This document shows, in pieces, positions 1 through 64,000 of a DNA stretch of 64,000 nt. This stretch comes from Rhodobacter xanthinilyticus (lineage in GTDB: Bacteria > Pseudomonadota > Alphaproteobacteria > Rhodobacterales > Rhodobacteraceae), in NCBI RefSeq assembly GCF_001856665.1, contig NZ_CP017781.1:1116001-1180000 (forward strand), in the 5' to 3' direction. Within the stretch, counting starts at the first letter, position 1; every line of letters begins with the position of its first letter. Below the pieces are notes generated by a model. It made no database searches. It worked only from the letters and a program-made list of their open reading frames with translations, and was not told where the DNA came from. The position numbers and the translations under genes are program-made.

Positions 1-1970
1 AGGCGGCGGAGGCGCGCACCATGCTCTCGCTCCTGCAACTCGGGCTGAAGGCGGGGGATCGGGTGACGTTCTCGGCCGAGGGCGCCGATGCCGCCGATGC
101 GCTGGCGACGCTGCGGGTCGTCGTGACCGGCCTGAGCGCGCGGGAAAAGGCGCAAGCGGCCGAGGCGGCGGAGAAGCGCGCGGCGGCGGCCACGGCGGGG
201 GGCTGGGTCTCGCCCGAGCCGCTCGAGGCCGAGGATGCGCGCCTCGTCGAGGGGGTTGCGGCGGCGCCGGGGCTGGCGATCGGCTGGCTGCACCGGCTGG
301 AAACCGGCCCGCGCGAGGTGGCCGATCTCGCGCCCGGCGCGCGCGAGGATCTGGCGGGGGCGGCCGATCGGCTGCATGAGGCGTTGGCGCGGGCGCGCGA
401 GCAGCTCGGCGCGCTCGCCGATGATACCGCGCGCCGTCTGGGCGAGGTCGATGCCGGGATCTTCCGCGCGCAGGCCGAGCTTCTGGCCGACCCGGGCCTC
501 GTCGCGCGGGTCTCGCAGGCGCTGGTCGGAGGCCACGGGCTCGCCTGGTCGTGGGCGCGCGCGATCGAGGAGACGGCGGCGCCGATGCGCGCCTCGGGCA
601 ATGCGGTTCTGGCCGGCCGCGCGGCCGATCTGCGCGATGTCGGCCAGCGGGTTCTGGCGCTGCTCGACCCCGCGCTCGGGCGCACCGCGCCGCTCGAGCC
701 GCCGCCCGGCACGATCCTGATCGCCGATGATCTGACGCCCTCCGATACCGCCGGGCTCGACCCGGCGCGGGTGGTGGGGCTGGTGACCGCGCAGGGCGGG
801 CCGAGCTCGCATAGCGCGATTTTGGCGCGCACGCTCGGCCTGCCGGCGATGGTCGGGGCGGGGGCGGCGCTCGGGCGGCTCGAGGCCGGCGCACCGGCGA
901 TCCTCGACGGCACGGCGGGGCGGCTTTACCTCGCGCCGACCGAGGCCGAGCTTGCCTCCGCGCGCGCCTTCATCGCCGCCGAAGAGGCCCGCCGCGCCCG
1001 CGACAGCGCGGCGCGCGCGCTGCCCGCCACCACCACCGACGGCCACCGCATCGAGATCGGCGCGAATATCAACCTCGCCGATCAGGCGCCCTTCGCGCTC
1101 TCGCTGGGCGCCGAGGGGGTCGGGCTGATGCGCACCGAATTCCTGTTCCTCGAGCGCGCCGAGAGCCCGACCGAGGAGGATCAGTTCCAGGCCTATCGCG
1201 CGATGGCGGCGGCGATGGGGGCGCGCCCGCTGGTGATCCGCGCGCTCGATATCGGCGGCGACAAGCAGGTCTCCTATCTCGATCTGCCGCGCGAGGAGAA
1301 CCCGTTTCTGGGCGTGCGCGGCGCGCGGCTCTTGCTGCGCCGGCCCGAGCTTCTGGTGCCGCAGCTGCGCGCGCTTTACCGCGCCGCGCGCGAGGGCGCC
1401 CGGATTTCGGTGATGTTCCCGATGATCACCTCCGAGGCCGAGCTGATCGCGCTGCGCGAGACCGCCGAGCGGATCCGGGCCGAGCTGAAGGCGCCGGCGA
1501 TCCCGCTGGGGATCATGATCGAGGTGCCGGCGGCGGCGCTGATGGCGGACCGGCTCGCGGTGCATGCCGATTTCTTCTCGATCGGCACCAATGACCTGAC
1601 CCAATACGCGCTCGCGATCGACCGGCAAAACCCGGTGCTCGCGCCCGAGGCCGACAGCCTGCACCCGGCGGTGCTGGCGCTGATCGCGGCGACGGTGCGG
1701 GGCGCGCGGGCGAAGGGGCGCTGGGTGGGGGTGTGCGGGGGGATCGCGGGCGATCCGTTCGGCGCGGCGCTGCTCGCGGGGCTCGGGGTCGATGAGCTCT
1801 CGATGACGCCGCGCGATATTCCGGCGGTGAAGGCGCGGCTGCGCGGCGCGGCGATCGCGGATCTGCGGGCGCTGGCCGAGCGCGCGCTCGCGCTGCCCGA
1901 TGCGGCCTCGGTGCGCGCGCTGGGCGCCGATCCGGCGCTTGGCGGCGGCACGGTGGCGGGGGAGGTGTGA
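1..1970 (+). CDS. fruB: Fructose PTS multiphosphoryl protein, 3' part (HPr end + enzyme I)
   Basis: Open at the left edge; the reading frame is already coding from base 3. The first ~40 residues look like the end of an HPr domain and the rest is a complete PTS enzyme I. Enzyme I takes phosphate from PEP and passes it via HPr and EIIA to the sugar permease in the cytoplasm. The phospho-histidine sits in GGPSSHSAILAR (His codon at 810-812). PEP/Mg-binding stretches GLMRTEFLFLE, GIMIEVPAAALMAD and SIGTNDLTQYALAIDRQN follow, and GVCGGIAGDP carries the late cysteine. This EIIA-HPr-EI fusion is typical of Rhodobacter fructose operons; the EIIA part should lie just upstream. It abuts fruK without a gap. 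Confidence 0.93.
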   Translation, partial: AAEARTMLSLLQLGLKAGDRVTFSAEGADAADALATLRVVVTGLSAREKAQAAEAAEKRAAAATAGGWVSPEPLEAEDARLVEGVAAAPGLAIGWLHRLETGPREVADLAPGAREDLAGAADRLHEALARAREQLGALADDTARRLGEVDAGIFRAQAELLADPGLVARVSQALVGGHGLAWSWARAIEETAAPMRASGNAVLAGRAADLRDVGQRVLALLDPALGRTAPLEPPPGTILIADDLTPSDTAGLDPARVVGLVTAQGGPSSHSAILARTLGLPAMVGAGAALGRLEAGAPAILDGTAGRLYLAPTEAELASARAFIAAEEARRARDSAARALPATTTDGHRIEIGANINLADQAPFALSLGAEGVGLMRTEFLFLERAESPTEEDQFQAYRAMAAAMGARPLVIRALDIGGDKQVSYLDLPREENPFLGVRGARLLLRRPELLVPQLRALYRAAREGARISVMFPMITSEAELIALRETAERIRAELKAPAIPLGIMIEVPAAALMADRLAVHADFFSIGTNDLTQYALAIDRQNPVLAPEADSLHPAVLALIAATVRGARAKGRWVGVCGGIAGDPFGAALLAGLGVDELSMTPRDIPAVKARLRGAAIADLRALAERALALPDAASVRALGADPALGGGTVAGEV

Positions 1971-2957
1971 ATGACGCGCTCGGGCCCCTGCGACGTGCAT
2001 ACCGTCGCGCTCAACCCCGCGATCGATCTCACCGTCGGTCTGTCGCAGCTCGTGCCCGGCGAGGTCGCGCGCGCGCGGTCTGCGCGCCATGATCCGGGCG
2101 GCAAGGGGGTCAATGTCGCCTCCTGTCTGGCCGATTGGGGCACCGCGGTGACGATCCACGGGCTGCTCGGGCTCGAGAATGCGGCGCGGTTCGAGGCGCT
2201 CTTTGCCGCCAAGGGGATCAGCGATGCGATGGTGCGCCTGCCGCAGGCGACGCGCACCAATATCAAGCTGCTCGAAGAGGGCGGGCGCACGACCGATGTC
2301 AACCTGCCGGGGTTTTCCGCCTCCGCGCGCGATCTGGCGGCGGTCGAGGCGAGCCTGGCCCCGCTCGGCGCCGGCGCGCTCGTCGCGATTTCGGGCAGCC
2401 AGCCGCAGGGGCTCGAGGATGAGGCCTCGGCGCGGCTGACGGCGGCGCTGACCCGGCGCGGGGCGCGGGTGGTGCTCGATGTCTCGGGCGCGCCGCTGCG
2501 CGCGGCGCTGGCGCGCGCGCCCGATGCGCTGCCCTTCGCGATCAAGCCCAACCGCCATGAGCTCGAGGCCTGCCTGCGCGCCGATCTGTCGCGCCGGGCC
2601 GATCTGGTGGCGGCGGCGCGCGGGCTCGTGGCGCGCGGGATCGGGCTCGTCATCGTTTCGCTCGGCACCGAGGGGGCGATTTTCCTCTCCGCCGCGGCCG
2701 AGCTGCAGGCGCTGCCGATGGCGCTCTCGCAAGGCTCCACGGTGGGCGCGGGCGACGCCATGGTCGCGGGGGTCGTCGCGGCGCTGGCCGAGGGGCTCGG
2801 CCCCGAGGCGCTCGCCGCGCGCGCGACGGCTTTCGCGGTGGGCAAGCTGCGCAACGCAGGCCCGCATCTGCCCGAGCAAGGCGAGATCCGCGCGCTCGAG
2901 CGCGCGGTCGCGGTGCGCCCGCTCGCCGAGTGGCTCGCCCAAGAGCCGGGCGCATGA
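1971..2957 (+). CDS. fruK: 1-phosphofructokinase
   Basis: A 328-residue PfkB-family sugar kinase that phosphorylates fructose-1-phosphate, the product of FruA, to fructose-1,6-bisphosphate using ATP. The substrate loop GGKGVNVASCLADWG lies near residues 43-57. The C-terminal ATP/catalytic motif STVGAGDAMVAG carries the catalytic Asp. Its ATG begins the base after the fruB stop, so translation is probably coupled. Length is normal for the family, and the position between fruB and fruA makes 1-phosphofructokinase far more likely than another PfkB kinase. Confidence 0.95.
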   Translation: MTRSGPCDVHTVALNPAIDLTVGLSQLVPGEVARARSARHDPGGKGVNVASCLADWGTAVTIHGLLGLENAARFEALFAAKGISDAMVRLPQATRTNIKLLEEGGRTTDVNLPGFSASARDLAAVEASLAPLGAGALVAISGSQPQGLEDEASARLTAALTRRGARVVLDVSGAPLRAALARAPDALPFAIKPNRHELEACLRADLSRRADLVAAARGLVARGIGLVIVSLGTEGAIFLSAAAELQALPMALSQGSTVGAGDAMVAGVVAALAEGLGPEALAARATAFAVGKLRNAGPHLPEQGEIRALERAVAVRPLAEWLAQEPGA

Positions 2958-2963
2958 GCATTG

Positions 2964-2984
2964 CGCGCCCGGTCGCCGGGCGCG
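2964..2984 (+). other. fruK-fruA intercistronic hairpin
   Basis: A 9-bp perfect GC stem (2964-2972 with 2976-2984, 3-nt loop) lies just after fruK and has no T-run. It is followed by two copies of a strong CAGGAGGA Shine-Dalgarno element, one at about 2986 with no start codon in range and one just before fruA. It is more likely an mRNA-stability or attenuation element than a terminator. Confidence 0.45.
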
Positions 2985-3039
2985 TCAGGAGGATCCGATC
3001 GGCCCCTCGGGCGCGGTCAGCAAGTCACAGGAGGACCCT

Positions 3040-4806
3040 ATGTCAGACACTATCCTTGCCGTGATCGGCGCCGCAGATCGGCCGACGCATGGCGTCCTGG
3101 CCCGCGAGGTGCTGAGCAAGGCGGCGGCCGAAGCCGGCCGCGAGATCCGCATCGAGCTGATCACCGCCGAGGGGGTGGCCGATCCGCTGCCCGCCGCGGC
3201 GCTGGCGGCGGCGCGGGCGGTGCTCGTGGTGGGCGAGGTCGCGGCCGAGCCGCGCCTTGCGGGGCGCACGCTCGTGCGGGTGAGCCTGTCGGAGCTGCTC
3301 GAGGCGCCCGCGGGCGCGCTGGCGCGGCTCGAGGCCGCCGAAGCCCCCGCCACCGCCGCGCCCGCCGCGGCGCTTGCCGGGCTGAAGATCGTCGCGATCA
3401 CCTCCTGCCCGACCGGCATCGCCCATACCTTCATGGCCGCCGAGGGGCTGCAGGAGGGCGCGCGCGCGCTCGGCGCCGCGATCCGGGTCGAGACCCAGGG
3501 CTCGGTCGGCTCGCAAGACACGCTGACGGAGGCGGAAATCGCCGCGGCCGATCTGGTGGTGATCGCCGCCGACCGGCAGGTCGAGCTTGGCCGCTTTGCC
3601 GGCAAGCGGGTCTATCAATCGCCCACCAAACCGGCGATCAATGACGGCGCGGCGCTGCTGCGCAAGGCCGTTGCCGAGGCGCGCCCGCTCTCGGGCGAGG
3701 CCGGCGCCACGGCCGAGGCCGCCGCGCCGGGCGCGGGCGCGGGCCCGGGCAAGGCGGGCGGCGCGGTGGGCGCCTACAAGCACCTGATGACCGGCGTGTC
3801 CTTCATGCTGCCCTTCGTGGTCGCGGGCGGGATCCTGATCGCGATCGCCTTCGCGCTGGGCGGCATCTATGTCTATGACGACGCCCATCAGGGCACGCTG
3901 GGCTGGACGCTCTTCCAGATCGGCGCGAAGGGCGCCTTCACGCTGATGGTGCCGGCGCTGGCGGGTTATATCGCCTTCTCGATCGCCGACCGGCCCGGCA
4001 TCGCGCCCGGCATGACCGGCGGCGTGATCGCCGGCACGATCGGCGCGGGCTTCCTCGGCGGGATCCTCGCGGGCTTCATCGCGGGCTATGGGGTGCTCTG
4101 GCTCAACCGGGTGATCAAGCTGCCGCGCACGCTGCAAGGGCTCAAGCCGGTGCTGATCTTGCCGCTTCTGGGCGTCACGCTGACCGGGCTGATGATGTTC
4201 TATGTGGTGGGCGCGCCGACCGCGCGGCTCCTTGCGGCGATGACCGAATGGCTGCAGGGCATGCAGGGCGCGCAGGCGGCGGTGCTTGGCGCGCTGCTTG
4301 GCGGGATGATGGCGGTCGACATGGGCGGGCCGATCAACAAGGCGGCCTATGCCTTCGGCACCACGCTGATCGCGGCCAATGTCACCGAGCCGATGGCGGC
4401 GGTGATGTGCGCGGGCATGACCCCGCCGCTTGCGCTCGCGCTCGCCACCAAGCTCTTTGGCAACCGCTTCACCCCCGAGGAACGCGAGGCCGGTAACGCC
4501 GCCTTCGTGCTGGGGCTGGCCTTCGTGACCGAGGGCGCGATCCCCTTCGCGGCGCGCGATCCGTTCCGCGTGATCCCCTCCTTGATCGCGGGCTCGGCGG
4601 TGGCCGGGGCGCTGTGCATGGCGCTTGGCGTGCAGCTCAAGGTGCCCCATGGCGGGGTCTTCGTGCTGCCGATCCCGAATGCGGTGGGCAATCTCGGCGG
4701 CTTCGTGATCGCGATGCTGGTGGGCACGGCGGTCTCGGTGATCGCGCTGCGCCTCGCCAAGCGCCGCCTCGATGGCGCGGCGAAAGCCACGACCGCGCTG
4801 GCCTGA
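3040..4806 (+). CDS. fruA: PTS fructose transporter subunit EIIBC
   Basis: A 588-residue inner-membrane permease that imports fructose and phosphorylates it at C1. The order is a degenerate EIIB' domain (about 1-100, lacking the phospho-cysteine), an Ala/Pro linker, EIIB (about 112-210) with phospho-Cys123 in CPTGIAHTFMAAE, a Gly/Ala linker, then EIIC with about eight or more hydrophobic spans. The start is the ATG at 3040, placed by the strong CAGGAGGA just upstream; an open frame runs further upstream but overlaps fruK. The gene is followed by a terminator, so it ends the fru operon. Confidence 0.95.
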   Translation: MSDTILAVIGAADRPTHGVLAREVLSKAAAEAGREIRIELITAEGVADPLPAAALAAARAVLVVGEVAAEPRLAGRTLVRVSLSELLEAPAGALARLEAAEAPATAAPAAALAGLKIVAITSCPTGIAHTFMAAEGLQEGARALGAAIRVETQGSVGSQDTLTEAEIAAADLVVIAADRQVELGRFAGKRVYQSPTKPAINDGAALLRKAVAEARPLSGEAGATAEAAAPGAGAGPGKAGGAVGAYKHLMTGVSFMLPFVVAGGILIAIAFALGGIYVYDDAHQGTLGWTLFQIGAKGAFTLMVPALAGYIAFSIADRPGIAPGMTGGVIAGTIGAGFLGGILAGFIAGYGVLWLNRVIKLPRTLQGLKPVLILPLLGVTLTGLMMFYVVGAPTARLLAAMTEWLQGMQGAQAAVLGALLGGMMAVDMGGPINKAAYAFGTTLIAANVTEPMAAVMCAGMTPPLALALATKLFGNRFTPEEREAGNAAFVLGLAFVTEGAIPFAARDPFRVIPSLIAGSAVAGALCMALGVQLKVPHGGVFVLPIPNAVGNLGGFVIAMLVGTAVSVIALRLAKRRLDGAAKATTALA

Positions 4807-4830
4807 TCCTCCTCCCCCAGGCCAGACCAG

Positions 4831-4862
4831 AGGCGCCGCGCCCCCCGCGCGGCGCCTCTTTC
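4831..4862 (+). terminator. Rho-independent terminator of fru operon
   Basis: A 10-bp perfect stem (4831-4840 with 4848-4857, 7-nt C-rich loop) is followed by CTTTCTTC. It lies 25 bases past the fruA stop and ends at the convergent dehydrogenase gene. Confidence 0.85.
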
Positions 4863-4863
4863 T

Positions 4864-7311
4864 TCAGCCGCGCAGCCGCGCCCCGCTCGGGTCGTAAAGC
4901 GGCGCGAGGCTCGCGCGGGCTGCCACGATCCGCCCCGCGACATCGATCTCGTAGCGCGCCGCGAGCAGCTCCTCGGCGCTCTCGTCGGGGCGGCAGGGCA
5001 CATAGCCCAGCCCCACCGCGCCGCCCAAGGCATGGCCGTAATTGCCCGAGGTGATCTGCCCCACGATCGCGCCATCGCGCAAGATCGGCTCATTGTGGAA
5101 GAGAAGCGGCTCCGGCTCGGTCAGGCAAAACTGCACGAGCCGCCGCGTGAGCCCGGCCTCGGCCTTGCGCAGCACCGCCTCGCGGCCGATGAAATCGCCC
5201 TTCGCCGGTTTCACCGCAAAGCCCAGGCCCGCCTCGAGCACATGATCCTCGTCGGTGATGTCATGGCCGAAATGGCGGTAGGCCTTCTCGATGCGGCAAC
5301 TGTCCATCGCATGGAGCCCGCAGAGTTTGAGCCCGACCGCCTCGCCCGCCGCGATCAGCGTCTCGAAGACATGCGCGGCCTGTTCGGTCGAGATGTAAAG
5401 CTCCCAGCCGAGCTCGCCCACATAGCTGACCCGATGGGCGCGTGCGAGGCCCATGCCGATCTCGATCTCGCGCGCGGTGCCGAACGGGTGGGCGGCGTCG
5501 GAGAAATCCTCGGGCGAGACGCGGGCGAGCAGATCTCGCGCCTTCGGCCCCATCACCTCGAGCACCGCCTCGCCCGCCGAGACATCGGTGACGGTGACGA
5601 AGGCCTCGCCGATATGGCGGCGCAGCCAGGCCAGATCGCGCTGCACCGTCGCGCCCGGCACGACGAGCAGGAACGCCGTCTCCGAAAGCCGCGTCACCGT
5701 CAGGTCGCTCTCGATGCCGCCGCGAGGGTTGAGCATCTGGGTATAGACGATGCGCCCGGGCGCCACGTCGATCTGGTTGGCGCAAAGGCGGTTGAGGACG
5801 GCCGCCGCATCGCGCCCCTCGACGCGGATCTTGCCAAAGCTCGACATGTCGATCAGCCCGACCCCCTCGCGCAGCGCCTGATGCTCGGCGCGCTGGTTCT
5901 CGAACCAGTTCTGCCGGCCCCAGCTATAGCGGTATTCGGGCGCCTGACCGGGGCTGGCGAACCAGTTCGCCCGCTCCCAGCCCGCGACCTCGCCAAAGAC
6001 CGCGCCGCGCGCCTTGAGCGCGTCATGGAGCGCCGAGCGGCGCAGCCCCCGCGCGGTTGCCATCTGCCGATAGGGGAAATGGTCGGCGTAGAGCAGGCCC
6101 AGCGTCTCGCTCACCCGCTCGCGCAGATAGGCGCGGTTGCGCTGGAAGGGCTGGGCGCGGCGGATATCGACCTCCCACAGGTCAAAGGGCGGCGCGCCCT
6201 CGGTCATCCAGCGCGCCAGCGCCATCCCCGCGCCGCCCGAGGAGATGATCCCGATCGAATTATACCCCGCCGCGACCCAATACCCGCCCAGGCCCGGCGC
6301 CTCGCCGAGGTAATAGCGGTCATCGGGGGTGAAGCTCTCGGGGCCGTTGAAGAAGGTGTGGATGCCCGCCTCGGCCAGCATCGGCATCCGCGCGACGGCC
6401 TTCTCGAGGATCGGCTCGAAATGGTCGAAATCCTCGGGCAGCTGGTCGAAACAGAAGCTCTCCGGGATCCCGCCCATGCCCCAGGGCTTCGCCTTCGGCT
6501 CGAACGCGCCGAGCAGGATCTTGCCCGCATCCTCCTTGTAATAGGCACATTCATCGACCATCCGCAGCACCGGCAGCTGGCCGAGCCCCGGGATCGCCTC
6601 GGTGACGATGTAGAAATGCTCGCAGGCATGCAGCGGCAGCGTGACGCCGTTTTGCGCCGCCAGATCGCGCCCCCACATGCCGCCGCAATTGACCACATGC
6701 TCGGCCGCGATCACGCCCTGCGCGCCCTCCGCCTGCCATTCGACGCCGCTCACCCGGCCGCGGTCGGTCAAGACCCGCGTGACCTTCACCTGCTCGCAGA
6801 TCTGCACGCCGAGCTGACGCGCGCCTTTCGCGAGCGCCAGCGCGATATTGCCCGGGTCGGCCTGCCCGTCGCCCGGCAGATGCACCCCCGCGACCACATC
6901 GGCCGTCTCGATATGGGGGTAGAGCGCGGCCACCTCGCGCGGCCCGAGCTCATTGACCTCGATCCCGAAAGCGCGCGCGAGTGCGGCCTGACGCAAGATC
7001 TCCACCCGCCGCTCCTCGGTCAGCGCGACGGTGATCGAGCCGCAGCTGCGCAGCCCCGTCGCAAGGCCCGTCTCGGCCTCGAGGCTGCGGTAGAGATCGG
7101 CCGAATATTTCGCCAGCCGGGTCATGTTCTGGCTCGCGCGGAGCTGGCCGATCAGCCCGGCGGCATGCCAGGTGGTGCCCGAGGTGAGCTGCTTGCGCTC
7201 CAAAAGCACGATATCGGTCCAGCCGAGTTTGGCCAGGTGATAGGCGGTCGAACAGCCGGAGATGCCGCCTCCGATGATCACCACGCGGGCGGATTTGGGC
7301 AGGTCGGTCAT
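4864..7311 (-). CDS. Dimethylglycine/sarcosine dehydrogenase-like FAD-GcvT protein
   Basis: An 815-residue flavoenzyme with an N-terminal DAO-type FAD domain (Rossmann GGGISG near residue 14) and a C-terminal folate-binding GcvT domain (from about 430). The motif GTTWHAAGL (His49) matches the covalent FAD-attachment histidine of dimethylglycine and sarcosine dehydrogenases. Such enzymes oxidatively N-demethylate dimethylglycine or sarcosine and hand the methyl group to tetrahydrofolate. AGGAG precedes the ATG. It is transcribed away from the XRE regulator at 7481 across a palindrome. Which N-methyl substrate it uses cannot be read from the sequence; nearby methylamine genes favour a methylated glycine derivative. 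Confidence 0.8.
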   Translation of the reverse strand: MTDLPKSARVVIIGGGISGCSTAYHLAKLGWTDIVLLERKQLTSGTTWHAAGLIGQLRASQNMTRLAKYSADLYRSLEAETGLATGLRSCGSITVALTEERRVEILRQAALARAFGIEVNELGPREVAALYPHIETADVVAGVHLPGDGQADPGNIALALAKGARQLGVQICEQVKVTRVLTDRGRVSGVEWQAEGAQGVIAAEHVVNCGGMWGRDLAAQNGVTLPLHACEHFYIVTEAIPGLGQLPVLRMVDECAYYKEDAGKILLGAFEPKAKPWGMGGIPESFCFDQLPEDFDHFEPILEKAVARMPMLAEAGIHTFFNGPESFTPDDRYYLGEAPGLGGYWVAAGYNSIGIISSGGAGMALARWMTEGAPPFDLWEVDIRRAQPFQRNRAYLRERVSETLGLLYADHFPYRQMATARGLRRSALHDALKARGAVFGEVAGWERANWFASPGQAPEYRYSWGRQNWFENQRAEHQALREGVGLIDMSSFGKIRVEGRDAAAVLNRLCANQIDVAPGRIVYTQMLNPRGGIESDLTVTRLSETAFLLVVPGATVQRDLAWLRRHIGEAFVTVTDVSAGEAVLEVMGPKARDLLARVSPEDFSDAAHPFGTAREIEIGMGLARAHRVSYVGELGWELYISTEQAAHVFETLIAAGEAVGLKLCGLHAMDSCRIEKAYRHFGHDITDEDHVLEAGLGFAVKPAKGDFIGREAVLRKAEAGLTRRLVQFCLTEPEPLLFHNEPILRDGAIVGQITSGNYGHALGGAVGLGYVPCRPDESAEELLAARYEIDVAGRIVAARASLAPLYDPSGARLRG

Positions 7312-7358
7312 GGCGGGCTCCTGAGCTAGGGGGGTAGGGCAGGCTAGGCGGAGATAAA

Positions 7359-7383
7359 ATGAAATTTCAATCTAAAATTTCAT
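7359..7383. promoter_or_regulatory. AT-rich palindromic operator in divergent region
   Basis: A perfect 9-bp inverted repeat, ATGAAATTT (7359-7367) and AAATTTCAT (7375-7383), separated by 7 bases. It lies in a short AT-rich island between the dehydrogenase and the XRE regulator, and a further half-site-like ATGAAAT follows at 7391. Its position and symmetry fit a binding site for the adjacent XRE-cupin regulator. Confidence 0.6.
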
Positions 7384-7480
7384 TCAGGTGATGAAATGGC
7401 GAAAAATTCCACCTCCGTCCGGGCGGGCGGTTGAATTCGGCGCCGCGCTGCGACAGGGTGGCGCCGAGGAAGGAGCGCCG

Positions 7481-8035
7481 ATGAGCCATCATGTGGGAGA
7501 AGATATCCGGTCGTTGCGCAAATCGCGCGGGCTGACGCTGGTGGCGCTGGCGGGGGCGGTGGGGCGCTCGGTCGGCTGGCTGAGCCAGGTCGAGCGCGGC
7601 CAGACGCCGCCCTCGGTGCGCGATCTGGGCCAGATCGCCGAACATCTGGGCGTCAACATCAGCTTTTTCTTCCGCTCCGCGAGCCGCGCGCCCGAGGAAC
7701 AGGGGCTCGTGCTGCGCGCCGCCGATCGCACGCGGATCGGCTCGACCGAAAGCGGGCTCGAGGAGGAGCTGCTCTCGCCGAGTTTGAGCGGGTCGTTCGA
7801 GATGATCAAATCGGTCTTTGCGCCCGGCGCCTCGAGCAAGGGGCTGCGCAAGCTGCGCCCGAAGGAGGACGGCGGCGTGCTGATCTCGGGGGAGCTCACG
7901 CTGATCCTCGACGGGCGCGAGATCACGCTGGCGCCGGGCGACAGCTTTCAGTTCCGCGACACCGATTACGCCTGGCGCAACCCGGGCCCGGAGCCTGCGG
8001 TGGTGATCTGGGTGGTCTCGCCGCCGGTCTATTGA
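7481..8035 (+). CDS. XRE-family transcriptional regulator with cupin domain
   Basis: A 184-residue protein with an N-terminal XRE/Cro helix-turn-helix (about residues 5-60) and a C-terminal cupin fold (about 110-180, with the PGDSFQFRD loop). This is the architecture of small-molecule-responsive regulators of amino-acid, amine and polyamine genes. The start at 7481 is chosen because GAGGAAGGAG lies just upstream; an in-frame ATG at 7388 falls next to the presumed operator. It is divergent from the dehydrogenase and probably controls it and the aldolase gene that follows. Confidence 0.85.
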   Translation: MSHHVGEDIRSLRKSRGLTLVALAGAVGRSVGWLSQVERGQTPPSVRDLGQIAEHLGVNISFFFRSASRAPEEQGLVLRAADRTRIGSTESGLEEELLSPSLSGSFEMIKSVFAPGASSKGLRKLRPKEDGGVLISGELTLILDGREITLAPGDSFQFRDTDYAWRNPGPEPAVVIWVVSPPVY

Positions 8036-8109
8036 GGCGCGGCGGGGGTTGTGGAGCGCCGCCCTCCGCGCGCAATATGGCGCCAGACCGCGCTTCGATG
8101 GAGACCCCG

Positions 8110-8889
8110 ATGCCTGCGCCGCGTAACACGCTCAAACACCGCCTCGCCGCCAAGGAGGTGCTGCATGGCTGCTGGATCGGGCTGGCCGACCCCTATCTCG
8201 CGCAGATCTCGGCCACGGCCGGCTTCGACTGGCTGCTGATTGATGGCGAACATGCGCCCAATGACCTGCGCTCGCTGATGGCGCAGCTCGCGGTGATCGA
8301 GCCGAGCGCCTCGGCGCCGGTCGTGCGCCTGCCCGATGGCGACCCGGCCAAGATCAAGCAAGTGCTTGATATCGGGGCGCAATCTCTCCTGATCCCGATG
8401 GTCGAGAGCGCCGAGCAGGCGCGCGAGCTCGTGCGCGCGACGCGCTATGCGCCGGAGGGGTTTCGCGGCGTGGGCGCGGCGCTCGCGCGCGCCTCGCGGT
8501 TCTCGGCGATCCCGGATTATCTGACCACCGCCAATGCCGAGATCTGTCTGATCGTGCAGGTCGAGACCCGCGCGGGGATGGCCGCGCTCGACGAGATCCT
8601 TGGCGTCGAGGGGGTGGACGGGGTGTTCATCGGCCCGGCCGATCTGGCCGCCGACATGGGCTATCTGGGCCGCTCGGGCGCGCCCGAGGTCAAGGCCGCG
8701 GTGCTGGGCGCGCTCGGGCGGATCCGGGCGGCGGGCAAGGCCGCCGGGGTGCTGGTGACCGAGCCCGACTATATCGAGGAGGCGCGCGCGGCCGGGGCGA
8801 CCTTCCTCGGCGTGGGGATCGATGTGACGATCTTTGCCGGCGCGATGCGGCGGCTTGCGGCCGAGATGGCGGCCAGGCGCGGGGCCTGA
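8110..8889 (+). CDS. HpcH/HpaI-family class II aldolase
   Basis: About 259 residues of the metal-dependent 2-keto-3-deoxy-acid aldolase family, which cleaves 2-keto-3-deoxy acids to pyruvate or a ketoacid plus an aldehyde. Family motifs are visible: DWLLIDGEHAPND near residue 44, metal-ligand VQVETRAGMAALDEI near residue 150, and GVFIGPADLAADMG near residue 175. Upstream in-frame ATGs at 8076 and 8098 are possible; 8110 gives the usual family length with GGAG close by. The real substrate is unknown, and several family members are annotated loosely. It follows the XRE gene and may be co-transcribed with it. Confidence 0.82.
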   Translation: MPAPRNTLKHRLAAKEVLHGCWIGLADPYLAQISATAGFDWLLIDGEHAPNDLRSLMAQLAVIEPSASAPVVRLPDGDPAKIKQVLDIGAQSLLIPMVESAEQARELVRATRYAPEGFRGVGAALARASRFSAIPDYLTTANAEICLIVQVETRAGMAALDEILGVEGVDGVFIGPADLAADMGYLGRSGAPEVKAAVLGALGRIRAAGKAAGVLVTEPDYIEEARAAGATFLGVGIDVTIFAGAMRRLAAEMAARRGA

Positions 8890-8941
8890 AAGACCCCCCG
8901 GGCGCGGGGGCGACCGGGGGCAGGGAGAGGACCGGGGGAGC

Positions 8942-9982
8942 TCAGTCGGGGAAGATCCCCGGCGAGGTCGGCGCGCCATCGTCGAACTTCGCGAGATAGT
9001 CGACGATCGTCGGGCGGTTGACGGCGAAGCCTTTGTATTCGGCCAGCTCATCGGGCAGATCGCGCAGCACCCGGTGCAGCCGGCGGCCCCATTTCGGCTG
9101 CGTCACGATATCCTCGAGCGAGCACAGATAGCAGCGGATCGGGAAGGCGATCGCATTCGAACGCGGCAGCCGCCACAGCGTTTGCAGCTCGACCCGCAGA
9201 TGCTGTTTCGCGCCGACCGTCTCGGGGGTGATGGTGCGCTTTTCCGGGCCCCATTTGTGATAATTCTCGGGCGAGGTATCGAGGCGCGGGTTCACCGTCA
9301 TCGTCCAGTTCAGCCGCCGCACCGGCGCCTCCTGACGCAGGTTCAGCAGGAATTTCAGCGCGCGCTGGAACACGCCCATCTCATGGGCCTTCGGCACCGG
9401 CGCGTGCCATTCGTAGAAATTCATCCCGATGTCGAAATCGAGCGACCAATCCGCCTGGCTGGTGATCATCCCGGCATCCATCCAGAGGTTGTCGTCGCGC
9501 TGATCGAGAAGCGCATGGTCGCCCTGGGTCTGGCGGGTGATATATTCCAGCGGCCCGCAGGGCAGGGTGGTCGGGTCGAGGAAGGTGAAGCGCTGCTCGA
9601 TCCCCAGCGGGCGGTTGATCCAGTGCCAGCGATCGCCGTCGCGGTGCAGCTCGAAAAGCTCGGGGTAATCCTCGGCCTTCGAGACCATCACCAGCTCGAG
9701 AAAATCCCACCCCGCGAGCTCCATATGCGGCAGCGACTGGCAGCGCAGCGGATCTTGCGCCAGCGTGATCTCGCGGTCCTTCATCTCGGCGACGTAATGT
9801 TCATCGACATCGAAGCGGTTCTGGAACGGCGTGCCCGCGCGCCCGCCGGCATGGGGCTCGAGATTGACCGAATACATGTAGCTGTCCTGGTCGAACGGGA
9901 AGGGGAAGCGCCGGATCGCCTCGGGGGAATTGTGGAAGGTGTAATCGTCGCGGAAGGTTTCGTCATTGAAGCGGATGGTCAT
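8942..9982 (-). CDS. dmmC: Heme-dependent oxidative N-demethylase, DUF3445 heme subunit
   Basis: A 346-residue DUF3445 protein. The family is the heme-binding PAS-fold catalytic subunit of dimethylamine monooxygenase (heme-dependent oxidative N-demethylase), which converts dimethylamine to methylamine and formaldehyde. It is recognised from overall sequence features such as FPFPFDQDSYMYSVNLEPH near the start, and from its partners: reductase, zinc-ribbon protein and GcvT-like gene in the order GcvT, zinc ribbon, reductase, DUF3445. The letter dmmC follows the roseobacter order dmmDABC and may differ between schemes. It is last in the run, 11 bases after the reductase. Confidence 0.85.
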   Translation of the reverse strand: MTIRFNDETFRDDYTFHNSPEAIRRFPFPFDQDSYMYSVNLEPHAGGRAGTPFQNRFDVDEHYVAEMKDREITLAQDPLRCQSLPHMELAGWDFLELVMVSKAEDYPELFELHRDGDRWHWINRPLGIEQRFTFLDPTTLPCGPLEYITRQTQGDHALLDQRDDNLWMDAGMITSQADWSLDFDIGMNFYEWHAPVPKAHEMGVFQRALKFLLNLRQEAPVRRLNWTMTVNPRLDTSPENYHKWGPEKRTITPETVGAKQHLRVELQTLWRLPRSNAIAFPIRCYLCSLEDIVTQPKWGRRLHRVLRDLPDELAEYKGFAVNRPTIVDYLAKFDDGAPTSPGIFPD

Positions 9983-9993
9983 TGCGGCCTCCT

Positions 9994-10938
9994 TCAGAGA
10001 TCGAGGGTGAGGGTTTCGCCGACAAACCGCGAAACGCAGGGCATGATCTTGGTCTGGCTGGCTTTTTCCTCATCCGAGAGCCAGTGGTCGTGGTGCTCGA
10101 TCCGCCCGTGGCAGGCCGAGACGCCGGTTTCGCACCGCCCGCAGGCGCCGCCGCGGCACGACCAGTCGACCGCGACCTCGGCCGCTTCGAGCGCCTCGAG
10201 GAGGCTTTGATGCGCGCCCACCTCGATCTCGCGGCCCGAGGTCAGCGTGACGGTGAACGGCGCGCCGGGCGGCGGCGCGAGGAAGGCCTCGGCATGGAGC
10301 GCGCCCTTCGGCCAGCCGAGCCGCGCCGCGGTCTCATCGACCGCCGCGATCAGCCCCTCGGGGCCGCAGGTATAGACATGGGTGCCCAGAGGCTGGCCCG
10401 AGAGGATCGCGCCGAGATCCATCCGGTTGCCCTCGTCGGAGATATGGACATGGATCTGCGGCAGATCGGGCAGCAGCGCGACCCCGGCGGCCTCGGCGCG
10501 GCTCCGCGCGGCATAATGCAGCTCGAAGGGGATTTGCAGCCGCGCGATCTGTTTGAGCTGCGCCAGAAACGGCGTGATGCCGATCCCGCCCGCGATCATC
10601 AGCTGTTTCTTCGCCCGCAGATCGAGCGCGAAGAGGTTCACCGGCAGGTTCACCCGCAGCAGATCGCCCACCGAAACCTTGGTATGCAGGAACCGCGAGC
10701 CGCCTCGCCCGCCGTCCTCGCGGCGCACCGCGATCTCATAGCCCGAGCCGTCGAGCGGGTCGGAGATCAGCGAATAGGCGTTGCGGCGCAGCACGCCCGC
10801 ATCGGGCATCTCGACGACCACATGCGCGCCGCCCGAAAAGAGCGGCAGCCCCGCGCCCTCGGGGTGCTCGAAGCGGAAGCGGGTGACGAGGGGCGAGAGC
10901 GGGGTGATCTCGGTCACCCGCAGGGTCAGCGCGCTCAT
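9994..10938 (-). CDS. dmmB: Dimethylamine monooxygenase reductase (PDR/VanB-type)
   Basis: A 314-residue flavin oxidoreductase of the phthalate-dioxygenase-reductase type. An N-terminal flavin-binding barrel (RRNAYSLISDP near residue 55) is followed by a pyridine-nucleotide domain (AGGIGITPFL) and a C-terminal plant-type [2Fe-2S] ferredoxin. The cluster cysteines appear as CRGGACGRC plus a late PC in KIMPCVSR. It should pass NAD(P)H electrons to the DUF3445 heme subunit. The ATG at 10938 overlaps the stop of the upstream gene by four bases. The ORF continues upstream, but that part lies inside the neighbouring gene. Confidence 0.85.
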   Translation of the reverse strand: MSALTLRVTEITPLSPLVTRFRFEHPEGAGLPLFSGGAHVVVEMPDAGVLRRNAYSLISDPLDGSGYEIAVRREDGGRGGSRFLHTKVSVGDLLRVNLPVNLFALDLRAKKQLMIAGGIGITPFLAQLKQIARLQIPFELHYAARSRAEAAGVALLPDLPQIHVHISDEGNRMDLGAILSGQPLGTHVYTCGPEGLIAAVDETAARLGWPKGALHAEAFLAPPPGAPFTVTLTSGREIEVGAHQSLLEALEAAEVAVDWSCRGGACGRCETGVSACHGRIEHHDHWLSDEEKASQTKIMPCVSRFVGETLTLDL

Positions 10939-11537
10939 GCCTTGATCTCCTTGACGGCGGGGATCACCCCGGGGGTTTCGGCATCGACGCAGACGCCCTG
11001 GAAGGCGCCGAGACGGCGCGAGAAATGGTCGCGCACCAAGAGCGTCAGCCCGCAATGCGAACAGGTGAACGGGTCGGTGGTGACGCCTTCGGTCACGCCC
11101 TTGCAATGCACGCATTGCATCCGCCGCGCGAGCGAGCCGCGGTGCTCGGCCTGGATGGCGTCGGCGGGCAGGCCCGCGGCGAGCGCCTCGGCCGAGGCCT
11201 GGCCGATCAGCCCCTCGGTACCGGCGAGATAGAGCTGGGTGCCCATATGGGCATCGAGAAGCGCCTTGCGATAGCGCTCGAGCGCGGCGGCGTAGCTCGG
11301 CGCCTCATGGTAGAGGCGGGCTTTGAGCGCGGCGAGGCGGGGGCCGAAGCCGGTGCCGCCGGGGATGAAGATCAGATGCGCGCGGTTCATCACCGAAGGG
11401 TCGGCCGCGGCGAGATCGAGGATCGCGTCGGCGCCCTCGGCCTCGGCCAGCATCAGCGCGGGCGCCGCACCTTGGGCCTTGAGGGGGGCATAGACCGGGC
11501 GGCTCATGATCGAGGGGGAAAATTCGGTGCGTGGCAT
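10935..11537 (-). CDS. dmmA: Dimethylamine monooxygenase subunit, DmmA family
   Basis: About 200 residues. The middle has a Rossmann-like pattern (HLIFIPGGTGFGPRLAALKA). The C-terminus carries a zinc-ribbon-like CVHC...CSHC pair around residues 150-170. This matches the small DmmA-family subunit found with DUF3445 demethylases. Its exact role in the complex is not evident from sequence; the zinc ribbon suggests a structural or docking part. The start at 11537 gives the family N-terminus MPRTEFSPSI with AAGGA upstream. It overlaps the reductase by four bases. Confidence 0.75.
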   Translation of the reverse strand: MPRTEFSPSIMSRPVYAPLKAQGAAPALMLAEAEGADAILDLAAADPSVMNRAHLIFIPGGTGFGPRLAALKARLYHEAPSYAAALERYRKALLDAHMGTQLYLAGTEGLIGQASAEALAAGLPADAIQAEHRGSLARRMQCVHCKGVTEGVTTDPFTCSHCGLTLLVRDHFSRRLGAFQGVCVDAETPGVIPAVKEIKA

Positions 11538-11568
11538 GGGAGGTCCTTCGCTGATCCTGTCGGGAGGC

Positions 11569-11591
11569 GGGGCGGTCTTGATCGCCGCCCC
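11569..11591. other. Intercistronic GC hairpin between dmmD and dmmA
   Basis: Perfect 7-bp stem (11569-11575 with 11585-11591) and no T-run. One of several hairpins that punctuate this operon. Confidence 0.4.
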
Positions 11592-11611
11592 TGCCGGTCT
11601 TGAGGGGGCGC

Positions 11612-12748
11612 TCAGCCCTTCGCGGTGCGGCGCTTCTTCTCGGGGTCGAAGAACGGCATCGCGCCGGTGGTGGCCGCGATCGGGCCGTTTTCGGCGCAAT
11701 TGACGACGAGCTTCGTGCCCTCATTGGCGCAATCGACCGGCAGCCGCGCGATCGCCACCGTCCAGTCGTTGAGCGGCGAATACATCGCCTGCGTCACCAC
11801 GCCGACCTGCACGCCCTCGCGCATCACCGGCGCGCCGTTGCCCGGAACCGCCTTGCCCTCGAGCTTGAGCCCCCAGATCTTGAAGCGCTCGCGGCCCTTC
11901 AGGCGGTAATGTTCCTCGGCGCCACGGAAGCCCGTCTTGCCCGGCGAGACGGTGAAATCGAGGCCGAGCTCCCACAGCGTATCGCCGCAGGGCTCGTTCT
12001 CGAACGGATACATCTCGGAATTGTCATAGGGGAAGAACAGCAGATAGCTTTCCGTGCGCAACAGATCGAGCGTGGTGAAGCGGCACGGGATGATCCCCAT
12101 CTCGGCGCCCTCTGCGAGGATCCGGTCCCAGACCATCCCGGCATCTTGCCCGCGCACGAAGAGCTCATAGCCGCGCTCGCCGGTATAGCCGGTGCGGGTG
12201 ATCATCGCGGGCACGCCAAAGAGCGAGGTCTGCAGGATCCCGAAATAGGGCAGCGCGCGGATCCCCGGCACATGTTTCTCGAGGTAATCGACCGCGAGCG
12301 GGCCTTGCAGCGAGAGGTCATGGAGATTGTCGTCGAAGCGGATCGAGACATCGCGGCCCTCGGCGGCCATGGTCAGCTGCTCGAAGCCCTGACCCGAGCC
12401 ATGCACCACCATGAAGGCGTTCGGGCCGGTGCGATAGATCACGCAATCGTCGACGAACTTGCCCGCGTCGTTGAGCATGCAGGCATAGACCGCGCGGCCG
12501 GGCATCAGCTTCTCGACATTGCGGGTGGTGGCGCGGTCGATCACATGGCTCGCGCCCGGGCCGGTGATATGGACCTTTTTCAGGCCCGAGACATCCATCA
12601 GCCCCGCCTTGGTGCGGATCGCCATATATTCCGCGAGCGGGTCGCCGTCATAGGACCAGGCGGTGCCCATGCCGCTCCAGTCTTCGAGCTTCGAGCCCAG
12701 CGCCCGGTGCCGGTCGGCCAGCGCCGAAAATCTCCACGATGCGGTCAT
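11612..12748 (-). CDS. dmmD: GcvT-like folate-dependent protein of dimethylamine demethylation
   Basis: A 378-residue aminomethyltransferase (GcvT)-fold protein with both the GcvT and GcvT_C barrels. Family landmarks include SGLKKVHITGPGA and TRTGYTGERGYELF near residue 190. It lies upstream of the heme-dependent demethylase genes, and GcvT-fold subunits bind tetrahydrofolate. The likely role is capturing formaldehyde released from dimethylamine as methylene-tetrahydrofolate. It lacks partner gcvH and gcvP genes, so a glycine-cleavage role is unlikely. Confidence 0.8.
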   Translation of the reverse strand: MTASWRFSALADRHRALGSKLEDWSGMGTAWSYDGDPLAEYMAIRTKAGLMDVSGLKKVHITGPGASHVIDRATTRNVEKLMPGRAVYACMLNDAGKFVDDCVIYRTGPNAFMVVHGSGQGFEQLTMAAEGRDVSIRFDDNLHDLSLQGPLAVDYLEKHVPGIRALPYFGILQTSLFGVPAMITRTGYTGERGYELFVRGQDAGMVWDRILAEGAEMGIIPCRFTTLDLLRTESYLLFFPYDNSEMYPFENEPCGDTLWELGLDFTVSPGKTGFRGAEEHYRLKGRERFKIWGLKLEGKAVPGNGAPVMREGVQVGVVTQAMYSPLNDWTVAIARLPVDCANEGTKLVVNCAENGPIAATTGAMPFFDPEKKRRTAKG

Positions 12749-12794
12749 CTCTCGTTTCCTTGTCCTGTCGTCGTCGGTTTTGCTTTGGGTGAGG

Positions 12795-12823
12795 GGCCGC
12801 GGGCGGGGGCGCCGCCCGCGGCC
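12795..12823. other. Intercistronic GC hairpin upstream of dmmD
   Basis: A perfect 11-bp stem (12795-12805 with 12813-12823, 7-nt loop) with no adjacent T-run. It sits between the small membrane-protein gene and dmmD and may stabilise or attenuate the transcript. Confidence 0.45.
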
Positions 12824-12829
12824 TTTGGC

Positions 12830-13009
12830 TCAATGCTGGCCGTTCTTGGCCGCGTCATAAGCGTGCTTTTCGTGGCGCCAGCCGAGGATCACGGCGCAGA
12901 GCACACAGAGGTAGCACAGCCCGATCCAGAAGAGCTCGGCCGAGCCGAAGCCTGCGTAGATCGCGCCGGTGATGCCATCCCAGCTTGCGGCGTCAAAAGG
13001 GGCTTCCAT
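12830..13009 (-). CDS. Small single-pass membrane protein (59 aa)
   Basis: A 59-residue ORF starting at ATG 13009 and ending at 12830. One strongly hydrophobic segment (about residues 27-45, SAELFWIGLCYLCVLCAVIL) contains three cysteines and is followed by a charged WRHEKHAYDAAKNGQH tail. It lies between the ammonium-channel gene and dmmD, 26 bases after the channel's stop, which makes it a real operon member. No family is recognised. A small regulator or accessory of the Amt channel or of the demethylase complex is conceivable but unsupported. Confidence 0.7.
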   Translation of the reverse strand: MEAPFDAASWDGITGAIYAGFGSAELFWIGLCYLCVLCAVILGWRHEKHAYDAAKNGQH

Positions 13010-13035
13010 AGGTATTTCCTTTCGAGATCAGCGGC

Positions 13036-14414
13036 TTATTCAGCCGGGGTGACGGTGGGGTGGAGCGCTTCGGGATAGGCCGAGGCGGGGACTTTGGTCT
13101 TGTCGAGGCCCAGAAGCTCGGCCTCGGCGGGTACCCGCAGCTGGCCCATCGCCTTGAGCACCCAGGAAAGCCCGTAGCCCGGCCCGAAGCCCAGAGCGAT
13201 CATCACGAGCGCGCCGACGAGCTGGCCCATGAACGAGGTCTCGATGACATTCTCGCCCGCGAGCGCCGGGTAGCCCTGCGCCGCGATGCCGACCACGATC
13301 ACGCCCCAGAAGCCCAGATACATATGCACCGCCACCGCGCCGACCGCGTCGTCGATCTTCAGCCGCTCGACGAAGGAGGAGACGAAGGGCATCGTCGCCG
13401 CGCCGAAGAAGCCGATCACGAAGGCCATCGGCGGATACCAGAGGTCAAGCCCCGCCGCGCAGGAGATGATCCCGCCAAGCGCCCCCGACATCATCCAGAA
13501 CGGATCGCGGGTGATCATCCAGGCGCCGATGATGCCGCCGGCCATGCCCATCAGCGTGTTGAAGGTCATCCCCGAGAGCGTCATCGGCGTGCCGTAGATC
13601 GTCGCCGTCATCGTGCCCGACCAGCTCCAGGCCTCGCCCGGAACGATCACGCAGCCCATCAGGAAGCCCCAGAACCCCGCGATGATCAGCATCAGCCCGA
13701 CGAGCGTCATCGGCATCGAATGGCCCGGGATCGCATTCGCCGTGCCATCGGGGTTGAACTTGCCGATCCGCGGCCCGAGGTTGATCACCACGCCAAGCGT
13801 GAAGGCGCCCGCGATCAGGTGCACCACGCCCGCGGCGCCGAAATCATGATAGCCGAATTTGGTGACCAGCCAGCCATCCGCATGCCAGCCCCAGGCGGCG
13901 CCCAGGATCCACACGAACGCGCCCAGCGCCGTGGCGAGCACGACAAAGCCGGTGAGCCGGATCCGCTCGATCAGCGCGCCCGACAGGATCGAGGCGGTGG
14001 TCGCGGCGAACATCACGAAAGCCCCCAGAACACGCCCGAGGCGCGGTCGTCGAGGTTCGGGCCCATATAGGGCGACCAGGGCGCGGCGACCTCGTTGGCA
14101 TAGGCCAGCCCCGAGGTGCCGACCGGGCCCGCCGAGAGGTCGAACCCCGTCGGGAAGGCCCAGTAGATCCACCAGCCGACGAAGTAGAAAAACGGCACGA
14201 TCATCGCGAAGGCGAGGATGTTCTTGATCCCCGAAGCGAGCGCATTCTTCGAGCGCGAAGCCCCCATCTCATAGGCGAGAAAGCCCACATGGATCAGCAC
14301 CATGAGCGGGATCGTCAGAAAATAGAAAGTCTCGGAAAAGGTCGTGCCGGTGCCGGCGGTCTTCTCCTTCAGTTCGGCGACGGCAGCCGCCAAAGTTGCA
14401 AGGTCCTGTTCCAC
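13036..14414 (-). pseudogene. amt: Ammonium transporter Amt, single-base frameshift
   Basis: An Amt/Rh-family ammonium channel split over two frames. The N-terminal part (14414 down to about 14025) reads VEQDLATLAA..., then the Amt hallmark AYEMGASRSKNAL, then ends early at a TGA near 14013. The rest continues in another frame from AFVMFAATTASILSGALIERIR to the end at 13036. Adding one G to the five-base G/C tract at 14022-14026 restores a 459-residue protein without stops. The start is a GTG with AGGGAG upstream. A working product would move ammonium released by amine breakdown. Sequencing error and genuine mutation cannot be told apart here. Confidence 0.85.
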
Positions 14415-14472
14415 GTCCAAACTCCCTGTTGAGTGGAATGGGGCGATTTTGCCCTGGTTTTCTTGCCTCCCT

Positions 14473-14494
14473 CCCGGGCGATGGGCTGCCCGGG
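14473..14494. other. Hairpin between tdm and amt
   Basis: Inverted repeat CCCGGGC (14473-14479) and GCCCGGG (14488-14494) in the 115-base gap between tdm and amt. No other gene-like content was seen in that gap. Confidence 0.35.
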
Positions 14495-14529
14495 CTTCGT
14501 CTGCGGGGCTCCCTCCCCGCCGCCGGCCC

Positions 14530-16902
14530 TCACGAGCGCGGGCGTTCCTTTTTCGGATCGTAATGCGGGAAGGGGGTGACCCGCGCCGCGATCCGCTTGA
14601 TATGTCCGTCGAGCCGGCCGACCTCGAGCGCGGTGCCGGGGGCGGCATGGGCGACATCGATCCGCGCGAGCGCGATCCATTGATTGGTGCGGGGCGAATG
14701 CATCGCCGAGCAGATCTCGCCGACCTGCGCGCGCCCGATGCGCAGGCAATCGCCATGGCCCACCGGATCCTGCCCCTCGATCTCGAGGCCGATGAACTTG
14801 CGCGCAGGCGTCTCCTTGCGGCGAATGAGCGCCTCGCGGCCGACGAAATCGGCGGTTTTCGACTTGAGCGGCACGGTGAAGCCCACGCCCGCCTCGAAGG
14901 GATCGGTCTGGTCGGAGAAATCATAACCCGCGAAGACGAGCCCCGCCTCGATCCGGCACAGGTCAAGCCCCGCAAGGCCCATCGGCTTGAGGCCGAGCGG
15001 CGCGCCCGCCGCCCAGACCGCCTTGAAGACCGCATCGCCGTCTTTCGGGTGACAGAAGATCTCATAGCCGAGCTCGCCCGTGTAGCCGGTGCGCGAGAGC
15101 ACCACCGGCGCGCCGGTCGGCCCGCCGACCCGCCCGACCGTGAAGCGGAACCACTCGATCGCGCCGGGGCTCGGCTGATGCGGCGGGGTCCAGATGATCT
15201 GCGACACCAGTTCCCGCGATTTCGGCCCCTGCACCGCGAGGTTGTGCATCTGATCGGTCGAGGCGCGGATCATCACATTGAGCCCGAGCCGCGCGGCCTC
15301 TTCGCGCATCCACACGCCGCCCTCGTCCGACCCGCCGATCCAGCGGAAATTCTGCGCGCCGAGGCGGAAGAGCGTGCCGTCGTCGATCATCCCGCCATGG
15401 GGGTAGCACATCGCCGAATAGACGATCTGGCCCTGGCCGAGCTTCGTGACATCGCGCGTCAGCACCCAGTTCAGCAGCGCCTCGGCATCGGGGCCGGTGA
15501 CCTCGAATTTGCGCAGCGCCGAGAGATCCATCACCACCACGCCCTCGCGCGCGGCCCAGTAGCTCTCCACCGGGTCGGTCTGGGCGAAGGAATTGGGCAG
15601 CCAGAAGCCCTTGTATTCAATGAACTCTTCGGTGAGGGCGGCAAAATTGTCGTGGAAGGCGCTCTGGCGCGTCATGATCGGCTCCGCATCGGGGGTGGGG
15701 CGCCAGGCCGAGGCGCGCTGGAACCGCTCGCCCGCGCCATAGCTGCGCACATGGATATCGCTCAGCTCCCAGCCATTGGCGGCGGAAGTGTCGTCAGGGC
15801 AGGCCGAGGAGACGCAGACCAGATCGGTCAGCGCACGCATCAGCACATAATCGCCCGGCCGCGACCAGGGCTCGTCGGCATACATCACCCCATGGGCGTC
15901 GACGCCGGTGTTGAAGAAGAAGTTTGCCGCCATCCAGCCCGCGCGCGCCTCGATCCCATACTCAGCCAGCGCCGCGTTGAAATTGTCGGTGCAATTGGCA
16001 TGGCCCGGATAGCCGATGTCATCGTAATATTTCGCCGCGCAGGCGAGCCCGAAAGCATCGTGGCGCCCGCAGGTATCCTGCACGACCTCCACGAGCGCGG
16101 TCATGTCGTGGTCGTAATATTTCGAATGCAGCCCCGGCATCGGATAGGCATGGCCCATCAGCGTGCGGGTGGTGGTCGGGTCGAGCGGGCGGACGAGGCC
16201 GCGGTCGAGCTTGCGCGCGTCAAAGCATTGAAAATCGGTGCATTGGCGGCCGTCGACATCAATCACCTGGATGAATTCGCCGGCCTTGACGGTGAAGGCG
16301 CGGGCGGTGGCGGAGCTCACGCGCAGATCGAGGAGCGGATCGGCGAGCGGGTCGGGCAGATCGAAGAGCGCACGCGCGCGCGGCGCGGCGCGGCTCAGCC
16401 GCAGCGTGAGCGGCGTCGCGGTGTCTTGCGCCTCGAGATCCATCGGCCCGCCCGGCGCGGCGAGGATCGCAAACCCAGGGCCCTGCGCGGCGAAGGCCAC
16501 CGCCTCGCCCGCCCGCGAGGCCGCGCCGAAGAGCCCGATCGCGCGGGCCTGCGCGAGATCAATCCCGCGGCGGGCAAGCGCGGCGCCAAGCCGCGCGAGC
16601 GAGGGCTCGCCGCGGGTGAGCGCCGCTTTCAGCCCCTCGGGCGCGCAATCGCCCTGCCAGCCGAGGAGCCCGCAATCCACCCGCCCGTCCGGGTGCGCCG
16701 CCATCAGCTCGCAGCGCTGCCCGCCCTCGTCATTGATCACCTCGAGCCGGTCGCCCTCGGCGATTTCGACGACGATCGCGCCGCCCCCGGGGACGGTGTA
16801 GCGCTCCTCGCCGGAGCCGCGGCCAAAGCCGAGCGGGCGGCGCGCGCGCGAGGGCCGCGGCGGGCCGGGGCGGAAGAGGCCATCGGGGGGCAGTGCAATC
16901 AT
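14530..16902 (-). CDS. tdm: Trimethylamine N-oxide demethylase
   Basis: About 790 residues. An N-terminal DUF1989-type domain (about 30-400) is fused to a C-terminal GcvT domain (about 430-790), the architecture of Tdm, which splits TMAO into dimethylamine and formaldehyde. The N-terminal half has conserved cysteines in GLACAAKYYDDIG, GHANCTDNFNAA and VSSACPDDTS, which fit the three-cysteine zinc site of the family. The GcvT half should bind tetrahydrofolate and receive formaldehyde. The start at 16902 (MIALPPDG) has AGGA upstream; an in-frame ATG seven codons earlier is less likely. It lies downstream of tmm past a terminator-like hairpin. Confidence 0.9.
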   Translation of the reverse strand: MIALPPDGLFRPGPPRPSRARRPLGFGRGSGEERYTVPGGGAIVVEIAEGDRLEVINDEGGQRCELMAAHPDGRVDCGLLGWQGDCAPEGLKAALTRGEPSLARLGAALARRGIDLAQARAIGLFGAASRAGEAVAFAAQGPGFAILAAPGGPMDLEAQDTATPLTLRLSRAAPRARALFDLPDPLADPLLDLRVSSATARAFTVKAGEFIQVIDVDGRQCTDFQCFDARKLDRGLVRPLDPTTTRTLMGHAYPMPGLHSKYYDHDMTALVEVVQDTCGRHDAFGLACAAKYYDDIGYPGHANCTDNFNAALAEYGIEARAGWMAANFFFNTGVDAHGVMYADEPWSRPGDYVLMRALTDLVCVSSACPDDTSAANGWELSDIHVRSYGAGERFQRASAWRPTPDAEPIMTRQSAFHDNFAALTEEFIEYKGFWLPNSFAQTDPVESYWAAREGVVVMDLSALRKFEVTGPDAEALLNWVLTRDVTKLGQGQIVYSAMCYPHGGMIDDGTLFRLGAQNFRWIGGSDEGGVWMREEAARLGLNVMIRASTDQMHNLAVQGPKSRELVSQIIWTPPHQPSPGAIEWFRFTVGRVGGPTGAPVVLSRTGYTGELGYEIFCHPKDGDAVFKAVWAAGAPLGLKPMGLAGLDLCRIEAGLVFAGYDFSDQTDPFEAGVGFTVPLKSKTADFVGREALIRRKETPARKFIGLEIEGQDPVGHGDCLRIGRAQVGEICSAMHSPRTNQWIALARIDVAHAAPGTALEVGRLDGHIKRIAARVTPFPHYDPKKERPRS

Positions 16903-16934
16903 CGCGCGTCCTAGTCTGGGCAAACCGTCAGAGG

Positions 16935-16965
16935 AAAAAACCGGGGGGGCGACGACTCCCCCCCG
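16935..16965 (-). terminator. Rho-independent terminator/attenuator after tmm
   Basis: On the minus strand an 8-bp perfect stem (16958-16965 with 16942-16949, 8-nt loop) runs directly into CGG then TTTTTT. It sits between the tmm stop (16982) and the tdm start (16902), so tdm may be made at a lower level or from its own promoter. Confidence 0.75.
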
Positions 16966-16981
16966 AGTTGGGGACCTTGGC

Positions 16982-18325
16982 TCAATTGGCCAGATAGGCT
17001 TCCATCGAGTCGTCCAACGCGTCCTTCCAGGGCGTGTGGTGGACGGGCGCCATCGTGCCGGTGATCACCGAACGATAGGCGTTGTTGCGGAAGGTCATGA
17101 TGTCGACCGCCTTGTGCTTCTTCCATTCGAAGAAGGCCGCGCAGGCGCCATCGACGTCGAAGCTCGGGTAATCGGTGTCCGCGATCAGCTCCTTGACGTA
17201 ATCGCCCTGGTATTTGATCGCGTATTTCACGTCATCCGAGGCTTCTTCGCGGGCTTCGCGCTCGGCCACATCGGCCATCAGCACCTGCTTGTCCGCGGGC
17301 ACCTCGATCCGGCCGAGGATGATGTCGCGGACATACCAGGCCTGGGCGTCGAACATGTTGAAGGTGAACCACTGGTCCTGCATGCCGAGGTAGAACATCT
17401 TCGGATTGTGGACATAGACCACGCCCTTGTAGAGGCCGGCGGTGGCGAGGCGGTTCTTGGTCTTGAGCCGCAGATCATCGGGCAGGAAGTTGAAATAATG
17501 CTTGTAGCCGGTGCACAGGATGATCGCATCGATATGTTTCGAGCTGCCGTCCTGGAAGAAGGCGGTCTTGCCCTCGACGCGCACAAGGCCTTGTTTCTCT
17601 TCCCAATTCTCCGGCCATTTGAAGCCCATCGGAGCCGAGCGATAGCACGAGGTCACCGATTTCGCGCCGTATTTCCAGCATTGCGAGCCGATATCCTCGG
17701 CCGAATAGGACGAGCCCACGACGAGCACATCCTGCCCCTCGAACTCGCGCGCGTCGCGGAAATCATGGGCGTGGACGATGCGGCCGAAATATTGGTCGAA
17801 CCCGGGGTATTCGGGCACGTTCGGCGTCGAGAAATGGCCCGAGGCGACGATGACGTGATCGAACCGCTCCTTGTAAACGTGGTCCTTCTCGGCGTCATAG
17901 ACGGTGACGGTGAAATCATCGGCCTCGGCATCATACTCGACCCAGCGGATCACCGAGTTGAACCGGATCCAGTCGCGCACGCCGGCCTTGTTCACCCGGC
18001 CCTCGATGTAATCGACCATCACCGCGCGCGGCGGGTAGGAGGCGATCTGCTTGCCGAAATGTTCCTCGAAGGAATAATCGGCGAATTCGAGCCCCTCTTT
18101 CGGGCCGTTGGTCCACAGGTAGCGATACATCGAGCAATGCACCGGCTCGCCGTTCTCATCGACGCCCGTGCGCCAGGTGTAGTTCCACAGGCCGCCCCAG
18201 TTCGACTGCTTCTCGAAGCAGACGACTTCCGGGATCTCGACGCCTTTCTGGGCGGCCGATTGGAAAGCACGAAGTTGAGCAAGCCCCGACGGGCCCGCGC
18301 CGATGACAGCAACGCGTTTGGTCAT
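16982..18325 (-). CDS. tmm: Trimethylamine monooxygenase (flavin monooxygenase)
   Basis: A 447-residue class-B flavin-containing monooxygenase that oxidises trimethylamine to TMAO with NADPH and O2. The FAD Rossmann motif GAGPSG is at about residues 9-14. The FMO fingerprint [10 protein letters not shown] and the NADPH motif [13 protein letters not shown] lie in the middle, and FCTGY-like [10 protein letters not shown] near residue 300. The immediate neighbour tdm supports trimethylamine rather than a general amine or sulfide substrate. The start at 18325 (MTKRVAVIG) has AGGGAAC upstream. The next gene is divergent and begins 171 bases away. Confidence 0.92.
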
Positions 18326-18496
18326 TTTTGGTTCCCTGTTTTCCGGTCTGAACCAGTCCATGAAACTGGCCCTTTCGGCATGAACCAATTGGGTGGCGAA
18401 TCGCGACTTTCGGTCAAATTATTTTCCTGTGCGGAATATGGTCCGGGGAGGTTTTTGGGCATTTCCCCCCGCGAAAAAGCGGGTAATGTTGAATTT

Positions 18497-19810
18497 ATGA
18501 GCAGTTCATCATTCGCACAGCGCCTCGCGGTAACTGGTTCCCTGCCTCGGCTGGGGGCGACGAATCGGGCTCCGGTCCGGATCGGCTTCCTCACGCCGCT
18601 CTCGGGCCCCGAGGAAATCTGGGGTCGGCCGGGGCTCGATGGCTGCCGGATCTGGTCGGATTGGATCAACGAGGCGGGCGGGCTGATGATCGCGGGCAAG
18701 CGCCAGCGCGTCGAGATCACCGCCCATGACAGCGCGCGCGCGCCCGAGGAGACGCTGGCGGCGGCGCGCGACATGGTCGAGAACCAGCGCGTCAAACTGG
18801 TCCTGACGCTCGGCGGCGACAGTTTCGCCCCCGCGCTCGCCTATCTGATGGAGCGCCGGGTGCTCGTCGCGACGCTGCTGCCCTCGGATCTGTCGCCCGA
18901 CACGCCCTATCTGATCGCGCCCGCCGAGGTGCACCCGCTCTTCAATGTCACCGGCGTCGACTGGCTCGCCCGCCACCGCCCGGCGGCGCGGCGCGTGGCG
19001 CTGTGCAGCCAGAGCGACAGCCTCGGCCTGCCCTCGCTCGCCGTCTACCGCGCGGCTTTCGAGGCGGCGGGGCGGCGGATGGTCAGCGAGATCCGCTATG
19101 CGCCGCAAACCCGCGACGCCGCGGGCATCGTGCGCGCGATGCTCACGCAGGCGCCCGATGTGCTGTGCTGGTGCTCCTCGGCGCCGCCGATGATGCAGGC
19201 GCTGACCGAAGCCGCCCATGAACAGGGCTTCCAGGGCGAGATCCTGGCCTGCACCGCCGATGATTACCCGCGCATGATCGCCCGCACGAGCCCCGAGTTC
19301 ATGGCGCGCTATACCTTCCAGTTCCCCGATTTCGACGACCCGAAACTCGCCGAGACCGCGTTTTTCTTCCGCCGTCCCAAGGCCTTCTTCGAGGCCTATG
19401 CGGCGCGCTTTCCCGGCGAATGGAGCGCGGTGAGCTGGGAATATGCCTCGATCCTCGATCTGTGGCACAATGCGGTCGAGCTTGCCGATACGACCGAGCC
19501 GGTCTCGGTCCTCGCGGCGATGAAACGCGGCCAGGACATGCCCCATGCCTTCGGCCCGGCGCGCTGGTGGGGCGCGGAGATCTTCGGGATCGACAATGCG
19601 CTGGTGGGCGATTGGCCGGTGGTGCGGATCGTCGAGGGCCGCGCGCGGATCGTCGAATTCGGCTCGGTGATGGGCTGGCTCAGCCACCACGGGCCCTTGC
19701 TCGCGCGCCATCTGGGCGAGCTCGGGCAGCTGTGGAACCAGCGCCTCGCGGCGCGCCCCCCCGCGCTCAAAGCTCCTGCATCAAGAGCTTCTGGTCCTCG
19801 ATCAGCGTGA
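18497..19810 (+). CDS. Type-1 periplasmic-binding-protein-like protein without signal peptide (AmiC/UrtA-like)
   Basis: About 437 residues of the Leu/Ile/Val-binding-protein fold (VRIGFLTPLSG near residue 28; DFDDPKLAETAFFFRR and WEYASILDLWHNAVELAD later). No signal peptide or lipobox is visible from the ATG at 18497. A longer in-frame start at 18380 also lacks one. No branched-chain ABC permease or ATPase is nearby. Cytoplasmic members of this fold such as AmiC act as ligand sensors, so a sensor of a methylated amine or amide for the divergent tmm operon is a reasonable inference. The 3' end overlaps the convergent GntR gene by 44 bases. No strong Shine-Dalgarno is seen. Confidence 0.7.
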   Translation: MSSSSFAQRLAVTGSLPRLGATNRAPVRIGFLTPLSGPEEIWGRPGLDGCRIWSDWINEAGGLMIAGKRQRVEITAHDSARAPEETLAAARDMVENQRVKLVLTLGGDSFAPALAYLMERRVLVATLLPSDLSPDTPYLIAPAEVHPLFNVTGVDWLARHRPAARRVALCSQSDSLGLPSLAVYRAAFEAAGRRMVSEIRYAPQTRDAAGIVRAMLTQAPDVLCWCSSAPPMMQALTEAAHEQGFQGEILACTADDYPRMIARTSPEFMARYTFQFPDFDDPKLAETAFFFRRPKAFFEAYAARFPGEWSAVSWEYASILDLWHNAVELADTTEPVSVLAAMKRGQDMPHAFGPARWWGAEIFGIDNALVGDWPVVRIVEGRARIVEFGSVMGWLSHHGPLLARHLGELGQLWNQRLAARPPALKAPASRASGPRSA

Positions 19811-20489
19811 GTTTCATGAACTCCGTCGCCTCCTCGATGTCGCGCGCCGCGATCGCGTTGAACAGCGCGTTGTAGCCGCGCTGATAGGTGGCGATGCGGT
19901 TGGGGGTGAGGTGGCGGCGATACATCGCGGCGCGGAAACTCTGCCGGCGCGCGTCGATGACGAGGTTGTAACAGGCGATGAGCAGCGGGTTGCCGGTGCC
20001 CGCCGCGATCTGGCGGTGGAACTCCTCCTCGAGGCGCACGAAATCCGCCGCCTCGGTCTGCACTGCCTCCATCTGCGAAAGCGTCTCGCCCAGCGCCTCG
20101 ATCGCGCGCGGCGGCATGTTGATGATCGCAAGACGCACCATCTCGGGCTCGAGGATCCCGCGCACGACCTGAAGCTGCAACGGCCCCGTCTCGGCCGCGA
20201 CCGGCGCGAGCGCCTCGCTCTGGCCCTTCGGATCATAGGTGACAAACGAGCCCGAGCCCGCCCGGCGCCGGATCAACCCGCGCCCCTCGAGCAGATCGAG
20301 CGCCTCGCGCACCGTGTTGCGCGCCACCGCGAGATCTTGCGCCATCTGCCGCTCGGAGGGCAGCCGCTCGTCGAGCCCGTAATCGCCGCCCATGATCTGC
20401 ATGGTCAGCGTATCGACCACATATTGCACCGTTGCCCCGACGACGGGCTCTTGATGGCTGGGCAAATTGCGTCCGGAGGAGGGCGGCAC
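19767..20489 (-). CDS. GntR/FadR-family transcriptional regulator
   Basis: A 240-residue regulator with an N-terminal winged helix (about 25-85, with LPSERQMAQDLAVARNTVREALDLLE) and a C-terminal all-helical FCD ligand-binding domain (LEEEFHRQIA...NPLLIACYNLV...RHL). FCD regulators usually sense organic acids or related metabolites. The start is GTG 20489, with AAGGA eight bases upstream. It sits at the edge of the methylated-amine block, in the same direction as purU, and may regulate it; the target is inferred only from position. Confidence 0.85.
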   Translation of the reverse strand: MPPSSGRNLPSHQEPVVGATVQYVVDTLTMQIMGGDYGLDERLPSERQMAQDLAVARNTVREALDLLEGRGLIRRRAGSGSFVTYDPKGQSEALAPVAAETGPLQLQVVRGILEPEMVRLAIINMPPRAIEALGETLSQMEAVQTEAADFVRLEEEFHRQIAAGTGNPLLIACYNLVIDARRQSFRAAMYRRHLTPNRIATYQRGYNALFNAIAARDIEEATEFMKLTLIEDQKLLMQEL

Positions 20490-20610
20490 GGAAAATTCCT
20501 TCGATCAAGCCGGTGAGGCCCGAGAAGGATAAACCGGCGCGCAGGCGAAGGCCAGAGGCGCGGGCGGGGAGGGCGCAGGGGGCGCCGCCCCCTCTGCCTT
20601 CGGCATTCAC

Positions 20611-20672
20611 CCCCGGGATATTTGGAGCAAGATGAAGTGCAGCCCTTTCATCTTGCCATAAATATCCCGGGG
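20611..20672. repeat. Long imperfect inverted repeat (intergenic hairpin)
   Basis: Two 26-base arms (20611-20636 and 20647-20672) around a 10-base loop pair almost completely, beginning CCCCGGGATATTT and ending AAATATCCCGGGG. They sit in the gap between the GntR gene and purU. A second GC hairpin lies at about 20688-20708. The arms resemble dispersed intergenic repeats of Rhodobacterales and could act as a terminator or processing site for purU. Confidence 0.7.
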
Positions 20673-20718
20673 GGAGCCCGGAACGGGCGGGGGGCAGCGC
20701 CCCCCAACCCGAGTTGGG

Positions 20719-21603
20719 TCAGCCCATCCGCTCGGAGGCATAGGCGCTGGGCGAGGCCGGGAAGACCACCGTCTTGTTGCCGTTGAGGAAGGTGCGGCGG
20801 TGGGCATGGGCGTGGATCGCGCGGGCGAGCACCTGGCTTTCCACATCGCGCCCGAGCGAGACGTAATCCTCGGCCGATTGCGCATGGGTGATGCGCACGA
20901 TGTCCTGCTCGATGATCGGGCCCTCGTCGAGGTCGGCGGTGACGTAATGTGAGGTCGCCCCGATCAGCTTCACGCCGCGTTCATAGGCCTGTTTGTAGGG
21001 GTTGGCGCCCTTGAAGCTCGGCAGGAACGAATGGTGGATGTTGATGATCCGGCCCGACATTTTCTGGCACATCTCGTCCGAGAGGATCTGCATGTAGCGC
21101 GCCAGCACGATCAGCTCGGCCCCCGCCTCCTCGACGACGCGCATGATCGCGGCCTCGGCCACCGGCTTGTTTTCCTTGGTGACCTTGATGCAATGGAACG
21201 GGATGTCCTGGTTCACGACCACTTTCTGGTAATCCATATGGTTCGAGATCACCGCCACGATCTCGATCGGCAGCGCGCCGATGCGGGTGCGGTAGAGCAG
21301 GTCGTTGAGGCAATGGCCAAAGCGCGAGACCATGATCACGACCTTCATCTTCTCGGTCTCGTCATGGAATTTCGCGTTCATCTTCAGGCTCTTGGCGGTC
21401 TCGGCAAAGCCCTTCTCGAGGCTCGCGAGACTGGCGCCGGTCTCGGGGGTGAAGCTCACGCGCATGAAGAACTGGCCGGTCAGCGGGTCATCATATTGCG
21501 AGCTGTCGGTGATGTTGCAGCCCTGATCGGCGAGGTAATTGGCGATGGCGGCGACGATCCCCCGGGTCGAGGGGCAGGTCACGGTCAGGCAGTATTTGGT
21601 CAT
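20719..21603 (-). CDS. purU: Formyltetrahydrofolate deformylase
   Basis: A 294-residue protein with an N-terminal ACT domain (about 1-85) and a formyltransferase catalytic domain (about 90-290) carrying NIHHSFLPSFKGANPY and a downstream GATSHYVTADLDEGPII. PurU hydrolyses 10-formyl-THF to formate and THF. Here it ends the C1 branch: methylene-THF from demethylation is oxidised by FolD and released as formate while THF is recycled. Followed by a long inverted repeat. Confidence 0.95.
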   Translation of the reverse strand: MTKYCLTVTCPSTRGIVAAIANYLADQGCNITDSSQYDDPLTGQFFMRVSFTPETGASLASLEKGFAETAKSLKMNAKFHDETEKMKVVIMVSRFGHCLNDLLYRTRIGALPIEIVAVISNHMDYQKVVVNQDIPFHCIKVTKENKPVAEAAIMRVVEEAGAELIVLARYMQILSDEMCQKMSGRIINIHHSFLPSFKGANPYKQAYERGVKLIGATSHYVTADLDEGPIIEQDIVRITHAQSAEDYVSLGRDVESQVLARAIHAHAHRRTFLNGNKTVVFPASPSAYASERMG

Positions 21604-21738
21604 CGGGATCTCCCTGGAAAGGTTTGGGCGCGCGGCCCGGTCGCGCCCCCTGAGGCGCGGCGAAATGTCGTCGGGTTGCGGAAAACGCCGGGCGGGAGCG
21701 GCCCTTCTGCCGGGGCCTGCCCGCCGCGCGGCGGATAC

Positions 21739-22629
21739 TCAGGCGGTGAGGCCCTGCGGCTCGGGCAGGCCGTTGGCGCGGCAGAAGGCGGTGAGCGTAT
21801 TGGCCAGAAGGCAGGCGATGGTCATCGGCCCGACGCCGCCCGGCACCGGCGTGATCGCGCCGGCGACCTCGACGGCGGAGGCGAAATCGACATCGCCCAC
21901 CAGCTTCGTCTTGCCGTCGCGCTCGATGCGGTTGATGCCGACATCGATCACCGTCGCGCCCGGCTTGACCCAATCGCCCGGGATCATCTCGGGCCGGCCC
22001 ACCGCCGCCACCAGAATATCCGCACCGCGGCACACCGAGGCGAGGTCCTTGGTGCGCGAATGCGCAATCGTCACCGTGCAGCTCTCGCCCAGCAAAAGCT
22101 GCGCCATCGGCTTGCCGACGATGTTCGAGCGCCCCACCACGACCGCGTTGAGCCCCGAGAGCGAGCCCAGATGGTCGCGCAGCATCATCAGGCAGCCCAG
22201 CGGCGTGCAGGGCACCATCGCCTTCTGCCCGGTGCCGAGCAGCCCGACGTTCGAGATATGGAACCCGTCGACATCCTTGGCCGGATCGATCGCATTGATC
22301 ACCAGATCGGCGTCGAGATGGCCGGGCAGCGGCAGCTGCACCAAGATCCCGTGCACCGCCGGATCGGCGTTGAGTTTGCCAATCAGATCAAGGAGTTCCG
22401 CCTCCGAGGTGGTGGCGTCGAGCTTGTGCTCGAAGCTCGCCATCCCGGCCTCGCGGGTCTGGATGCCCTTGTTGCGGACGTAAACTTCCGAGGCCGGGTC
22501 CTCGCCCACCAGAACCACCGCAAGCCCCGGCGTCAGCCCCTGTTCCTCCTTCAGCCGCGTCACATGGCCCGCCACCTGCGCGCGCACATTGGCCGCAAAA
22601 GCCTTCCCGTCGATGATCGTTGCGGTCAT
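21739..22629 (-). CDS. folD: Bifunctional methylenetetrahydrofolate dehydrogenase/cyclohydrolase
   Basis: A 296-residue FolD with the family motifs [14 protein letters not shown] (near residue 42) and [11 protein letters not shown]...[14 protein letters not shown], and a C-terminal PGGVGPMT. It converts 5,10-methylene-THF to 10-formyl-THF with NADP+. Its ATG overlaps the stop of the N-methylglutamate dehydrogenase gamma-like gene by four bases. This copy is therefore built into the methylamine operon and is probably dedicated to oxidising methyl-derived C1 units. Confidence 0.95.
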
Positions 22630-23192
22630 GTGGGCATCTCCTCAAGGCGGCGCGCGGCCGTTTCCAAAGCGTGCCAGATCGAGCCCGCCGCCGAGCGCAT
22701 GCCCAGCACCGCGAGCCGGTCCTCGGCACGGCGAATGACAAAGATCGACATATGCTCGAACCCGGTGCGGGTGGCCGAGCCCGGGCCGAAGGCGCCCGCG
22801 TCGAGGTTCACGAGCTTCTCAAGGAGCGCCACGATCGGCGCGGGCCCGGCCGAAGAGGCGATCTCGAAGGCGCAAAACCCGTCGGTCTGTTCGGTGACCG
22901 AGGCCTCGGGCGCGGCGCGTTTGAGGGCCGCGGCGAAATCCTCGGCGGCGCGGCCGGGCGCCTCGATCATCCATTGGCCTGGGCCCGTCCAGAAGGCGGC
23001 CAAGCCATTGCCGGCGTGCCACAGGCCGGGGCCCGGCAGCGCGAGGCCCATCGGCACCGGCACCGGCGCGCCGCGGCGTTGGGCGAGCGAGGCGAGGCCG
23101 AGATCTGCGTTTTCCGCGAGCGTGAGCGCGCCGAAGGCGGCCGAGCGGGGGGCAGCCGCGCCGAGCGCGGTCAGGGGGGCAAGGTCAGTCAC
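22626..23192 (-). CDS. mgdD: N-methylglutamate dehydrogenase subunit D (SoxG-like)
   Basis: A 188-residue protein resembling the gamma subunit of heterotetrameric sarcosine oxidase, with a GcvT-related fold ([12 protein letters not shown] near the middle; [16 protein letters not shown] toward the end). The start is GTG 23192, just after GGAGGA, which makes it overlap the large subunit by eight bases. The four-gene order B-D-A-G equals mgdABCD. Association with gmaS and mgsABC points to N-methylglutamate, not free sarcosine, as substrate. Confidence 0.8.
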
Positions 23193-26118
23193 GAAGGCGT
23201 CCTCCTTCGGGGTCAACGAAATGGGCCGAAACGACACGCAGCGCGGTTTCCTGGCCCTGCAAGGGGTTGGCGCCGACGATCACGTCGCCCAGCCGCTCGG
23301 CGCCGCCGGCGAGGAAGCCGAGCCCGATCATCGAGCCGACATGGGGCGAGTAGCAGGCCGAGGTGATCCAGCCCTGATCGGTCGCGGTATTGCGCGGCGC
23401 GCCTTGGGTGAAGAGATGCATCCCCGCGGTGACGGGTTGGGCCGGATCGACCGGTTGCAGCCCGACCAGCACACGGGTCTCGGCGGTGAGCCCCTCGCGG
23501 CGGCTCATCACCGCGCCGATCGCATCCTTCTTGGTCGAGACCATCCGGCCCATGCCGAGCATCTGCGCGGTGGTCTGGCCGTTGAGCTCATTGCCCGCGG
23601 CATGGCCCTTCTCGATGCGCAACACGCCAAGCGCCTCGGTGCCGTAGGGCGTGGCGCCGAGATCCGCGCCAAGCTCGACCATCCGCCCCATCAGCGCCGC
23701 GCCATAACGCGCCGGCACCGCGATTTCATAGGCAAGCTCGCCCGAGAAGGAGATCCGGAAGAGCCGCGCCCGCAGCCCCCCGCAGACCGTCATCTCGGCG
23801 CAGGCCATGAACGGGAAGGCCGCGTTCGAGAGGTCGAACCCGTCGACCACGCGCTCGAGCAGGCGGCGCGCATTCGGCCCCGCGACCGAGATCTGCGCCC
23901 AGGCATCGGTCGTCGAGATGAGCTGCACATCGAGCTCGGGCCAGAGGCACTGGCGCGCGAATTCCATATGCCGGTAGACCGGGCCCGCCTGCGCGGTGGT
24001 GGTGGTCACGACATAATGGTCCTCGGCCAGCCGCGCGCAGGTGCCGTCGTCATAGGCATGGCCATCCTCGCGCAGCATCAGCCCGTAACGCACCATCCCG
24101 ACCTTCAGGCTCTTCATCGCATTGGCATAGAGCCGGTCGAGGAATTCTCCCGCATCGGCGCCCTGCACATCGACCTTGCCGAGCGTGGTCACATCGCACA
24201 GGCCGACGCCCGCGCGGGTGGCCAGAACCTCGCGGTCGACCGTCTCGCGCCAGGTCTTCTCGCCCGGGCGGGGGAAATATTGCGCCCGCATCCATTGGCC
24301 GACCTCGACGAAAACCGCGCCTTGGGCCTTGGCCCATTCATGCGTGGGCGTCAGGCGGCGGGGGCGGAAATGCGTGCCCGTGTCGCCGCCGCCGAGCACC
24401 GAGAGCGCCACGCCCGTATAGGGCGGGCGGAAGATCGTGGTGCCGGTTTCGGGGATCGTCTTGCCGGTGAGCTCCGCCATCACCGCCAGCGCCGAGACAT
24501 TGGCGGTCTTGCCCTGATCGGTCGCCATGCCGAGCGTGGTCCAGCGTTTGAGATGCTCGACGGGACGCATGTTCTCCTGATGGGCCAGTTTGATGTCCTT
24601 GACGGTGACATCGTTCTGGAAATCGACCCAGGCGCGGCCCTTGCCGGGCACATGCCAGAAGGCGGCTTGGGCGACGGGGCGGTCCTCGGCGCGGGGCAGG
24701 GCGGGGAGCGCGGCGCTCATGCCGATCTCGGCGAGCGCGGCGCGCGCGGCCTCGGCGCCCGAGGCGAGCGCGGCTGCGGTCGAGCCCCGGCCCGCGGCGG
24801 CGCCGGCGGGGGTGAGGCCCGGCGGGCCATCCTTGCCCGGCACGAAGGCGAGCAGGGTGTCATCCCAGACCGGGCGGCCGCGATGATGCGAGGCGAGATG
24901 GACGTTCGGGTTCCAGCCGCCCGAAACGCCGAGCGCGCCGGCCTCGATCCATTGGCTGCGGCCCTCGCGCGTCACCTCGATGCGGCTCAGCCCGAGCCGG
25001 CCCCTGGTGTCGGACACCACCGCGCCGGAGAAGAGCGGGTAATTGCCCAGCGCCTTCACGCCCGCGCGCGGGTCGATCACGCCCACGATCTCGACGCCCT
25101 TGGCCGCCAGATCGAGCGCGGTGCGGTGGCCGTCGTCGTTGTTGGTGAAGATCGCGACGGTCTTCGCCGGCGCCACCGCCCAGCGGTTGGCATAGGCGCG
25201 CAGCGCGCCCGCCAGCATCACGCCGGGGCGGTCGTTGTTGGCGAAGGGGATATGGCGCTCGGTCGCGCCGGCGGCCAGAACGATGCGCTTGGCGGTGATC
25301 CGCCAGAGCGTCTGGCGCACCGCGCCGCCGGGCGTGGCGAGGTGATCGGCGACGCGTTCGACCGCGCCGTAGATGCCGTGATCGAAGGCGCCGAAAACCG
25401 TGGTGCGGCGCATCACGCGCAGGTTCGGCAGCGCCGCGAATTCGGCCTCGACGCGGGCGAGCCACTCGGTCGCGGGCGCATCGTCGAGCGGGTTCGTTTC
25501 GGCCAGAAGCCGCCCGCCGAGGCGGAAATCCTCATCCGCGAGGATCACCTTCGCCCCCGCCCGCGCCGCCGTCAGCGCCGCCGCGAGCCCCGCCGCGCCG
25601 CCGCCGATGACGAGGAGATCGCAATGCAGGAAGCCTTTGTCGTACTCATCGGGGTCGGGCAGCATCGAGAGCGAGCCAAGCCCCGCGGCCTTGCGGATCG
25701 CCGGCTCATAGAGCTTTTCCCAAAACGCCTTCGGCCACATGAAGGTCTTGTAATAGAAGCCCGCCGCGAAGAAGGGCGAAGCGAGATCGTTGACCGCGAG
25801 CAGGTCGAAGGCGAGCGAGCCCACGCGGTTTTGGCTTTTCGCGACGAGCCCGTCATAGAGCTCGGCCATGGTGGCGCGGGTGTTGGGCTCCTGGCGCGCG
25901 CCCTCGCGCAGCTCGACGAGGGCGTTCGGCTCCTCGGAGCCCGCCGCGAAGAGGCCGCGCGGGCGGTGATATTTGAACGAGCGCCCGACGAGGCGGATAT
26001 CATTGGCCAGAAGCGCCGAGGCGAGCGTGTCGCCCGGGTGGCCGGTGAAGGTCTTGCCGTCGAAGGAGAAGCTCAGGCGTTGCGAACGGTCGACGAGACC
26101 ACCGGAGAGACGGGTCAT
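23185..26118 (-). CDS. mgdC: N-methylglutamate dehydrogenase large subunit C (SoxA-like)
   Basis: A 977-residue SoxA-type alpha subunit. An N-terminal ferredoxin-like Fer2_4 region (about 10-90) is followed by a nucleotide-binding Rossmann fold (GGGAAGLAAALTAAR near residue 170), a second oxidoreductase region, and a C-terminal GcvT folate domain (from about 600). It should accept the N-methyl group as 5,10-methylene-THF during oxidation of N-methylglutamate to glutamate. Genes overlap on both sides (ATGA with mgdB, eight bases with mgdD), so the subunits are translationally coupled. Confidence 0.87.
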   Translation of the reverse strand: MTRLSGGLVDRSQRLSFSFDGKTFTGHPGDTLASALLANDIRLVGRSFKYHRPRGLFAAGSEEPNALVELREGARQEPNTRATMAELYDGLVAKSQNRVGSLAFDLLAVNDLASPFFAAGFYYKTFMWPKAFWEKLYEPAIRKAAGLGSLSMLPDPDEYDKGFLHCDLLVIGGGAAGLAAALTAARAGAKVILADEDFRLGGRLLAETNPLDDAPATEWLARVEAEFAALPNLRVMRRTTVFGAFDHGIYGAVERVADHLATPGGAVRQTLWRITAKRIVLAAGATERHIPFANNDRPGVMLAGALRAYANRWAVAPAKTVAIFTNNDDGHRTALDLAAKGVEIVGVIDPRAGVKALGNYPLFSGAVVSDTRGRLGLSRIEVTREGRSQWIEAGALGVSGGWNPNVHLASHHRGRPVWDDTLLAFVPGKDGPPGLTPAGAAAGRGSTAAALASGAEAARAALAEIGMSAALPALPRAEDRPVAQAAFWHVPGKGRAWVDFQNDVTVKDIKLAHQENMRPVEHLKRWTTLGMATDQGKTANVSALAVMAELTGKTIPETGTTIFRPPYTGVALSVLGGGDTGTHFRPRRLTPTHEWAKAQGAVFVEVGQWMRAQYFPRPGEKTWRETVDREVLATRAGVGLCDVTTLGKVDVQGADAGEFLDRLYANAMKSLKVGMVRYGLMLREDGHAYDDGTCARLAEDHYVVTTTTAQAGPVYRHMEFARQCLWPELDVQLISTTDAWAQISVAGPNARRLLERVVDGFDLSNAAFPFMACAEMTVCGGLRARLFRISFSGELAYEIAVPARYGAALMGRMVELGADLGATPYGTEALGVLRIEKGHAAGNELNGQTTAQMLGMGRMVSTKKDAIGAVMSRREGLTAETRVLVGLQPVDPAQPVTAGMHLFTQGAPRNTATDQGWITSACYSPHVGSMIGLGFLAGGAERLGDVIVGANPLQGQETALRVVSAHFVDPEGGRLRD

Positions 26119-26405
26119 TGCGCACCCCCTTTGCGGGCCAGCGCCACATCGCGGGCAAGCTCGGCGCCGAGGATTTCATGGGTCACTGTATTGCGCGTCA
26201 CCACGAGCCAGGAGCGGTCGCCCTGTTCGTGGAACCACAGCTCGCGGTGCACGCCCGCGGGGTTGTCGCGCAGATAGACATAGGCGTTGAAGGCATCGGC
26301 CGCGCCCTCGGCGAGCCCGTCGGGGCGCTCGAGCAGGGCCGCATCGCCCAGATAGGTGAATTCCTGCGCGTCGCGAAGGCCGAGGAGAGGATGGGGGATC
26401 AGCAT
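26115..26405 (-). CDS. mgdB: N-methylglutamate dehydrogenase small subunit B (SoxD-like)
   Basis: A 96-residue SoxD-type delta subunit, recognised from length, position and the pattern LRDAQEFTYLGD with HRELWFHEQGDRSWL. Sarcosine oxidase delta subunits hold a zinc ion through cysteines near the N-terminus and in the WxH...C region. Here no cysteine exists in the whole protein; the first pair reads HPLLG and the later one is replaced in HEQGD. Zinc binding of the usual kind is therefore impossible, which separates it from true SoxD. Confidence 0.8.
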   Translation of the reverse strand: MLIPHPLLGLRDAQEFTYLGDAALLERPDGLAEGAADAFNAYVYLRDNPAGVHRELWFHEQGDRSWLVVTRNTVTHEILGAELARDVALARKGGAQ

Positions 26406-26426
26406 GATGGGTCTCGGATCTGGAGC

Positions 26427-27677
26427 TCAGTGCAGGTTGGGCTGGGCGCCCATCCCCTTTTCGTCGATGACATGGCCGCGGTTGAAGCGGTCGAGCCGAT
26501 AGGCGGTGGCGGTCTCATGCGGGCGGTCGGTGGCCAGCAGATGCGCGAAGGCATAGCCGCTCGCCGGCGTCGCCTTGAAGCCGCCATAGCACCAGCCGGC
26601 GTTGAGATAGAGCCCGTCGATCGGGGTGCGGTCGATGATCGGCGAGCCATCCATCGACATGTCCATGATCCCGCCCCAGGCGCGCAGGAGCCGCGCCCGG
26701 CCGATCGCGGGCATCAGCGCCATGCCGCCCTCGGCCACGTCCTCGATGACGGGCAGGTTGCCGCGCTGCGCGTAGGAATTGTAGCCGTCGATATCGCCGC
26801 CGAAGACGAGCCCGCCCTTGTCGGATTGGCTGACGTAGAAATGCCCCGCGCCGAAGGTGATCACGCCGTCGACGACGGGTTTGAGCCCCTCGGAGACGAA
26901 GGCTTGCAGCACATGGCTCTCGATCGGCAGGCGCATGCCCGCCATCGCCATCACCCGCCCCGACGAGCCCGCGACCGCGACGCCGACCTTGCCCGCGCCG
27001 ATATGGCCGCGCGAGGTCTCGACGCCGAGAACGCGATTGTTTTCAATGCGGAAGCCGGTGACTTCGCAATTCTGGATGAGATCGACGCCGAGGAGATCGG
27101 CGCCGCGCGCATAGCCCCAGGCCACGCCATCATGGCGCGCGGTGCCGGCGCGGCGCTGCAGGAGGCCGCCCTTGATCGGGAAGCGGGCATTGTCGAAATT
27201 GAGCCACGGATACATCGCGCGGACCTGCTCGCGGTCGAGCAGCTCCGCATCCGCGCCCGCCAGCAGCATCGCATTGCCGCGGCGGCGATAGGCGTCGCGC
27301 TGGCCGTCGGTATGGATCAGGTTCAAGATCCCGCGCTGGCTGACCATCGCGTTGAAGTTGAACTCCTGCTCCATGTTCTCCCAGAGTTTCATGGAGAATT
27401 CATAGAAGGGTTCGTTGCCCGGCAGCAGGTAGTTCGAGCGGATGATCGTGGTGTTGCGCCCGATATTGCCCGAGCCGAGCCAGCCCTTCTCGAGCACCGC
27501 GATGCGCTTGCCCTTGAACACCTTGGCCAGGTGATAGGCGGTCGCAAGGCCGTGCCCGCCGCCGCCCACGATCACATAATCGTAGCTCGGTTGCGGCTCG
27601 GGGTTGCGCCACAGCGGCCCCCAGCCCTTGTAGCCCGTCAGGGCTTCCTTGATGACGCGAAAACCGGAAAAGCGCAT
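26427..27677 (-). CDS. mgdA: N-methylglutamate dehydrogenase subunit A (SoxB-like)
   Basis: A 416-residue DAO-family flavoprotein equivalent to the sarcosine oxidase beta subunit, which holds the FAD where the N-methyl amine is oxidised. The FAD motif GGGGHGLATAYHLAK lies near residue 38. RRAGTARHDGVAWGYARG contains the histidine equivalent to the covalent FMN site. It is the first gene of mgdABCD, downstream of gmaS across a 57-base gap that holds a GC hairpin. Confidence 0.87.
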   Translation of the reverse strand: MRFSGFRVIKEALTGYKGWGPLWRNPEPQPSYDYVIVGGGGHGLATAYHLAKVFKGKRIAVLEKGWLGSGNIGRNTTIIRSNYLLPGNEPFYEFSMKLWENMEQEFNFNAMVSQRGILNLIHTDGQRDAYRRRGNAMLLAGADAELLDREQVRAMYPWLNFDNARFPIKGGLLQRRAGTARHDGVAWGYARGADLLGVDLIQNCEVTGFRIENNRVLGVETSRGHIGAGKVGVAVAGSSGRVMAMAGMRLPIESHVLQAFVSEGLKPVVDGVITFGAGHFYVSQSDKGGLVFGGDIDGYNSYAQRGNLPVIEDVAEGGMALMPAIGRARLLRAWGGIMDMSMDGSPIIDRTPIDGLYLNAGWCYGGFKATPASGYAFAHLLATDRPHETATAYRLDRFNRGHVIDEKGMGAQPNLH

Positions 27678-27702
27678 GATGGATCGTCTCGAAAGGGGGG
27701 AA

Positions 27703-27724
27703 GCGGGCCCGGGGGCGGGCCCGC
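27703..27724. other. Intercistronic GC hairpin between gmaS and mgdA
   Basis: Perfect 8-bp stem GCGGGCCC (27703-27710) with GGGCCCGC (27717-27724) and no T-run. Confidence 0.4.
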
Positions 27725-27734
27725 CGCTGTCAGA

Positions 27735-29039
27735 TCAGATATCGAGCGTGTGGTCACGTTCCCAATGCGAGAAGTGGTTCACGAAGCTGTTCCACTCCTG
27801 CATCTTGAGCTTGAGATAGCCCGCCGAGAATTCCGCGCCCATCGCCGCCTTCAGCCCCTCATCCGCATCATAGGCGCGGATCGCATCGAGCAGGTTGAGC
27901 GGCAGCTTCGGCGCGCCCTCGATCTTGTGGCCCTCGGCATACATGTCGATATCGTAGCGCGGGCCCGGGTCGGCATTGGTCTTGAGCCCGGAAAGCCCGG
28001 CCGCGATGATCACGGCTTGCAAGAGATAGGGGTTCACCGCGCCATCGGGCAGGCGGAGCTCAAACCGCCCCGGCCCGGGCACGCGCACCATATGGGTGCG
28101 GTTGTTGCCCGTCCAGGTCACGGTATTGGGCGCCCAGGTCGCCCCCGAGATCGTGCGCGGCGCGTTGATGCGCTTGTAGGAGTTGATCGTCGGGTTGGTG
28201 ATCACCGCCAGCGCCGAGGCGTGTTTCATGATCCCGCCGAGGAAGGCGCGGCCGCTGTCGGAGAGGCTCAGCTCCTTCGAGGGGTCGGAAAACGCGTTCT
28301 TGCCGGTCTTGGTATCCCAGACCGAGATATGCGCATGGCAGCCGTTGCCGGTCAGGCCCATGATCGGCTTGGGCATGAAGGTGGCGCGCAGGCCGTGCTT
28401 CTCGGCGACCGATTTGACCATGAACTTGAAGAACGAATGCTTGTCGGCGGTGGCCATCGCGCCGTCATATTTCCAGTTCATCTCGAACTGGCCGTTCGCG
28501 TCTTCGTGGTCGTTCTGGTAGGGCTCCCAGCCGAGCTCGAGCATGTAATCGCAGATCTCCGCGATCACGTCATAGCGGCGCATCACCGCCTGCTGGTCGT
28601 AGCAGGGCTTGGCGGCGGTATCGAACGGGTCCGAGATCTGCGTGCCCTCGGGCGTGAGCAGGAAGAATTCCGGCTCGACGCCGGTCTTGACCTCGAGGCC
28701 CATCTCGGCGGCCTCGGTGATCAGCCGGGCGAGCACGTTGCGCGGCGCCTGGGCGAGATCCGCGCCATCCATCACGCAATTCGACGCGACCCAGGCCACG
28801 TCCTTCTTCCACGGCAGCTGGATCACCGCGCTCGCATCGGGCACGGCCAGCATGTCGGGGTGGGCGGGGGTCAGGTCGAGATGCGTGGCAAAGCCCGCAA
28901 AGCCCGCGCCATCGACCTGCATATCGGCAATCGCCTGCGCCGGCACCAGCTTGGCGCGCTGCGCGCCGAACAGGTCGGTGTAGGAGATCATGAAATATTT
29001 CACGCCCTTCTCGCGGGCGAAGGCGGCAAGATCGGTCAT
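27735..29039 (-). CDS. gmaS: Gamma-glutamylmethylamide synthetase (glutamine-synthetase family)
   Basis: A 434-residue glutamine-synthetase homologue that joins methylamine to glutamate with ATP. An N-terminal beta-grasp (about 15-100) precedes the catalytic barrel with metal-binding Glu in PEFFLLTPEG, NDHEDANGQFEMNW, the NGCHAHISVWD histidine loop, and PGRFELRLPDGAVNPYL near residue 330. It is adjacent to mgsABC and mgdABCD, the marker combination for the GMA/N-methylglutamate route, so methylamine rather than ammonia is the likely substrate. It lies between mgsC and mgdA. Confidence 0.9.
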   Translation of the reverse strand: MTDLAAFAREKGVKYFMISYTDLFGAQRAKLVPAQAIADMQVDGAGFAGFATHLDLTPAHPDMLAVPDASAVIQLPWKKDVAWVASNCVMDGADLAQAPRNVLARLITEAAEMGLEVKTGVEPEFFLLTPEGTQISDPFDTAAKPCYDQQAVMRRYDVIAEICDYMLELGWEPYQNDHEDANGQFEMNWKYDGAMATADKHSFFKFMVKSVAEKHGLRATFMPKPIMGLTGNGCHAHISVWDTKTGKNAFSDPSKELSLSDSGRAFLGGIMKHASALAVITNPTINSYKRINAPRTISGATWAPNTVTWTGNNRTHMVRVPGPGRFELRLPDGAVNPYLLQAVIIAAGLSGLKTNADPGPRYDIDMYAEGHKIEGAPKLPLNLLDAIRAYDADEGLKAAMGAEFSAGYLKLKMQEWNSFVNHFSHWERDHTLDI

Positions 29040-29064
29040 TGGTTCGTTTCCCTGTTGATAAGCG

Positions 29065-29090
29065 CGGGCGGGGTCACGATGCCCCGCCCG
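29065..29090. other. Intercistronic GC hairpin between mgsC and gmaS
   Basis: Perfect 9-bp stem CGGGCGGGG (29065-29073) with CCCCGCCCG (29082-29090) and an 8-nt loop. Confidence 0.45.
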
Positions 29091-29097
29091 TCATTGT

Positions 29098-30423
29098 TCA
29101 GAAGCCGCCCTGGCCCGGGATCCAGCTGGTGCCCGCAAGCGGAACCCCCGCCATCGCCGCCGCCTCGATGGTCAGCGCGCACAGATCCTCGGGCTCGAGG
29201 TTGTGGACATGGCTCTTGCCGCAGGCGCGCGCGATGGTCTGGCATTCGAGGGTCAGCACCGCGAGGTAGTTGCGCAGCTTGCGCGCCGCCTCGATCGGGT
29301 CGAGCCGCTTCATCAGCTCGGGGTCCTGGGTGGTGATGCCGGCCGGGTCGCGGCCCTCGTGCCAATCGTCATAGGCGTCGGCGGTGGTGCCGAGCTTGGT
29401 ATATTCGGCGGCCCATTTCGGGTCGTTCTCGCCAAGCGCCACCAGAGCCGCGGTGCCGATCGCCACCGCATCGGCGCCGAGCGCGAGCGCCTTGGCCACA
29501 TCGGCGCCGGTGCGGATGCCGCCCGAGACCACGAGCTGCACCTTGCGGTGCATGCCGAGATCTTGCAGCGCCTTCACCGCCGGGCGGATGCAGGCGAGCG
29601 TCGGCTGGCCGACATGTTCGATGAACACGTCCTGGGTCGCCGCGGTGCCGCCCTGCATGCCGTCGAGCACGACGACATCGGCGCCGGCCTTGACCGCGAG
29701 CGCGGTGTCATAATAGGGGCGCGCGCCGCCGACCTTGATGTAGATCGGCTTTTCCCAATTGGTGATCTCGCGGATCTCGAGGATCTTGATCTCGAGGTCA
29801 TCGGGGCCGGTCCAGTCCGGGTGACGGCAGGCCGAACGCTGGTCGATGCCGACGGGCAGGTTGCGCATGCCGGCGACGCGCTCGGTGATCTTCTGGCCAA
29901 GCAGCATGCCGCCGCCGCCGGGTTTGGCGCCCTGGCCGACCACGATCTCGATCGCATCGGCGCGGCGCAGGTCATCGGGGTTCATCCCGTAGCGGCTCGG
30001 AAGGTATTGATAAACCAGCTTTTCCGAATGGCCACGCTCTTCGTTGGTCATGCCGCCGTCGCCGGTGGTGGTCGAGGTGCCGGCCATCGTCGCGCCGCGG
30101 CCGAGCGCCTCTTTCGCCGGGCCCGAGAGCGCGCCAAACGACATGCCCGCGATCGTCACCGGGATCTTCAGCTCGATCGGCTTCTTGGCAAAGCGCGTGC
30201 CGAGCGTGACCGAGGTGTCGCATTTCTCGCGGTAGCCCTCGAGCGGATAGCGCGAGATCGAGGCGCCGAGGAACAGCAGGTCATCGAAATGCGGCACGCG
30301 GCGTTTGGCGCCACCGCCCCGGATGTCATAGATGCCGGTTTCGGCGGCGCGGCGGATCTCGGCGTTGATCGACGGCGAGAAAGTCCAGCTGTCACGCGGC
30401 AGGGTTTGGGGGGTCTTGTCCAT
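29098..30423 (-). CDS. mgsC: N-methylglutamate synthase subunit C (FMN-binding glutamate-synthase-like)
   Basis: A 441-residue protein homologous to the FMN-binding synthase core of glutamate synthase. TIM-barrel landmarks include GMSFGALSGPAKEALGRG near residue 95, GQGAKPGGGGMLLG and GGIRTGADVAKALALGADAV. With MgsA and MgsB it transfers the methylamino group of gamma-glutamylmethylamide to form N-methylglutamate. The start at 30423 (MDKTPQTLPRD) is set by the 11-base gap after mgsB; the longer ORF overlaps mgsB. Confidence 0.87.
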   Translation of the reverse strand: MDKTPQTLPRDSWTFSPSINAEIRRAAETGIYDIRGGGAKRRVPHFDDLLFLGASISRYPLEGYREKCDTSVTLGTRFAKKPIELKIPVTIAGMSFGALSGPAKEALGRGATMAGTSTTTGDGGMTNEERGHSEKLVYQYLPSRYGMNPDDLRRADAIEIVVGQGAKPGGGGMLLGQKITERVAGMRNLPVGIDQRSACRHPDWTGPDDLEIKILEIREITNWEKPIYIKVGGARPYYDTALAVKAGADVVVLDGMQGGTAATQDVFIEHVGQPTLACIRPAVKALQDLGMHRKVQLVVSGGIRTGADVAKALALGADAVAIGTAALVALGENDPKWAAEYTKLGTTADAYDDWHEGRDPAGITTQDPELMKRLDPIEAARKLRNYLAVLTLECQTIARACGKSHVHNLEPEDLCALTIEAAAMAGVPLAGTSWIPGQGGF

Positions 30424-30434
30424 CTCTGAGGTCC

Positions 30435-31118
30435 TCAATACGCGCCAGCGTGGTCGACGTGGAAATTGTAGAGCTTGCGCGCCGAGCCGTAGCGCTTGAA
30501 CTCTTCGGGTTTGGCATCCGAGCCCGCGCGGGCGAGCAGATCGGCGAGGATCTCGAGATGCTCGGGGCGCATCTCCTTCTCGATGCAATCGGCGCCGAGC
30601 GATTTGACCGAGCCGCGCACGAAGAGCCGCGCCTCATAGAGGCTGTCGCCGAGCGCATCGCCCGCATCGCCGCACACCACGAGATTGCCCGATTGCGCCA
30701 TGAAGGCCGACATGTGGCCGACATTGCCGAACACGACGATGTCGATGCCCTTCATCGAGATCCCGCAGCGCGACGACGCATTGCCCTTCACCACGAGCAG
30801 CCCGCCATGGCCGGTCGCGCCGGCATATTGCGAGGCGTCGCCCTCGATGATGACGGTGCCCGACATCATGTTCTCGGCCACGCCCGGGCCGGCCGAGCCG
30901 GTCACATGGACGGTCGCCTGCTTGTTCATGCCGGCGCAGTAATAGCCCGTCGAGCCCTTCACGGTGACCTCGATCGGCGCGTCGAGCCCGACCGCGATCG
31001 CATGCGCGCCCTTGGGGTTCTCGATGACCCACTGGGTCTGGTTGGTCTGCTGGGCCTGGGCCTGCAGCGCGGTGTTCAGCTCGCGCAGCGGCGTGGTGGC
31101 CATATCGATCGTCTGCAT
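30435..31118 (-). CDS. mgsB: N-methylglutamate synthase subunit B (GltB C-terminal-like)
   Basis: A 227-residue beta-helix protein like the GXGXG domain of glutamate synthase, with repeated turns such as GHMSAFMAQSGNLVVCGDAG and GATGHGGLLVVKGNASS. In glutamate synthases this domain spans and stabilises the ammonia channel between amidotransferase and FMN domain. It begins two bases after mgsA ends; an internal ATG at 31103 is an alternative start. Confidence 0.85.
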   Translation of the reverse strand: MQTIDMATTPLRELNTALQAQAQQTNQTQWVIENPKGAHAIAVGLDAPIEVTVKGSTGYYCAGMNKQATVHVTGSAGPGVAENMMSGTVIIEGDASQYAGATGHGGLLVVKGNASSRCGISMKGIDIVVFGNVGHMSAFMAQSGNLVVCGDAGDALGDSLYEARLFVRGSVKSLGADCIEKEMRPEHLEILADLLARAGSDAKPEEFKRYGSARKLYNFHVDHAGAY

Positions 31119-31120
31119 TC

Positions 31121-32008
31121 TCAACGCTCCCAGAAGTAGACGGTGGCGGGTTCGGGTTCCCAGACCCGGGCGGTATCGATGCCCGGCAGTTTCGCGAAGG
31201 CGCGGTATTCCGAGCCGAAAGCGACGTAATCCTCGGTCTCGGCCATCACGGCGGGCTTGCACGCGACCGGGTCGCGCACCACGCCAAAGCCATTCTTGGT
31301 GCCCACGACGAAGGTGAAGAAGCCGTCGAGATCCTCGAGCGTGCCCTCGAGCGCCTCGCCGAGGTTCGCGCCCTCCGCCAGCCGCGAGGAGATGTAGCAA
31401 GCCGCCACTTCGGTGTCGTTTTGCGTCTGGGGCGCAAAGCCCTTCTCGGTCAGCACGCGGCGCATCTGGTTGTGGTTCGACAGCGAGCCGTTGTGCACGA
31501 GACATTGGTCGTCGCCGGTCGAGAACGGGTGCGCGCCGAGCGTGGTGACGGCCGATTCCGTCGCCATCCGGGTGTGGCCGATGCCGTGGCTGCCGCCCAT
31601 CGCGCGGATGCCAAAGCGCGCCGCAACGTCCTTGGGCAGGCCGACTTCCTTGAAGATCTCCATCGAGGCGCCAGTGCCCATGATGCGGATGCCGCGGGCC
31701 TTGAGGAAGGCGCGCGCCGCCGCTTCCGAGCCCTCGGGCAGGGTCAGCACCGCATGGGTATCGATCACTTTCATGCTGACCGCGCCGCCGAGAACCTCGG
31801 TCAGGGCCGCGTCGAGCCCGGCGAAAGCCACCGCCGGCGTATCCGATTGAACGGTCATTTTCAGCCCGCCCGCTTCATCGCCATAGATCGCGATCCCGGC
31901 GCTGTCGGGGCCGCGGTCGGTCATGGTGATGAGCATGTCGGTGAGCATTTCACCCAGTTGCGGGCGCAGTTCTTCCTTCTTCAGGAACAGGCCAACGATG
32001 CCACACAT
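31121..32008 (-). CDS. mgsA: N-methylglutamate synthase subunit A (class II amidotransferase)
   Basis: A 295-residue class II glutamine-amidotransferase domain. The start is ATG 32008, because the next residue is the N-terminal nucleophile cysteine (MCGIVGLF) and GGAGAG lies upstream; the ORF extends 12 codons further, which would bury the nucleophile. SHGIGHTRMATESAVT and HNGSLSNHNQMR are the usual glutamine-site motifs. It should hydrolyse gamma-glutamylmethylamide and channel methylamine to MgsC. It is the first gene of the mgs-gmaS-mgd-fol run, with an AT-rich promoter region upstream. Confidence 0.88.
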   Translation of the reverse strand: MCGIVGLFLKKEELRPQLGEMLTDMLITMTDRGPDSAGIAIYGDEAGGLKMTVQSDTPAVAFAGLDAALTEVLGGAVSMKVIDTHAVLTLPEGSEAAARAFLKARGIRIMGTGASMEIFKEVGLPKDVAARFGIRAMGGSHGIGHTRMATESAVTTLGAHPFSTGDDQCLVHNGSLSNHNQMRRVLTEKGFAPQTQNDTEVAACYISSRLAEGANLGEALEGTLEDLDGFFTFVVGTKNGFGVVRDPVACKPAVMAETEDYVAFGSEYRAFAKLPGIDTARVWEPEPATVYFWER

Positions 32009-32050
32009 GTTTCTCTCCGTTTCGGTTTCGGCCAGAGCCGTCACGGATTA

Positions 32051-32080
32051 CCTATCAAGAAACAAAATTGCCCCTCAAGA
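32051..32080. promoter_or_regulatory. AT-rich region with TCAAGA direct repeats upstream of mgsA
   Basis: The hexamer TCAAGA occurs at 32055-32060 and 32075-32080, 20 bases apart, within similar decamers. A related CCTATGAAAA lies near 32111. This is the most AT-rich stretch near the operon start, so it probably holds the mgs promoter and may bind the XRE regulator encoded just upstream. Confidence 0.4.
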
Positions 32081-32118
32081 TAATTGATTTCCGCTCGGGA
32101 AAAAAATTTGCCTATGAA

Positions 32119-32145
32119 AAAAGCGCCCAAAAATCGGGCGCTTTT
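32119..32145 (-). terminator. Terminator of XRE-cupin gene
   Basis: A 10-bp stem (32119-32128 with 32136-32145) followed on the minus strand by a T-run. It lies 50-80 bases past the stop of the XRE gene and insulates it from mgsA. Confidence 0.85.
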
Positions 32146-32197
32146 CCGGGGGGCTGGGGCGCGGCTGCCGCAAATTCGGGCGCGCGGGGCGGGCGAC

Positions 32198-32839
32198 TCA
32201 GGTCGCTTGCGGGTAGCAGATGATCGACAGATAACGCGCCGGCAGCTCGCGCAGCGTCTCCGGCCCATGCGGCGCATCCGAATCGAACAGAAGCGTATCG
32301 CCCGGCTCGAGCGGGTAGATCTGCTCGCCGTGGCGGTAATCGACGCGGCCCTCGAGCATGTAGAGCATCTCGATCCCCTCGTGCTGGAAGGTCGGGAAGC
32401 GGTCGCTCTGGGTGGTCAGCACGATCAGATAGGGCTCGACGACGACGCCCGAATTGTTCGAGCCGATATGGCCGAGCAGGTGATATTGGTGCCCCGCCCG
32501 CGTGCCCGCCCGCTCGATCTCGACGCCTTTGCCGGCCTTCACATGCATCGCGCCGCGGGTTTCCTCAAAGCCCGAGAAAAGCTGCACCAGCGGCACGCGC
32601 AGCGCATTCGCAAGCACCTGGAGCGTGTTGAGCGAGGGCGAGATTACGCCGTTTTCGATCTTCGAGAGCATGCCGACCGAGAGCCCGGTCTGCGCCGCGA
32701 GATCGGAACCCGTCATCCGCTGGCGCTTGCGCAGCTCGCGCACCTGCCGCCCGATCGCGACCTCGAGGTTCTTCTCGCGGCTTTCGCGCAGGGCATGGGG
32801 GTTTTGCGAGAGCGAGGTGGGTTTCGCGGCGTCGTTCAT
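32198..32839 (-). CDS. XRE-family regulator with C-terminal cupin
   Basis: A 213-residue regulator with a helix-turn-helix (about 28-82, with SDLAAQTGLSVGMLSKIENG) and a cupin-2 sensor domain (about 110-210, HEGIEMLYMLEGRV and LEPGDTLLFDSDAPHG). It lies directly upstream of the mgs-gmaS-mgd operon in the same direction but ends with its own terminator. A role in controlling N-methylglutamate pathway genes is inferred from this position; the ligand is unknown. Confidence 0.87.
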   Translation of the reverse strand: MNDAAKPTSLSQNPHALRESREKNLEVAIGRQVRELRKRQRMTGSDLAAQTGLSVGMLSKIENGVISPSLNTLQVLANALRVPLVQLFSGFEETRGAMHVKAGKGVEIERAGTRAGHQYHLLGHIGSNNSGVVVEPYLIVLTTQSDRFPTFQHEGIEMLYMLEGRVDYRHGEQIYPLEPGDTLLFDSDAPHGPETLRELPARYLSIICYPQAT

Positions 32840-32964
32840 TTCAATTCCGGTCTCAGGGAGAAAAGGCAGGCCCCGAAGTCAGGCTCCGGGCGGGGCGGGT
32901 AATCTGCCTATTTTCCATGCTTCCGCGCGCTGCGGCAAGGGGCCCCCGAGGGCAAGGATGTGAC

Positions 32965-32990
32965 AAAGGGCGCCCGAAGGCGCCCTTTTC
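32965..32990 (-). terminator. Terminator of fadL
   Basis: A 10-bp perfect stem (32965-32974 with 32979-32988) around a four-base loop. It lies about 30 bases past the fadL stop on the minus strand; the rest of this 179-base gap shows nothing else. Confidence 0.85.
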
Positions 32991-33018
32991 GCGGGGGGTG
33001 ACCCGGGGGCAGGGGCGC

Positions 33019-34266
33019 TCAGAACCGGCGCGTCCAGCCGATCGCGGCGCTGAACTGATGCATCTCGAGATCGACCGTGCCGCCGCCCATTGGCGCCGGG
33101 ACCGGGCCCGAGACGCTGTTCGAGAAGGCATAGGCGAAGGAGAAATCGAGCTTGTCGGTGTCGTTGAGCTTCTTCGAGCCGCCGAAGCTGATGTGATCCT
33201 CGACGATGCCGGGGGCGAGGATGTTGAGCGTGACATCCTCGGGCCCGACGGGGTTGGTGGCATGGGCATAGCCCACCCGCCAGGTCATGTCGGGCGTTTG
33301 CTGCCATTCGGCGGCGAGACGCACCACATCGACATCATCCCAGCCAAAGCCCGCCCCGCCCGGCGCGCCCATCGGGCCGGCGTTGGTGGCGTTGCCGACC
33401 GCGCCGATGTCGCTGTAGAAGATCCGCTGATAATCGAGCATCAGGGTCAGATCGGGGCGGACGTGATAGGCCAGACCCGCGGTGATCGCGGCGGGGATGT
33501 CGAAATCGCCGCCGTTTTCGAAGAGGTTGGCGTATTTGTCGAATTTCGACATGTTGAACTTGGTCTGGCCGGCGAGGCCGAGGGTGAGCTGCGGGGTGAG
33601 CTCATATTGCATCCCCGCCCGCAGGCCGAAGCCCGAGGAGTAATCGTGTTTGACCGCGGTGATGCCCATCGCGGCGAGCCCCTCGGCCGAGAAGCTCTGC
33701 ACCGCCAGCGTCGGCGCGATCCCCCAGGAGAAGCGGCCGACCTTTTGCGCATAGGTCGCCGAGACGAAGAGCTGGGTGAGGTTCACCCCCGCCTCGCCGC
33801 CGCAGAACACCCCCGAGCCGCCGCCGAAGAAGCCGCAGTTGGCGTTCGGGAAATCGGGGTAGGAGGTATCCATGCCGCCGTTGCCATAGGCCGAGATATT
33901 GAGCACCGCGCCATTCGCGAGCGGCCGGTTGTAGGCCATGTCGGGCACGAGGAAGTAGTTGCTTTCGCTCTTGATTTCGCCCGCGCCGATGAAGCCGGTG
34001 CCGGTGCCGGTATATTTGCGCCGCGGCGAGAAGAGCTCGCCGCCGATGGTGAACTCATGGCCGACCGAGGCGACCGAGGCGGGGTTGATCGCGCCCGACA
34101 TCGCGTCTTGGGAATAGGCAACGCCCGCGCCCGCGACACCGCGCTGGGCGGTGCCATAGGCAAGGGCGAAATAGCCTTCGGTGGCCTGGGCGGCGCCCGG
34201 CAGGCCCGCGGCCGCGATCAGAAGCGCGGCGGAGCCCGCGAGCTGGCGTTTGAGAGAGAGGGTCAT
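33019..34266 (-). CDS. FadL/OmpP1/TodX-family outer-membrane transporter
   Basis: About 415 residues with a signal peptide (about 1-28, cleavage after AAQA) and then TEGYFALAYGTAQRGVAGAG, the N-terminal plug pattern of FadL porins that pass hydrophobic compounds. NPASVASVGHEF is the conserved family box near residue 65, and the protein ends in aromatic RRF as outer-membrane barrels do. The start at 34266 follows GGAGG; an in-frame ATG four codons earlier overlaps that site. It follows the hydrogenase/SCP2 genes in the same direction across a GC hairpin. Confidence 0.87.
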   Translation of the reverse strand: MTLSLKRQLAGSAALLIAAAGLPGAAQATEGYFALAYGTAQRGVAGAGVAYSQDAMSGAINPASVASVGHEFTIGGELFSPRRKYTGTGTGFIGAGEIKSESNYFLVPDMAYNRPLANGAVLNISAYGNGGMDTSYPDFPNANCGFFGGGSGVFCGGEAGVNLTQLFVSATYAQKVGRFSWGIAPTLAVQSFSAEGLAAMGITAVKHDYSSGFGLRAGMQYELTPQLTLGLAGQTKFNMSKFDKYANLFENGGDFDIPAAITAGLAYHVRPDLTLMLDYQRIFYSDIGAVGNATNAGPMGAPGGAGFGWDDVDVVRLAAEWQQTPDMTWRVGYAHATNPVGPEDVTLNILAPGIVEDHISFGGSKKLNDTDKLDFSFAYAFSNSVSGPVPAPMGGGTVDLEMHQFSAAIGWTRRF

Positions 34267-34301
34267 GAAAGCCTCCATAGGCTTGGGGAGGGAGGAGGAA
34301 C

Positions 34302-34330
34302 GCGCCCGCCCGGTGCCGGCGGGCGGGCGC
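34302..34330. other. GC hairpin between SCP2 gene and fadL
   Basis: Perfect 10-bp stem (34302-34311 with 34321-34330) and no clear T-run, in the 70-base gap. Confidence 0.45.
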
Positions 34331-34336
34331 GCAGGG

Positions 34337-34735
34337 TCAGGCCACCCGCGACATCGCGGCGAAGCTCTTGATGAACGGGCCGGTCATGCGCGGATCCTTG
34401 ATCATCGCGCCGTAATCGCCGACCTCGAATTTCATCTTGCCGGTGGTATAGGCCACGCCCAGATCCATCATGGTCGGCGGCTTCTTCAGCCATTTGTCCC
34501 AATGTTCGGGCGTACAGCGGATATCCCAGTTCAGCGGCTGGCCGGTGTAGGGCCCCGAGGCGGTCACCTTGCCGTTCTCGACGACGAGCACGCCCTTGGG
34601 CGCAGGCTCGCCCTTGTAGCCATAGGCGATCGTCGAGGTGAAGCCGATCTCCGCCAGCGCCCCGGAGAGCGCGGGTTCGGCGTTCCAGTTCTGCGCGAAG
34701 GTCGCGAGCCATTCGGGGCTGAAAATTTCACTCAT
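34337..34735 (-). CDS. SCP2 sterol-carrier-domain protein in hydrogenase operon
   Basis: A 132-residue single-domain protein resembling SCP2 lipid-carrier domains, with VLVVENGKVTASG, a later VAYTTGKMKFEVGDYGAMIKD, and the small size typical of stand-alone members. The start at 34735 is 16 bases after hynL ends, so it belongs to the operon; the longer ORF overlaps hynL. SCP2 domains bind hydrophobic ligands. Quinone or lipid handling for the membrane hydrogenase, or assembly of the enzyme, are guesses with no direct sequence support. Confidence 0.7.
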   Translation of the reverse strand: MSEIFSPEWLATFAQNWNAEPALSGALAEIGFTSTIAYGYKGEPAPKGVLVVENGKVTASGPYTGQPLNWDIRCTPEHWDKWLKKPPTMMDLGVAYTTGKMKFEVGDYGAMIKDPRMTGPFIKSFAAMSRVA

Positions 34736-34751
34736 CTGGTCTTTCTCCTTC

Positions 34752-36466
<1,715 letters not shown>

Positions 36467-36470
<4 letters not shown>

Positions 36471-37843
36471 GCCTTGGCTCCTTTATCTTTGGGCAGATGC
36501 GCGGCAATCAGCGCCGCGAGGCTCTCGACGGGGATCGTGTCGCCCGCCTTCACCTTGCCGACCTCGAAGTTCATCCGGCAGCTCCCGCAGGAGACCACGA
36601 TCGATTTCGCGCCGGTCTGCTCGATCTCGTTCATCTTGATCCGATAGCCCGTGCGTTTGAGCTGATCGGCGCTTTCGATCAGGAAATTGCCCGCGCCGCC
36701 GCCACAGCAGAAGTTGTAGGCGCGGTTGCTTTCGGTCTCGTGCAGCTCCCAGCCGATCGCCTCGATGATCGCGCGGGGCTCCTCGAAGACGCCGCCCCAG
36801 CGGCCGACCTTGCACGGGTCATGCAGCGCCACGACGCGCCGCTCGGCATCCTTCTCGAGCTTGAGCCGCCCCTCCATCACCGCGCGGCCGAAATATTCCG
36901 ACACCGTCATCACCTCGAAGGGGATCGCCCCGCCATGGGCCTCGGCGCCATAGAACCGCAGCGCGGGGTAAGAATGCCCGCATTCGGGCACGATCACCAC
37001 CTTCACGCCGGTCTTGATCGCGACATCGACGAGATGGTTGGTGAGTTTCTTCTTGGTGCCGTCATGGCCGGAGAGAAGGCCGAAATTCGCGCCCTCATAG
37101 CCATCGGTGCGCAGCGTGTAATCGACGCCCATGTGTTGCAGCGCCTCGATCGCGCCGCCGGTCGCATCGCGGAAGAGGTGGATATCGAGCCCCGAGGTGA
37201 CAAGGAGGACATCGGCCTTTTCCTTGTCGAGCGGGATCTCGAAGCCGAGCCGTTCCTGCAGATCCTGGATGCGGTAGAGGAACAGATCCTCATCGGCGCC
37301 AAAGATCGTGCCATCGGCCTCCTGGCCTTCCTGCATGAAGCGCAGCTCGGCCGGCATCAGCCCCGCCGCCGCGAGCGCCGAGCGGTTCAGCGCCACCATA
37401 TCGGCGATATTGATCCCCGAGGGGCAGACCAGGTTGCACCGCCCGCACATCGTGCAGGCATCATAGACGAGCTCCTGATGGGCGCGCAGATCGGCCTCGG
37501 TGAGATCGGGTGTATAGAGCCGCTTGAGCCAGCGCAGCGGGCTCAGCTCGCGGTCATAGACCCGTTTGAGAAGCTCGAGCTTGCGCACCGGGGTGTATTT
37601 CGGGTCGTTCGTGCCGATCGAATATTGGCAGGCCTGCGCACAGGCGCCGCATTTCACACAGGCGTCGAGCTGGGTGGCCATCTCGGCGTCGATCGCCTTG
37701 AGAAACACCCCCTTGGCCGCGCCGACACGCTCGGCCTCGGTCATCTCGGGCTCCGGGCTCGCCAGATCCTTGATCGAGGCGGCCATGCCGTAGAACATCG
37801 CGAAGGCTTCGTCGAGTTCGGTTTTGGTGACGACTTCGGTCAT
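36467..37843 (-). CDS. isp2: Isp2, HdrD-like iron-sulfur subunit of Isp-type hydrogenase
   Basis: A 458-residue protein resembling heterodisulfide reductase HdrD/HdrB-C. Two [4Fe-4S] motifs (CVKCGACAQACQYSIG near residue 60 and CTMCGRCNLVCPSGI near residue 130) are followed by two CCG domains (DPCKVGRWG...NFCCGGGAGN near residues 340-380 and SCGSCRMNF near 415). It should carry electrons between HynSL and the heme-b protein Isp1. Overlapping start and stop codons with isp1 and hynL show tight coupling. Isp-type arrangement matters for this call; alone it could be taken for a GlpC-like protein. Confidence 0.9.
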
Positions 37844-38493
37844 ACCTTGACCCCCTTGCGCCAGAATTTCACGCCCAGAGCATAACGCGAGGGCAGGACA
37901 GTGAAGACATGGAAGAGCTTGCTGAACGGGAACCAGACAAGAAGCAGCGCGACCGACAGGAAATGCAGCGCCAGCATGGTCTCATAGGCGAGCCCGATAT
38001 GGGCGAAGGCCATCAGCCCGGTGGCGAAGGGAAGCGCCGTGATCACCGTCGAGGCGTAATCGTCAAAGCTCGAGATCATCCGCAGGACCGGGTTCAGCAC
38101 GCGCCGGATCAGAAGCGTGATCAGCACCGCGAGCGAGACCGCGCCAAGCGCCACGATCATCCCGTTGGGCAGCGCCGGCCAGCCAAAGCCCACGATCCCC
38201 TTGAAGAACTGGATGTGGAGCTGGAAGAAGAACACCACCAGCACGAAGCCCAGATGCCAGACCCAGCCCGCGATATATTGGAACGCGACCTTGCGGCGGA
38301 ACACCGGCGCGGGCGAGAAGCGGGTGAACATGGTGCGCAGCCCGCCCTTCCAGGGCTCGGGCGTGCGGTCCTTCGAGAGCACCTTGTTGCGCAGCATCAA
38401 GGTCAGCCCGCCGATCCGCCACAACATGCCGACCATGAACACCACGGCGGCCCATTCGAGCGCGGGGCCTCGCGCGAAATCGAGCAGGCTCAT
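37840..38493 (-). CDS. isp1: Isp1, NarI-like cytochrome b membrane subunit
   Basis: A 217-residue integral membrane protein with about five hydrophobic spans and several histidines within or next to them (WVWHLGF, FQLHIQFF, AFAHIGLAYE, LALHFLSV), fitting a di-heme b cytochrome of the NarI/HdrE type. It anchors the hydrogenase and exchanges electrons with the quinone pool. It overlaps hynS upstream and isp2 downstream by four bases each. Confidence 0.9.
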   Translation of the reverse strand: MSLLDFARGPALEWAAVVFMVGMLWRIGGLTLMLRNKVLSKDRTPEPWKGGLRTMFTRFSPAPVFRRKVAFQYIAGWVWHLGFVLVVFFFQLHIQFFKGIVGFGWPALPNGMIVALGAVSLAVLITLLIRRVLNPVLRMISSFDDYASTVITALPFATGLMAFAHIGLAYETMLALHFLSVALLLVWFPFSKLFHVFTVLPSRYALGVKFWRKGVKV

Positions 38494-39575
38494 GCCTTGT
38501 CCTCCTTTTTGGCCTCAGGCTTGGGCGCGCGCAGGGTTTTCTGCTTGGCGCGGTTGGCCACGCCCGCCGCAACCCCGCCCGCGATCCCCGCAACCCCGGC
38601 CGCGATCAGCGTCTCGCCGCCGATCTCGGTGCCTTGCGAGAGCGGTTTGTAGAAACTGCCGCCATCCCAGAAATTCGGCTCCGAACAGCCAAGGCAACCA
38701 TGGCCCGCCTCGATCGGGAAGGAGGTGCCGTCGTTCCATTTCAGCACCGCGCAGGCGTTGTAGGTGGTCGGGCCCTTGCAGCCGAGCTTGTAAAGACACC
38801 AGCCCGCCTTCGCGCCCTCGTCGTCGAAGGTCTCGGCGAACTGGCCGCGCTCATAGAACGGCCGCCGGTAGCAGCGGTCGTGGATGTTTTGCCCGTAAAA
38901 CACCTTCGGGCGGCCGAGATGGTCGAGCTCGGGCAGGGTGCCGAAGGTGATGTAATGGGCGATCACCGAGGTCATCACCGCCGGGATCGGCGGGCAGCCG
39001 GGGACGTTGACGATCGGCTTGTCGGTGATGATCTCGCTCACCGGCACGGCGCCGGTCGGGTTCGGGTTGGCATAGGGGATGCCGCCGAAAGCCGAGCAGG
39101 TGCCCATGCAGATGATCGCCGCAGCCCCCGCGGCCGCCGCTTTCAGCGTGTCGAGGTTGCTTTGGCCCGCGACCGTCGAGAAGCCGGCATTGCCGAGCGG
39201 CACCGAGCCGTCGACCACGAGAATATAGCCGCCCGCATTCTCCGCCATCGCCTGTTCGCGCGCGGCCTCGGCCTGATGGCCGGCGGCGGCTTGCAGGGTC
39301 TCGTGGTAATCGAGCGAGATCGCCTCGAAGATCAGGCTCTCGATCGAGGGCGCGCCCGCGCGCAGGATCGATTCCGAACAGCCCGTGCATTCCTGGAAGC
39401 TCAGCCAGATCACCGAGGGCCGCCGCGGGCTCTCCAGCGCCTCGGCGATGCGCGGCGCCAGCGCCGGCGACAGCGCCAGAAGCGAGGCGGTGGTGGTGCA
39501 GAACTTCAGGAAGCTGCGCCGCGAAATGCCGCGCGCCTCCAGCCGTTCGCTCAAGGGTTGGCTCCTTCGGATCAT
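38490..39575 (-). CDS. hynS: [NiFe] hydrogenase small subunit with Tat signal
   Basis: A 361-residue iron-sulfur subunit. The twin-arginine signal RRSFLK is at residues 19-24 and is followed by a hydrophobic stretch, so the folded dimer is exported with HynL. Cluster ligands include ECTGCSES (proximal), GTCSAFGG, GCPP, the His/Cys pair in HDRCYRR, and later WCLYKLGCKG, NACAVLKW and GCLGCSE. A C-terminal hydrophobic helix (LIAAGVAGIAGGVAAGVA) anchors it in the membrane. It begins overlapping the end of the hupH-like gene. Confidence 0.93.
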   Translation of the reverse strand: MIRRSQPLSERLEARGISRRSFLKFCTTTASLLALSPALAPRIAEALESPRRPSVIWLSFQECTGCSESILRAGAPSIESLIFEAISLDYHETLQAAAGHQAEAAREQAMAENAGGYILVVDGSVPLGNAGFSTVAGQSNLDTLKAAAAGAAAIICMGTCSAFGGIPYANPNPTGAVPVSEIITDKPIVNVPGCPPIPAVMTSVIAHYITFGTLPELDHLGRPKVFYGQNIHDRCYRRPFYERGQFAETFDDEGAKAGWCLYKLGCKGPTTYNACAVLKWNDGTSFPIEAGHGCLGCSEPNFWDGGSFYKPLSQGTEIGGETLIAAGVAGIAGGVAAGVANRAKQKTLRAPKPEAKKEDKA

Positions 39576-39997
39576 GATGCCTCCTCAAGGTCGCTGAAAT
39601 GGGTGAGCGCCCGCGCCATCCGCCGCCCGGCCGCCGCAATATCGGCGGGCTGGCTGCGCAGGATCTCGGGCAGGGGGGTGATTTCGATGTAACGCCCGCG
39701 CAGCATGTCGTCGCGGTCGCGGTGGGTGACGAGCCAGACGCCGGGATAGGCGGTCTCCATCGCCTCCGAGCGGCCCTCGGCCTCGATCTGGGCGACGACC
39801 TCGCCGCGGCCGAGCCAATCGGTCAGGCGGGCAAGCTCGGGCGCGGTCATCGGCAGGCTGCTCAGGTCGATCACCCGGGCCTCGCCGCGCGCGGCCAAGG
39901 CCTCGAGCGCATGCGCCACCTCATGCAGCACCAGCACCATATTGCCCGTGCCGCGCGCGCGTTGGCGCAAGACCGCGTTGAGATCGGGGCGGCTCAT
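39572..39997 (-). CDS. HupH-type hydrogenase expression/assembly protein
   Basis: 141 residues that resemble the C-terminal domain of HupH-family hydrogenase assembly proteins, with VWLVTHRDRDDMLRGRYIEI and a final domain EILRSQPADIAAAGRRM. Such proteins are thought to help cofactor insertion or small-subunit maturation. It is short compared with full-length HupH (about 280 residues), consistent with a one-domain version. It is sandwiched by four-base overlaps between hynD and hynS, which supports a hydrogenase role more than the sequence alone. Confidence 0.65.
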   Translation of the reverse strand: MSRPDLNAVLRQRARGTGNMVLVLHEVAHALEALAARGEARVIDLSSLPMTAPELARLTDWLGRGEVVAQIEAEGRSEAMETAYPGVWLVTHRDRDDMLRGRYIEITPLPEILRSQPADIAAAGRRMARALTHFSDLEEAS

Positions 39998-40506
39998 GCG
40001 GCAGCCTCCGGCGCCTCGGCCCGCCAGCGCGCGACGATTTCGGCGGCGATCTCAACCGCTTGCGGGATCGCGGCGGCGACATCGGCGCTCGGCTCGAGGC
40101 CCCAGCCGATCTCGCCCGGCTCGATCCCCACCAGCGCGCGGTAGCGCGGCAGATCCTCGCTCAGCCGCGCCATATCCATCAGATCGCGCAGCCCCACCTC
40201 ATGCACCGAGAGGCTGCCCGAGCGCACGAAATGGTCCATCTCGGCGCCCTCGAGCGCGCGCACCGTGCCCGGCATCGTGCCGAACCGCGCCGCATCGAAG
40301 ACGATCAGCGCATCGGCCGCGCCGATCTCGGCGGCGAGCGGAAAGCCCAGCGTGCCGACATCGAGGCAGGTGACCCCGAGCGCCGCGCCATGGCTGCCCT
40401 CGAAGAGCGTGACCGCCAGCGGCCCCGCCGCCTCATCCGTCAGGAGCGTGTTGCCGACCCCAAGGGCGAGAATGCGCAGCGCGCTCTCATGGTGGTCTTT
40501 GGTCAC
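39994..40506 (-). CDS. hynD: Hydrogenase maturation endopeptidase
   Basis: A 170-residue HybD/HupD-type protease that removes the C-terminal peptide of the large subunit once nickel is in place. LGVGNTLLTDEAAGP (near residue 15) contains the metal-binding glutamate, FDAARFG gives the second acidic ligand, and SVHEVGLRDL (near residue 95) the histidine. The start is a GTG at 40506 after a G-rich ribosome site. It is the first gene of the hydrogenase operon; no hyp accessory genes are in this window. Confidence 0.88.
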   Translation of the reverse strand: MTKDHHESALRILALGVGNTLLTDEAAGPLAVTLFEGSHGAALGVTCLDVGTLGFPLAAEIGAADALIVFDAARFGTMPGTVRALEGAEMDHFVRSGSLSVHEVGLRDLMDMARLSEDLPRYRALVGIEPGEIGWGLEPSADVAAAIPQAVEIAAEIVARWRAEAPEAAA

Positions 40507-40857
40507 GGGGTTCCCCCTTCTCGTCGCAACGATCTACACTTCGCAATTCTTGAATATTTCGCGCCGGGGCGCAGCCGCAGCTTTCCGCTGCGACCTTCTG
40601 GCACAGAGTCGCGGGGCCTGCCCCGGGAATGTCGGATAAGATATTGAAATAATTGTGAAAATATAACCTGTGTGAGAGATGGATGATTGCGCCCCGCGGG
40701 CGGGGGTGGAAAGCGAAATTCGAGATATTGCCGGGCGATGGAAAGTTCCTGACCAGCCCCCTCGCGCGGCCGTGAGCGGCCCGTGAGTCCGGCCCGCCGC
40801 GGCGGCCGATCTGGCCGCGCAGGTCGCTCGGGCCTTCTATTGTGGCGCTTTCCGGCC
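40507..40857. other. Intergenic region between hynD and the btu promoter
   Basis: About 350 bases with no convincing gene. It has an AT-rich patch (40640-40670) and a short inverted repeat CGCAGC/GCTGCG near 40572-40592. It should contain the hydrogenase promoter reading left, but no confident sigma-54, FNR or HupR site was found by eye. Confidence 0.4.
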
Positions 40858-40886
40858 TTGACAGGCCCCGTGGCCCTTTGCGAGAT
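40858..40886 (+). promoter_or_regulatory. Sigma-70-type promoter of the btu operon
   Basis: A perfect TTGACA (40858-40863) is followed after 17 bases by CGAGAT as a weak -10 element. Transcription would begin near 40893, at the 5' end of the riboswitch. Confidence 0.55.
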
Positions 40887-40892
40887 GGCGCC

Positions 40893-41060
40893 ATCCAAGT
40901 TCCGGCCCCGCCGGATGAAAAGGGAACGCGGAGCGGGCTTGCCCGTCAGCCGCGGCTGCCCCCGCAACTGTCAGCGGCGAGCGACGTCGATCATGCCACT
41001 GGGGAGCCCCCCGGGAAGGCCGGCCGAGCCCAGACCCGTGAGCCAGGAGACCTGCTTGGA
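40893..41060 (+). promoter_or_regulatory. Cobalamin riboswitch
   Basis: Contains the conserved B12-aptamer elements in order: ATGAAAAGGGAAC (about 40914), GCTGCCCCCGCAACTGT (about 40955), ATGCCACTGGG (about 40993), CCGGGAAGGC (about 41011) and the B12 box GCCAGGAGACCTGC (41042-41055). It lies 124 bases upstream of btuB. TCCCCGG at 41070-41076 can pair with CCGGGGA at 41171-41177, which contains the btuB ribosome site, so control may be at translation. Confidence 0.93.
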
Positions 41061-41184
41061 GCTCACCCTTCCCCGGCGCGGGGCGCGCCACGGGAGCGGC
41101 TTGCCCCGCAGCGGTGACTTCGCCGCCCGGTTTCCGGGCAGAGACCGACCGCCGGGCCGCGCGCCCGTATCCGGGGACAAGACT

Positions 41185-43098
41185 ATGATTTATCGGCATT
41201 TTACCCGCCGCCTCCTGCTCAGCGCAAGCTGCCTCGCCGCGCCCGTGGCGCCCGTTCTCGCGCAAGATGTGACCGCGCTCGACGATATCCTGATCTCCGG
41301 CGCGATGTTCCCGGTCGAGGCGAAATCCTACGGCCGCGCCTATAGCGTCGTCACCGCCGAGCAGATCGAGGCGCGCGGGGTCACCGATCTGGCGCAGGCG
41401 CTCTCGGGGCTGCCGGGGGTTGCGGTCGCCTCGAGCGGGCCGGGCTATACCCAGATCCGGCTGCGTGGGGGCGAGTCGAACCATGTGCTCGTGCTGATCG
41501 ACGGGGTCGAGGCGAACAGCTCGGGCACGGGCGATTACCTGCTGACCGGCTTCGGGCTCGCCGATGTCGCGCGCATCGAGGTGCTGCGCGGCCCGCAATC
41601 GACCCTCTACGGCGCCAATGCGATGTCGGGCGTGATCTCGATCGTGACCCGCGGCGCCGAGGCCGAGGGCCAGAGCGGCGGCGCGCGCACCGAGATCGGC
41701 GGGCAGGGCAGCGCCGCGACCTCGGTCTGGGCCACCACCCGCGGCGCGCGCGGCGGGCTTGCGGTCTCGCTCGAGACCCGCGCGACCGATGGCGAGGATG
41801 CCTCGCGCAGCCCGGGCGGCGATACCGAATACAACGACACCACCACGCTCTCGCTCAAGGGCGATGTGGCGCTCACCGAGACGCTGAAGGCCGGCGCCAG
41901 CCTGCGCCGCGTCTGGCAGGATTTCGGCTATGACGAGACCTCCTGGGTCGGCGTCGCGAGCCCCGACGACTATGTGATCGACAGCGACAGCAGCTCGCGG
42001 CTGAACCAGACCTTCGGCGCGCTCTGGGTCGAGGGCGAGGTGCTCGGCGGGCGGATGGTGAACCGGCTGACGCTCTCGGCGATGGACCAGGATCGCACCA
42101 ATTCGGTCGGCGGTTTCTACAGCGACGACGATGCCGCGACCCAGCGCGCGGCGAAAGTCACGGGCTCGGTGGCGCTCGATACCGCCGATCTCGACAGCGC
42201 CGCGCACAAGCTCAACTTCTCGCTCGAGGCCGAGCGCGAGACCTATCGCTCCTCCTGGGCGCCGGGGGGCACTTTCGCGCGCAACACCCGCGCGGCAGGG
42301 CTCGAATATCAGGGCAAGCTCGCCAATGGCCTTGATCTGCAGGCCGGTTTGCGCCGCGATTTCAACGATGTCTTCGAGGATGGCACGTCGTGGAACCTGT
42401 CGGCCGCCTATCTGGTGCCGGGGCAGGATCTGAAGCTGCGCGCCTCGCTCGGCCGGGCGATCGTCAACCCGACGATGTTCGAGCAATTCGGCTTCGCGCC
42501 GGGCTTTTACACCGGCAACCCGAACCTCAAGCCCGAGGAGAGCCTGAGCCGCGAGATCGGCGCCGATCTCGGCTTTGCGGGCGGGCGCGGCACGCTGGGG
42601 GTGACGCTCTTCCGCGATGATGTCGACAACCTGATCCAGGGCGCGGGCGCGACCTCGGTCAATGTCGCGGGCACGAGCCGCCGTCAGGGCGTCGAGCTCG
42701 CGCTCGGCTATGCGCTGACCCCGGGCGTCGATCTCGGCCTCGATTATACCTATACCGAGGCGAAGGCCGCCGACGGCACCCCGCTCACCCGCCGCCCGCG
42801 CCATGAGATCGGCGTTCATGCCACCGCCCAGACCTTCGGCGGGCGCGGCTCGGTCAGCGCCGATCTGCGCCATGTCGCGGGCAGCCACGATGCCGAATGG
42901 TGGACGGGCTCCTGGACGCCGGCGGTGACCGAGCTGCCCGCCTTCACCACCGTGAGCCTCGCCGCGCGCTATCAGCTCACCGATCAGCTCGAGCTGACCG
43001 GCCGCGTCGTGAACCTCTTTGACGCGGATTATTCCGAAAGCTGGGGCTATTACGGCCAGGAACGCACCGCCTATCTCGGGCTTGGCGTGAAATGGTGA
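41185..43098 (+). CDS. btuB: Vitamin B12 TonB-dependent outer-membrane receptor
   Basis: A 637-residue receptor with a signal peptide (about 1-28), a TonB box-like DDILISG, an N-terminal plug (SVVTAEQIEARGVTDLAQALSGLPGV...IRLRGGESNHVLVLIDGVEAN...GPQSTLYGANAMSG) and a 22-strand barrel ending YLGLGVKW with a terminal aromatic residue. The riboswitch upstream and btuFCD-cbiZ downstream identify the ligand as a corrinoid. The ATG at 41185 follows GGGGAC. Its stop overlaps the btuF start. Confidence 0.93.
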   Translation: MIYRHFTRRLLLSASCLAAPVAPVLAQDVTALDDILISGAMFPVEAKSYGRAYSVVTAEQIEARGVTDLAQALSGLPGVAVASSGPGYTQIRLRGGESNHVLVLIDGVEANSSGTGDYLLTGFGLADVARIEVLRGPQSTLYGANAMSGVISIVTRGAEAEGQSGGARTEIGGQGSAATSVWATTRGARGGLAVSLETRATDGEDASRSPGGDTEYNDTTTLSLKGDVALTETLKAGASLRRVWQDFGYDETSWVGVASPDDYVIDSDSSSRLNQTFGALWVEGEVLGGRMVNRLTLSAMDQDRTNSVGGFYSDDDAATQRAAKVTGSVALDTADLDSAAHKLNFSLEAERETYRSSWAPGGTFARNTRAAGLEYQGKLANGLDLQAGLRRDFNDVFEDGTSWNLSAAYLVPGQDLKLRASLGRAIVNPTMFEQFGFAPGFYTGNPNLKPEESLSREIGADLGFAGGRGTLGVTLFRDDVDNLIQGAGATSVNVAGTSRRQGVELALGYALTPGVDLGLDYTYTEAKAADGTPLTRRPRHEIGVHATAQTFGGRGSVSADLRHVAGSHDAEWWTGSWTPAVTELPAFTTVSLAARYQLTDQLELTGRVVNLFDADYSESWGYYGQERTAYLGLGVKW

Positions 43099-43940
43099 TC
43101 CGGGCGGGCGGCCTCGCGCTGGCGCTGGCCACCCTGCCGTGCGGCGCGGGGCTGGCCGCGCCGCCCACAACGCCGCCCGCGCGCGTCGTCTCGATCAACC
43201 TGTGCACCGATCAGCTCGCCATGCGCCTCGCCGCGCCGGGCCAGCTCGTCTCGGTCTCGATGCTCGCGCGTGATCCGCGCTCCTCCGCCATGGCCGAGGC
43301 GGCCAAGGCCTGGCCGGTCAACCAGGGCCTCGCCGAGGAGGTCTATCTGCTCCACCCCGATCTCGTGCTGGCCGGGCGCTACACCGCGCGCGCGAGCGTC
43401 GAGATGCTGACCCGGCTCGGGGTGACTGTGGTGATCTTCGACCCCGCCGACAGCCTCGAGGCGCTGCGCGACGGGATCGAGAAGATGGGCGCCGCACTTG
43501 GGCGCGAGGAGGCCGCCGCGGCCGAGCTCGCGGCCTTTGACGCGCGCCTTGCCGCGATCCGCGCCGCCGCGCCCGCGCCCGCGCGCCGCCCGACCGCGGC
43601 CACCTATGAGGCCAACGGCTATACCTCGGGCGCCGAGACGCTCGCCGGCGAGATCATCGAAACCGCGGGCTATCGCCCGATCGCGGGCGATCTCGGCTTT
43701 CCCTACGGCGGCATGCTGCCGCTCGAGGCGCTGGTGATGGCCGACCCCGATCTCGTGATCCGCGGCGCGCGCCAGCCGGGCGCCTCGCGCTCCGAGGAGG
43801 TGCTCGACCACCCCGCGCTGGCCGCGCTGAGCGGCGCCAGCGCGGTCGTCGAGGATCACGACTGGATCTGCGGGCTGCCCTCGGTGCTCGACGCGGTCGA
43901 GCGGCTGATGCGCGCCGCCCCGCCGGAGGAGGCACGATGA
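43092..43940 (+). CDS. btuF: Cobalamin-binding periplasmic protein
   Basis: A 282-residue helical-backbone substrate-binding protein with a signal peptide (about 1-22, LAA cleavage) and the class III pattern RVVSINLCTDQLAMRL at the start of the mature protein. It should capture corrinoids delivered by BtuB and feed BtuCD. It overlaps btuB by seven bases and btuC by four. Confidence 0.88.
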   Translation: MVIRAGGLALALATLPCGAGLAAPPTTPPARVVSINLCTDQLAMRLAAPGQLVSVSMLARDPRSSAMAEAAKAWPVNQGLAEEVYLLHPDLVLAGRYTARASVEMLTRLGVTVVIFDPADSLEALRDGIEKMGAALGREEAAAAELAAFDARLAAIRAAAPAPARRPTAATYEANGYTSGAETLAGEIIETAGYRPIAGDLGFPYGGMLPLEALVMADPDLVIRGARQPGASRSEEVLDHPALAALSGASAVVEDHDWICGLPSVLDAVERLMRAAPPEEAR

Positions 43941-44920
43941 GCTATCCCCGTCTTCTGGCCCTGCTCGGGGCGCTGGTCGCGGCGCTCTTCGTGGGCTCGC
44001 TCCTGACCGGGGTGGCGGCGGCGGGCCCGGGCGAGAGCCTGCGCGCGCTGTTTCTTCCCGAGGGGCCGCTCACGCTCGTGATGCGCGAGATCCGCCTGCC
44101 GCGCGCGATCCTGGGCGTCCTCGTCGGCGCGAGCCTTGGCCTCTCCGGCGCGGCGCTGCAGGGGCTGATGCGCAACCCGCTGGCCGAGCCCGGGCTGATC
44201 GGGGTCTCGGGCGCGGCGGGGCTCGGTGCCGTGCTCGCGATCCAGACCGGGCTCGTCGCGGCCTTCGCGCTGGCGCTGCCGCTCGCCGCGCTCACCGGCG
44301 CGGCGCTGGGCGTGGCGCTGATGCTTGGCCTTGCGGGGCGGGGCGGCGGCACGCTCGGGCTGATCCTCGCGGGCGTCGCGCTCTCGGCGCTGGCCTCGGC
44401 GGCCACCGCGCTGGTCCTCAACCTCTCGCCCAACCCCTTCGCGGCAAACGAGATTGTCTTCTGGATGATGGGCTCGCTCGCCGATCGCTCCTTTGCCCAT
44501 GTGGCGCTTGCGGGCCCGGTGATGGCGCTTGGCTGGGCGCTGATTGCGCGCACCGGCCGCGGGCTTGAGGCGCTGACCCTGGGCGAGGATGCCGCGATCA
44601 GCATGGGGGTCGATCTCGGGCGGCTGCGGCTGACGCTGGTCGCGGGGGTGGCGGCGGCGGTGGGTGCTGCGACGGCGGTGGCGGGCACGGTGGGCTTTGT
44701 CGGGCTCGTGGTGCCGCATCTGCTGCGCCGGGCGGTGGGCGGGCGGCCTGCGCGGCTTTTGCCGGCCTCGGCGCTCGGCGGCGCGGCGCTGGTTCTGGCG
44801 GCCGATATCGCGGTGCGGCTGGTGCTGCCCGGGCGCGATCTGAAGCTCGGCGTGCTCCTCGCGCTGGTCGGCGCGCCGGTCTTCCTGCATCTGATCTGGC
44901 GCATGCGGGGCCAGCCATGA
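43937..44920 (+). CDS. btuC: Cobalamin ABC transporter permease
   Basis: A 327-residue FecCD/BtuC-family inner-membrane permease with about ten hydrophobic segments. LPRAILGVLVGASLGLSGAA and the coupling motif GLMRNPLAEPGLIGVSGAA are typical, and GFVGLVVPHLLRRAVG lies near residue 255. It overlaps the genes on both sides by four bases. Confidence 0.93.
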   Translation: MSYPRLLALLGALVAALFVGSLLTGVAAAGPGESLRALFLPEGPLTLVMREIRLPRAILGVLVGASLGLSGAALQGLMRNPLAEPGLIGVSGAAGLGAVLAIQTGLVAAFALALPLAALTGAALGVALMLGLAGRGGGTLGLILAGVALSALASAATALVLNLSPNPFAANEIVFWMMGSLADRSFAHVALAGPVMALGWALIARTGRGLEALTLGEDAAISMGVDLGRLRLTLVAGVAAAVGAATAVAGTVGFVGLVVPHLLRRAVGGRPARLLPASALGGAALVLAADIAVRLVLPGRDLKLGVLLALVGAPVFLHLIWRMRGQP

Positions 44921-45660
44921 GCTTGATGTCGCTTGAAAATCTCTCCGTGCGGCGGGCGGGGGAGGTGGTGCTCGCGCCGCTGTCGCTGCGCCTTGAGCCG
45001 GGCGAATGTGTGGGGCTGATCGGCCCCAATGGCGCGGGCAAGACCACGCTGATGCGCGCGGCGCTCGGCCTGATCGGCGCCTCGGGCACGAGCGCGCTTG
45101 CCGCGCTCTCCCCCGCCGCGCGGGCCGCCCGCGCGGCCTGGCTGCCGCAAGCGCGCGAGATCGTCTGGCCGGTCAGCGTGGCCCATCTCGTCGGCCTCGG
45201 CGCCGCCGCGCGTGGCCGCCCCGAGACCCACCCGAGCGTCGCCGCGGCGCTAGCCCGGCTCGATCTCGCCCCCCTCGCCGCGCGCCAAGCCAACGCGCTT
45301 TCGGGCGGCGAGCAGGCGCGCGTGCTCCTCGCCCGCGCGCTCGCGCAAGATACCCCGCTGATCCTCGCCGATGAGCCCCTCGCGGGCCTCGACCCCGCGC
45401 AGGCGATCCGCACCATGGGCCTGCTCGCGGCCCTCGCCGCCGAGGGGCGCGGCGTGCTCGCCTCGCTCCATGATCTGAGCCTCGCCGCGCGCTTCTGCAC
45501 GCGGCTGATCGTGCTCCACCGGGGCCGCCTCGTCGCCGATGGCGCGCCCGCCGCGGTGCTCACCGATGCGCTTCTCGCCGAGGTCTTCGGCATCCGCTGC
45601 ACCCGCGTCGCGACCCCCGAGGGGCTGATGCTGCTGCCCGAGGGGGTGATCGCGCGATGA
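44917..45660 (+). CDS. btuD: Cobalamin ABC transporter ATP-binding protein
   Basis: A 247-residue ABC ATPase with Walker A GPNGAGKTT (near residue 37), signature LSGGEQAR, Walker B PLILADEPLAGLD and a switch histidine in SLHDLSLA. It powers BtuC and overlaps both neighbours by four bases. Confidence 0.93.
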   Translation: MSLMSLENLSVRRAGEVVLAPLSLRLEPGECVGLIGPNGAGKTTLMRAALGLIGASGTSALAALSPAARAARAAWLPQAREIVWPVSVAHLVGLGAAARGRPETHPSVAAALARLDLAPLAARQANALSGGEQARVLLARALAQDTPLILADEPLAGLDPAQAIRTMGLLAALAAEGRGVLASLHDLSLAARFCTRLIVLHRGRLVADGAPAAVLTDALLAEVFGIRCTRVATPEGLMLLPEGVIAR

Positions 45661-46355
45661 CCGGCCTGCTCGCCCCCCGCCTCACCCGGCCCTGGCTCGT
45701 GGCCGATCTCGGCGCGCCCCATCGCGTGCTGAGCTTCGCCCCCCACAACCCCGGCTTCGTGACCGCGCAAACCCTCGTCTGGCGCGAGGTGAAAAACGCC
45801 GATCTGCCCGAGGGGATGGATTTTTCCGCCTGGTTTGCGGGCGAATTGGCGCGCGCGGGGCTCAGCGCCTCGGTCGCGATGCTGACCGCGCGCGATATCG
45901 GCACCTGGCGGGCGGCGCGGGCCGAGGTGGGCGGCGTCACGGTCGAGTGCCTCGCCACCGTCGGCCTTGGCAATGCCGAGGCGCTGGGGCCCCGCCGGCC
46001 CACCCGCCGCCCCGAGACCGCGCCCGCCCCCGGCACGATCAACATCGCGCTGCGCCTCTCCGAGGGGCTGACCGACACCGCGCTCCTCGAGGCGCTCTCG
46101 ATCGCGGCGAGCGCGCGGGCGGCGACGGTTCTGGCCTCGGGCGTGACCTTGGCCGATGGCCGCGCGGCGCTGGGCACCGGCACCGATTGTCTGGCGCTGG
46201 CGGCGCCGGCGGGGGAGGGGGCCTTTGCGGGGCTCCATACCGCGCTCGGCGAGGCGATCGGGCGGGCGGTCTCGGCGGCGGTCGGGCAGGGCTGCGCCGA
46301 TTGGGTGGCGGAAAATGGCCTCCGCGCCGACGGTTACCCCGAGGATCTGATCTGA
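45657..46355 (+). CDS. cbiZ: Adenosylcobinamide amidohydrolase
   Basis: A 232-residue CbiZ-family enzyme that cleaves the lower-ligand loop linkage of adenosylcobinamide or pseudocobalamin to cobyric acid, letting the cell rebuild its own B12. The motifs LATVGLGNAEALG and TLADGRAALGTGTDCLALA are visible. Placement at the end of btuBFCD, under the riboswitch, matches corrinoid remodelling known in Rhodobacter. It starts with a four-base overlap with btuD. Confidence 0.88.
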   Translation: MTGLLAPRLTRPWLVADLGAPHRVLSFAPHNPGFVTAQTLVWREVKNADLPEGMDFSAWFAGELARAGLSASVAMLTARDIGTWRAARAEVGGVTVECLATVGLGNAEALGPRRPTRRPETAPAPGTINIALRLSEGLTDTALLEALSIAASARAATVLASGVTLADGRAALGTGTDCLALAAPAGEGAFAGLHTALGEAIGRAVSAAVGQGCADWVAENGLRADGYPEDLI

Positions 46356-46415
46356 TCCGGCCTCGCGCGGCGCGCGCTTTGGCGGTATCAAGGGGCGAAG
46401 AACGGGGGGCATCGG

Positions 46416-47177
46416 ATGCGCATCGACCTGAATTCGGATCTTGGCGAGGGCTTTGGCCCGTGGCGGATCGGCGATGACGCGGCGCTGCTGGGTCTCGTCA
46501 GCTCGGCCAATATCGCCTGTGGCGGCCATGCGGGCGACCCGGAGGTGATGGCCGAGACGCTGGCCGCGGCGGCGGCGCGCGGCGTGGTGATCGGCGCGCA
46601 TCCGGGCTACGCCGACCGCGAGGGCTTTGGCCGCCGGGTGATCCCGATGGCGCCGGCGGCGGTGGGGCGGATGGTGGCGGCGCAGATCGGGGCGCTCGCG
46701 GGGGTTGCGGCGCTGGCCGGGGCCGAGATCCGCTATGTCAAACCCCATGGCGCGCTCGCCAATCTCGCCGCCGAGGACCGCGCGGTGGCCGAGGCGATCG
46801 TGGCGGCGGTGGCCTCACAGCCCGGCGCGCTCGCGGTTCTGGCGATCTCGGGGAGCGTGCTCGAGGGGGTGGCGCGCGCCGCCGGGCTCGAGACCTATTC
46901 CGAGATTTTCGCCGACCGCGGCTACCGCGCCGATGGCCGCCTCGTGGCGCGCGGGGCGCCGGGCGCGTTGCTTGATGACCCGGAGGCGGCCGCCGCGCGG
47001 CTCCTGGCCTTCCTCGAGAGCGGCGAGATGCCGGTGGTGGGCGGCGGCGGGCTGCGGCTTGCGGCGCATTCGGTCTGTATCCATGGCGATGGCCCCGGCG
47101 CGCTGGCGATGGCGCGCGCGGTCCGCGCCCGGCTGGAAGAGGCGGGCGTGGTGATCGCGCCGTTCCTCGGGGGCTGA
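46416..47177 (+). CDS. pxpA: 5-oxoprolinase subunit A (LamB/YcsF family)
   Basis: A 253-residue LamB/YcsF protein beginning with the diagnostic MRIDLNSDLGEGFGPW, then ANIACGGHAGD near residue 30 and KPHGALANL near 110. With PxpB and PxpC it forms the ATP-dependent bacterial 5-oxoprolinase, opening 5-oxoproline to glutamate. The gap from cbiZ is 60 bases and holds no obvious terminator, so read-through from the btu operon is possible. Confidence 0.93.
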   Translation: MRIDLNSDLGEGFGPWRIGDDAALLGLVSSANIACGGHAGDPEVMAETLAAAAARGVVIGAHPGYADREGFGRRVIPMAPAAVGRMVAAQIGALAGVAALAGAEIRYVKPHGALANLAAEDRAVAEAIVAAVASQPGALAVLAISGSVLEGVARAAGLETYSEIFADRGYRADGRLVARGAPGALLDDPEAAAARLLAFLESGEMPVVGGGGLRLAAHSVCIHGDGPGALAMARAVRARLEEAGVVIAPFLGG

Positions 47178-47191
47178 AAGGGGGGGCTGAA

Positions 47192-47878
47192 ATGGGCTTT
47201 CCGCGGTTTCGCGCGCTGGCCGAACACGGTCTTTTGGTCGAATTCGGCGCCGAGATCGCCGAGGCGATCCATGCCCGCGTGCTCGCGCTCGATGCGGCAC
47301 TCGCCGCCGATCCGCCCGCGGGGGTGATCGAGGCCGTGCCGGCCTATGCGGGCCTTCTGATCCGGTTTGACCCCCTCGTGACCGATCACGCCGCGGTCGA
47401 GGCCGCCGCGCGCGCGCGCCTCGGCGCCGCCCCGCCCGCGGCCCGCGCGGCCGCCCCCGCGCGCGAGGTCGAGGTCTGCTATGAGGGCGAGCTCGCCCCC
47501 GATCTGGCCGAGGTCGCCGCCCGCACCGGGATGCCGCCCGAGGCGGTGATCGCGGCGCATCTGGCGGGGGAGTATCGCGTCTACATGTATGGCTTTGCGC
47601 CGGGTTACGCCTATCTCGCAGGCGTGCCGCAAGCCTTACAATTGCCGCGCAAAACGACGGCGCGGCGCGATATCCCGGCCGGCAGCGTCTTGATCGCCGG
47701 GCCGCAATGCCTTGTTTCGACGCTGAAAATGCCGACCGGCTGGTGGATCATCGGGCGCTCGCCGACACAGATCCTGACCGATGACCCGGCGCGGCCCTTC
47801 CTCTTCGAGGTGGGCGAGGCGGTGCGCTTCACCCGCCTCACCCGCGCCGAATTCGACGCGCGCGGGGCCGCGCGATGA
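47192..47878 (+). CDS. pxpB: 5-oxoprolinase subunit B
   Basis: A 228-residue PxpB/KipI-like protein with YMYGFAPGYAYLAGVP and KMPTGWWIIGRSP, family motifs of the allophanate-hydrolase-like N-domain. It starts 14 bases after pxpA and overlaps pxpC by four bases. Confidence 0.92.
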   Translation: MGFPRFRALAEHGLLVEFGAEIAEAIHARVLALDAALAADPPAGVIEAVPAYAGLLIRFDPLVTDHAAVEAAARARLGAAPPAARAAAPAREVEVCYEGELAPDLAEVAARTGMPPEAVIAAHLAGEYRVYMYGFAPGYAYLAGVPQALQLPRKTTARRDIPAGSVLIAGPQCLVSTLKMPTGWWIIGRSPTQILTDDPARPFLFEVGEAVRFTRLTRAEFDARGAAR

Positions 47879-48816
47879 GCGCCCCGCGCCTGCATGTTCG
47901 CGCCGCCGGGCCGCTCGTCTCGGTGCAAGACCCGGGCCGGCCGGGCTTTGCGCGCTTCGGCGTGCCGCAATCGGGCCCGCTCGACCGGCTCGCCTTTGCC
48001 GCCGCGAACCGCGCGCTCGGCAACCCCGCAACCGCGGCCGCGATCGAGGTCTCGCTCGGCGGGCTGACGGTCGAGGCCGAGGGCGCGGCCCTGCGCGTGG
48101 CGGTGGCGGGGGGCGGGTTTCTGCTGCGCCACGGCGCGCGCGAAACCGGCGGCTGGCAGGTGCTCACGCTTGCGCCCGGCGCGCCGCTGACGCTGCGGCC
48201 CGGGCCCTGGGGGAGCTGGGCCTATCTTGCGGTCGCGGGCGGGCTGGTGGCGCCGCGCTGGCTTGGCTCGGCGGCGACCCATTGGGCCTCGGGGCTGGGC
48301 GGCGGCGCGGTTGCCGCGGGCGCGGTCTTCGAGATCGGCGCGCCGGCCGCGCCTGGCCGCGCCGAGGGGCCCTTTCCCTGCCCGGTGCTCGCCCGGCCGA
48401 CCCCGCGCCTGCCCGTGACCATCGGCCCGCAGGAGGGATGCTTCTCCTTGGAAACGCTCGAGATTTTCAAAACCGCCCGCTGGCGCATCACCCCCGCCCG
48501 CGACCGGATGGGCACCCGCCTCGCCGGGCCCGCCCTGCCGATCGCGGCGGCGCTCGACATGCCCTCGGGGCCGATCCTGCGCGGCGCGGTGCAGGTGTCG
48601 GGCGATGGCGTGGCCTCGGTGCTGACCGCCGATCACCAGACGACGGGCGGTTACCCCCGGATTGCGACGGTGCTCGATGGCGCGCTCGACGGCTTTGCGC
48701 AACTGCGCCCCGGCGCCGCGATCCGGTTTGAGCCGGTCACACCGGCCGTGGCGCTGGCGCGCGCGCGCACCCGCGCGGCGGCGGTGTCGCGCTATCTTGC
48801 GGGGCTCGCGCGGTGA
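47875..48816 (+). CDS. pxpC: 5-oxoprolinase subunit C (biotin-dependent carboxylase-like)
   Basis: A 313-residue PxpC/KipA-like protein with the N-terminal LVSVQDPGRPGFARFGVPQS and ARDRMGTRLAG near residue 210. It completes the 5-oxoprolinase set. Its last four bases overlap the GTG of the next gene. Confidence 0.92.
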   Translation: MSAPRLHVRAAGPLVSVQDPGRPGFARFGVPQSGPLDRLAFAAANRALGNPATAAAIEVSLGGLTVEAEGAALRVAVAGGGFLLRHGARETGGWQVLTLAPGAPLTLRPGPWGSWAYLAVAGGLVAPRWLGSAATHWASGLGGGAVAAGAVFEIGAPAAPGRAEGPFPCPVLARPTPRLPVTIGPQEGCFSLETLEIFKTARWRITPARDRMGTRLAGPALPIAAALDMPSGPILRGAVQVSGDGVASVLTADHQTTGGYPRIATVLDGALDGFAQLRPGAAIRFEPVTPAVALARARTRAAAVSRYLAGLAR

Positions 48817-49781
48817 GGGCTTTGGCCGAACGGGCCGCCTTTTGGGGCGCCTGGCTCGCCGCCGCGGCCTGGGGCGCGGGCGCGCTCTGGGTGCAGTTTG
48901 CGGGCCCGGCGCGGCTTGGCGCCTGGGCCGCGCTCGGGATCGCGCTTCTCGCCGCGGCGGGGCTTCGCCGCCTGGGCGCGCGCTTTGGCTGGGCCGCGCT
49001 GGTGGCCGCTTGGCTCTCACTTCTCTTTTGGTATCAAGGGATTACGCCGCGCCAAGACCGCGATTGGGCGCTCGATGTCTCGCGCGGGGTCGTCGCGCGT
49101 GTGGCGGGCGAGCGGGTTACGCTCTCGAACCTGCGCGATTTCGACTGGACCTCGCCCGAGGCCGCCACCCCGCGCTGGATCACCCGGCGCTATGACCTCG
49201 CCGACCTCGAGAGCACCGACATGATCACCTCGGTCTGGTCGAACCCGCTGATCGCGCATCTCCTCGTCAGCTTCGGTTTCAAGGGCGGCGAACATGTCGT
49301 CTTCTCGGTCGAGATCCGCCGCGAGGAAGGCGAGGCGTTCAACGAAATCGGCGGCTTCTTCCGGCAGTTCGAGCTCGTCCTGATCGGCGCGACCGAGCGC
49401 GATATCGTCAAGCTGCGCACCAATTTCCGCAAGGAGGAGGTGCGGCTCTACCCCGTCATCCTCTCCCCCGAGGCGCGGCGCGCGCTCTTTCTCGCCTATC
49501 TCGACCTCGCCCGGAGGCTCGAGGAAGAACCGCAGTTTTACAACACCTTGACCGCGAATTGCACGACCGTGGTCTATCATCTGGCAAAGCGGCTCTGGCC
49601 GGGGTTGCGCCCCGATTGGCGGATCGTGGCCTCGGGCGAGCTGCCGGCCTATCTCGAAAGCCTCGGGATTTTGGGCGGCGAGGGGGCGTTGGCCGCGCGC
49701 GAGGCGGCGGCGCTGATCACGCCGCGCGCCCAAAGCGCGGGGGAGGCGGCGGATTTCTCCGCCGCGATCCGGGCGCGCTGA
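48813..49781 (+). CDS. DUF4105 (Lnb-like) membrane protein
   Basis: A 322-residue protein starting at GTG 48813, with three hydrophobic N-terminal segments (about residues 8-72) followed by a periplasmic DUF4105 domain. That domain has a cysteine-protease-like layout: FKGGEHVVFSVEIRREEGE and TANCTTVVYHLAKRLWP with a conserved cysteine. The related Lnb domain acts on lipoproteins or cell-wall parts; the exact activity here is unknown. Overlap with pxpC suggests co-transcription, without an obvious functional link. Confidence 0.8.
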   Translation: MRALAERAAFWGAWLAAAAWGAGALWVQFAGPARLGAWAALGIALLAAAGLRRLGARFGWAALVAAWLSLLFWYQGITPRQDRDWALDVSRGVVARVAGERVTLSNLRDFDWTSPEAATPRWITRRYDLADLESTDMITSVWSNPLIAHLLVSFGFKGGEHVVFSVEIRREEGEAFNEIGGFFRQFELVLIGATERDIVKLRTNFRKEEVRLYPVILSPEARRALFLAYLDLARRLEEEPQFYNTLTANCTTVVYHLAKRLWPGLRPDWRIVASGELPAYLESLGILGGEGALAAREAAALITPRAQSAGEAADFSAAIRAR

Positions 49782-49784
49782 GGC

Positions 49785-50627
49785 TCAGCCGAGAACGGCT
49801 TTCACCACCTCGGCCAGCGGCGTCACCGGGCGCCCGATCAGCTCGGCAAGCTGGGTCGAGCCGGTATCGAGCCAGCCCTCGGCCGCGAAACGGTCGCTGT
49901 CGCCCAAAACCTGCGCAAAGCCCTCGGGCAGGCCGACGCCGATCAGCGCCGCGGTGAACTCTTCAGGGGTGAGGTTCTGATAGCTGACCGCGCGGCCCGC
50001 CACCGCGCCGATCGTGGCGGCGAGATCCTCCATCGTATAGGCCGGCCCGCCGAGCTCATAGGTGCCGGTCAGCCCCTCGGCGATCACCTTGGCCGCGGCG
50101 GCCGCGTAATCGGCGCGCGCGGCGCCCGCGATCCGGCCCGCGCCCGAGGCGCCGATGAACCCGCCGGTGCCCGCGCCCTGCGCGATCGAGCCCGCGTAAT
50201 TCTCGCTATACCAGCCGTTGCGCAGGAACGCATGGGGCAGGCCGGTCGCCGCGATCAGCCCCTCGGCGGCGCGGTGATCTTGCGCCAGATACATCGGGTT
50301 CTCGCTCGCCCGCAGGATCGAGGTATAGGCGATATAGCCGACGTCCGCGGCCCGCGCCGCGGCCACAAGGGCTTGATATTGCTCAACTCGGCGGCCAAAT
50401 TCATTGCCCGAGATGATCAGCAGCCGGTCGGTCCCCGCAAGCGCGGGGGCGAGCGTCTCGGGGGCGTTGTAATCGCCCTGAACGATGCGCAGCCCGGTGC
50501 CGGCGAGATCGGACAGTTTCGCCGGGTCGCGCACCATCGCGGTGATCTGATCGGCGGGCAGGCGCGCGAGAAGCTCTGCCAGAACGAGGCGGCCAAGCTG
50601 GCCGCTGGCGCCGGTGACGGTAATCAT
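49785..50627 (-). CDS. NmrA-type NAD(P)H:quinone oxidoreductase
   Basis: A 280-residue atypical short-chain dehydrogenase of the NmrA/QorB type with nucleotide-binding VTGASGQLGRLVLAELL at the start and ALAGTDRLLIISGNEFG, AYTSILRASENP and FLRNGWYSENY as family landmarks. It reduces quinones or senses the NAD(P) state. Divergent from an HxlR regulator, an arrangement typical of QorB/QorR electrophile-stress pairs. Confidence 0.85.
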   Translation of the reverse strand: MITVTGASGQLGRLVLAELLARLPADQITAMVRDPAKLSDLAGTGLRIVQGDYNAPETLAPALAGTDRLLIISGNEFGRRVEQYQALVAAARAADVGYIAYTSILRASENPMYLAQDHRAAEGLIAATGLPHAFLRNGWYSENYAGSIAQGAGTGGFIGASGAGRIAGAARADYAAAAAKVIAEGLTGTYELGGPAYTMEDLAATIGAVAGRAVSYQNLTPEEFTAALIGVGLPEGFAQVLGDSDRFAAEGWLDTGSTQLAELIGRPVTPLAEVVKAVLG

Positions 50628-50669
50628 CAGGGGTCTCCTTGTCTTTATGAGACAAAGCTATTTGACCGG

Positions 50670-50702
50670 CTAACAAAAAGTAAGTACGCACATCTTTGTT
50701 AG
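50670..50702. promoter_or_regulatory. Putative HxlR operator
   Basis: Perfect 8-bp inverted repeat CTAACAAA (50670-50677) and TTTGTTAG (50695-50702) with 17 bases between, in the AT-rich gap between the divergent oxidoreductase and HxlR genes. It lies just upstream of the HxlR ribosome site. Confidence 0.55.
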
Positions 50703-50716
50703 TTTTGGAGGCCCCG

Positions 50717-51112
50717 ATGCTCGACGACGATCTCCCCCCCGACCCGATCGGCGCGGCGCTCCTGCGCGGCGATGTGCTGGCCGAGCTCTGCCCCTCGCGG
50801 GCGATCTTGCGCCAGACGACGACGCGCTGGGCGGTGCTGTGCCTCGTGGCGCTGCGCCGGGGCGAGATGCGGTTTTCCGAGCTGCGCCGGGGGATCGGCG
50901 GGATCAGCGAGCGGATGCTCGCGCGCACGCTGCAAGACCTCGCCGGCCACGGGCTCGTCACCCGCACCTCGCATCCGGTGGTGCCGCCGCATGTCGATTA
51001 TGCGCTCACACCGCTCGGCCATGACCTCGCCGAGCGGGTCGAGGCGCTGACCCGGTGGATCGAGCTCAATCTCGCGCGTTTCCCGCCCGCCTCGCGCGGC
51101 GAGGAGGGCTGA
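50717..51112 (+). CDS. HxlR-family transcriptional regulator
   Basis: A 131-residue winged-helix regulator of the HxlR/YodB type (RWAVLCLVALRRGEMRFSELRRGIGGISERMLARTL in two short parts near residues 38-75). A single cysteine in ELCPSRAILRQ lies where redox-sensing HxlR proteins hold theirs. The start at 50717 follows GGAGG; a TTG start seven codons earlier is less likely. It probably represses the divergent oxidoreductase and itself. Confidence 0.88.
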   Translation: MLDDDLPPDPIGAALLRGDVLAELCPSRAILRQTTTRWAVLCLVALRRGEMRFSELRRGIGGISERMLARTLQDLAGHGLVTRTSHPVVPPHVDYALTPLGHDLAERVEALTRWIELNLARFPPASRGEEG

Positions 51113-51115
51113 GGC

Positions 51116-51988
51116 TCAGAACCACTGGCCGGGCTCCATCAGCCCCAGATCCATCAGCTGCTGGCTCGACCAGCTGAACGGCACCGAATTGTGCCAGCGA
51201 AAATTCGTCACATCATAGCGCGAGCCGGGGTTGTAGCGCAGCGCCTTCGCCACCCGGAAAGACACGATCGCCGCCGTCAGGTTATGGTGCCACGGGCAGG
51301 CGTAGGTGTTGTATTCCTCGATCGAAAAGGTGTGATCGGGGCGCAGCTCGAGCCCCTTTTGCGCCCGGAAGAGCGCAATCCGGTCGATCTTGCGCCGCGC
51401 GGCGGGGATATGTTCCTCAAACCGCCAGCGCAGCCCGCCGAAGAAATCGAGCTGGCGCTCCTTCGGATGGCCGTTGTTGGCCGGGTCCGGGCGGGCGAGC
51501 GCGTAATAGCCCGCCCGGTCGAGCATCGCATCCTCGAGATCGACCGCATTGGGCCGCGCCTCGAGATCGGCGGCGTAGAGATCGACCACATAGGTCAGCA
51601 TCGCGTCGCGCCGCTCCTCGGTGTGGAAGGCCAGAAGCTCGCGCACATTGCGGGTCTCGCAAAACGGGAAGAACAGATATTCCGTGTTGAAACAGTAATA
51701 CATCCAGGTCGCGGGGGGCGTCGCGGCGATGATCGGGTTGAGCGCGGCGGTGAGCGCGCCCGGGGCGAGCATGTTGAACGGGATCAGATGGACCTTTGCC
51801 GCCAGATCCTCGGGCAGGGTGAGCCCCTCGGGGCCGAGCGCGAGGAGCGTGCGGAAGCCAGCCAGAAGATGGTGGCGGATCGTGCTTTCCACCTCGACCA
51901 GATCCTCGATCAGGATGATCGCGACCGGGCCCTTGGCGAGAGCCTCGGCGCCGTCCTTCAGAAATGCCTCGAGCGATGCGTGTTCCAT
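51116..51988 (-). CDS. Conserved hypothetical protein (possibly glycosyltransferase-like)
   Basis: A 290-residue protein not assigned with confidence. It has an alpha/beta N-terminal half (GPVAIILIEDLVEVESTIRH, then ALGPEGLTLP) and a C-terminal half rich in aromatic and charged residues (YNTYACPWHHNLTAAIVSFR, FRWHNSVPFSW). The pattern recalls family-2 or family-92 glycosyltransferase-like proteins of Rhodobacterales, but no clear DxD motif was found. The start at 51988 follows AGAGG. It is convergent with the HxlR gene, ending three bases after it. Confidence 0.6.
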   Translation of the reverse strand: MEHASLEAFLKDGAEALAKGPVAIILIEDLVEVESTIRHHLLAGFRTLLALGPEGLTLPEDLAAKVHLIPFNMLAPGALTAALNPIIAATPPATWMYYCFNTEYLFFPFCETRNVRELLAFHTEERRDAMLTYVVDLYAADLEARPNAVDLEDAMLDRAGYYALARPDPANNGHPKERQLDFFGGLRWRFEEHIPAARRKIDRIALFRAQKGLELRPDHTFSIEEYNTYACPWHHNLTAAIVSFRVAKALRYNPGSRYDVTNFRWHNSVPFSWSSQQLMDLGLMEPGQWF

Positions 51989-52074
51989 GCCTGCCTCTTT
52001 TCGGCGCAGGATCGGCCAAGGGGCGAAAGAATGCAAGCGGGCAGGGGGCTTGGCGGGCGAAGCTGAGGCGCGGC

Positions 52075-54261
<2,187 letters not shown>

Positions 54262-54414
54262 CGCGCGCGACCTCCGGGCCCCCTAGACTTGATCTGTTTT
54301 CGTTCTCTTTCAAGGGGTTGTTGTATCTGTTAAGAAAAGATGAAGAGTTCGCGCCAATTTTATAAATCAAAACAGAGCGTTATTTGATTTTTTCTCTTGC
54401 TTTTTCGGGCGAAT

Positions 54415-54429
54415 GTTCGCATATTGTTC
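54415..54429. promoter_or_regulatory. LexA (SOS) box
   Basis: GTTC (54415-54418), seven bases, GTTC (54426-54429): an exact match to the alphaproteobacterial LexA consensus GTTC-N7-GTTC. It lies in the 372-base gap between uvrB (left) and the complex I gene (right), so it most likely serves uvrB. Confidence 0.6.
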
Positions 54430-54445
54430 ATGCAAGCAGCAATCA

Positions 54446-54500
54446 GGTTGCCGGCCGGAGCACCACCCCACCCCTCGCTCCCCAAGCCCGGCCGGCAACC
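54446..54500. repeat. 13-bp inverted repeat in uvrB upstream region
   Basis: Perfect 13-base arms 54446-54458 and 54488-54500 (GGTTGCCGGCCGG and its complement) with a 29-base loop. There is no T-run on either side. Function unknown; a small RNA or structured leader is possible. Nothing else gene-like was seen in 54262-54633. Confidence 0.5.
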
Positions 54501-54633
54501 AACCTCCCCCCTTTGAGCGCTCCCGCCCCGCCGGGGCCGGAAATCCCGCCCGCTCCGAGGCGTTTGGCCGCGCTAGGGTCTTGCGCTTTTGCCCCGATTG
54601 TCTAAGAAAGACCCAACATCCGAGGAGGTTCCC

Positions 54634-54945
54634 ATGCGCGCGCGTATCTATCAGCCGGCCCGCAACGCCATGCAATCCGGCCAGGCCAAGACGAAGATCT
54701 GGTATCTGGATTTCGCCCCCGCCTCGGCGCGTGAGATCGACCCGCTGATGGGCTGGACGAGCTCGGACGATACCCAAAGCCAGGTCCGCCTGAAATTCGA
54801 GAGCCGCGAGGCCGCCGAGGCCTATGCCAAGGAGCACGGCATCGACTATACCGTGACCGAGGGCCACAAGCGCGCCGCCAATATCCGCCCGCGCGGCTAT
54901 GGCGAGAACTTCGCCTCCGACCGGCGCGCGAACTGGACGCATTGA
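54634..54945 (+). CDS. NDUFS4-like complex I accessory subunit (ETC complex I subunit)
   Basis: A 103-residue protein matching the alphaproteobacterial homologue of mitochondrial NDUFS4 (18-kDa subunit): [11 protein letters not shown] near residue 20, then [19 protein letters not shown] and [15 protein letters not shown], ending RRANWTH. It is an accessory part of NADH:quinone oxidoreductase near the NADH module. A strong GAGGAGG precedes the ATG. It stands alone with its own terminator, as is common for this gene. Confidence 0.9.
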
Positions 54946-54968
54946 TCGGGCGTGACCCGGTTCGTTGG

Positions 54969-54995
54969 AAAGGGCGCCTTCGGGCGCCTTTTTGT
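54969..54995 (+). terminator. Terminator of the NDUFS4-like gene
   Basis: A stem of about ten pairs (54969-54978 with 54983-54992, one G-T pair, TTCG loop) runs into a T-rich tail. It starts 23 bases past the stop codon. Confidence 0.85.
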
Positions 54996-55054
54996 TTTCT
55001 GCCAAGGGTTTGGCGCCACGCGCGGCGCTGCCGCCATCACGCTTGCGTGAGCGC

Positions 55055-55083
55055 TGTAACGATCTCCCCCGCGCGTGCGAATT
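55055..55083 (+). promoter_or_regulatory. ECF (SigF-type) promoter of the bufferin operon
   Basis: TGTAACG (55055-55061) and CGAATT (55078-55083) with exactly 16 bases between. The Caulobacter SigF consensus is GTAACC-N16-CGAA, so all but one core base match. It lies about 50 bases before the bufA start, and the operon's own sigma gene is five genes downstream, which implies autoregulation. Confidence 0.8.
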
Positions 55084-55133
55084 GCTTTGTGAAGGGCCGC
55101 TGGAGCCTTTCCACAATCCAAGGGAGACCGGAT

Positions 55134-55436
55134 ATGACTGCCACCAAGACCCGCGCGCTCGGCGCCTCGCTTCTGTGCGCCCTCGCCGCGATGGCCTCCG
55201 CGCCCGCGCAGGCCGCCGATATGGAGAAATGCTACGGCGTCGCGCTCGCGGGCCAGAATGATTGCGCCGCGGGCCCCGGCACCACCTGCGCGGGCACCTC
55301 GAAGGTCGATTATCAGGGCAATGCCTGGAAGCTCGTGCCGGCGGGCACCTGCACCGAGATCGAGCTGCCCGCGGGCGCCGATGGCATGGCGCGCCATGGG
55401 GCGCTGAGCGCGCTTGATCGCGACATGGCCTCCTGA
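55134..55436 (+). CDS. bufA: Bufferin-type RiPP metallophore precursor (DUF2282)
   Basis: A 100-residue precursor with a Sec signal peptide (about 1-27, cleaved after AQA) and a mature part with four cysteines: Cys33 (MEKCYG), Cys44 (AGQNDC), Cys52 (GTTCAGTS) and Cys73 (PAGTCTEI). This spacing is the BufA1 bufferin signature. In characterised members the MNIO enzyme BufB with BufC turns conserved cysteines into thiooxazoles, and the exported peptide binds copper. Start ATG 55134 has GGGAGA upstream. It is first in the operon, so it is probably made in excess over the enzymes. Confidence 0.88.
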
Positions 55437-55443
55437 GGCGCCC

Positions 55444-55476
55444 GCCCGCGCGCCCCGCGCGCGGGCTCTTTTCTCT
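55444..55476 (+). terminator. Partial terminator/attenuator between bufA and bufB
   Basis: Perfect 9-bp stem GCCCGCGCG (55444-55452) with CGCGCGGGC (55458-55466), followed by TCTTTTCTCT. Placed eight bases past the bufA stop, it probably stops part of the transcripts so that bufA RNA exceeds bufBC. Confidence 0.65.
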
Positions 55477-55477
55477 A

Positions 55478-55540
55478 AACCTGCCGCGCGCTCGCGCGCG
55501 GGCTCTTCTCACCGAACCTGCCGCGCGCTCGCGCGCGGGC
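55478..55540 (+). repeat. Tandem direct repeat of hairpin units between bufA and bufB
   Basis: A 26-base unit (AACCTGCCGCGCGCTCGCGC...) occurs at 55478-55503 and again at 55515-55540, 37 bases apart. Each copy folds on itself (GCGCGC-type arms). With the preceding stem, three similar hairpins stand in a row before bufB. Confidence 0.75.
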
Positions 55541-55579
55541 CCCCGCCGGCCCGCGCCGGCTCTCACCCCGGAGGCCGCC

Positions 55580-56446
55580 ATGCCCCCTCTTGCCAAGCCG
55601 ACCCTGCCGCCCGCCGTCGGGCTGGGTTTCAAGCCCGAGCATTTCGCCGCCATCCGCGCCGACCGGCGCCGGGTCGCGTTTTTCGAGGTCCATGCCGAGA
55701 ACTACCTCGGCGCGGGCGGTCTGCCCCATGCCCAGCTCACCGCGCTGCGCGCCGATTACGCGCTCTCCTTCCATGGCGTCGGGCTCTCGATCGGCGGCGC
55801 CGAGCCGCTCGACCGCGCCCATCTCGCCCGGCTGCGCGCGCTGTGTGACCGCTACGCCCCCGCGAGCTTTTCCGAGCATCTCGCCTGGTCGAGCCACGGC
55901 GGCGCCTATCTCAACGACCTGCTGCCGCTGCCCTATACCGAGGCGACGCTCGCCACCGTCTGCGCCCATGTCGAGACCCTCCAGGAGGCGCTCGGCCGCC
56001 AGATTCTCCTTGAAAATCCATCGACTTACCTCCTCTTCGAGCAATCCGACATCCCCGAGGCCGAGTTCTTGCGCCAGATCGCGCGGCGCACCGGCTGCGG
56101 GCTGCTGCTCGATGTGAACAACCTCTACGTCTCCGCCATCAACCACCGCGCCGACCCTTGGGCGATGCTCGCCGATTTCCCGCTCGCGGCGGTGGGCGAG
56201 ATCCATCTGGGCGGCCATGATCAGCACGATCTGCCCGAAGGCCCGCTGCTGATCGATGCCCATGGCGCGCCGGTCGCCGATCCGGTCTGGGCGCTTTACG
56301 CCGAGGCGGTGGCGCGGATCGGCGCCTGCGCGACGCTGATCGAATGGGGCAATGATCTGCCGGATTGGGCGGTTCTCGCCGCGGAGGCGGGGCGCGCGGC
56401 GGCGATTCTGGCGGGGGAGGGGCGGCGCCATGCGCGGGCATCGTGA
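55580..56446 (+). CDS. bufB: MNIO-family (DUF692) RiPP-modifying oxidase
   Basis: A 288-residue multinuclear non-heme iron oxidase with a TIM-barrel. Candidate iron and substrate residues lie in [53 protein letters not shown] and LIEWGND. With BufC it oxidises precursor cysteines using O2. ATG 55580 follows GGAGG. The stop lies inside bufC (17-base overlap). Confidence 0.92.
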
Positions 56447-57179
56447 GACCCTTGCGGCCTTTGGCGGCGCGCTCGCGCCGGGGGCGGGCGCGCCGCCGGC
56501 GGGGCTGCGCGCGCCCACGACCGAGGGGCTCGCGCGCCGCTTCGCCGTCTATCGCAACACCGCCGCCGTCACCCGCGCCCGCGCCCTCGCGCAGCGTTTC
56601 GCGGTGATCGAGCGGCTCCTCGGTGCGGAGTTCTTCGCCGCGCTCGCCGCCGAATTCATCGCCCGGCACCCGCCGCAAAGCCCGGTCCTGCACGAATGGG
56701 GTGCGGAATTCCCGATGTTTCTCAAACACTTCCTGCCGCTCGCCGGGTATCCCTACCTCGCCGATGTCGCCCGCATCGACTGGGCGCGCGGCGAGGCCTT
56801 CCACGCGCCCGATGCCGCCGCGCTCGCGCCGGCGCGCCTTGCCGGCGCCGATCCCGAGACCCTGCGCCTCGGGCTCCATCCCGCGCTGCGGTGGCTGGCG
56901 CTTGACACCCCCGCGGTGGCGATCTGGGCGCAAAACCAGCCCGGCGCCGCCCCCGCGGCGCTGCCCCCGGGCGGGCAGATCGCGCTGATCTGGCGGCGGG
57001 CGGATTTCTCGGTGCCGGTGCGCGCGATCACGGCGGGCGAGGCGGGCTTCCTTGCGGCGCTGGCCGCGGGGGCGCCGCTTGCCGCGGCTGCCGCCCGGGC
57101 GCTGCCCACCGATCCCACCGCGCTGCTCCTCGAGCTCCACCTCGGCGGCGCGCTCATCGAAAGCCAACCGCCATGCTGA
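56430..57179 (+). CDS. bufC: Bufferin partner protein (DUF2063)
   Basis: A 249-residue protein with the N-terminal DUF2063 pattern ([21 protein letters not shown] near residue 38, [41 protein letters not shown]). In bufferin clusters this protein recognises the precursor and presents it to BufB. The start at 56430 overlaps bufB by 17 bases; the stop overlaps the DoxX gene by seven. Confidence 0.88.
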
Positions 57180-57607
57180 CCCTCCTTGCCCGTTTCAACG
57201 CCCGCGCCGAGCGGCTGCCGCGCAACGCGGTGCTGCTCGCGCTGCGGATCTTCCCCGCGCTCGTCTTTCTGGCCTCGGGGCGGACCAAGGTCGAGGGCTT
57301 CACGATCAAGCCAAGCACTTGGTATCTCTTCGAAAATGACTATGCGCTGCCGCTCGTGCCGGCGCCGGTGGCGGCGGTGCTCGCCACTGGCGCGGAACAT
57401 CTGCTGCCGGCGCTGATGATCCTCGGGCTGGCGAGCCGCCTCGCCGCGCTCGGGCTGATCGGCATGACCGCGGTGATCGAGATCTTCGTCTACCCCGAGG
57501 CCTGGATCACCCATGGGCTGTGGGCCGCGGCGCTGCTCGCCGGGGTTGCCTTCGGGCCCGGCGGCTGGTCGCTCGACCGCCTGCTCGGGCTCGAGCGGGC
57601 GCGATGA
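57173..57607 (+). CDS. bufD: DoxX-family membrane protein
   Basis: A 144-residue DoxX protein with about four hydrophobic spans ([18 protein letters not shown], the later [20 protein letters not shown]). DoxX proteins are frequent partners in bufferin operons, with a suggested role in redox or membrane handling of the product; the activity is unknown. It overlaps bufC, and its stop overlaps the ATG at 57604 by four bases. Confidence 0.85.
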
Positions 57608-57708
57608 GGCTGGCGGTCGCGCCCGAGGCTGGACCGGCGCCCCGGCGCGGCGCTAAGCTCGCGCCGGTGGCGGCAGCGGCCGCCGCAGCGGGGCAGGGGG
57701 CGGCGACG

Positions 57709-58611
57709 ATGGCGCAAGACGGCTGGGAGGCGCTTTTGATCCGCGCCAATCGCGGCGACGGCGCGGCCTTCGCGCAATTTCTGCGCGAGGTGAGCCCGGT
57801 GATCCGCACGATCTTGCGCGCGCGCGGCGCCGGCCTGCCGCCCGATCAGCATGAAGATGTGCTCCAGGAGGTGCTGCTCGCGCTGCATCTCAAGCGCCAC
57901 AGCTGGCAGCCCGGCGCGCCGGTGCGCCCCTGGGTCCATGCGATCGCGCGCTACAAACTTATCGATGCCTGCCGGCGGCGGGGCGCAGCGATCCATGTGC
58001 CGATCGAGCCCTTCGCCGAGAGCCTCGAGGAAACCCGCCTCGCGCCGCCCCTCGCCGGGCGCGATGCCGAGCGGCTGTTGGCCCAGATCGACCCGCGCGC
58101 GGCCGCGCTTGTGCGCGCGGTCACCCTCGAGGGCGAAAGCGCCGAGGCCGCGGGCGCCGGGCTGGGGCTGAGCGCAGGCGCGGCGCGGGTCGCGCTGCAC
58201 CGCGCGCTGCGCCGGCTTGGCGAGATTGTGGAAAGGAAAAAACGTGACCAGTCAGCAAGATACGGAGGCGCTGATCGCCGCGCTCGGGCGGGCGCCGGCG
58301 CCGGAGCCGCTGCGGCGGGGGGGGGCTCTTGGGCCTCATCGCGGCGGCGCTCGCGCTCGGGATGGGGGCGGTGTTGGGCGTGCTCGGGCTGCGGCTTGAT
58401 CTGGGCGCGGCGCTCGCAGTGCCGCTCACCGCGGCGAAAACCCTGCTGCCGCTTGGCCTCGCGGCCCTCGCGCTGCCGCTCTTGCGGCGCTCCACCCGGC
58501 CCGAGGGGCGCGCGCCGCTCTGGCCTTTCCTCGCGCCCGCGGCGCTCGCGGCGGCGCTCTTTGGCGCCCGCGCGCTTGCGCTGGCGCCCGCCGCGCGGCC
58601 GGTTGAGCTGA
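57709..58611 (+). CDS. sigF: ECF sigma factor (SigF-like), overlong open frame
   Basis: An ECF sigma with region 2 (about residues 15-85, DVLQEVLLALHLKRHSW and WVHAIARYKLIDACRR) and region 4 (about 115-178, ALVRAVTLEGESAEAAGAGLGLSAGAARVALHR in two parts). A working ECF should end near residue 180, where the anti-sigma gene begins. Instead the frame runs 120 further codons of Arg/Ser-rich shadow sequence across nrsF. One extra A in the six-A tract at 58237-58242 would give a stop overlapping the nrsF GTG, so the true end is probably near 58247. The start at 57709 gives the family N-terminus; ATG 57604, overlapping the doxX stop, is an alternative. Confidence 0.75.
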   Translation: MAQDGWEALLIRANRGDGAAFAQFLREVSPVIRTILRARGAGLPPDQHEDVLQEVLLALHLKRHSWQPGAPVRPWVHAIARYKLIDACRRRGAAIHVPIEPFAESLEETRLAPPLAGRDAERLLAQIDPRAAALVRAVTLEGESAEAAGAGLGLSAGAARVALHRALRRLGEIVERKKRDQSARYGGADRRARAGAGAGAAAAGGGSWASSRRRSRSGWGRCWACSGCGLIWARRSQCRSPRRKPCCRLASRPSRCRSCGAPPGPRGARRSGLSSRPRRSRRRSLAPARLRWRPPRGRLS

Positions 58612-58895
58612 TGGGCGGCACGGCGGCGGCCTGTCTCCTTTCGATCACGTTGATTTCGGCGGGCCCGCTCGGCGCGGGGCTCTGGGCGCTCCGGCGCGGC
58701 GCGAGCACCCGCCCCGCGCGCACCGGCGCGCTGCTCGGCCTTGCGGTCGGCGCGCTCGCGACGGTGGGCTACAGCCTCCATTGCACCGAGGATTCGCCGA
58801 TGTTCTACGTCACCTGTTATGGGCTCGCGATCGCGCTCATGACGGCGCTCGGCGCGCTCGGCGCGCTCGCGGGGGTGCGGCTTCTGCGCTGGTGA
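58244..58895 (+). pseudogene. nrsF: Anti-sigma factor NrsF (DUF1109), frameshifted in a G9 tract
   Basis: A DUF1109/NrsF membrane anti-sigma that should hold the sigma factor until metal or redox stress. The N-terminal 25 or so residues (VTSQQDTEALIAALGRAPAP) read in one frame from GTG 58244. The membrane part (LIAAALALGMGAVLG, about six spans, with cysteines in LHCTEDSP and YVTCYGLA that fit metal or redox sensing) reads in another. Removing one G from the nine-G tract at 58317-58325 restores a 216-residue protein. AAAGGA precedes the GTG. Whether this is an assembly error or true slippage is open. Confidence 0.8.
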
Positions 58896-58992
58896 GCGCA
58901 GCGGGAGGGGCGAAATATCCGCCGATGCCAAGGCCTTGAGCGGCTTTGATGCAACGCCCCGCCGCCCTGTTGCGGCCCCGCGCGCGCCGCGG

Positions 58993-59026
58993 TTGACAAG
59001 CCCCGCCCTGCGGTCGGATGCATGAT
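58993..59026 (+). promoter_or_regulatory. Putative promoter of the MYG1-family gene
   Basis: TTGACA at 58993-58998 with weak -10 candidates at 59016-59026. It lies about 40-70 bases before the gene. Confidence 0.35.
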
Positions 59027-59063
59027 GCTGGCCCGCGCCGACGCCGACAGGAAAGACGATTTG

Positions 59064-60011
59064 ATGAACGAATTTGTCCCCGTGCCCGACCTTCTCGTGA
59101 CCCATTCCGGCAGTTTCCACGCCGACGAGCTCTTTTCGACCGTGGTGCTGCGCCGGCTCTACCCGGGCGCGCGCCTCTTGCGCAGCCGCGACCCCGCCGA
59201 GATCACCCCCGCGTCCGACCGCATCATCTATGACGTCGGCCGCGACTATCGCCCCGAGGCGGCGATTTTCGACCACCACCAGCGCCCCGCGCCGCTGCGC
59301 CCCGATGGCCGGCCCTACAGCTCCTTCGGGCTGATCTGGCGCCACTTCGGCGCGGCCTATCTCGCCGCGCTGGGCGTGCCCGAGGCTGACATCGCGGCGG
59401 TGCAGGAGGCGGTCGACGCGAGCTTCGTCCTGCCGATCGACCTGATGGACAATGGTGCGCTCAGCCCCTCGGCCTCGGGGCCGCTTCTGAGCGAGCTGAT
59501 GCTGCCGGTGCTGCTCGAATCGCTGCGCCCGCCCTTTGATGCCGATGGCCCGGTGGCGGAGGACGCCTGTTTCGTCACCGCGATGGAGGTCGCGCGGATG
59601 CTCCTTGAGGCGCAGGTTGCGCGCGGGGCGGAGAAGCGCCGCGCCGAGACCGCGGTGCGCGCCGCGATCGCCGCGACCGGGGCGGGGCGGGTGCTCGAAC
59701 TGCCGCGCGGCATGCCCTACCACGGCGTTCTGACCCGCTCGGGCGCCGATCACATCCTCTTCGTCATCAACCCGCGCGAGAAGGATTGGAGCCTGCGCGG
59801 CATCTCGCTCGTGGAGGACGGTTTCGAGCTGCGCGCCGATCTGCCCGCCGCCTGGGCGGGGCTGATTGATGCCGATCTCGAGGCGGCCTGCGGTGTTGCG
59901 GGCGCGAAATTCTGCCATAACGGCCGCTTCATCGCGGTCGCGGCGAGCCGCGAGGCGATTTACCGGATGGCCGAGCTCGCGGTGGCCGAGGCGGAGGCGC
60001 GCGGCCTCTGA
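59064..60011 (+). CDS. MYG1-family metal-dependent protein hydrolase/exonuclease
   Basis: A 315-residue MYG1 (UPF0160) protein, DHH-like in fold, with LVTHSGSFHADELFSTVVLR at the start and IFDHHQRPAP near residue 68, both metal-ligand motifs, then YSSFGLIWRHFG. Eukaryotic MYG1 is a nuclease for RNA processing; the bacterial role is unclear. The start at 59064 has AGGAAAG upstream and gives the canonical N-terminus. It is convergent with the xylose operon, ending ten bases before it. Confidence 0.87.
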   Translation: MNEFVPVPDLLVTHSGSFHADELFSTVVLRRLYPGARLLRSRDPAEITPASDRIIYDVGRDYRPEAAIFDHHQRPAPLRPDGRPYSSFGLIWRHFGAAYLAALGVPEADIAAVQEAVDASFVLPIDLMDNGALSPSASGPLLSELMLPVLLESLRPPFDADGPVAEDACFVTAMEVARMLLEAQVARGAEKRRAETAVRAAIAATGAGRVLELPRGMPYHGVLTRSGADHILFVINPREKDWSLRGISLVEDGFELRADLPAAWAGLIDADLEAACGVAGAKFCHNGRFIAVAASREAIYRMAELAVAEAEARGL

Positions 60012-60021
60012 CGCGCCCCGC

Positions 60022-61125
60022 TCAGCGCGCCGCGAAACTCTCGCGCAGATACTGGCCGACCCCGCCCGGCGGCGGCGCGCTCAGCTCATAGCCGATCTCG
60101 GCGCGAAAGCGCTCGCCCGGGCGCAAGATCACCCCCGGCGCGCCCCAACCGGGCGGCATGTTGACCGCGTTCGGCCAGGCCTGCGCCTCAAGACAGATCC
60201 CGTCCTGCGGCTGGTAGAGGTAGCCGCCCTTGCCCGCCACCGCGCCCAGATGTTGCGCGGTATAGACCTGCACCGAGGGCTGGTCGGTCACCATCCGGAT
60301 CACCCGCCCCGAGACCGGATCGGCCAGCCGCGCCCAGCCGCCGTCGAGCACGAAGGCATGATCAAAGCCCGCAAGCCCCGCGGCCTGAGCCGCCTCGCCC
60401 AGCCGCCGCGGCGAGCGGAAATCGAACCCCGTGCCGATCACCGGCGCCGGCGCCTGCGGGATCAGCGCCGCATCGACCGGCAGATAGCGCGCCGCCGGCA
60501 GCGTCAGCCGCGCCTCGTGCACCGCCTGCGGCCGGCTGGCCAGCGCCCGCGCCCCCGCCGGCGCGAAATAGCTGTGATGGGTCAGCGCGACCGGGCAGGG
60601 CGCATCGACCTGCGCCTCGAGCGTGATCGCAAGCCGCGCGCCGCCCTCGATCGGCGCGAGCGCATAGCGCACCCGCGCCGCGAGCGCGCCCGGAAACCCC
60701 TGATCGCCCGCCGGGCTCTCGAGCGTGAGGCTCACCGCCTCCGCCGAGACCTCCGCCACCTGCCACAGCCGCCGGTCAAACCCCTCGGGCCCGCCATGGA
60801 GCGTGGTCTCGCCCTCGTTTTGCGCGAGGCGCACCTCGGCGCCGTCGAGCACGAACCGCCCGCCCGCGATCCGGTTCGCGACCCGCCCGATCGTCGCGCC
60901 GAAGTAATTGCGCGCGCCCAGATAGCCCGCGAGGCTGTCATGGCCGAGCACGATATCATCCAAAACGCCCGTGCAATCGGGCGCCCAGAGCTCTTGCAAG
61001 CAGGCGCCATAGCTGATCACCCGCGCGGCCACGCCGCCCGCCGCGATCGTCACCCGCTCGACCGGCGCGCCACAGGGCAGCGCGCCGAAGTCTTCCCGGC
61101 CGGGGAGGGGCAGGGTCTCAGACAA
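60022..61125 (-). CDS. galM: Aldose 1-epimerase (mutarotase)
   Basis: About 367 residues of the GalM fold that interconverts sugar anomers. Family motifs are [14 protein letters not shown] (near residue 85), the catalytic-histidine segment [11 protein letters not shown], and [14 protein letters not shown] near residue 310 with the catalytic Glu. The best start is TTG 61125, overlapping the xylA stop by eight bases; no better ATG is available before the conserved core. As last gene of the xylose operon it probably supplies the alpha-xylopyranose used by XylA. Confidence 0.82.
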
Positions 61126-62419
61126 AGCGGTTCCAGAGGTTTTCAAGCCGCTCCTGCCGGCCCGAGCGCGGCTCGGGGTTGATCCCCTCGGCCCGCACCC
61201 GCGCCTCGATCGTGGCGAGATCGGAGTGCAGCATCGCCCGGTTTTCGGGGCGGTCCCAGCCCGCATAACGCGCCGCCCGCGCCGCCTCGAGCCCGCCGTT
61301 CTCCAAAAGCGCCGCCGCCGCCTTGAGCGCGCGCGCGCACACATCCATCGCGCCGACATGGGCGAGGATCAGATCCTCCGGCTCGAGCGATTGACGGCGG
61401 ATCTTGGCGTCGAAATTGGTGCCGCCGGTGGTGAATCCGCCCGCGCGCAACACCTCGTAATAGGCCCGCGCCATCTCCGGAACCGAATCCGGGAACTGGT
61501 CGGTATCCCAGCCCGATTGGTAATCGTTGCGGTTCATGTCGATCGAGCCGAAGATCCCGAGGCTCGCGGCGAGCGCCAGCTCATGCTCGAAACTATGCCC
61601 CGCCAGGATCGCATGACCCTGCTCGATATTGACCTTCACCTCGTTTTCGAGCCCAAACCGCTTGAGGAAGCCGTAAACCGTCGCCACATCGTAATCATAT
61701 TGATGTTTCGAGGGCTCCTGGGGCTTCGGCTCGATCAGGATCGCGCCCTGGAAGCCGATCTTGTGCTTGTAATCGACCACCATCGAGAGGAACCGCCCGG
61801 CCTGCTCGGCCTCGCGGGTGAGATCGGTGTTCAACAGCGTCTCATAGCCCTCGCGCCCGCCCCAAAGCACATAGTTCTGCCCGCCGAGCCGATGGGTGGC
61901 GTCCATGCAGGTCTTCACCGTCGCCGCCGACCAGGCAAAGACCTCCGGGTCGGGGTTGGTGGCCGCCCCGGCCATGAAGCGGCGGTGCGAGAAGAGGTTC
62001 GCCGTGCCCCACAGGAGCTTGGTCTTCGAGCCCTCCATCTTGGCCGCGAGATAGTCGGTGATTTCCTCGAGATTGCGGGTGTTTTCCGCGAAATCGGCGC
62101 CCTCGGGGCGCACATCGGCGTCGTGGAAACAGAAGAACGGCGCCTGCAGGATGTCGAACATCTCGAAAGCCACATCGGCCTTCAGCTTGGCCAGAGCCAT
62201 GGTATCGCCAAACCAGGGGCGCTCAAACGTTTGCCCGCCGAACGGGTCGCCGCCCGGCCAGGCGAAGCTGTGCCAATAGGCGACCGCAAAGCGCAGATGG
62301 TCCTCCATCCGCTTGCCGGCCACCACCTCATCGGGGTTGTAATGGCGGAAGGCGAAGTCGGTGTCGCTCGTCGGCCCCTCATAGCGAATTTGCGGGATGC
62401 CTTTGAAAAACTCTGTCAT
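61118..62419 (-). CDS. xylA: Xylose isomerase
   Basis: A 433-residue xylose isomerase converting D-xylose to D-xylulose. Metal- and substrate-binding residues lie in [12 protein letters not shown] (near residue 100), [15 protein letters not shown], the metal-binding [28 protein letters not shown], and [17 protein letters not shown]. It overlaps xylB by four bases. Confidence 0.95.
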
Positions 62420-63852
62420 GTCAGGTCCTTGAGTGCAGCTTGGGCGGCGCGGTAGCGCGCGTGCCCGGCGTCGAAAGCGTCAGTGAGCGCCGCGACCGGG
62501 TCGATCGTGGCGGCGATGGCGGGGGGGGCGGCGAGCTCGGCGCCGCCGCCGGTCGCGGCCATCTGGCCGAGCCGCGCCGCGCCGTAAGCGCCGCCGAAAT
62601 CGCCCGCGACGGGCAGGTGAACCGGCGTGCCGAGCGCGGTCGCGATCATCTCGCACCAGAGCCGTGAGCGGGTGCCGCCGCCGACCCCGATCAGATGGCT
62701 GATCTCGGTGCCGGTCGCGGCGAGCGCGTCGCGGCAATCGCGGATCGCGAAGGTCACCCCCTCGAGCACCGCGCGCGTGGCCGCGGCGCGGTCGGTCGCA
62801 TGGTCGAGCCCGATGAAGGCGCCGCGGATCGCGGCGTCGTTGAGCGGCGTGCGCTCGCCGCCCAAATAGGGCAGGAACCGCGTCTTGCCGGGCGCGGTGA
62901 GCGCGCCAAGGCCCTCGGTGAGCGCCGCGGGCTCGCGCCCCGCGAGGCGCGCAAACCAGTTGAGCGCATCGGTCGCGGCAAGGATCACCCCCATCTGATG
63001 CCAGGTGCCCGGCAGCGCGTGGCAAAAGGTATGGACCGCAGTGGCCGGGTCCGGCCGATAGCCGTCGTTTGCGGCAAAGAGCACGCCGGAGGTGCCGAGC
63101 GAGACAAAGGCCTGCCCCGCGCGCACCACGCCCGTGCCGACCCCCGAGGCCGCGTTGTCGCCGCCGCCCCCCGCCACCGGCACCCGCGGGCAGCCGAAGC
63201 GCTCGGCGATCTCGGGGCGCAGCCGCCCGGAGACCTCGGAGCCCTCGACAAGCCGCGGCATCTGCTCGATGCGCATCCCGCTCGCCGCGAGAAGCGCCTC
63301 CGACCAGACCCGCGCGCCGGTATCGAGCCAGCTCGTGCCCGCCGCATCCGACATCTCGGCGACATGCTCGCCGGTCAGCCACAGCCGCAGATAATCCTTC
63401 GGCAACAACACCTTGGCCACGCGCTTGAAGATCTCGGGCTCGTGGCGCGCGACCCAGGAGAGCTTCGGCGCGGTAAAGCCGGGGAAGACGATATTGCCCG
63501 AAACCGCGCGAAACTGCGGATCGGCGTCCATCGAGGCGGCCTCGGCCGCCGCGCGGGTATCGTTCCACAAGATACAGGGCCGCAGAACATTATCCGCGCC
63601 ATCGAGCAGCACCGAGCCATGCATCTGCCCGGAAAGCCCGATACCCTTGAGCGCGCCGAGGCCCGGCCCCGCGGCCAATTCGCCCAGCACCGCCTCCGCC
63701 GCGACGAGCCAATCGGCGGGCGATTGCTCCGACCAGCCGTCCGCCGGCCGCGCCACGCTCAAAGGCGCCGAGGCCTCGGCCAGCACGCGCTGATCCTCGT
63801 CGATCAGCACGCCCTTGAGCCCCGATGTCCCCAGATCGAGCCCGAGATACAT
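62416..63852 (-). CDS. xylB: Xylulokinase
   Basis: A 478-residue FGGY-family kinase that phosphorylates D-xylulose to xylulose-5-phosphate. The N-terminal phosphate loop is [24 protein letters not shown] is the sugar-binding XylB signature, and [15 protein letters not shown] lies in the C-terminal ATP domain. Its ATG (63852) overlaps the last base of the upstream transporter gene's stop. A TTG one codon earlier is unlikely. Confidence 0.94.
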
Positions 63853-64000
63853 CAACGCCCCCCGTCGGGCTTCTTGCCCAGAATGATCATGCCGAGGATA
63901 TCCTCGTCGGTGACCTCATCGACATTGACCGTGCCGACGAGCTGGCCGTTCTTCATCACCGAGGCCCGGTCGCAGAGCTTCATGACGTTGTGGATGTCAT
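63852..64000 (-). CDS. xylG: Sugar ABC transporter ATP-binding protein, C-terminal fragment
   Basis: The last ~49 codons of a gene entering from the right edge. It reads DIHNVMKLCDRASVMKNG, then QLVGTVNVDEVTDEDILGMI and a KKPDGGR end. The D-loop/H-region and 'drasVMknGqlvgt' pattern are those of monosaccharide ABC ATPases. Its one-base overlap with xylB suggests the xylose importer ATPase XylG. Confidence 0.75.
   Translation of the reverse strand, partial: DIHNVMKLCDRASVMKNGQLVGTVNVDEVTDEDILGMIILGKKPDGGR

Follow-up and report, generated by a model that had tools for sequence, protein, structure and literature searches.

Does this locus hold a complete bufferin operon under SigF control, and how would the sigma factor that switches it on be supplied and restrained? 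Operons of this type and their link to SigF and copper have already been published in three papers, available here in part (PMC3511200; PMC8224329; PMC12452194). The bufferin operons of Caulobacter are under SigF, with NrsF as a negative regulator (PMC3511200), and a sigma factor and NrsF are known members of Buf1 clusters (PMC12452194). The operon in the window (the whole 64,000-nucleotide stretch of DNA that was analysed) is a predicted set of stress-switched copper-peptide genes of the type already known from Caulobacter. What is new in the comparison is the difference between collinear and divergent loci in the sites predicted before sigF.

Gene content and occurrence of the operon

An earlier note on this DNA had read the range 55055-58895 as a complete operon with the order precursor, MNIO oxidase, DUF2063 partner, DoxX, ECF sigma factor and NrsF anti-sigma factor. 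Reading frames and profiles confirmed the order and the gene overlaps (Table 1), and the range is right apart from the word "complete". The profile searches gave E-values of 1.6e-26 for DUF2282, 2.7e-104 for MbnB_TglH_ChrH, 2.6e-21 for DUF2063, 1.8e-14 for DoxX, 3.2e-8 for Sigma70_r2 and 2.3e-38 for NrsF, with PF09836 (DUF2063) and PF07681 (DoxX) both above the cut-off. Among the NCBIfam models, the DUF2063, DoxX, sigma and truncated NrsF frames each stayed under the cut-off of the nearest model (for bufC against the HvfC model, 56.4 bits with a cut-off of 142), and BufA matched a BufA2 model only (19.4 against a cut-off of 60). An alternative start of the sigma gene is ATG 57604, which would make it overlap doxX. 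The upstream gene is set apart from the operon by a terminator-like hairpin at 54968-54993.

TABLE 1 Features of the bufferin operon (positions are those of the window)
Feature	Position	Strand	Remarks
SigF-type promoter TGTAACG-N16-CGAATT	55055..55083	+	sole strict match in genome; found before bufA in relatives
bufA1, DUF2282 precursor, long C-terminal tail	55134..55436	+	PF10048 92.5 bits, cut-off 22.4
bufA-bufB gap with hairpin block	55437..55579	+	folding z -3.31
Terminator-like hairpin after bufA	55444-55466	+	
37-bp tandem unit, 2.5 copies, in bufA-bufB gap	55446-55540	+	
bufB, MNIO maturase	55580..56446	+	PF05114 348.5 bits; NCBIfam BufB NF050167 380.5 bits, cut-off 310
bufC, DUF2063 partner	56430..57179	+	PF09836 76.1 bits; overlaps bufB
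doxX	57173..57607	+	PF07681 54.5 bits; overlaps bufC
Weak counterpart of sigma-70-like site, TGGACC-N18-TAAGCT	57630..57659	+	by eye
ECF sigma (SigF-like) frame	57709..58611	+	Sigma70_r2; PRK12512 174 bits, cut-off 198
Expected nrsF start (GTG 58244) and N-terminal segment	58244..58399	+	51 codons then stop; no family match
G9 run where nrsF frame changes	58317..58325	+	longest homopolymer of window (13 runs listed)
nrsF membrane part, other frame, 188 codons	58329..58895	+	PF06532 132.5 bits, profile positions 21-204 of 204

By gene content, with a DUF2282 precursor, an adjacent MNIO gene, DUF2063 and DoxX, the locus is a Buf1 cluster. The Buf1 clusters in the available part of PMC12452194 share this core and the sigma/NrsF pair, while the long tail of BufA, the tandem hairpin array and a frame break set the window apart from them. 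Caulobacter CC3252-CC3257, as far as PMC3511200 was available, has six families in common with the operon. The window's own genome contains one MNIO and one NrsF match, and the operon is present in 9 of 18 genomes of the genus. Among the 92 stretches compared, the window included, bufA and MNIO occur together in 89, the four core genes in 86 and all six in 74; the related loci are Rhodobacterales-like, in agreement with the Rhodobacterales host proposed earlier. The set in which the wiring was compared comprised 79 loci with a sigma match, the window included, 14 of them collinear and 65 divergent.

A SigF-type promoter before bufA

The pattern TGTAACG-N15-17-CGWATT matched once in the 3.78-Mb genome, before bufA, and its reversed control not at all. 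A looser pattern, GTAACS-N15-17-CGAA, gave 9 genome matches against 29 in the control, so only the strict form of the promoter is informative, and the eight loose sites away from the operon were set aside as candidate targets. In relatives, a site was counted when it had a spacer of 16, at most one mismatch and a position no more than 300 bases upstream of the bufA match. By this definition, which treats related and hence non-independent loci as samples, a site precedes bufA in 12 of the 14 collinear loci, 31 of the 65 divergent loci and 3 of 11 loci whose stretch lacks a sigma gene, with reversed controls of 0, 1 and 0, respectively. A looser definition (500 bases, spacer 15-17) gave 56 of 90 loci with a site and 8 of 90 in the reversed control. 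The site resembles the Caulobacter SigF consensus GTAACC-N16-CGAA given in the available text of PMC3511200. The near-perfect SigF promoter of the earlier note is borne out by this uniqueness in the genome and recurrence in relatives, and the profiles together with the conservation of the site support a bufferin operon under SigF: the window pairs an ECF sigma factor with a predicted SigF-type target promoter.

The precursor and the gap behind it

BufA has five cysteines, four in the mature part and a fifth in the signal peptide, which was recognised by eye. This agrees with the four-cysteine precursor described before, and the four mature cysteines are invariant across 7 aligned sequences. 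The proposal of mass shifts at all four did not hold up. In Buf1, according to the available sections of PMC12452194, the two central cysteines are modified, to thiooxazoles, while a disulphide links the outer pair, so that shifts at all four are not expected. A BufA tail of at least 20 residues after the last cysteine, with a DGxAR motif, was found in all 14 collinear loci; among the 65 divergent loci a tail of such length was found in 10 (two of them script read-through artefacts) and the motif in 2.

The hairpin block between bufA and bufB has counterparts elsewhere. In the 84 of 89 loci with a measurable gap (five were excluded for gap length), the folding z had a median of -2.11, with 47 loci under -2 and 4 at 0 or above. 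A perfect stem of at least 8 pairs, G-U allowed, is present in 72 of the 84 gaps (median 10 pairs), and a T-rich tail follows the stem in only 12. A predicted hairpin after bufA is therefore usual among the relatives, though the statistic is uneven, and it may set the expression of the precursor apart from that of the enzymes. A limited literature search found nothing on a bufferin stem-loop between precursor and enzyme genes, and the text of PMC12452194, as far as available, makes no mention of a hairpin, stem-loop, terminator or frameshift.

The sigF/nrsF junction is broken as assembled

The description of the operon as complete has to be corrected. The sigma frame runs without a stop until 58611, although its similarity to kin stops near 58233, and the NrsF match lies in a different frame from GTG 58244, just downstream of the G9 run. 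As assembled, therefore, the sigma frame overruns its expected end and nrsF shifts frame at the run, which leaves the operon incomplete in this sequence. No unbroken NrsF frame follows sigF, which could be an assembly error. The junction is unbroken in 74 of the 76 relatives with sigma and NrsF matches, where the sigma stop lies -13 to +5 bases from the nrsF start and nrsF has 209-223 codons. Of the other two, L004 contains an unknown base, and L013 likewise has a frame change in nrsF. Among the 12 NrsF matches listed for the genus, in 11 of 18 genomes, the match in the window's own genome begins at profile position 17 and ten others at 1-7, and the remaining one is weak, under the cut-off, and spans positions 85-164. 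The conserved cysteine pair of NrsF is kept in the fragment: C102 and C152, 50 apart, match C131 and C181 of Caulobacter NrsF in the available text of PMC3511200, although the window's nrsF, unlike that of Caulobacter, is frame-broken. Translational frameshifting at an A6 run near 58237 was dismissed by reasoning only: slippery sites follow a register rule, and the codons here are out of register with the usual slippery site.

Assembly error or real break

Whether the copper-buffer operon really lacks its brake in the organism depends on the true length of one nine-base G-run. Further breaks were sought with a codon-usage model of the window, which yielded 59 coding segments and is blind near gene ends and to short segments. 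It flagged three same-strand frame changes; two were rejected as pairs of distinct neighbouring genes sharing one frame, leaving the sigma/nrsF junction as the sole break. The model took the place of a syntenic comparison with two same-genus genomes, in which few genes matched because their buf operon sits in other surroundings; in G001, the flanks of the window's operon fall on other contigs. G or C runs of at least nine bases elsewhere in the genome were also inspected; there were 57 overlapping matches, and the first 30 comprised 15 distinct runs. A clear frame continues through one of them (L133), and at another (L149) an acyltransferase is divided between two frames. At the window's own run the frame shifts, with a weak signal on the upstream side, and the others were not clearly coding on both sides.

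We give roughly even chances to the reading that both breaks are assembly errors and that the true operon is complete and ordinary. The nrsF break coincides with the longest homopolymer in the window, and a second G9 run of the genome is the one that splits the acyltransferase gene. NrsF shares 61-65% identity with three same-genus kin that share 72-73% among themselves, in line with MNIO (75-78% against 85-86%) and DUF2063 (58-59% against 68-74%); NrsF of the window is thus not unusually diverged, and a real break would be recent. Against an error, the 59 coding segments show no further frame break, the C8 and G8 runs of the window sit in intact frames, and the end of the sigma gene departs from kin by more than the run length.

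Somewhat unlikely, in our estimate, is that the breaks are real, with the function of NrsF lost, the run-on SigF still active and the operon free of metal control. The break is single and local in a sequence that is clean elsewhere, the perfect SigF promoter is retained, the sigma factor keeps 81-84% identity to kin, and Caulobacter NrsF represses SigF (PMC3511200, in the part available); however, about 120 extra codons may abolish the activity of the sigma factor. A third reading, in which the breaks are genuine, sigF and nrsF are in decay and expression of the operon is poor as a result, seems improbable, since the core genes, the SigF promoter and the remainder of the nrsF frame appear maintained, even though the end of the sigma gene and the start of nrsF have both changed and the site before sigF is weaker than in most collinear kin.

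Two proposed wirings of sigF

With at most one mismatch allowed, a SigF site was found before sigF in 42 of the 65 divergent loci and in none of the 14 collinear ones, the window included (reversed controls 0 and 0); no SigF-type promoter is predicted there in the window. The motif TTGC-N18-TANNNT occurs before sigF in 10 of the 14 collinear loci and in none of the 65 divergent loci, a count that is no independent test because the motif had been seen by eye in the loci before counting. Among the spacers of 14-22 tried, only 18 gave the motif. When the letters of the collinear regions were shuffled, the motif turned up in 0.058 of 14 loci on average and never in more than 1. TTG-N21-TANNNT precedes sigF in 2 of the 65 divergent loci. 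We infer that TTGC-N18-TANNNT is a housekeeping-type promoter. It is absent from the window, L018, L021 and L022, and a generic sigma-70 scan of the region before sigF in the window gave no site; a weak counterpart is listed in Table 1.

The comparison suggests two wirings. In the divergent one, bufA and sigF are each preceded by a SigF site; the collinear one confines this site to bufA and has a putative housekeeping-type site in front of sigF. Caulobacter sigF has its own SigF-type promoter, as reported in the accessible part of PMC3511200, whereas sigF of the window lies downstream, co-directional and without a SigF site. The MNIO tree joins the window to three collinear loci of the same genus (99/97), and the collinear label requires 4 changes, compared with 13.3 on average after shuffling. 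The tree does not place the collinear order in one clade, although an AU test does not reject a single origin (p 0.486). A limited literature search turned up no description of either the collinear wiring or the gap hairpin.

A model of the operon and its trigger

It is probable that the window holds a Buf1-type operon of a collinear Rhodobacterales subtype, started by SigF, braked by NrsF and serving to buffer copper. SigF-RNA polymerase would start at the promoter before bufA, which is predicted from conservation, and produce a single message of bufA-bufB-bufC-doxX that may extend to sigF-nrsF by read-through. By analogy with the Caulobacter homologue, BufA would be exported through a Sec-type signal, BufB and BufC would turn its two central cysteines into thiooxazoles, and the periplasmic product would buffer copper; DoxX may play a supporting part in the envelope or in redox reactions. 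Behind bufA, the hairpin block may hold the precursor message above the enzyme message. Basal SigF and NrsF would be supplied by a promoter of their own in front of sigF, which resembles a housekeeping promoter in most collinear kin and is weak in the window, and NrsF would restrain SigF until metal stress. If the sequence is right, the membrane part of NrsF is out of frame with its conserved N-terminal segment, and the brake would be lost or impaired.

The earlier note had also proposed a self-amplifying circuit. At best an indirect one stands: with no SigF site before sigF, feedback needs read-through past the strong hairpin block. The Caulobacter sigF operon was judged to lack strong autoregulation under dichromate (PMC3511200, available in part). 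A joint reading, in which a housekeeping-fed SigF/anti-sigma pair of this Rhodobacterales subtype is amplified only by read-through, and slippage at the G-run has shifted the anti-sigma factor of this strain out of frame so that the buffer stays on permanently or can switch from cell to cell, is a long shot.

A natural trigger other than copper, some other soft metal or an oxidant, appears unlikely. It would fit the response of the Caulobacter SigF system to chromate and cadmium, which also induce it (PMC3511200), but copper raises the transcripts of the Caulobacter SigF regulon, sigF and nrsF, a sigF::Tn5 mutant is copper-sensitive and grows poorly with copper (PMC8224329), and Caulobacter Buf1 binds copper (PMC12452194), each in the available part of the source. 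A further point in favour of another metal is the response to gold, silver and copper of the gig (gold-induced genes) cluster in Cupriavidus metallidurans, which by the description in the sections available of PMC8224329 is the same cluster.

Variation among bufferin loci and frame breaks

A strong hairpin lies 3′ of bufA in the bufA–bufB gap of the majority of relatives, and in the window it is enlarged to a tandem array. The long BufA tail, resembling that of the collinear subtype, is also present in three relatives' loci (L031, L037, and L049) despite their divergent sigF. Two additional genes separate doxX and sigF in the relative's locus L018; judged by eye, one seems to encode a membrane protein of the CcdA/DsbD type and the other a thioredoxin-like protein. 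The doxX–sigF gaps of L020 and L022 are equal in size to that of L018.

As in the window, nrsF changes frame in the assembly of a collinear relative, Paracoccus sp. PAMC 22219. Elsewhere in the window's own genome (contig C1, near 1071533), an Acyl_transf_3 gene lies in two frames at a second G9 run, with profile positions 2–99 covered in one frame and 106–323 in the other.

Coordinates of the features described
Feature	Stretch	Positions
bufA–bufB gap holding the tandem hairpin array	Window	55437–55579
Two additional genes between doxX and sigF	L018	7024–8156
nrsF with frame change	L013 (PAMC 22219)	7588–8228
Acyl_transf_3 gene in two frames	L149 (own genome)	1205–2250
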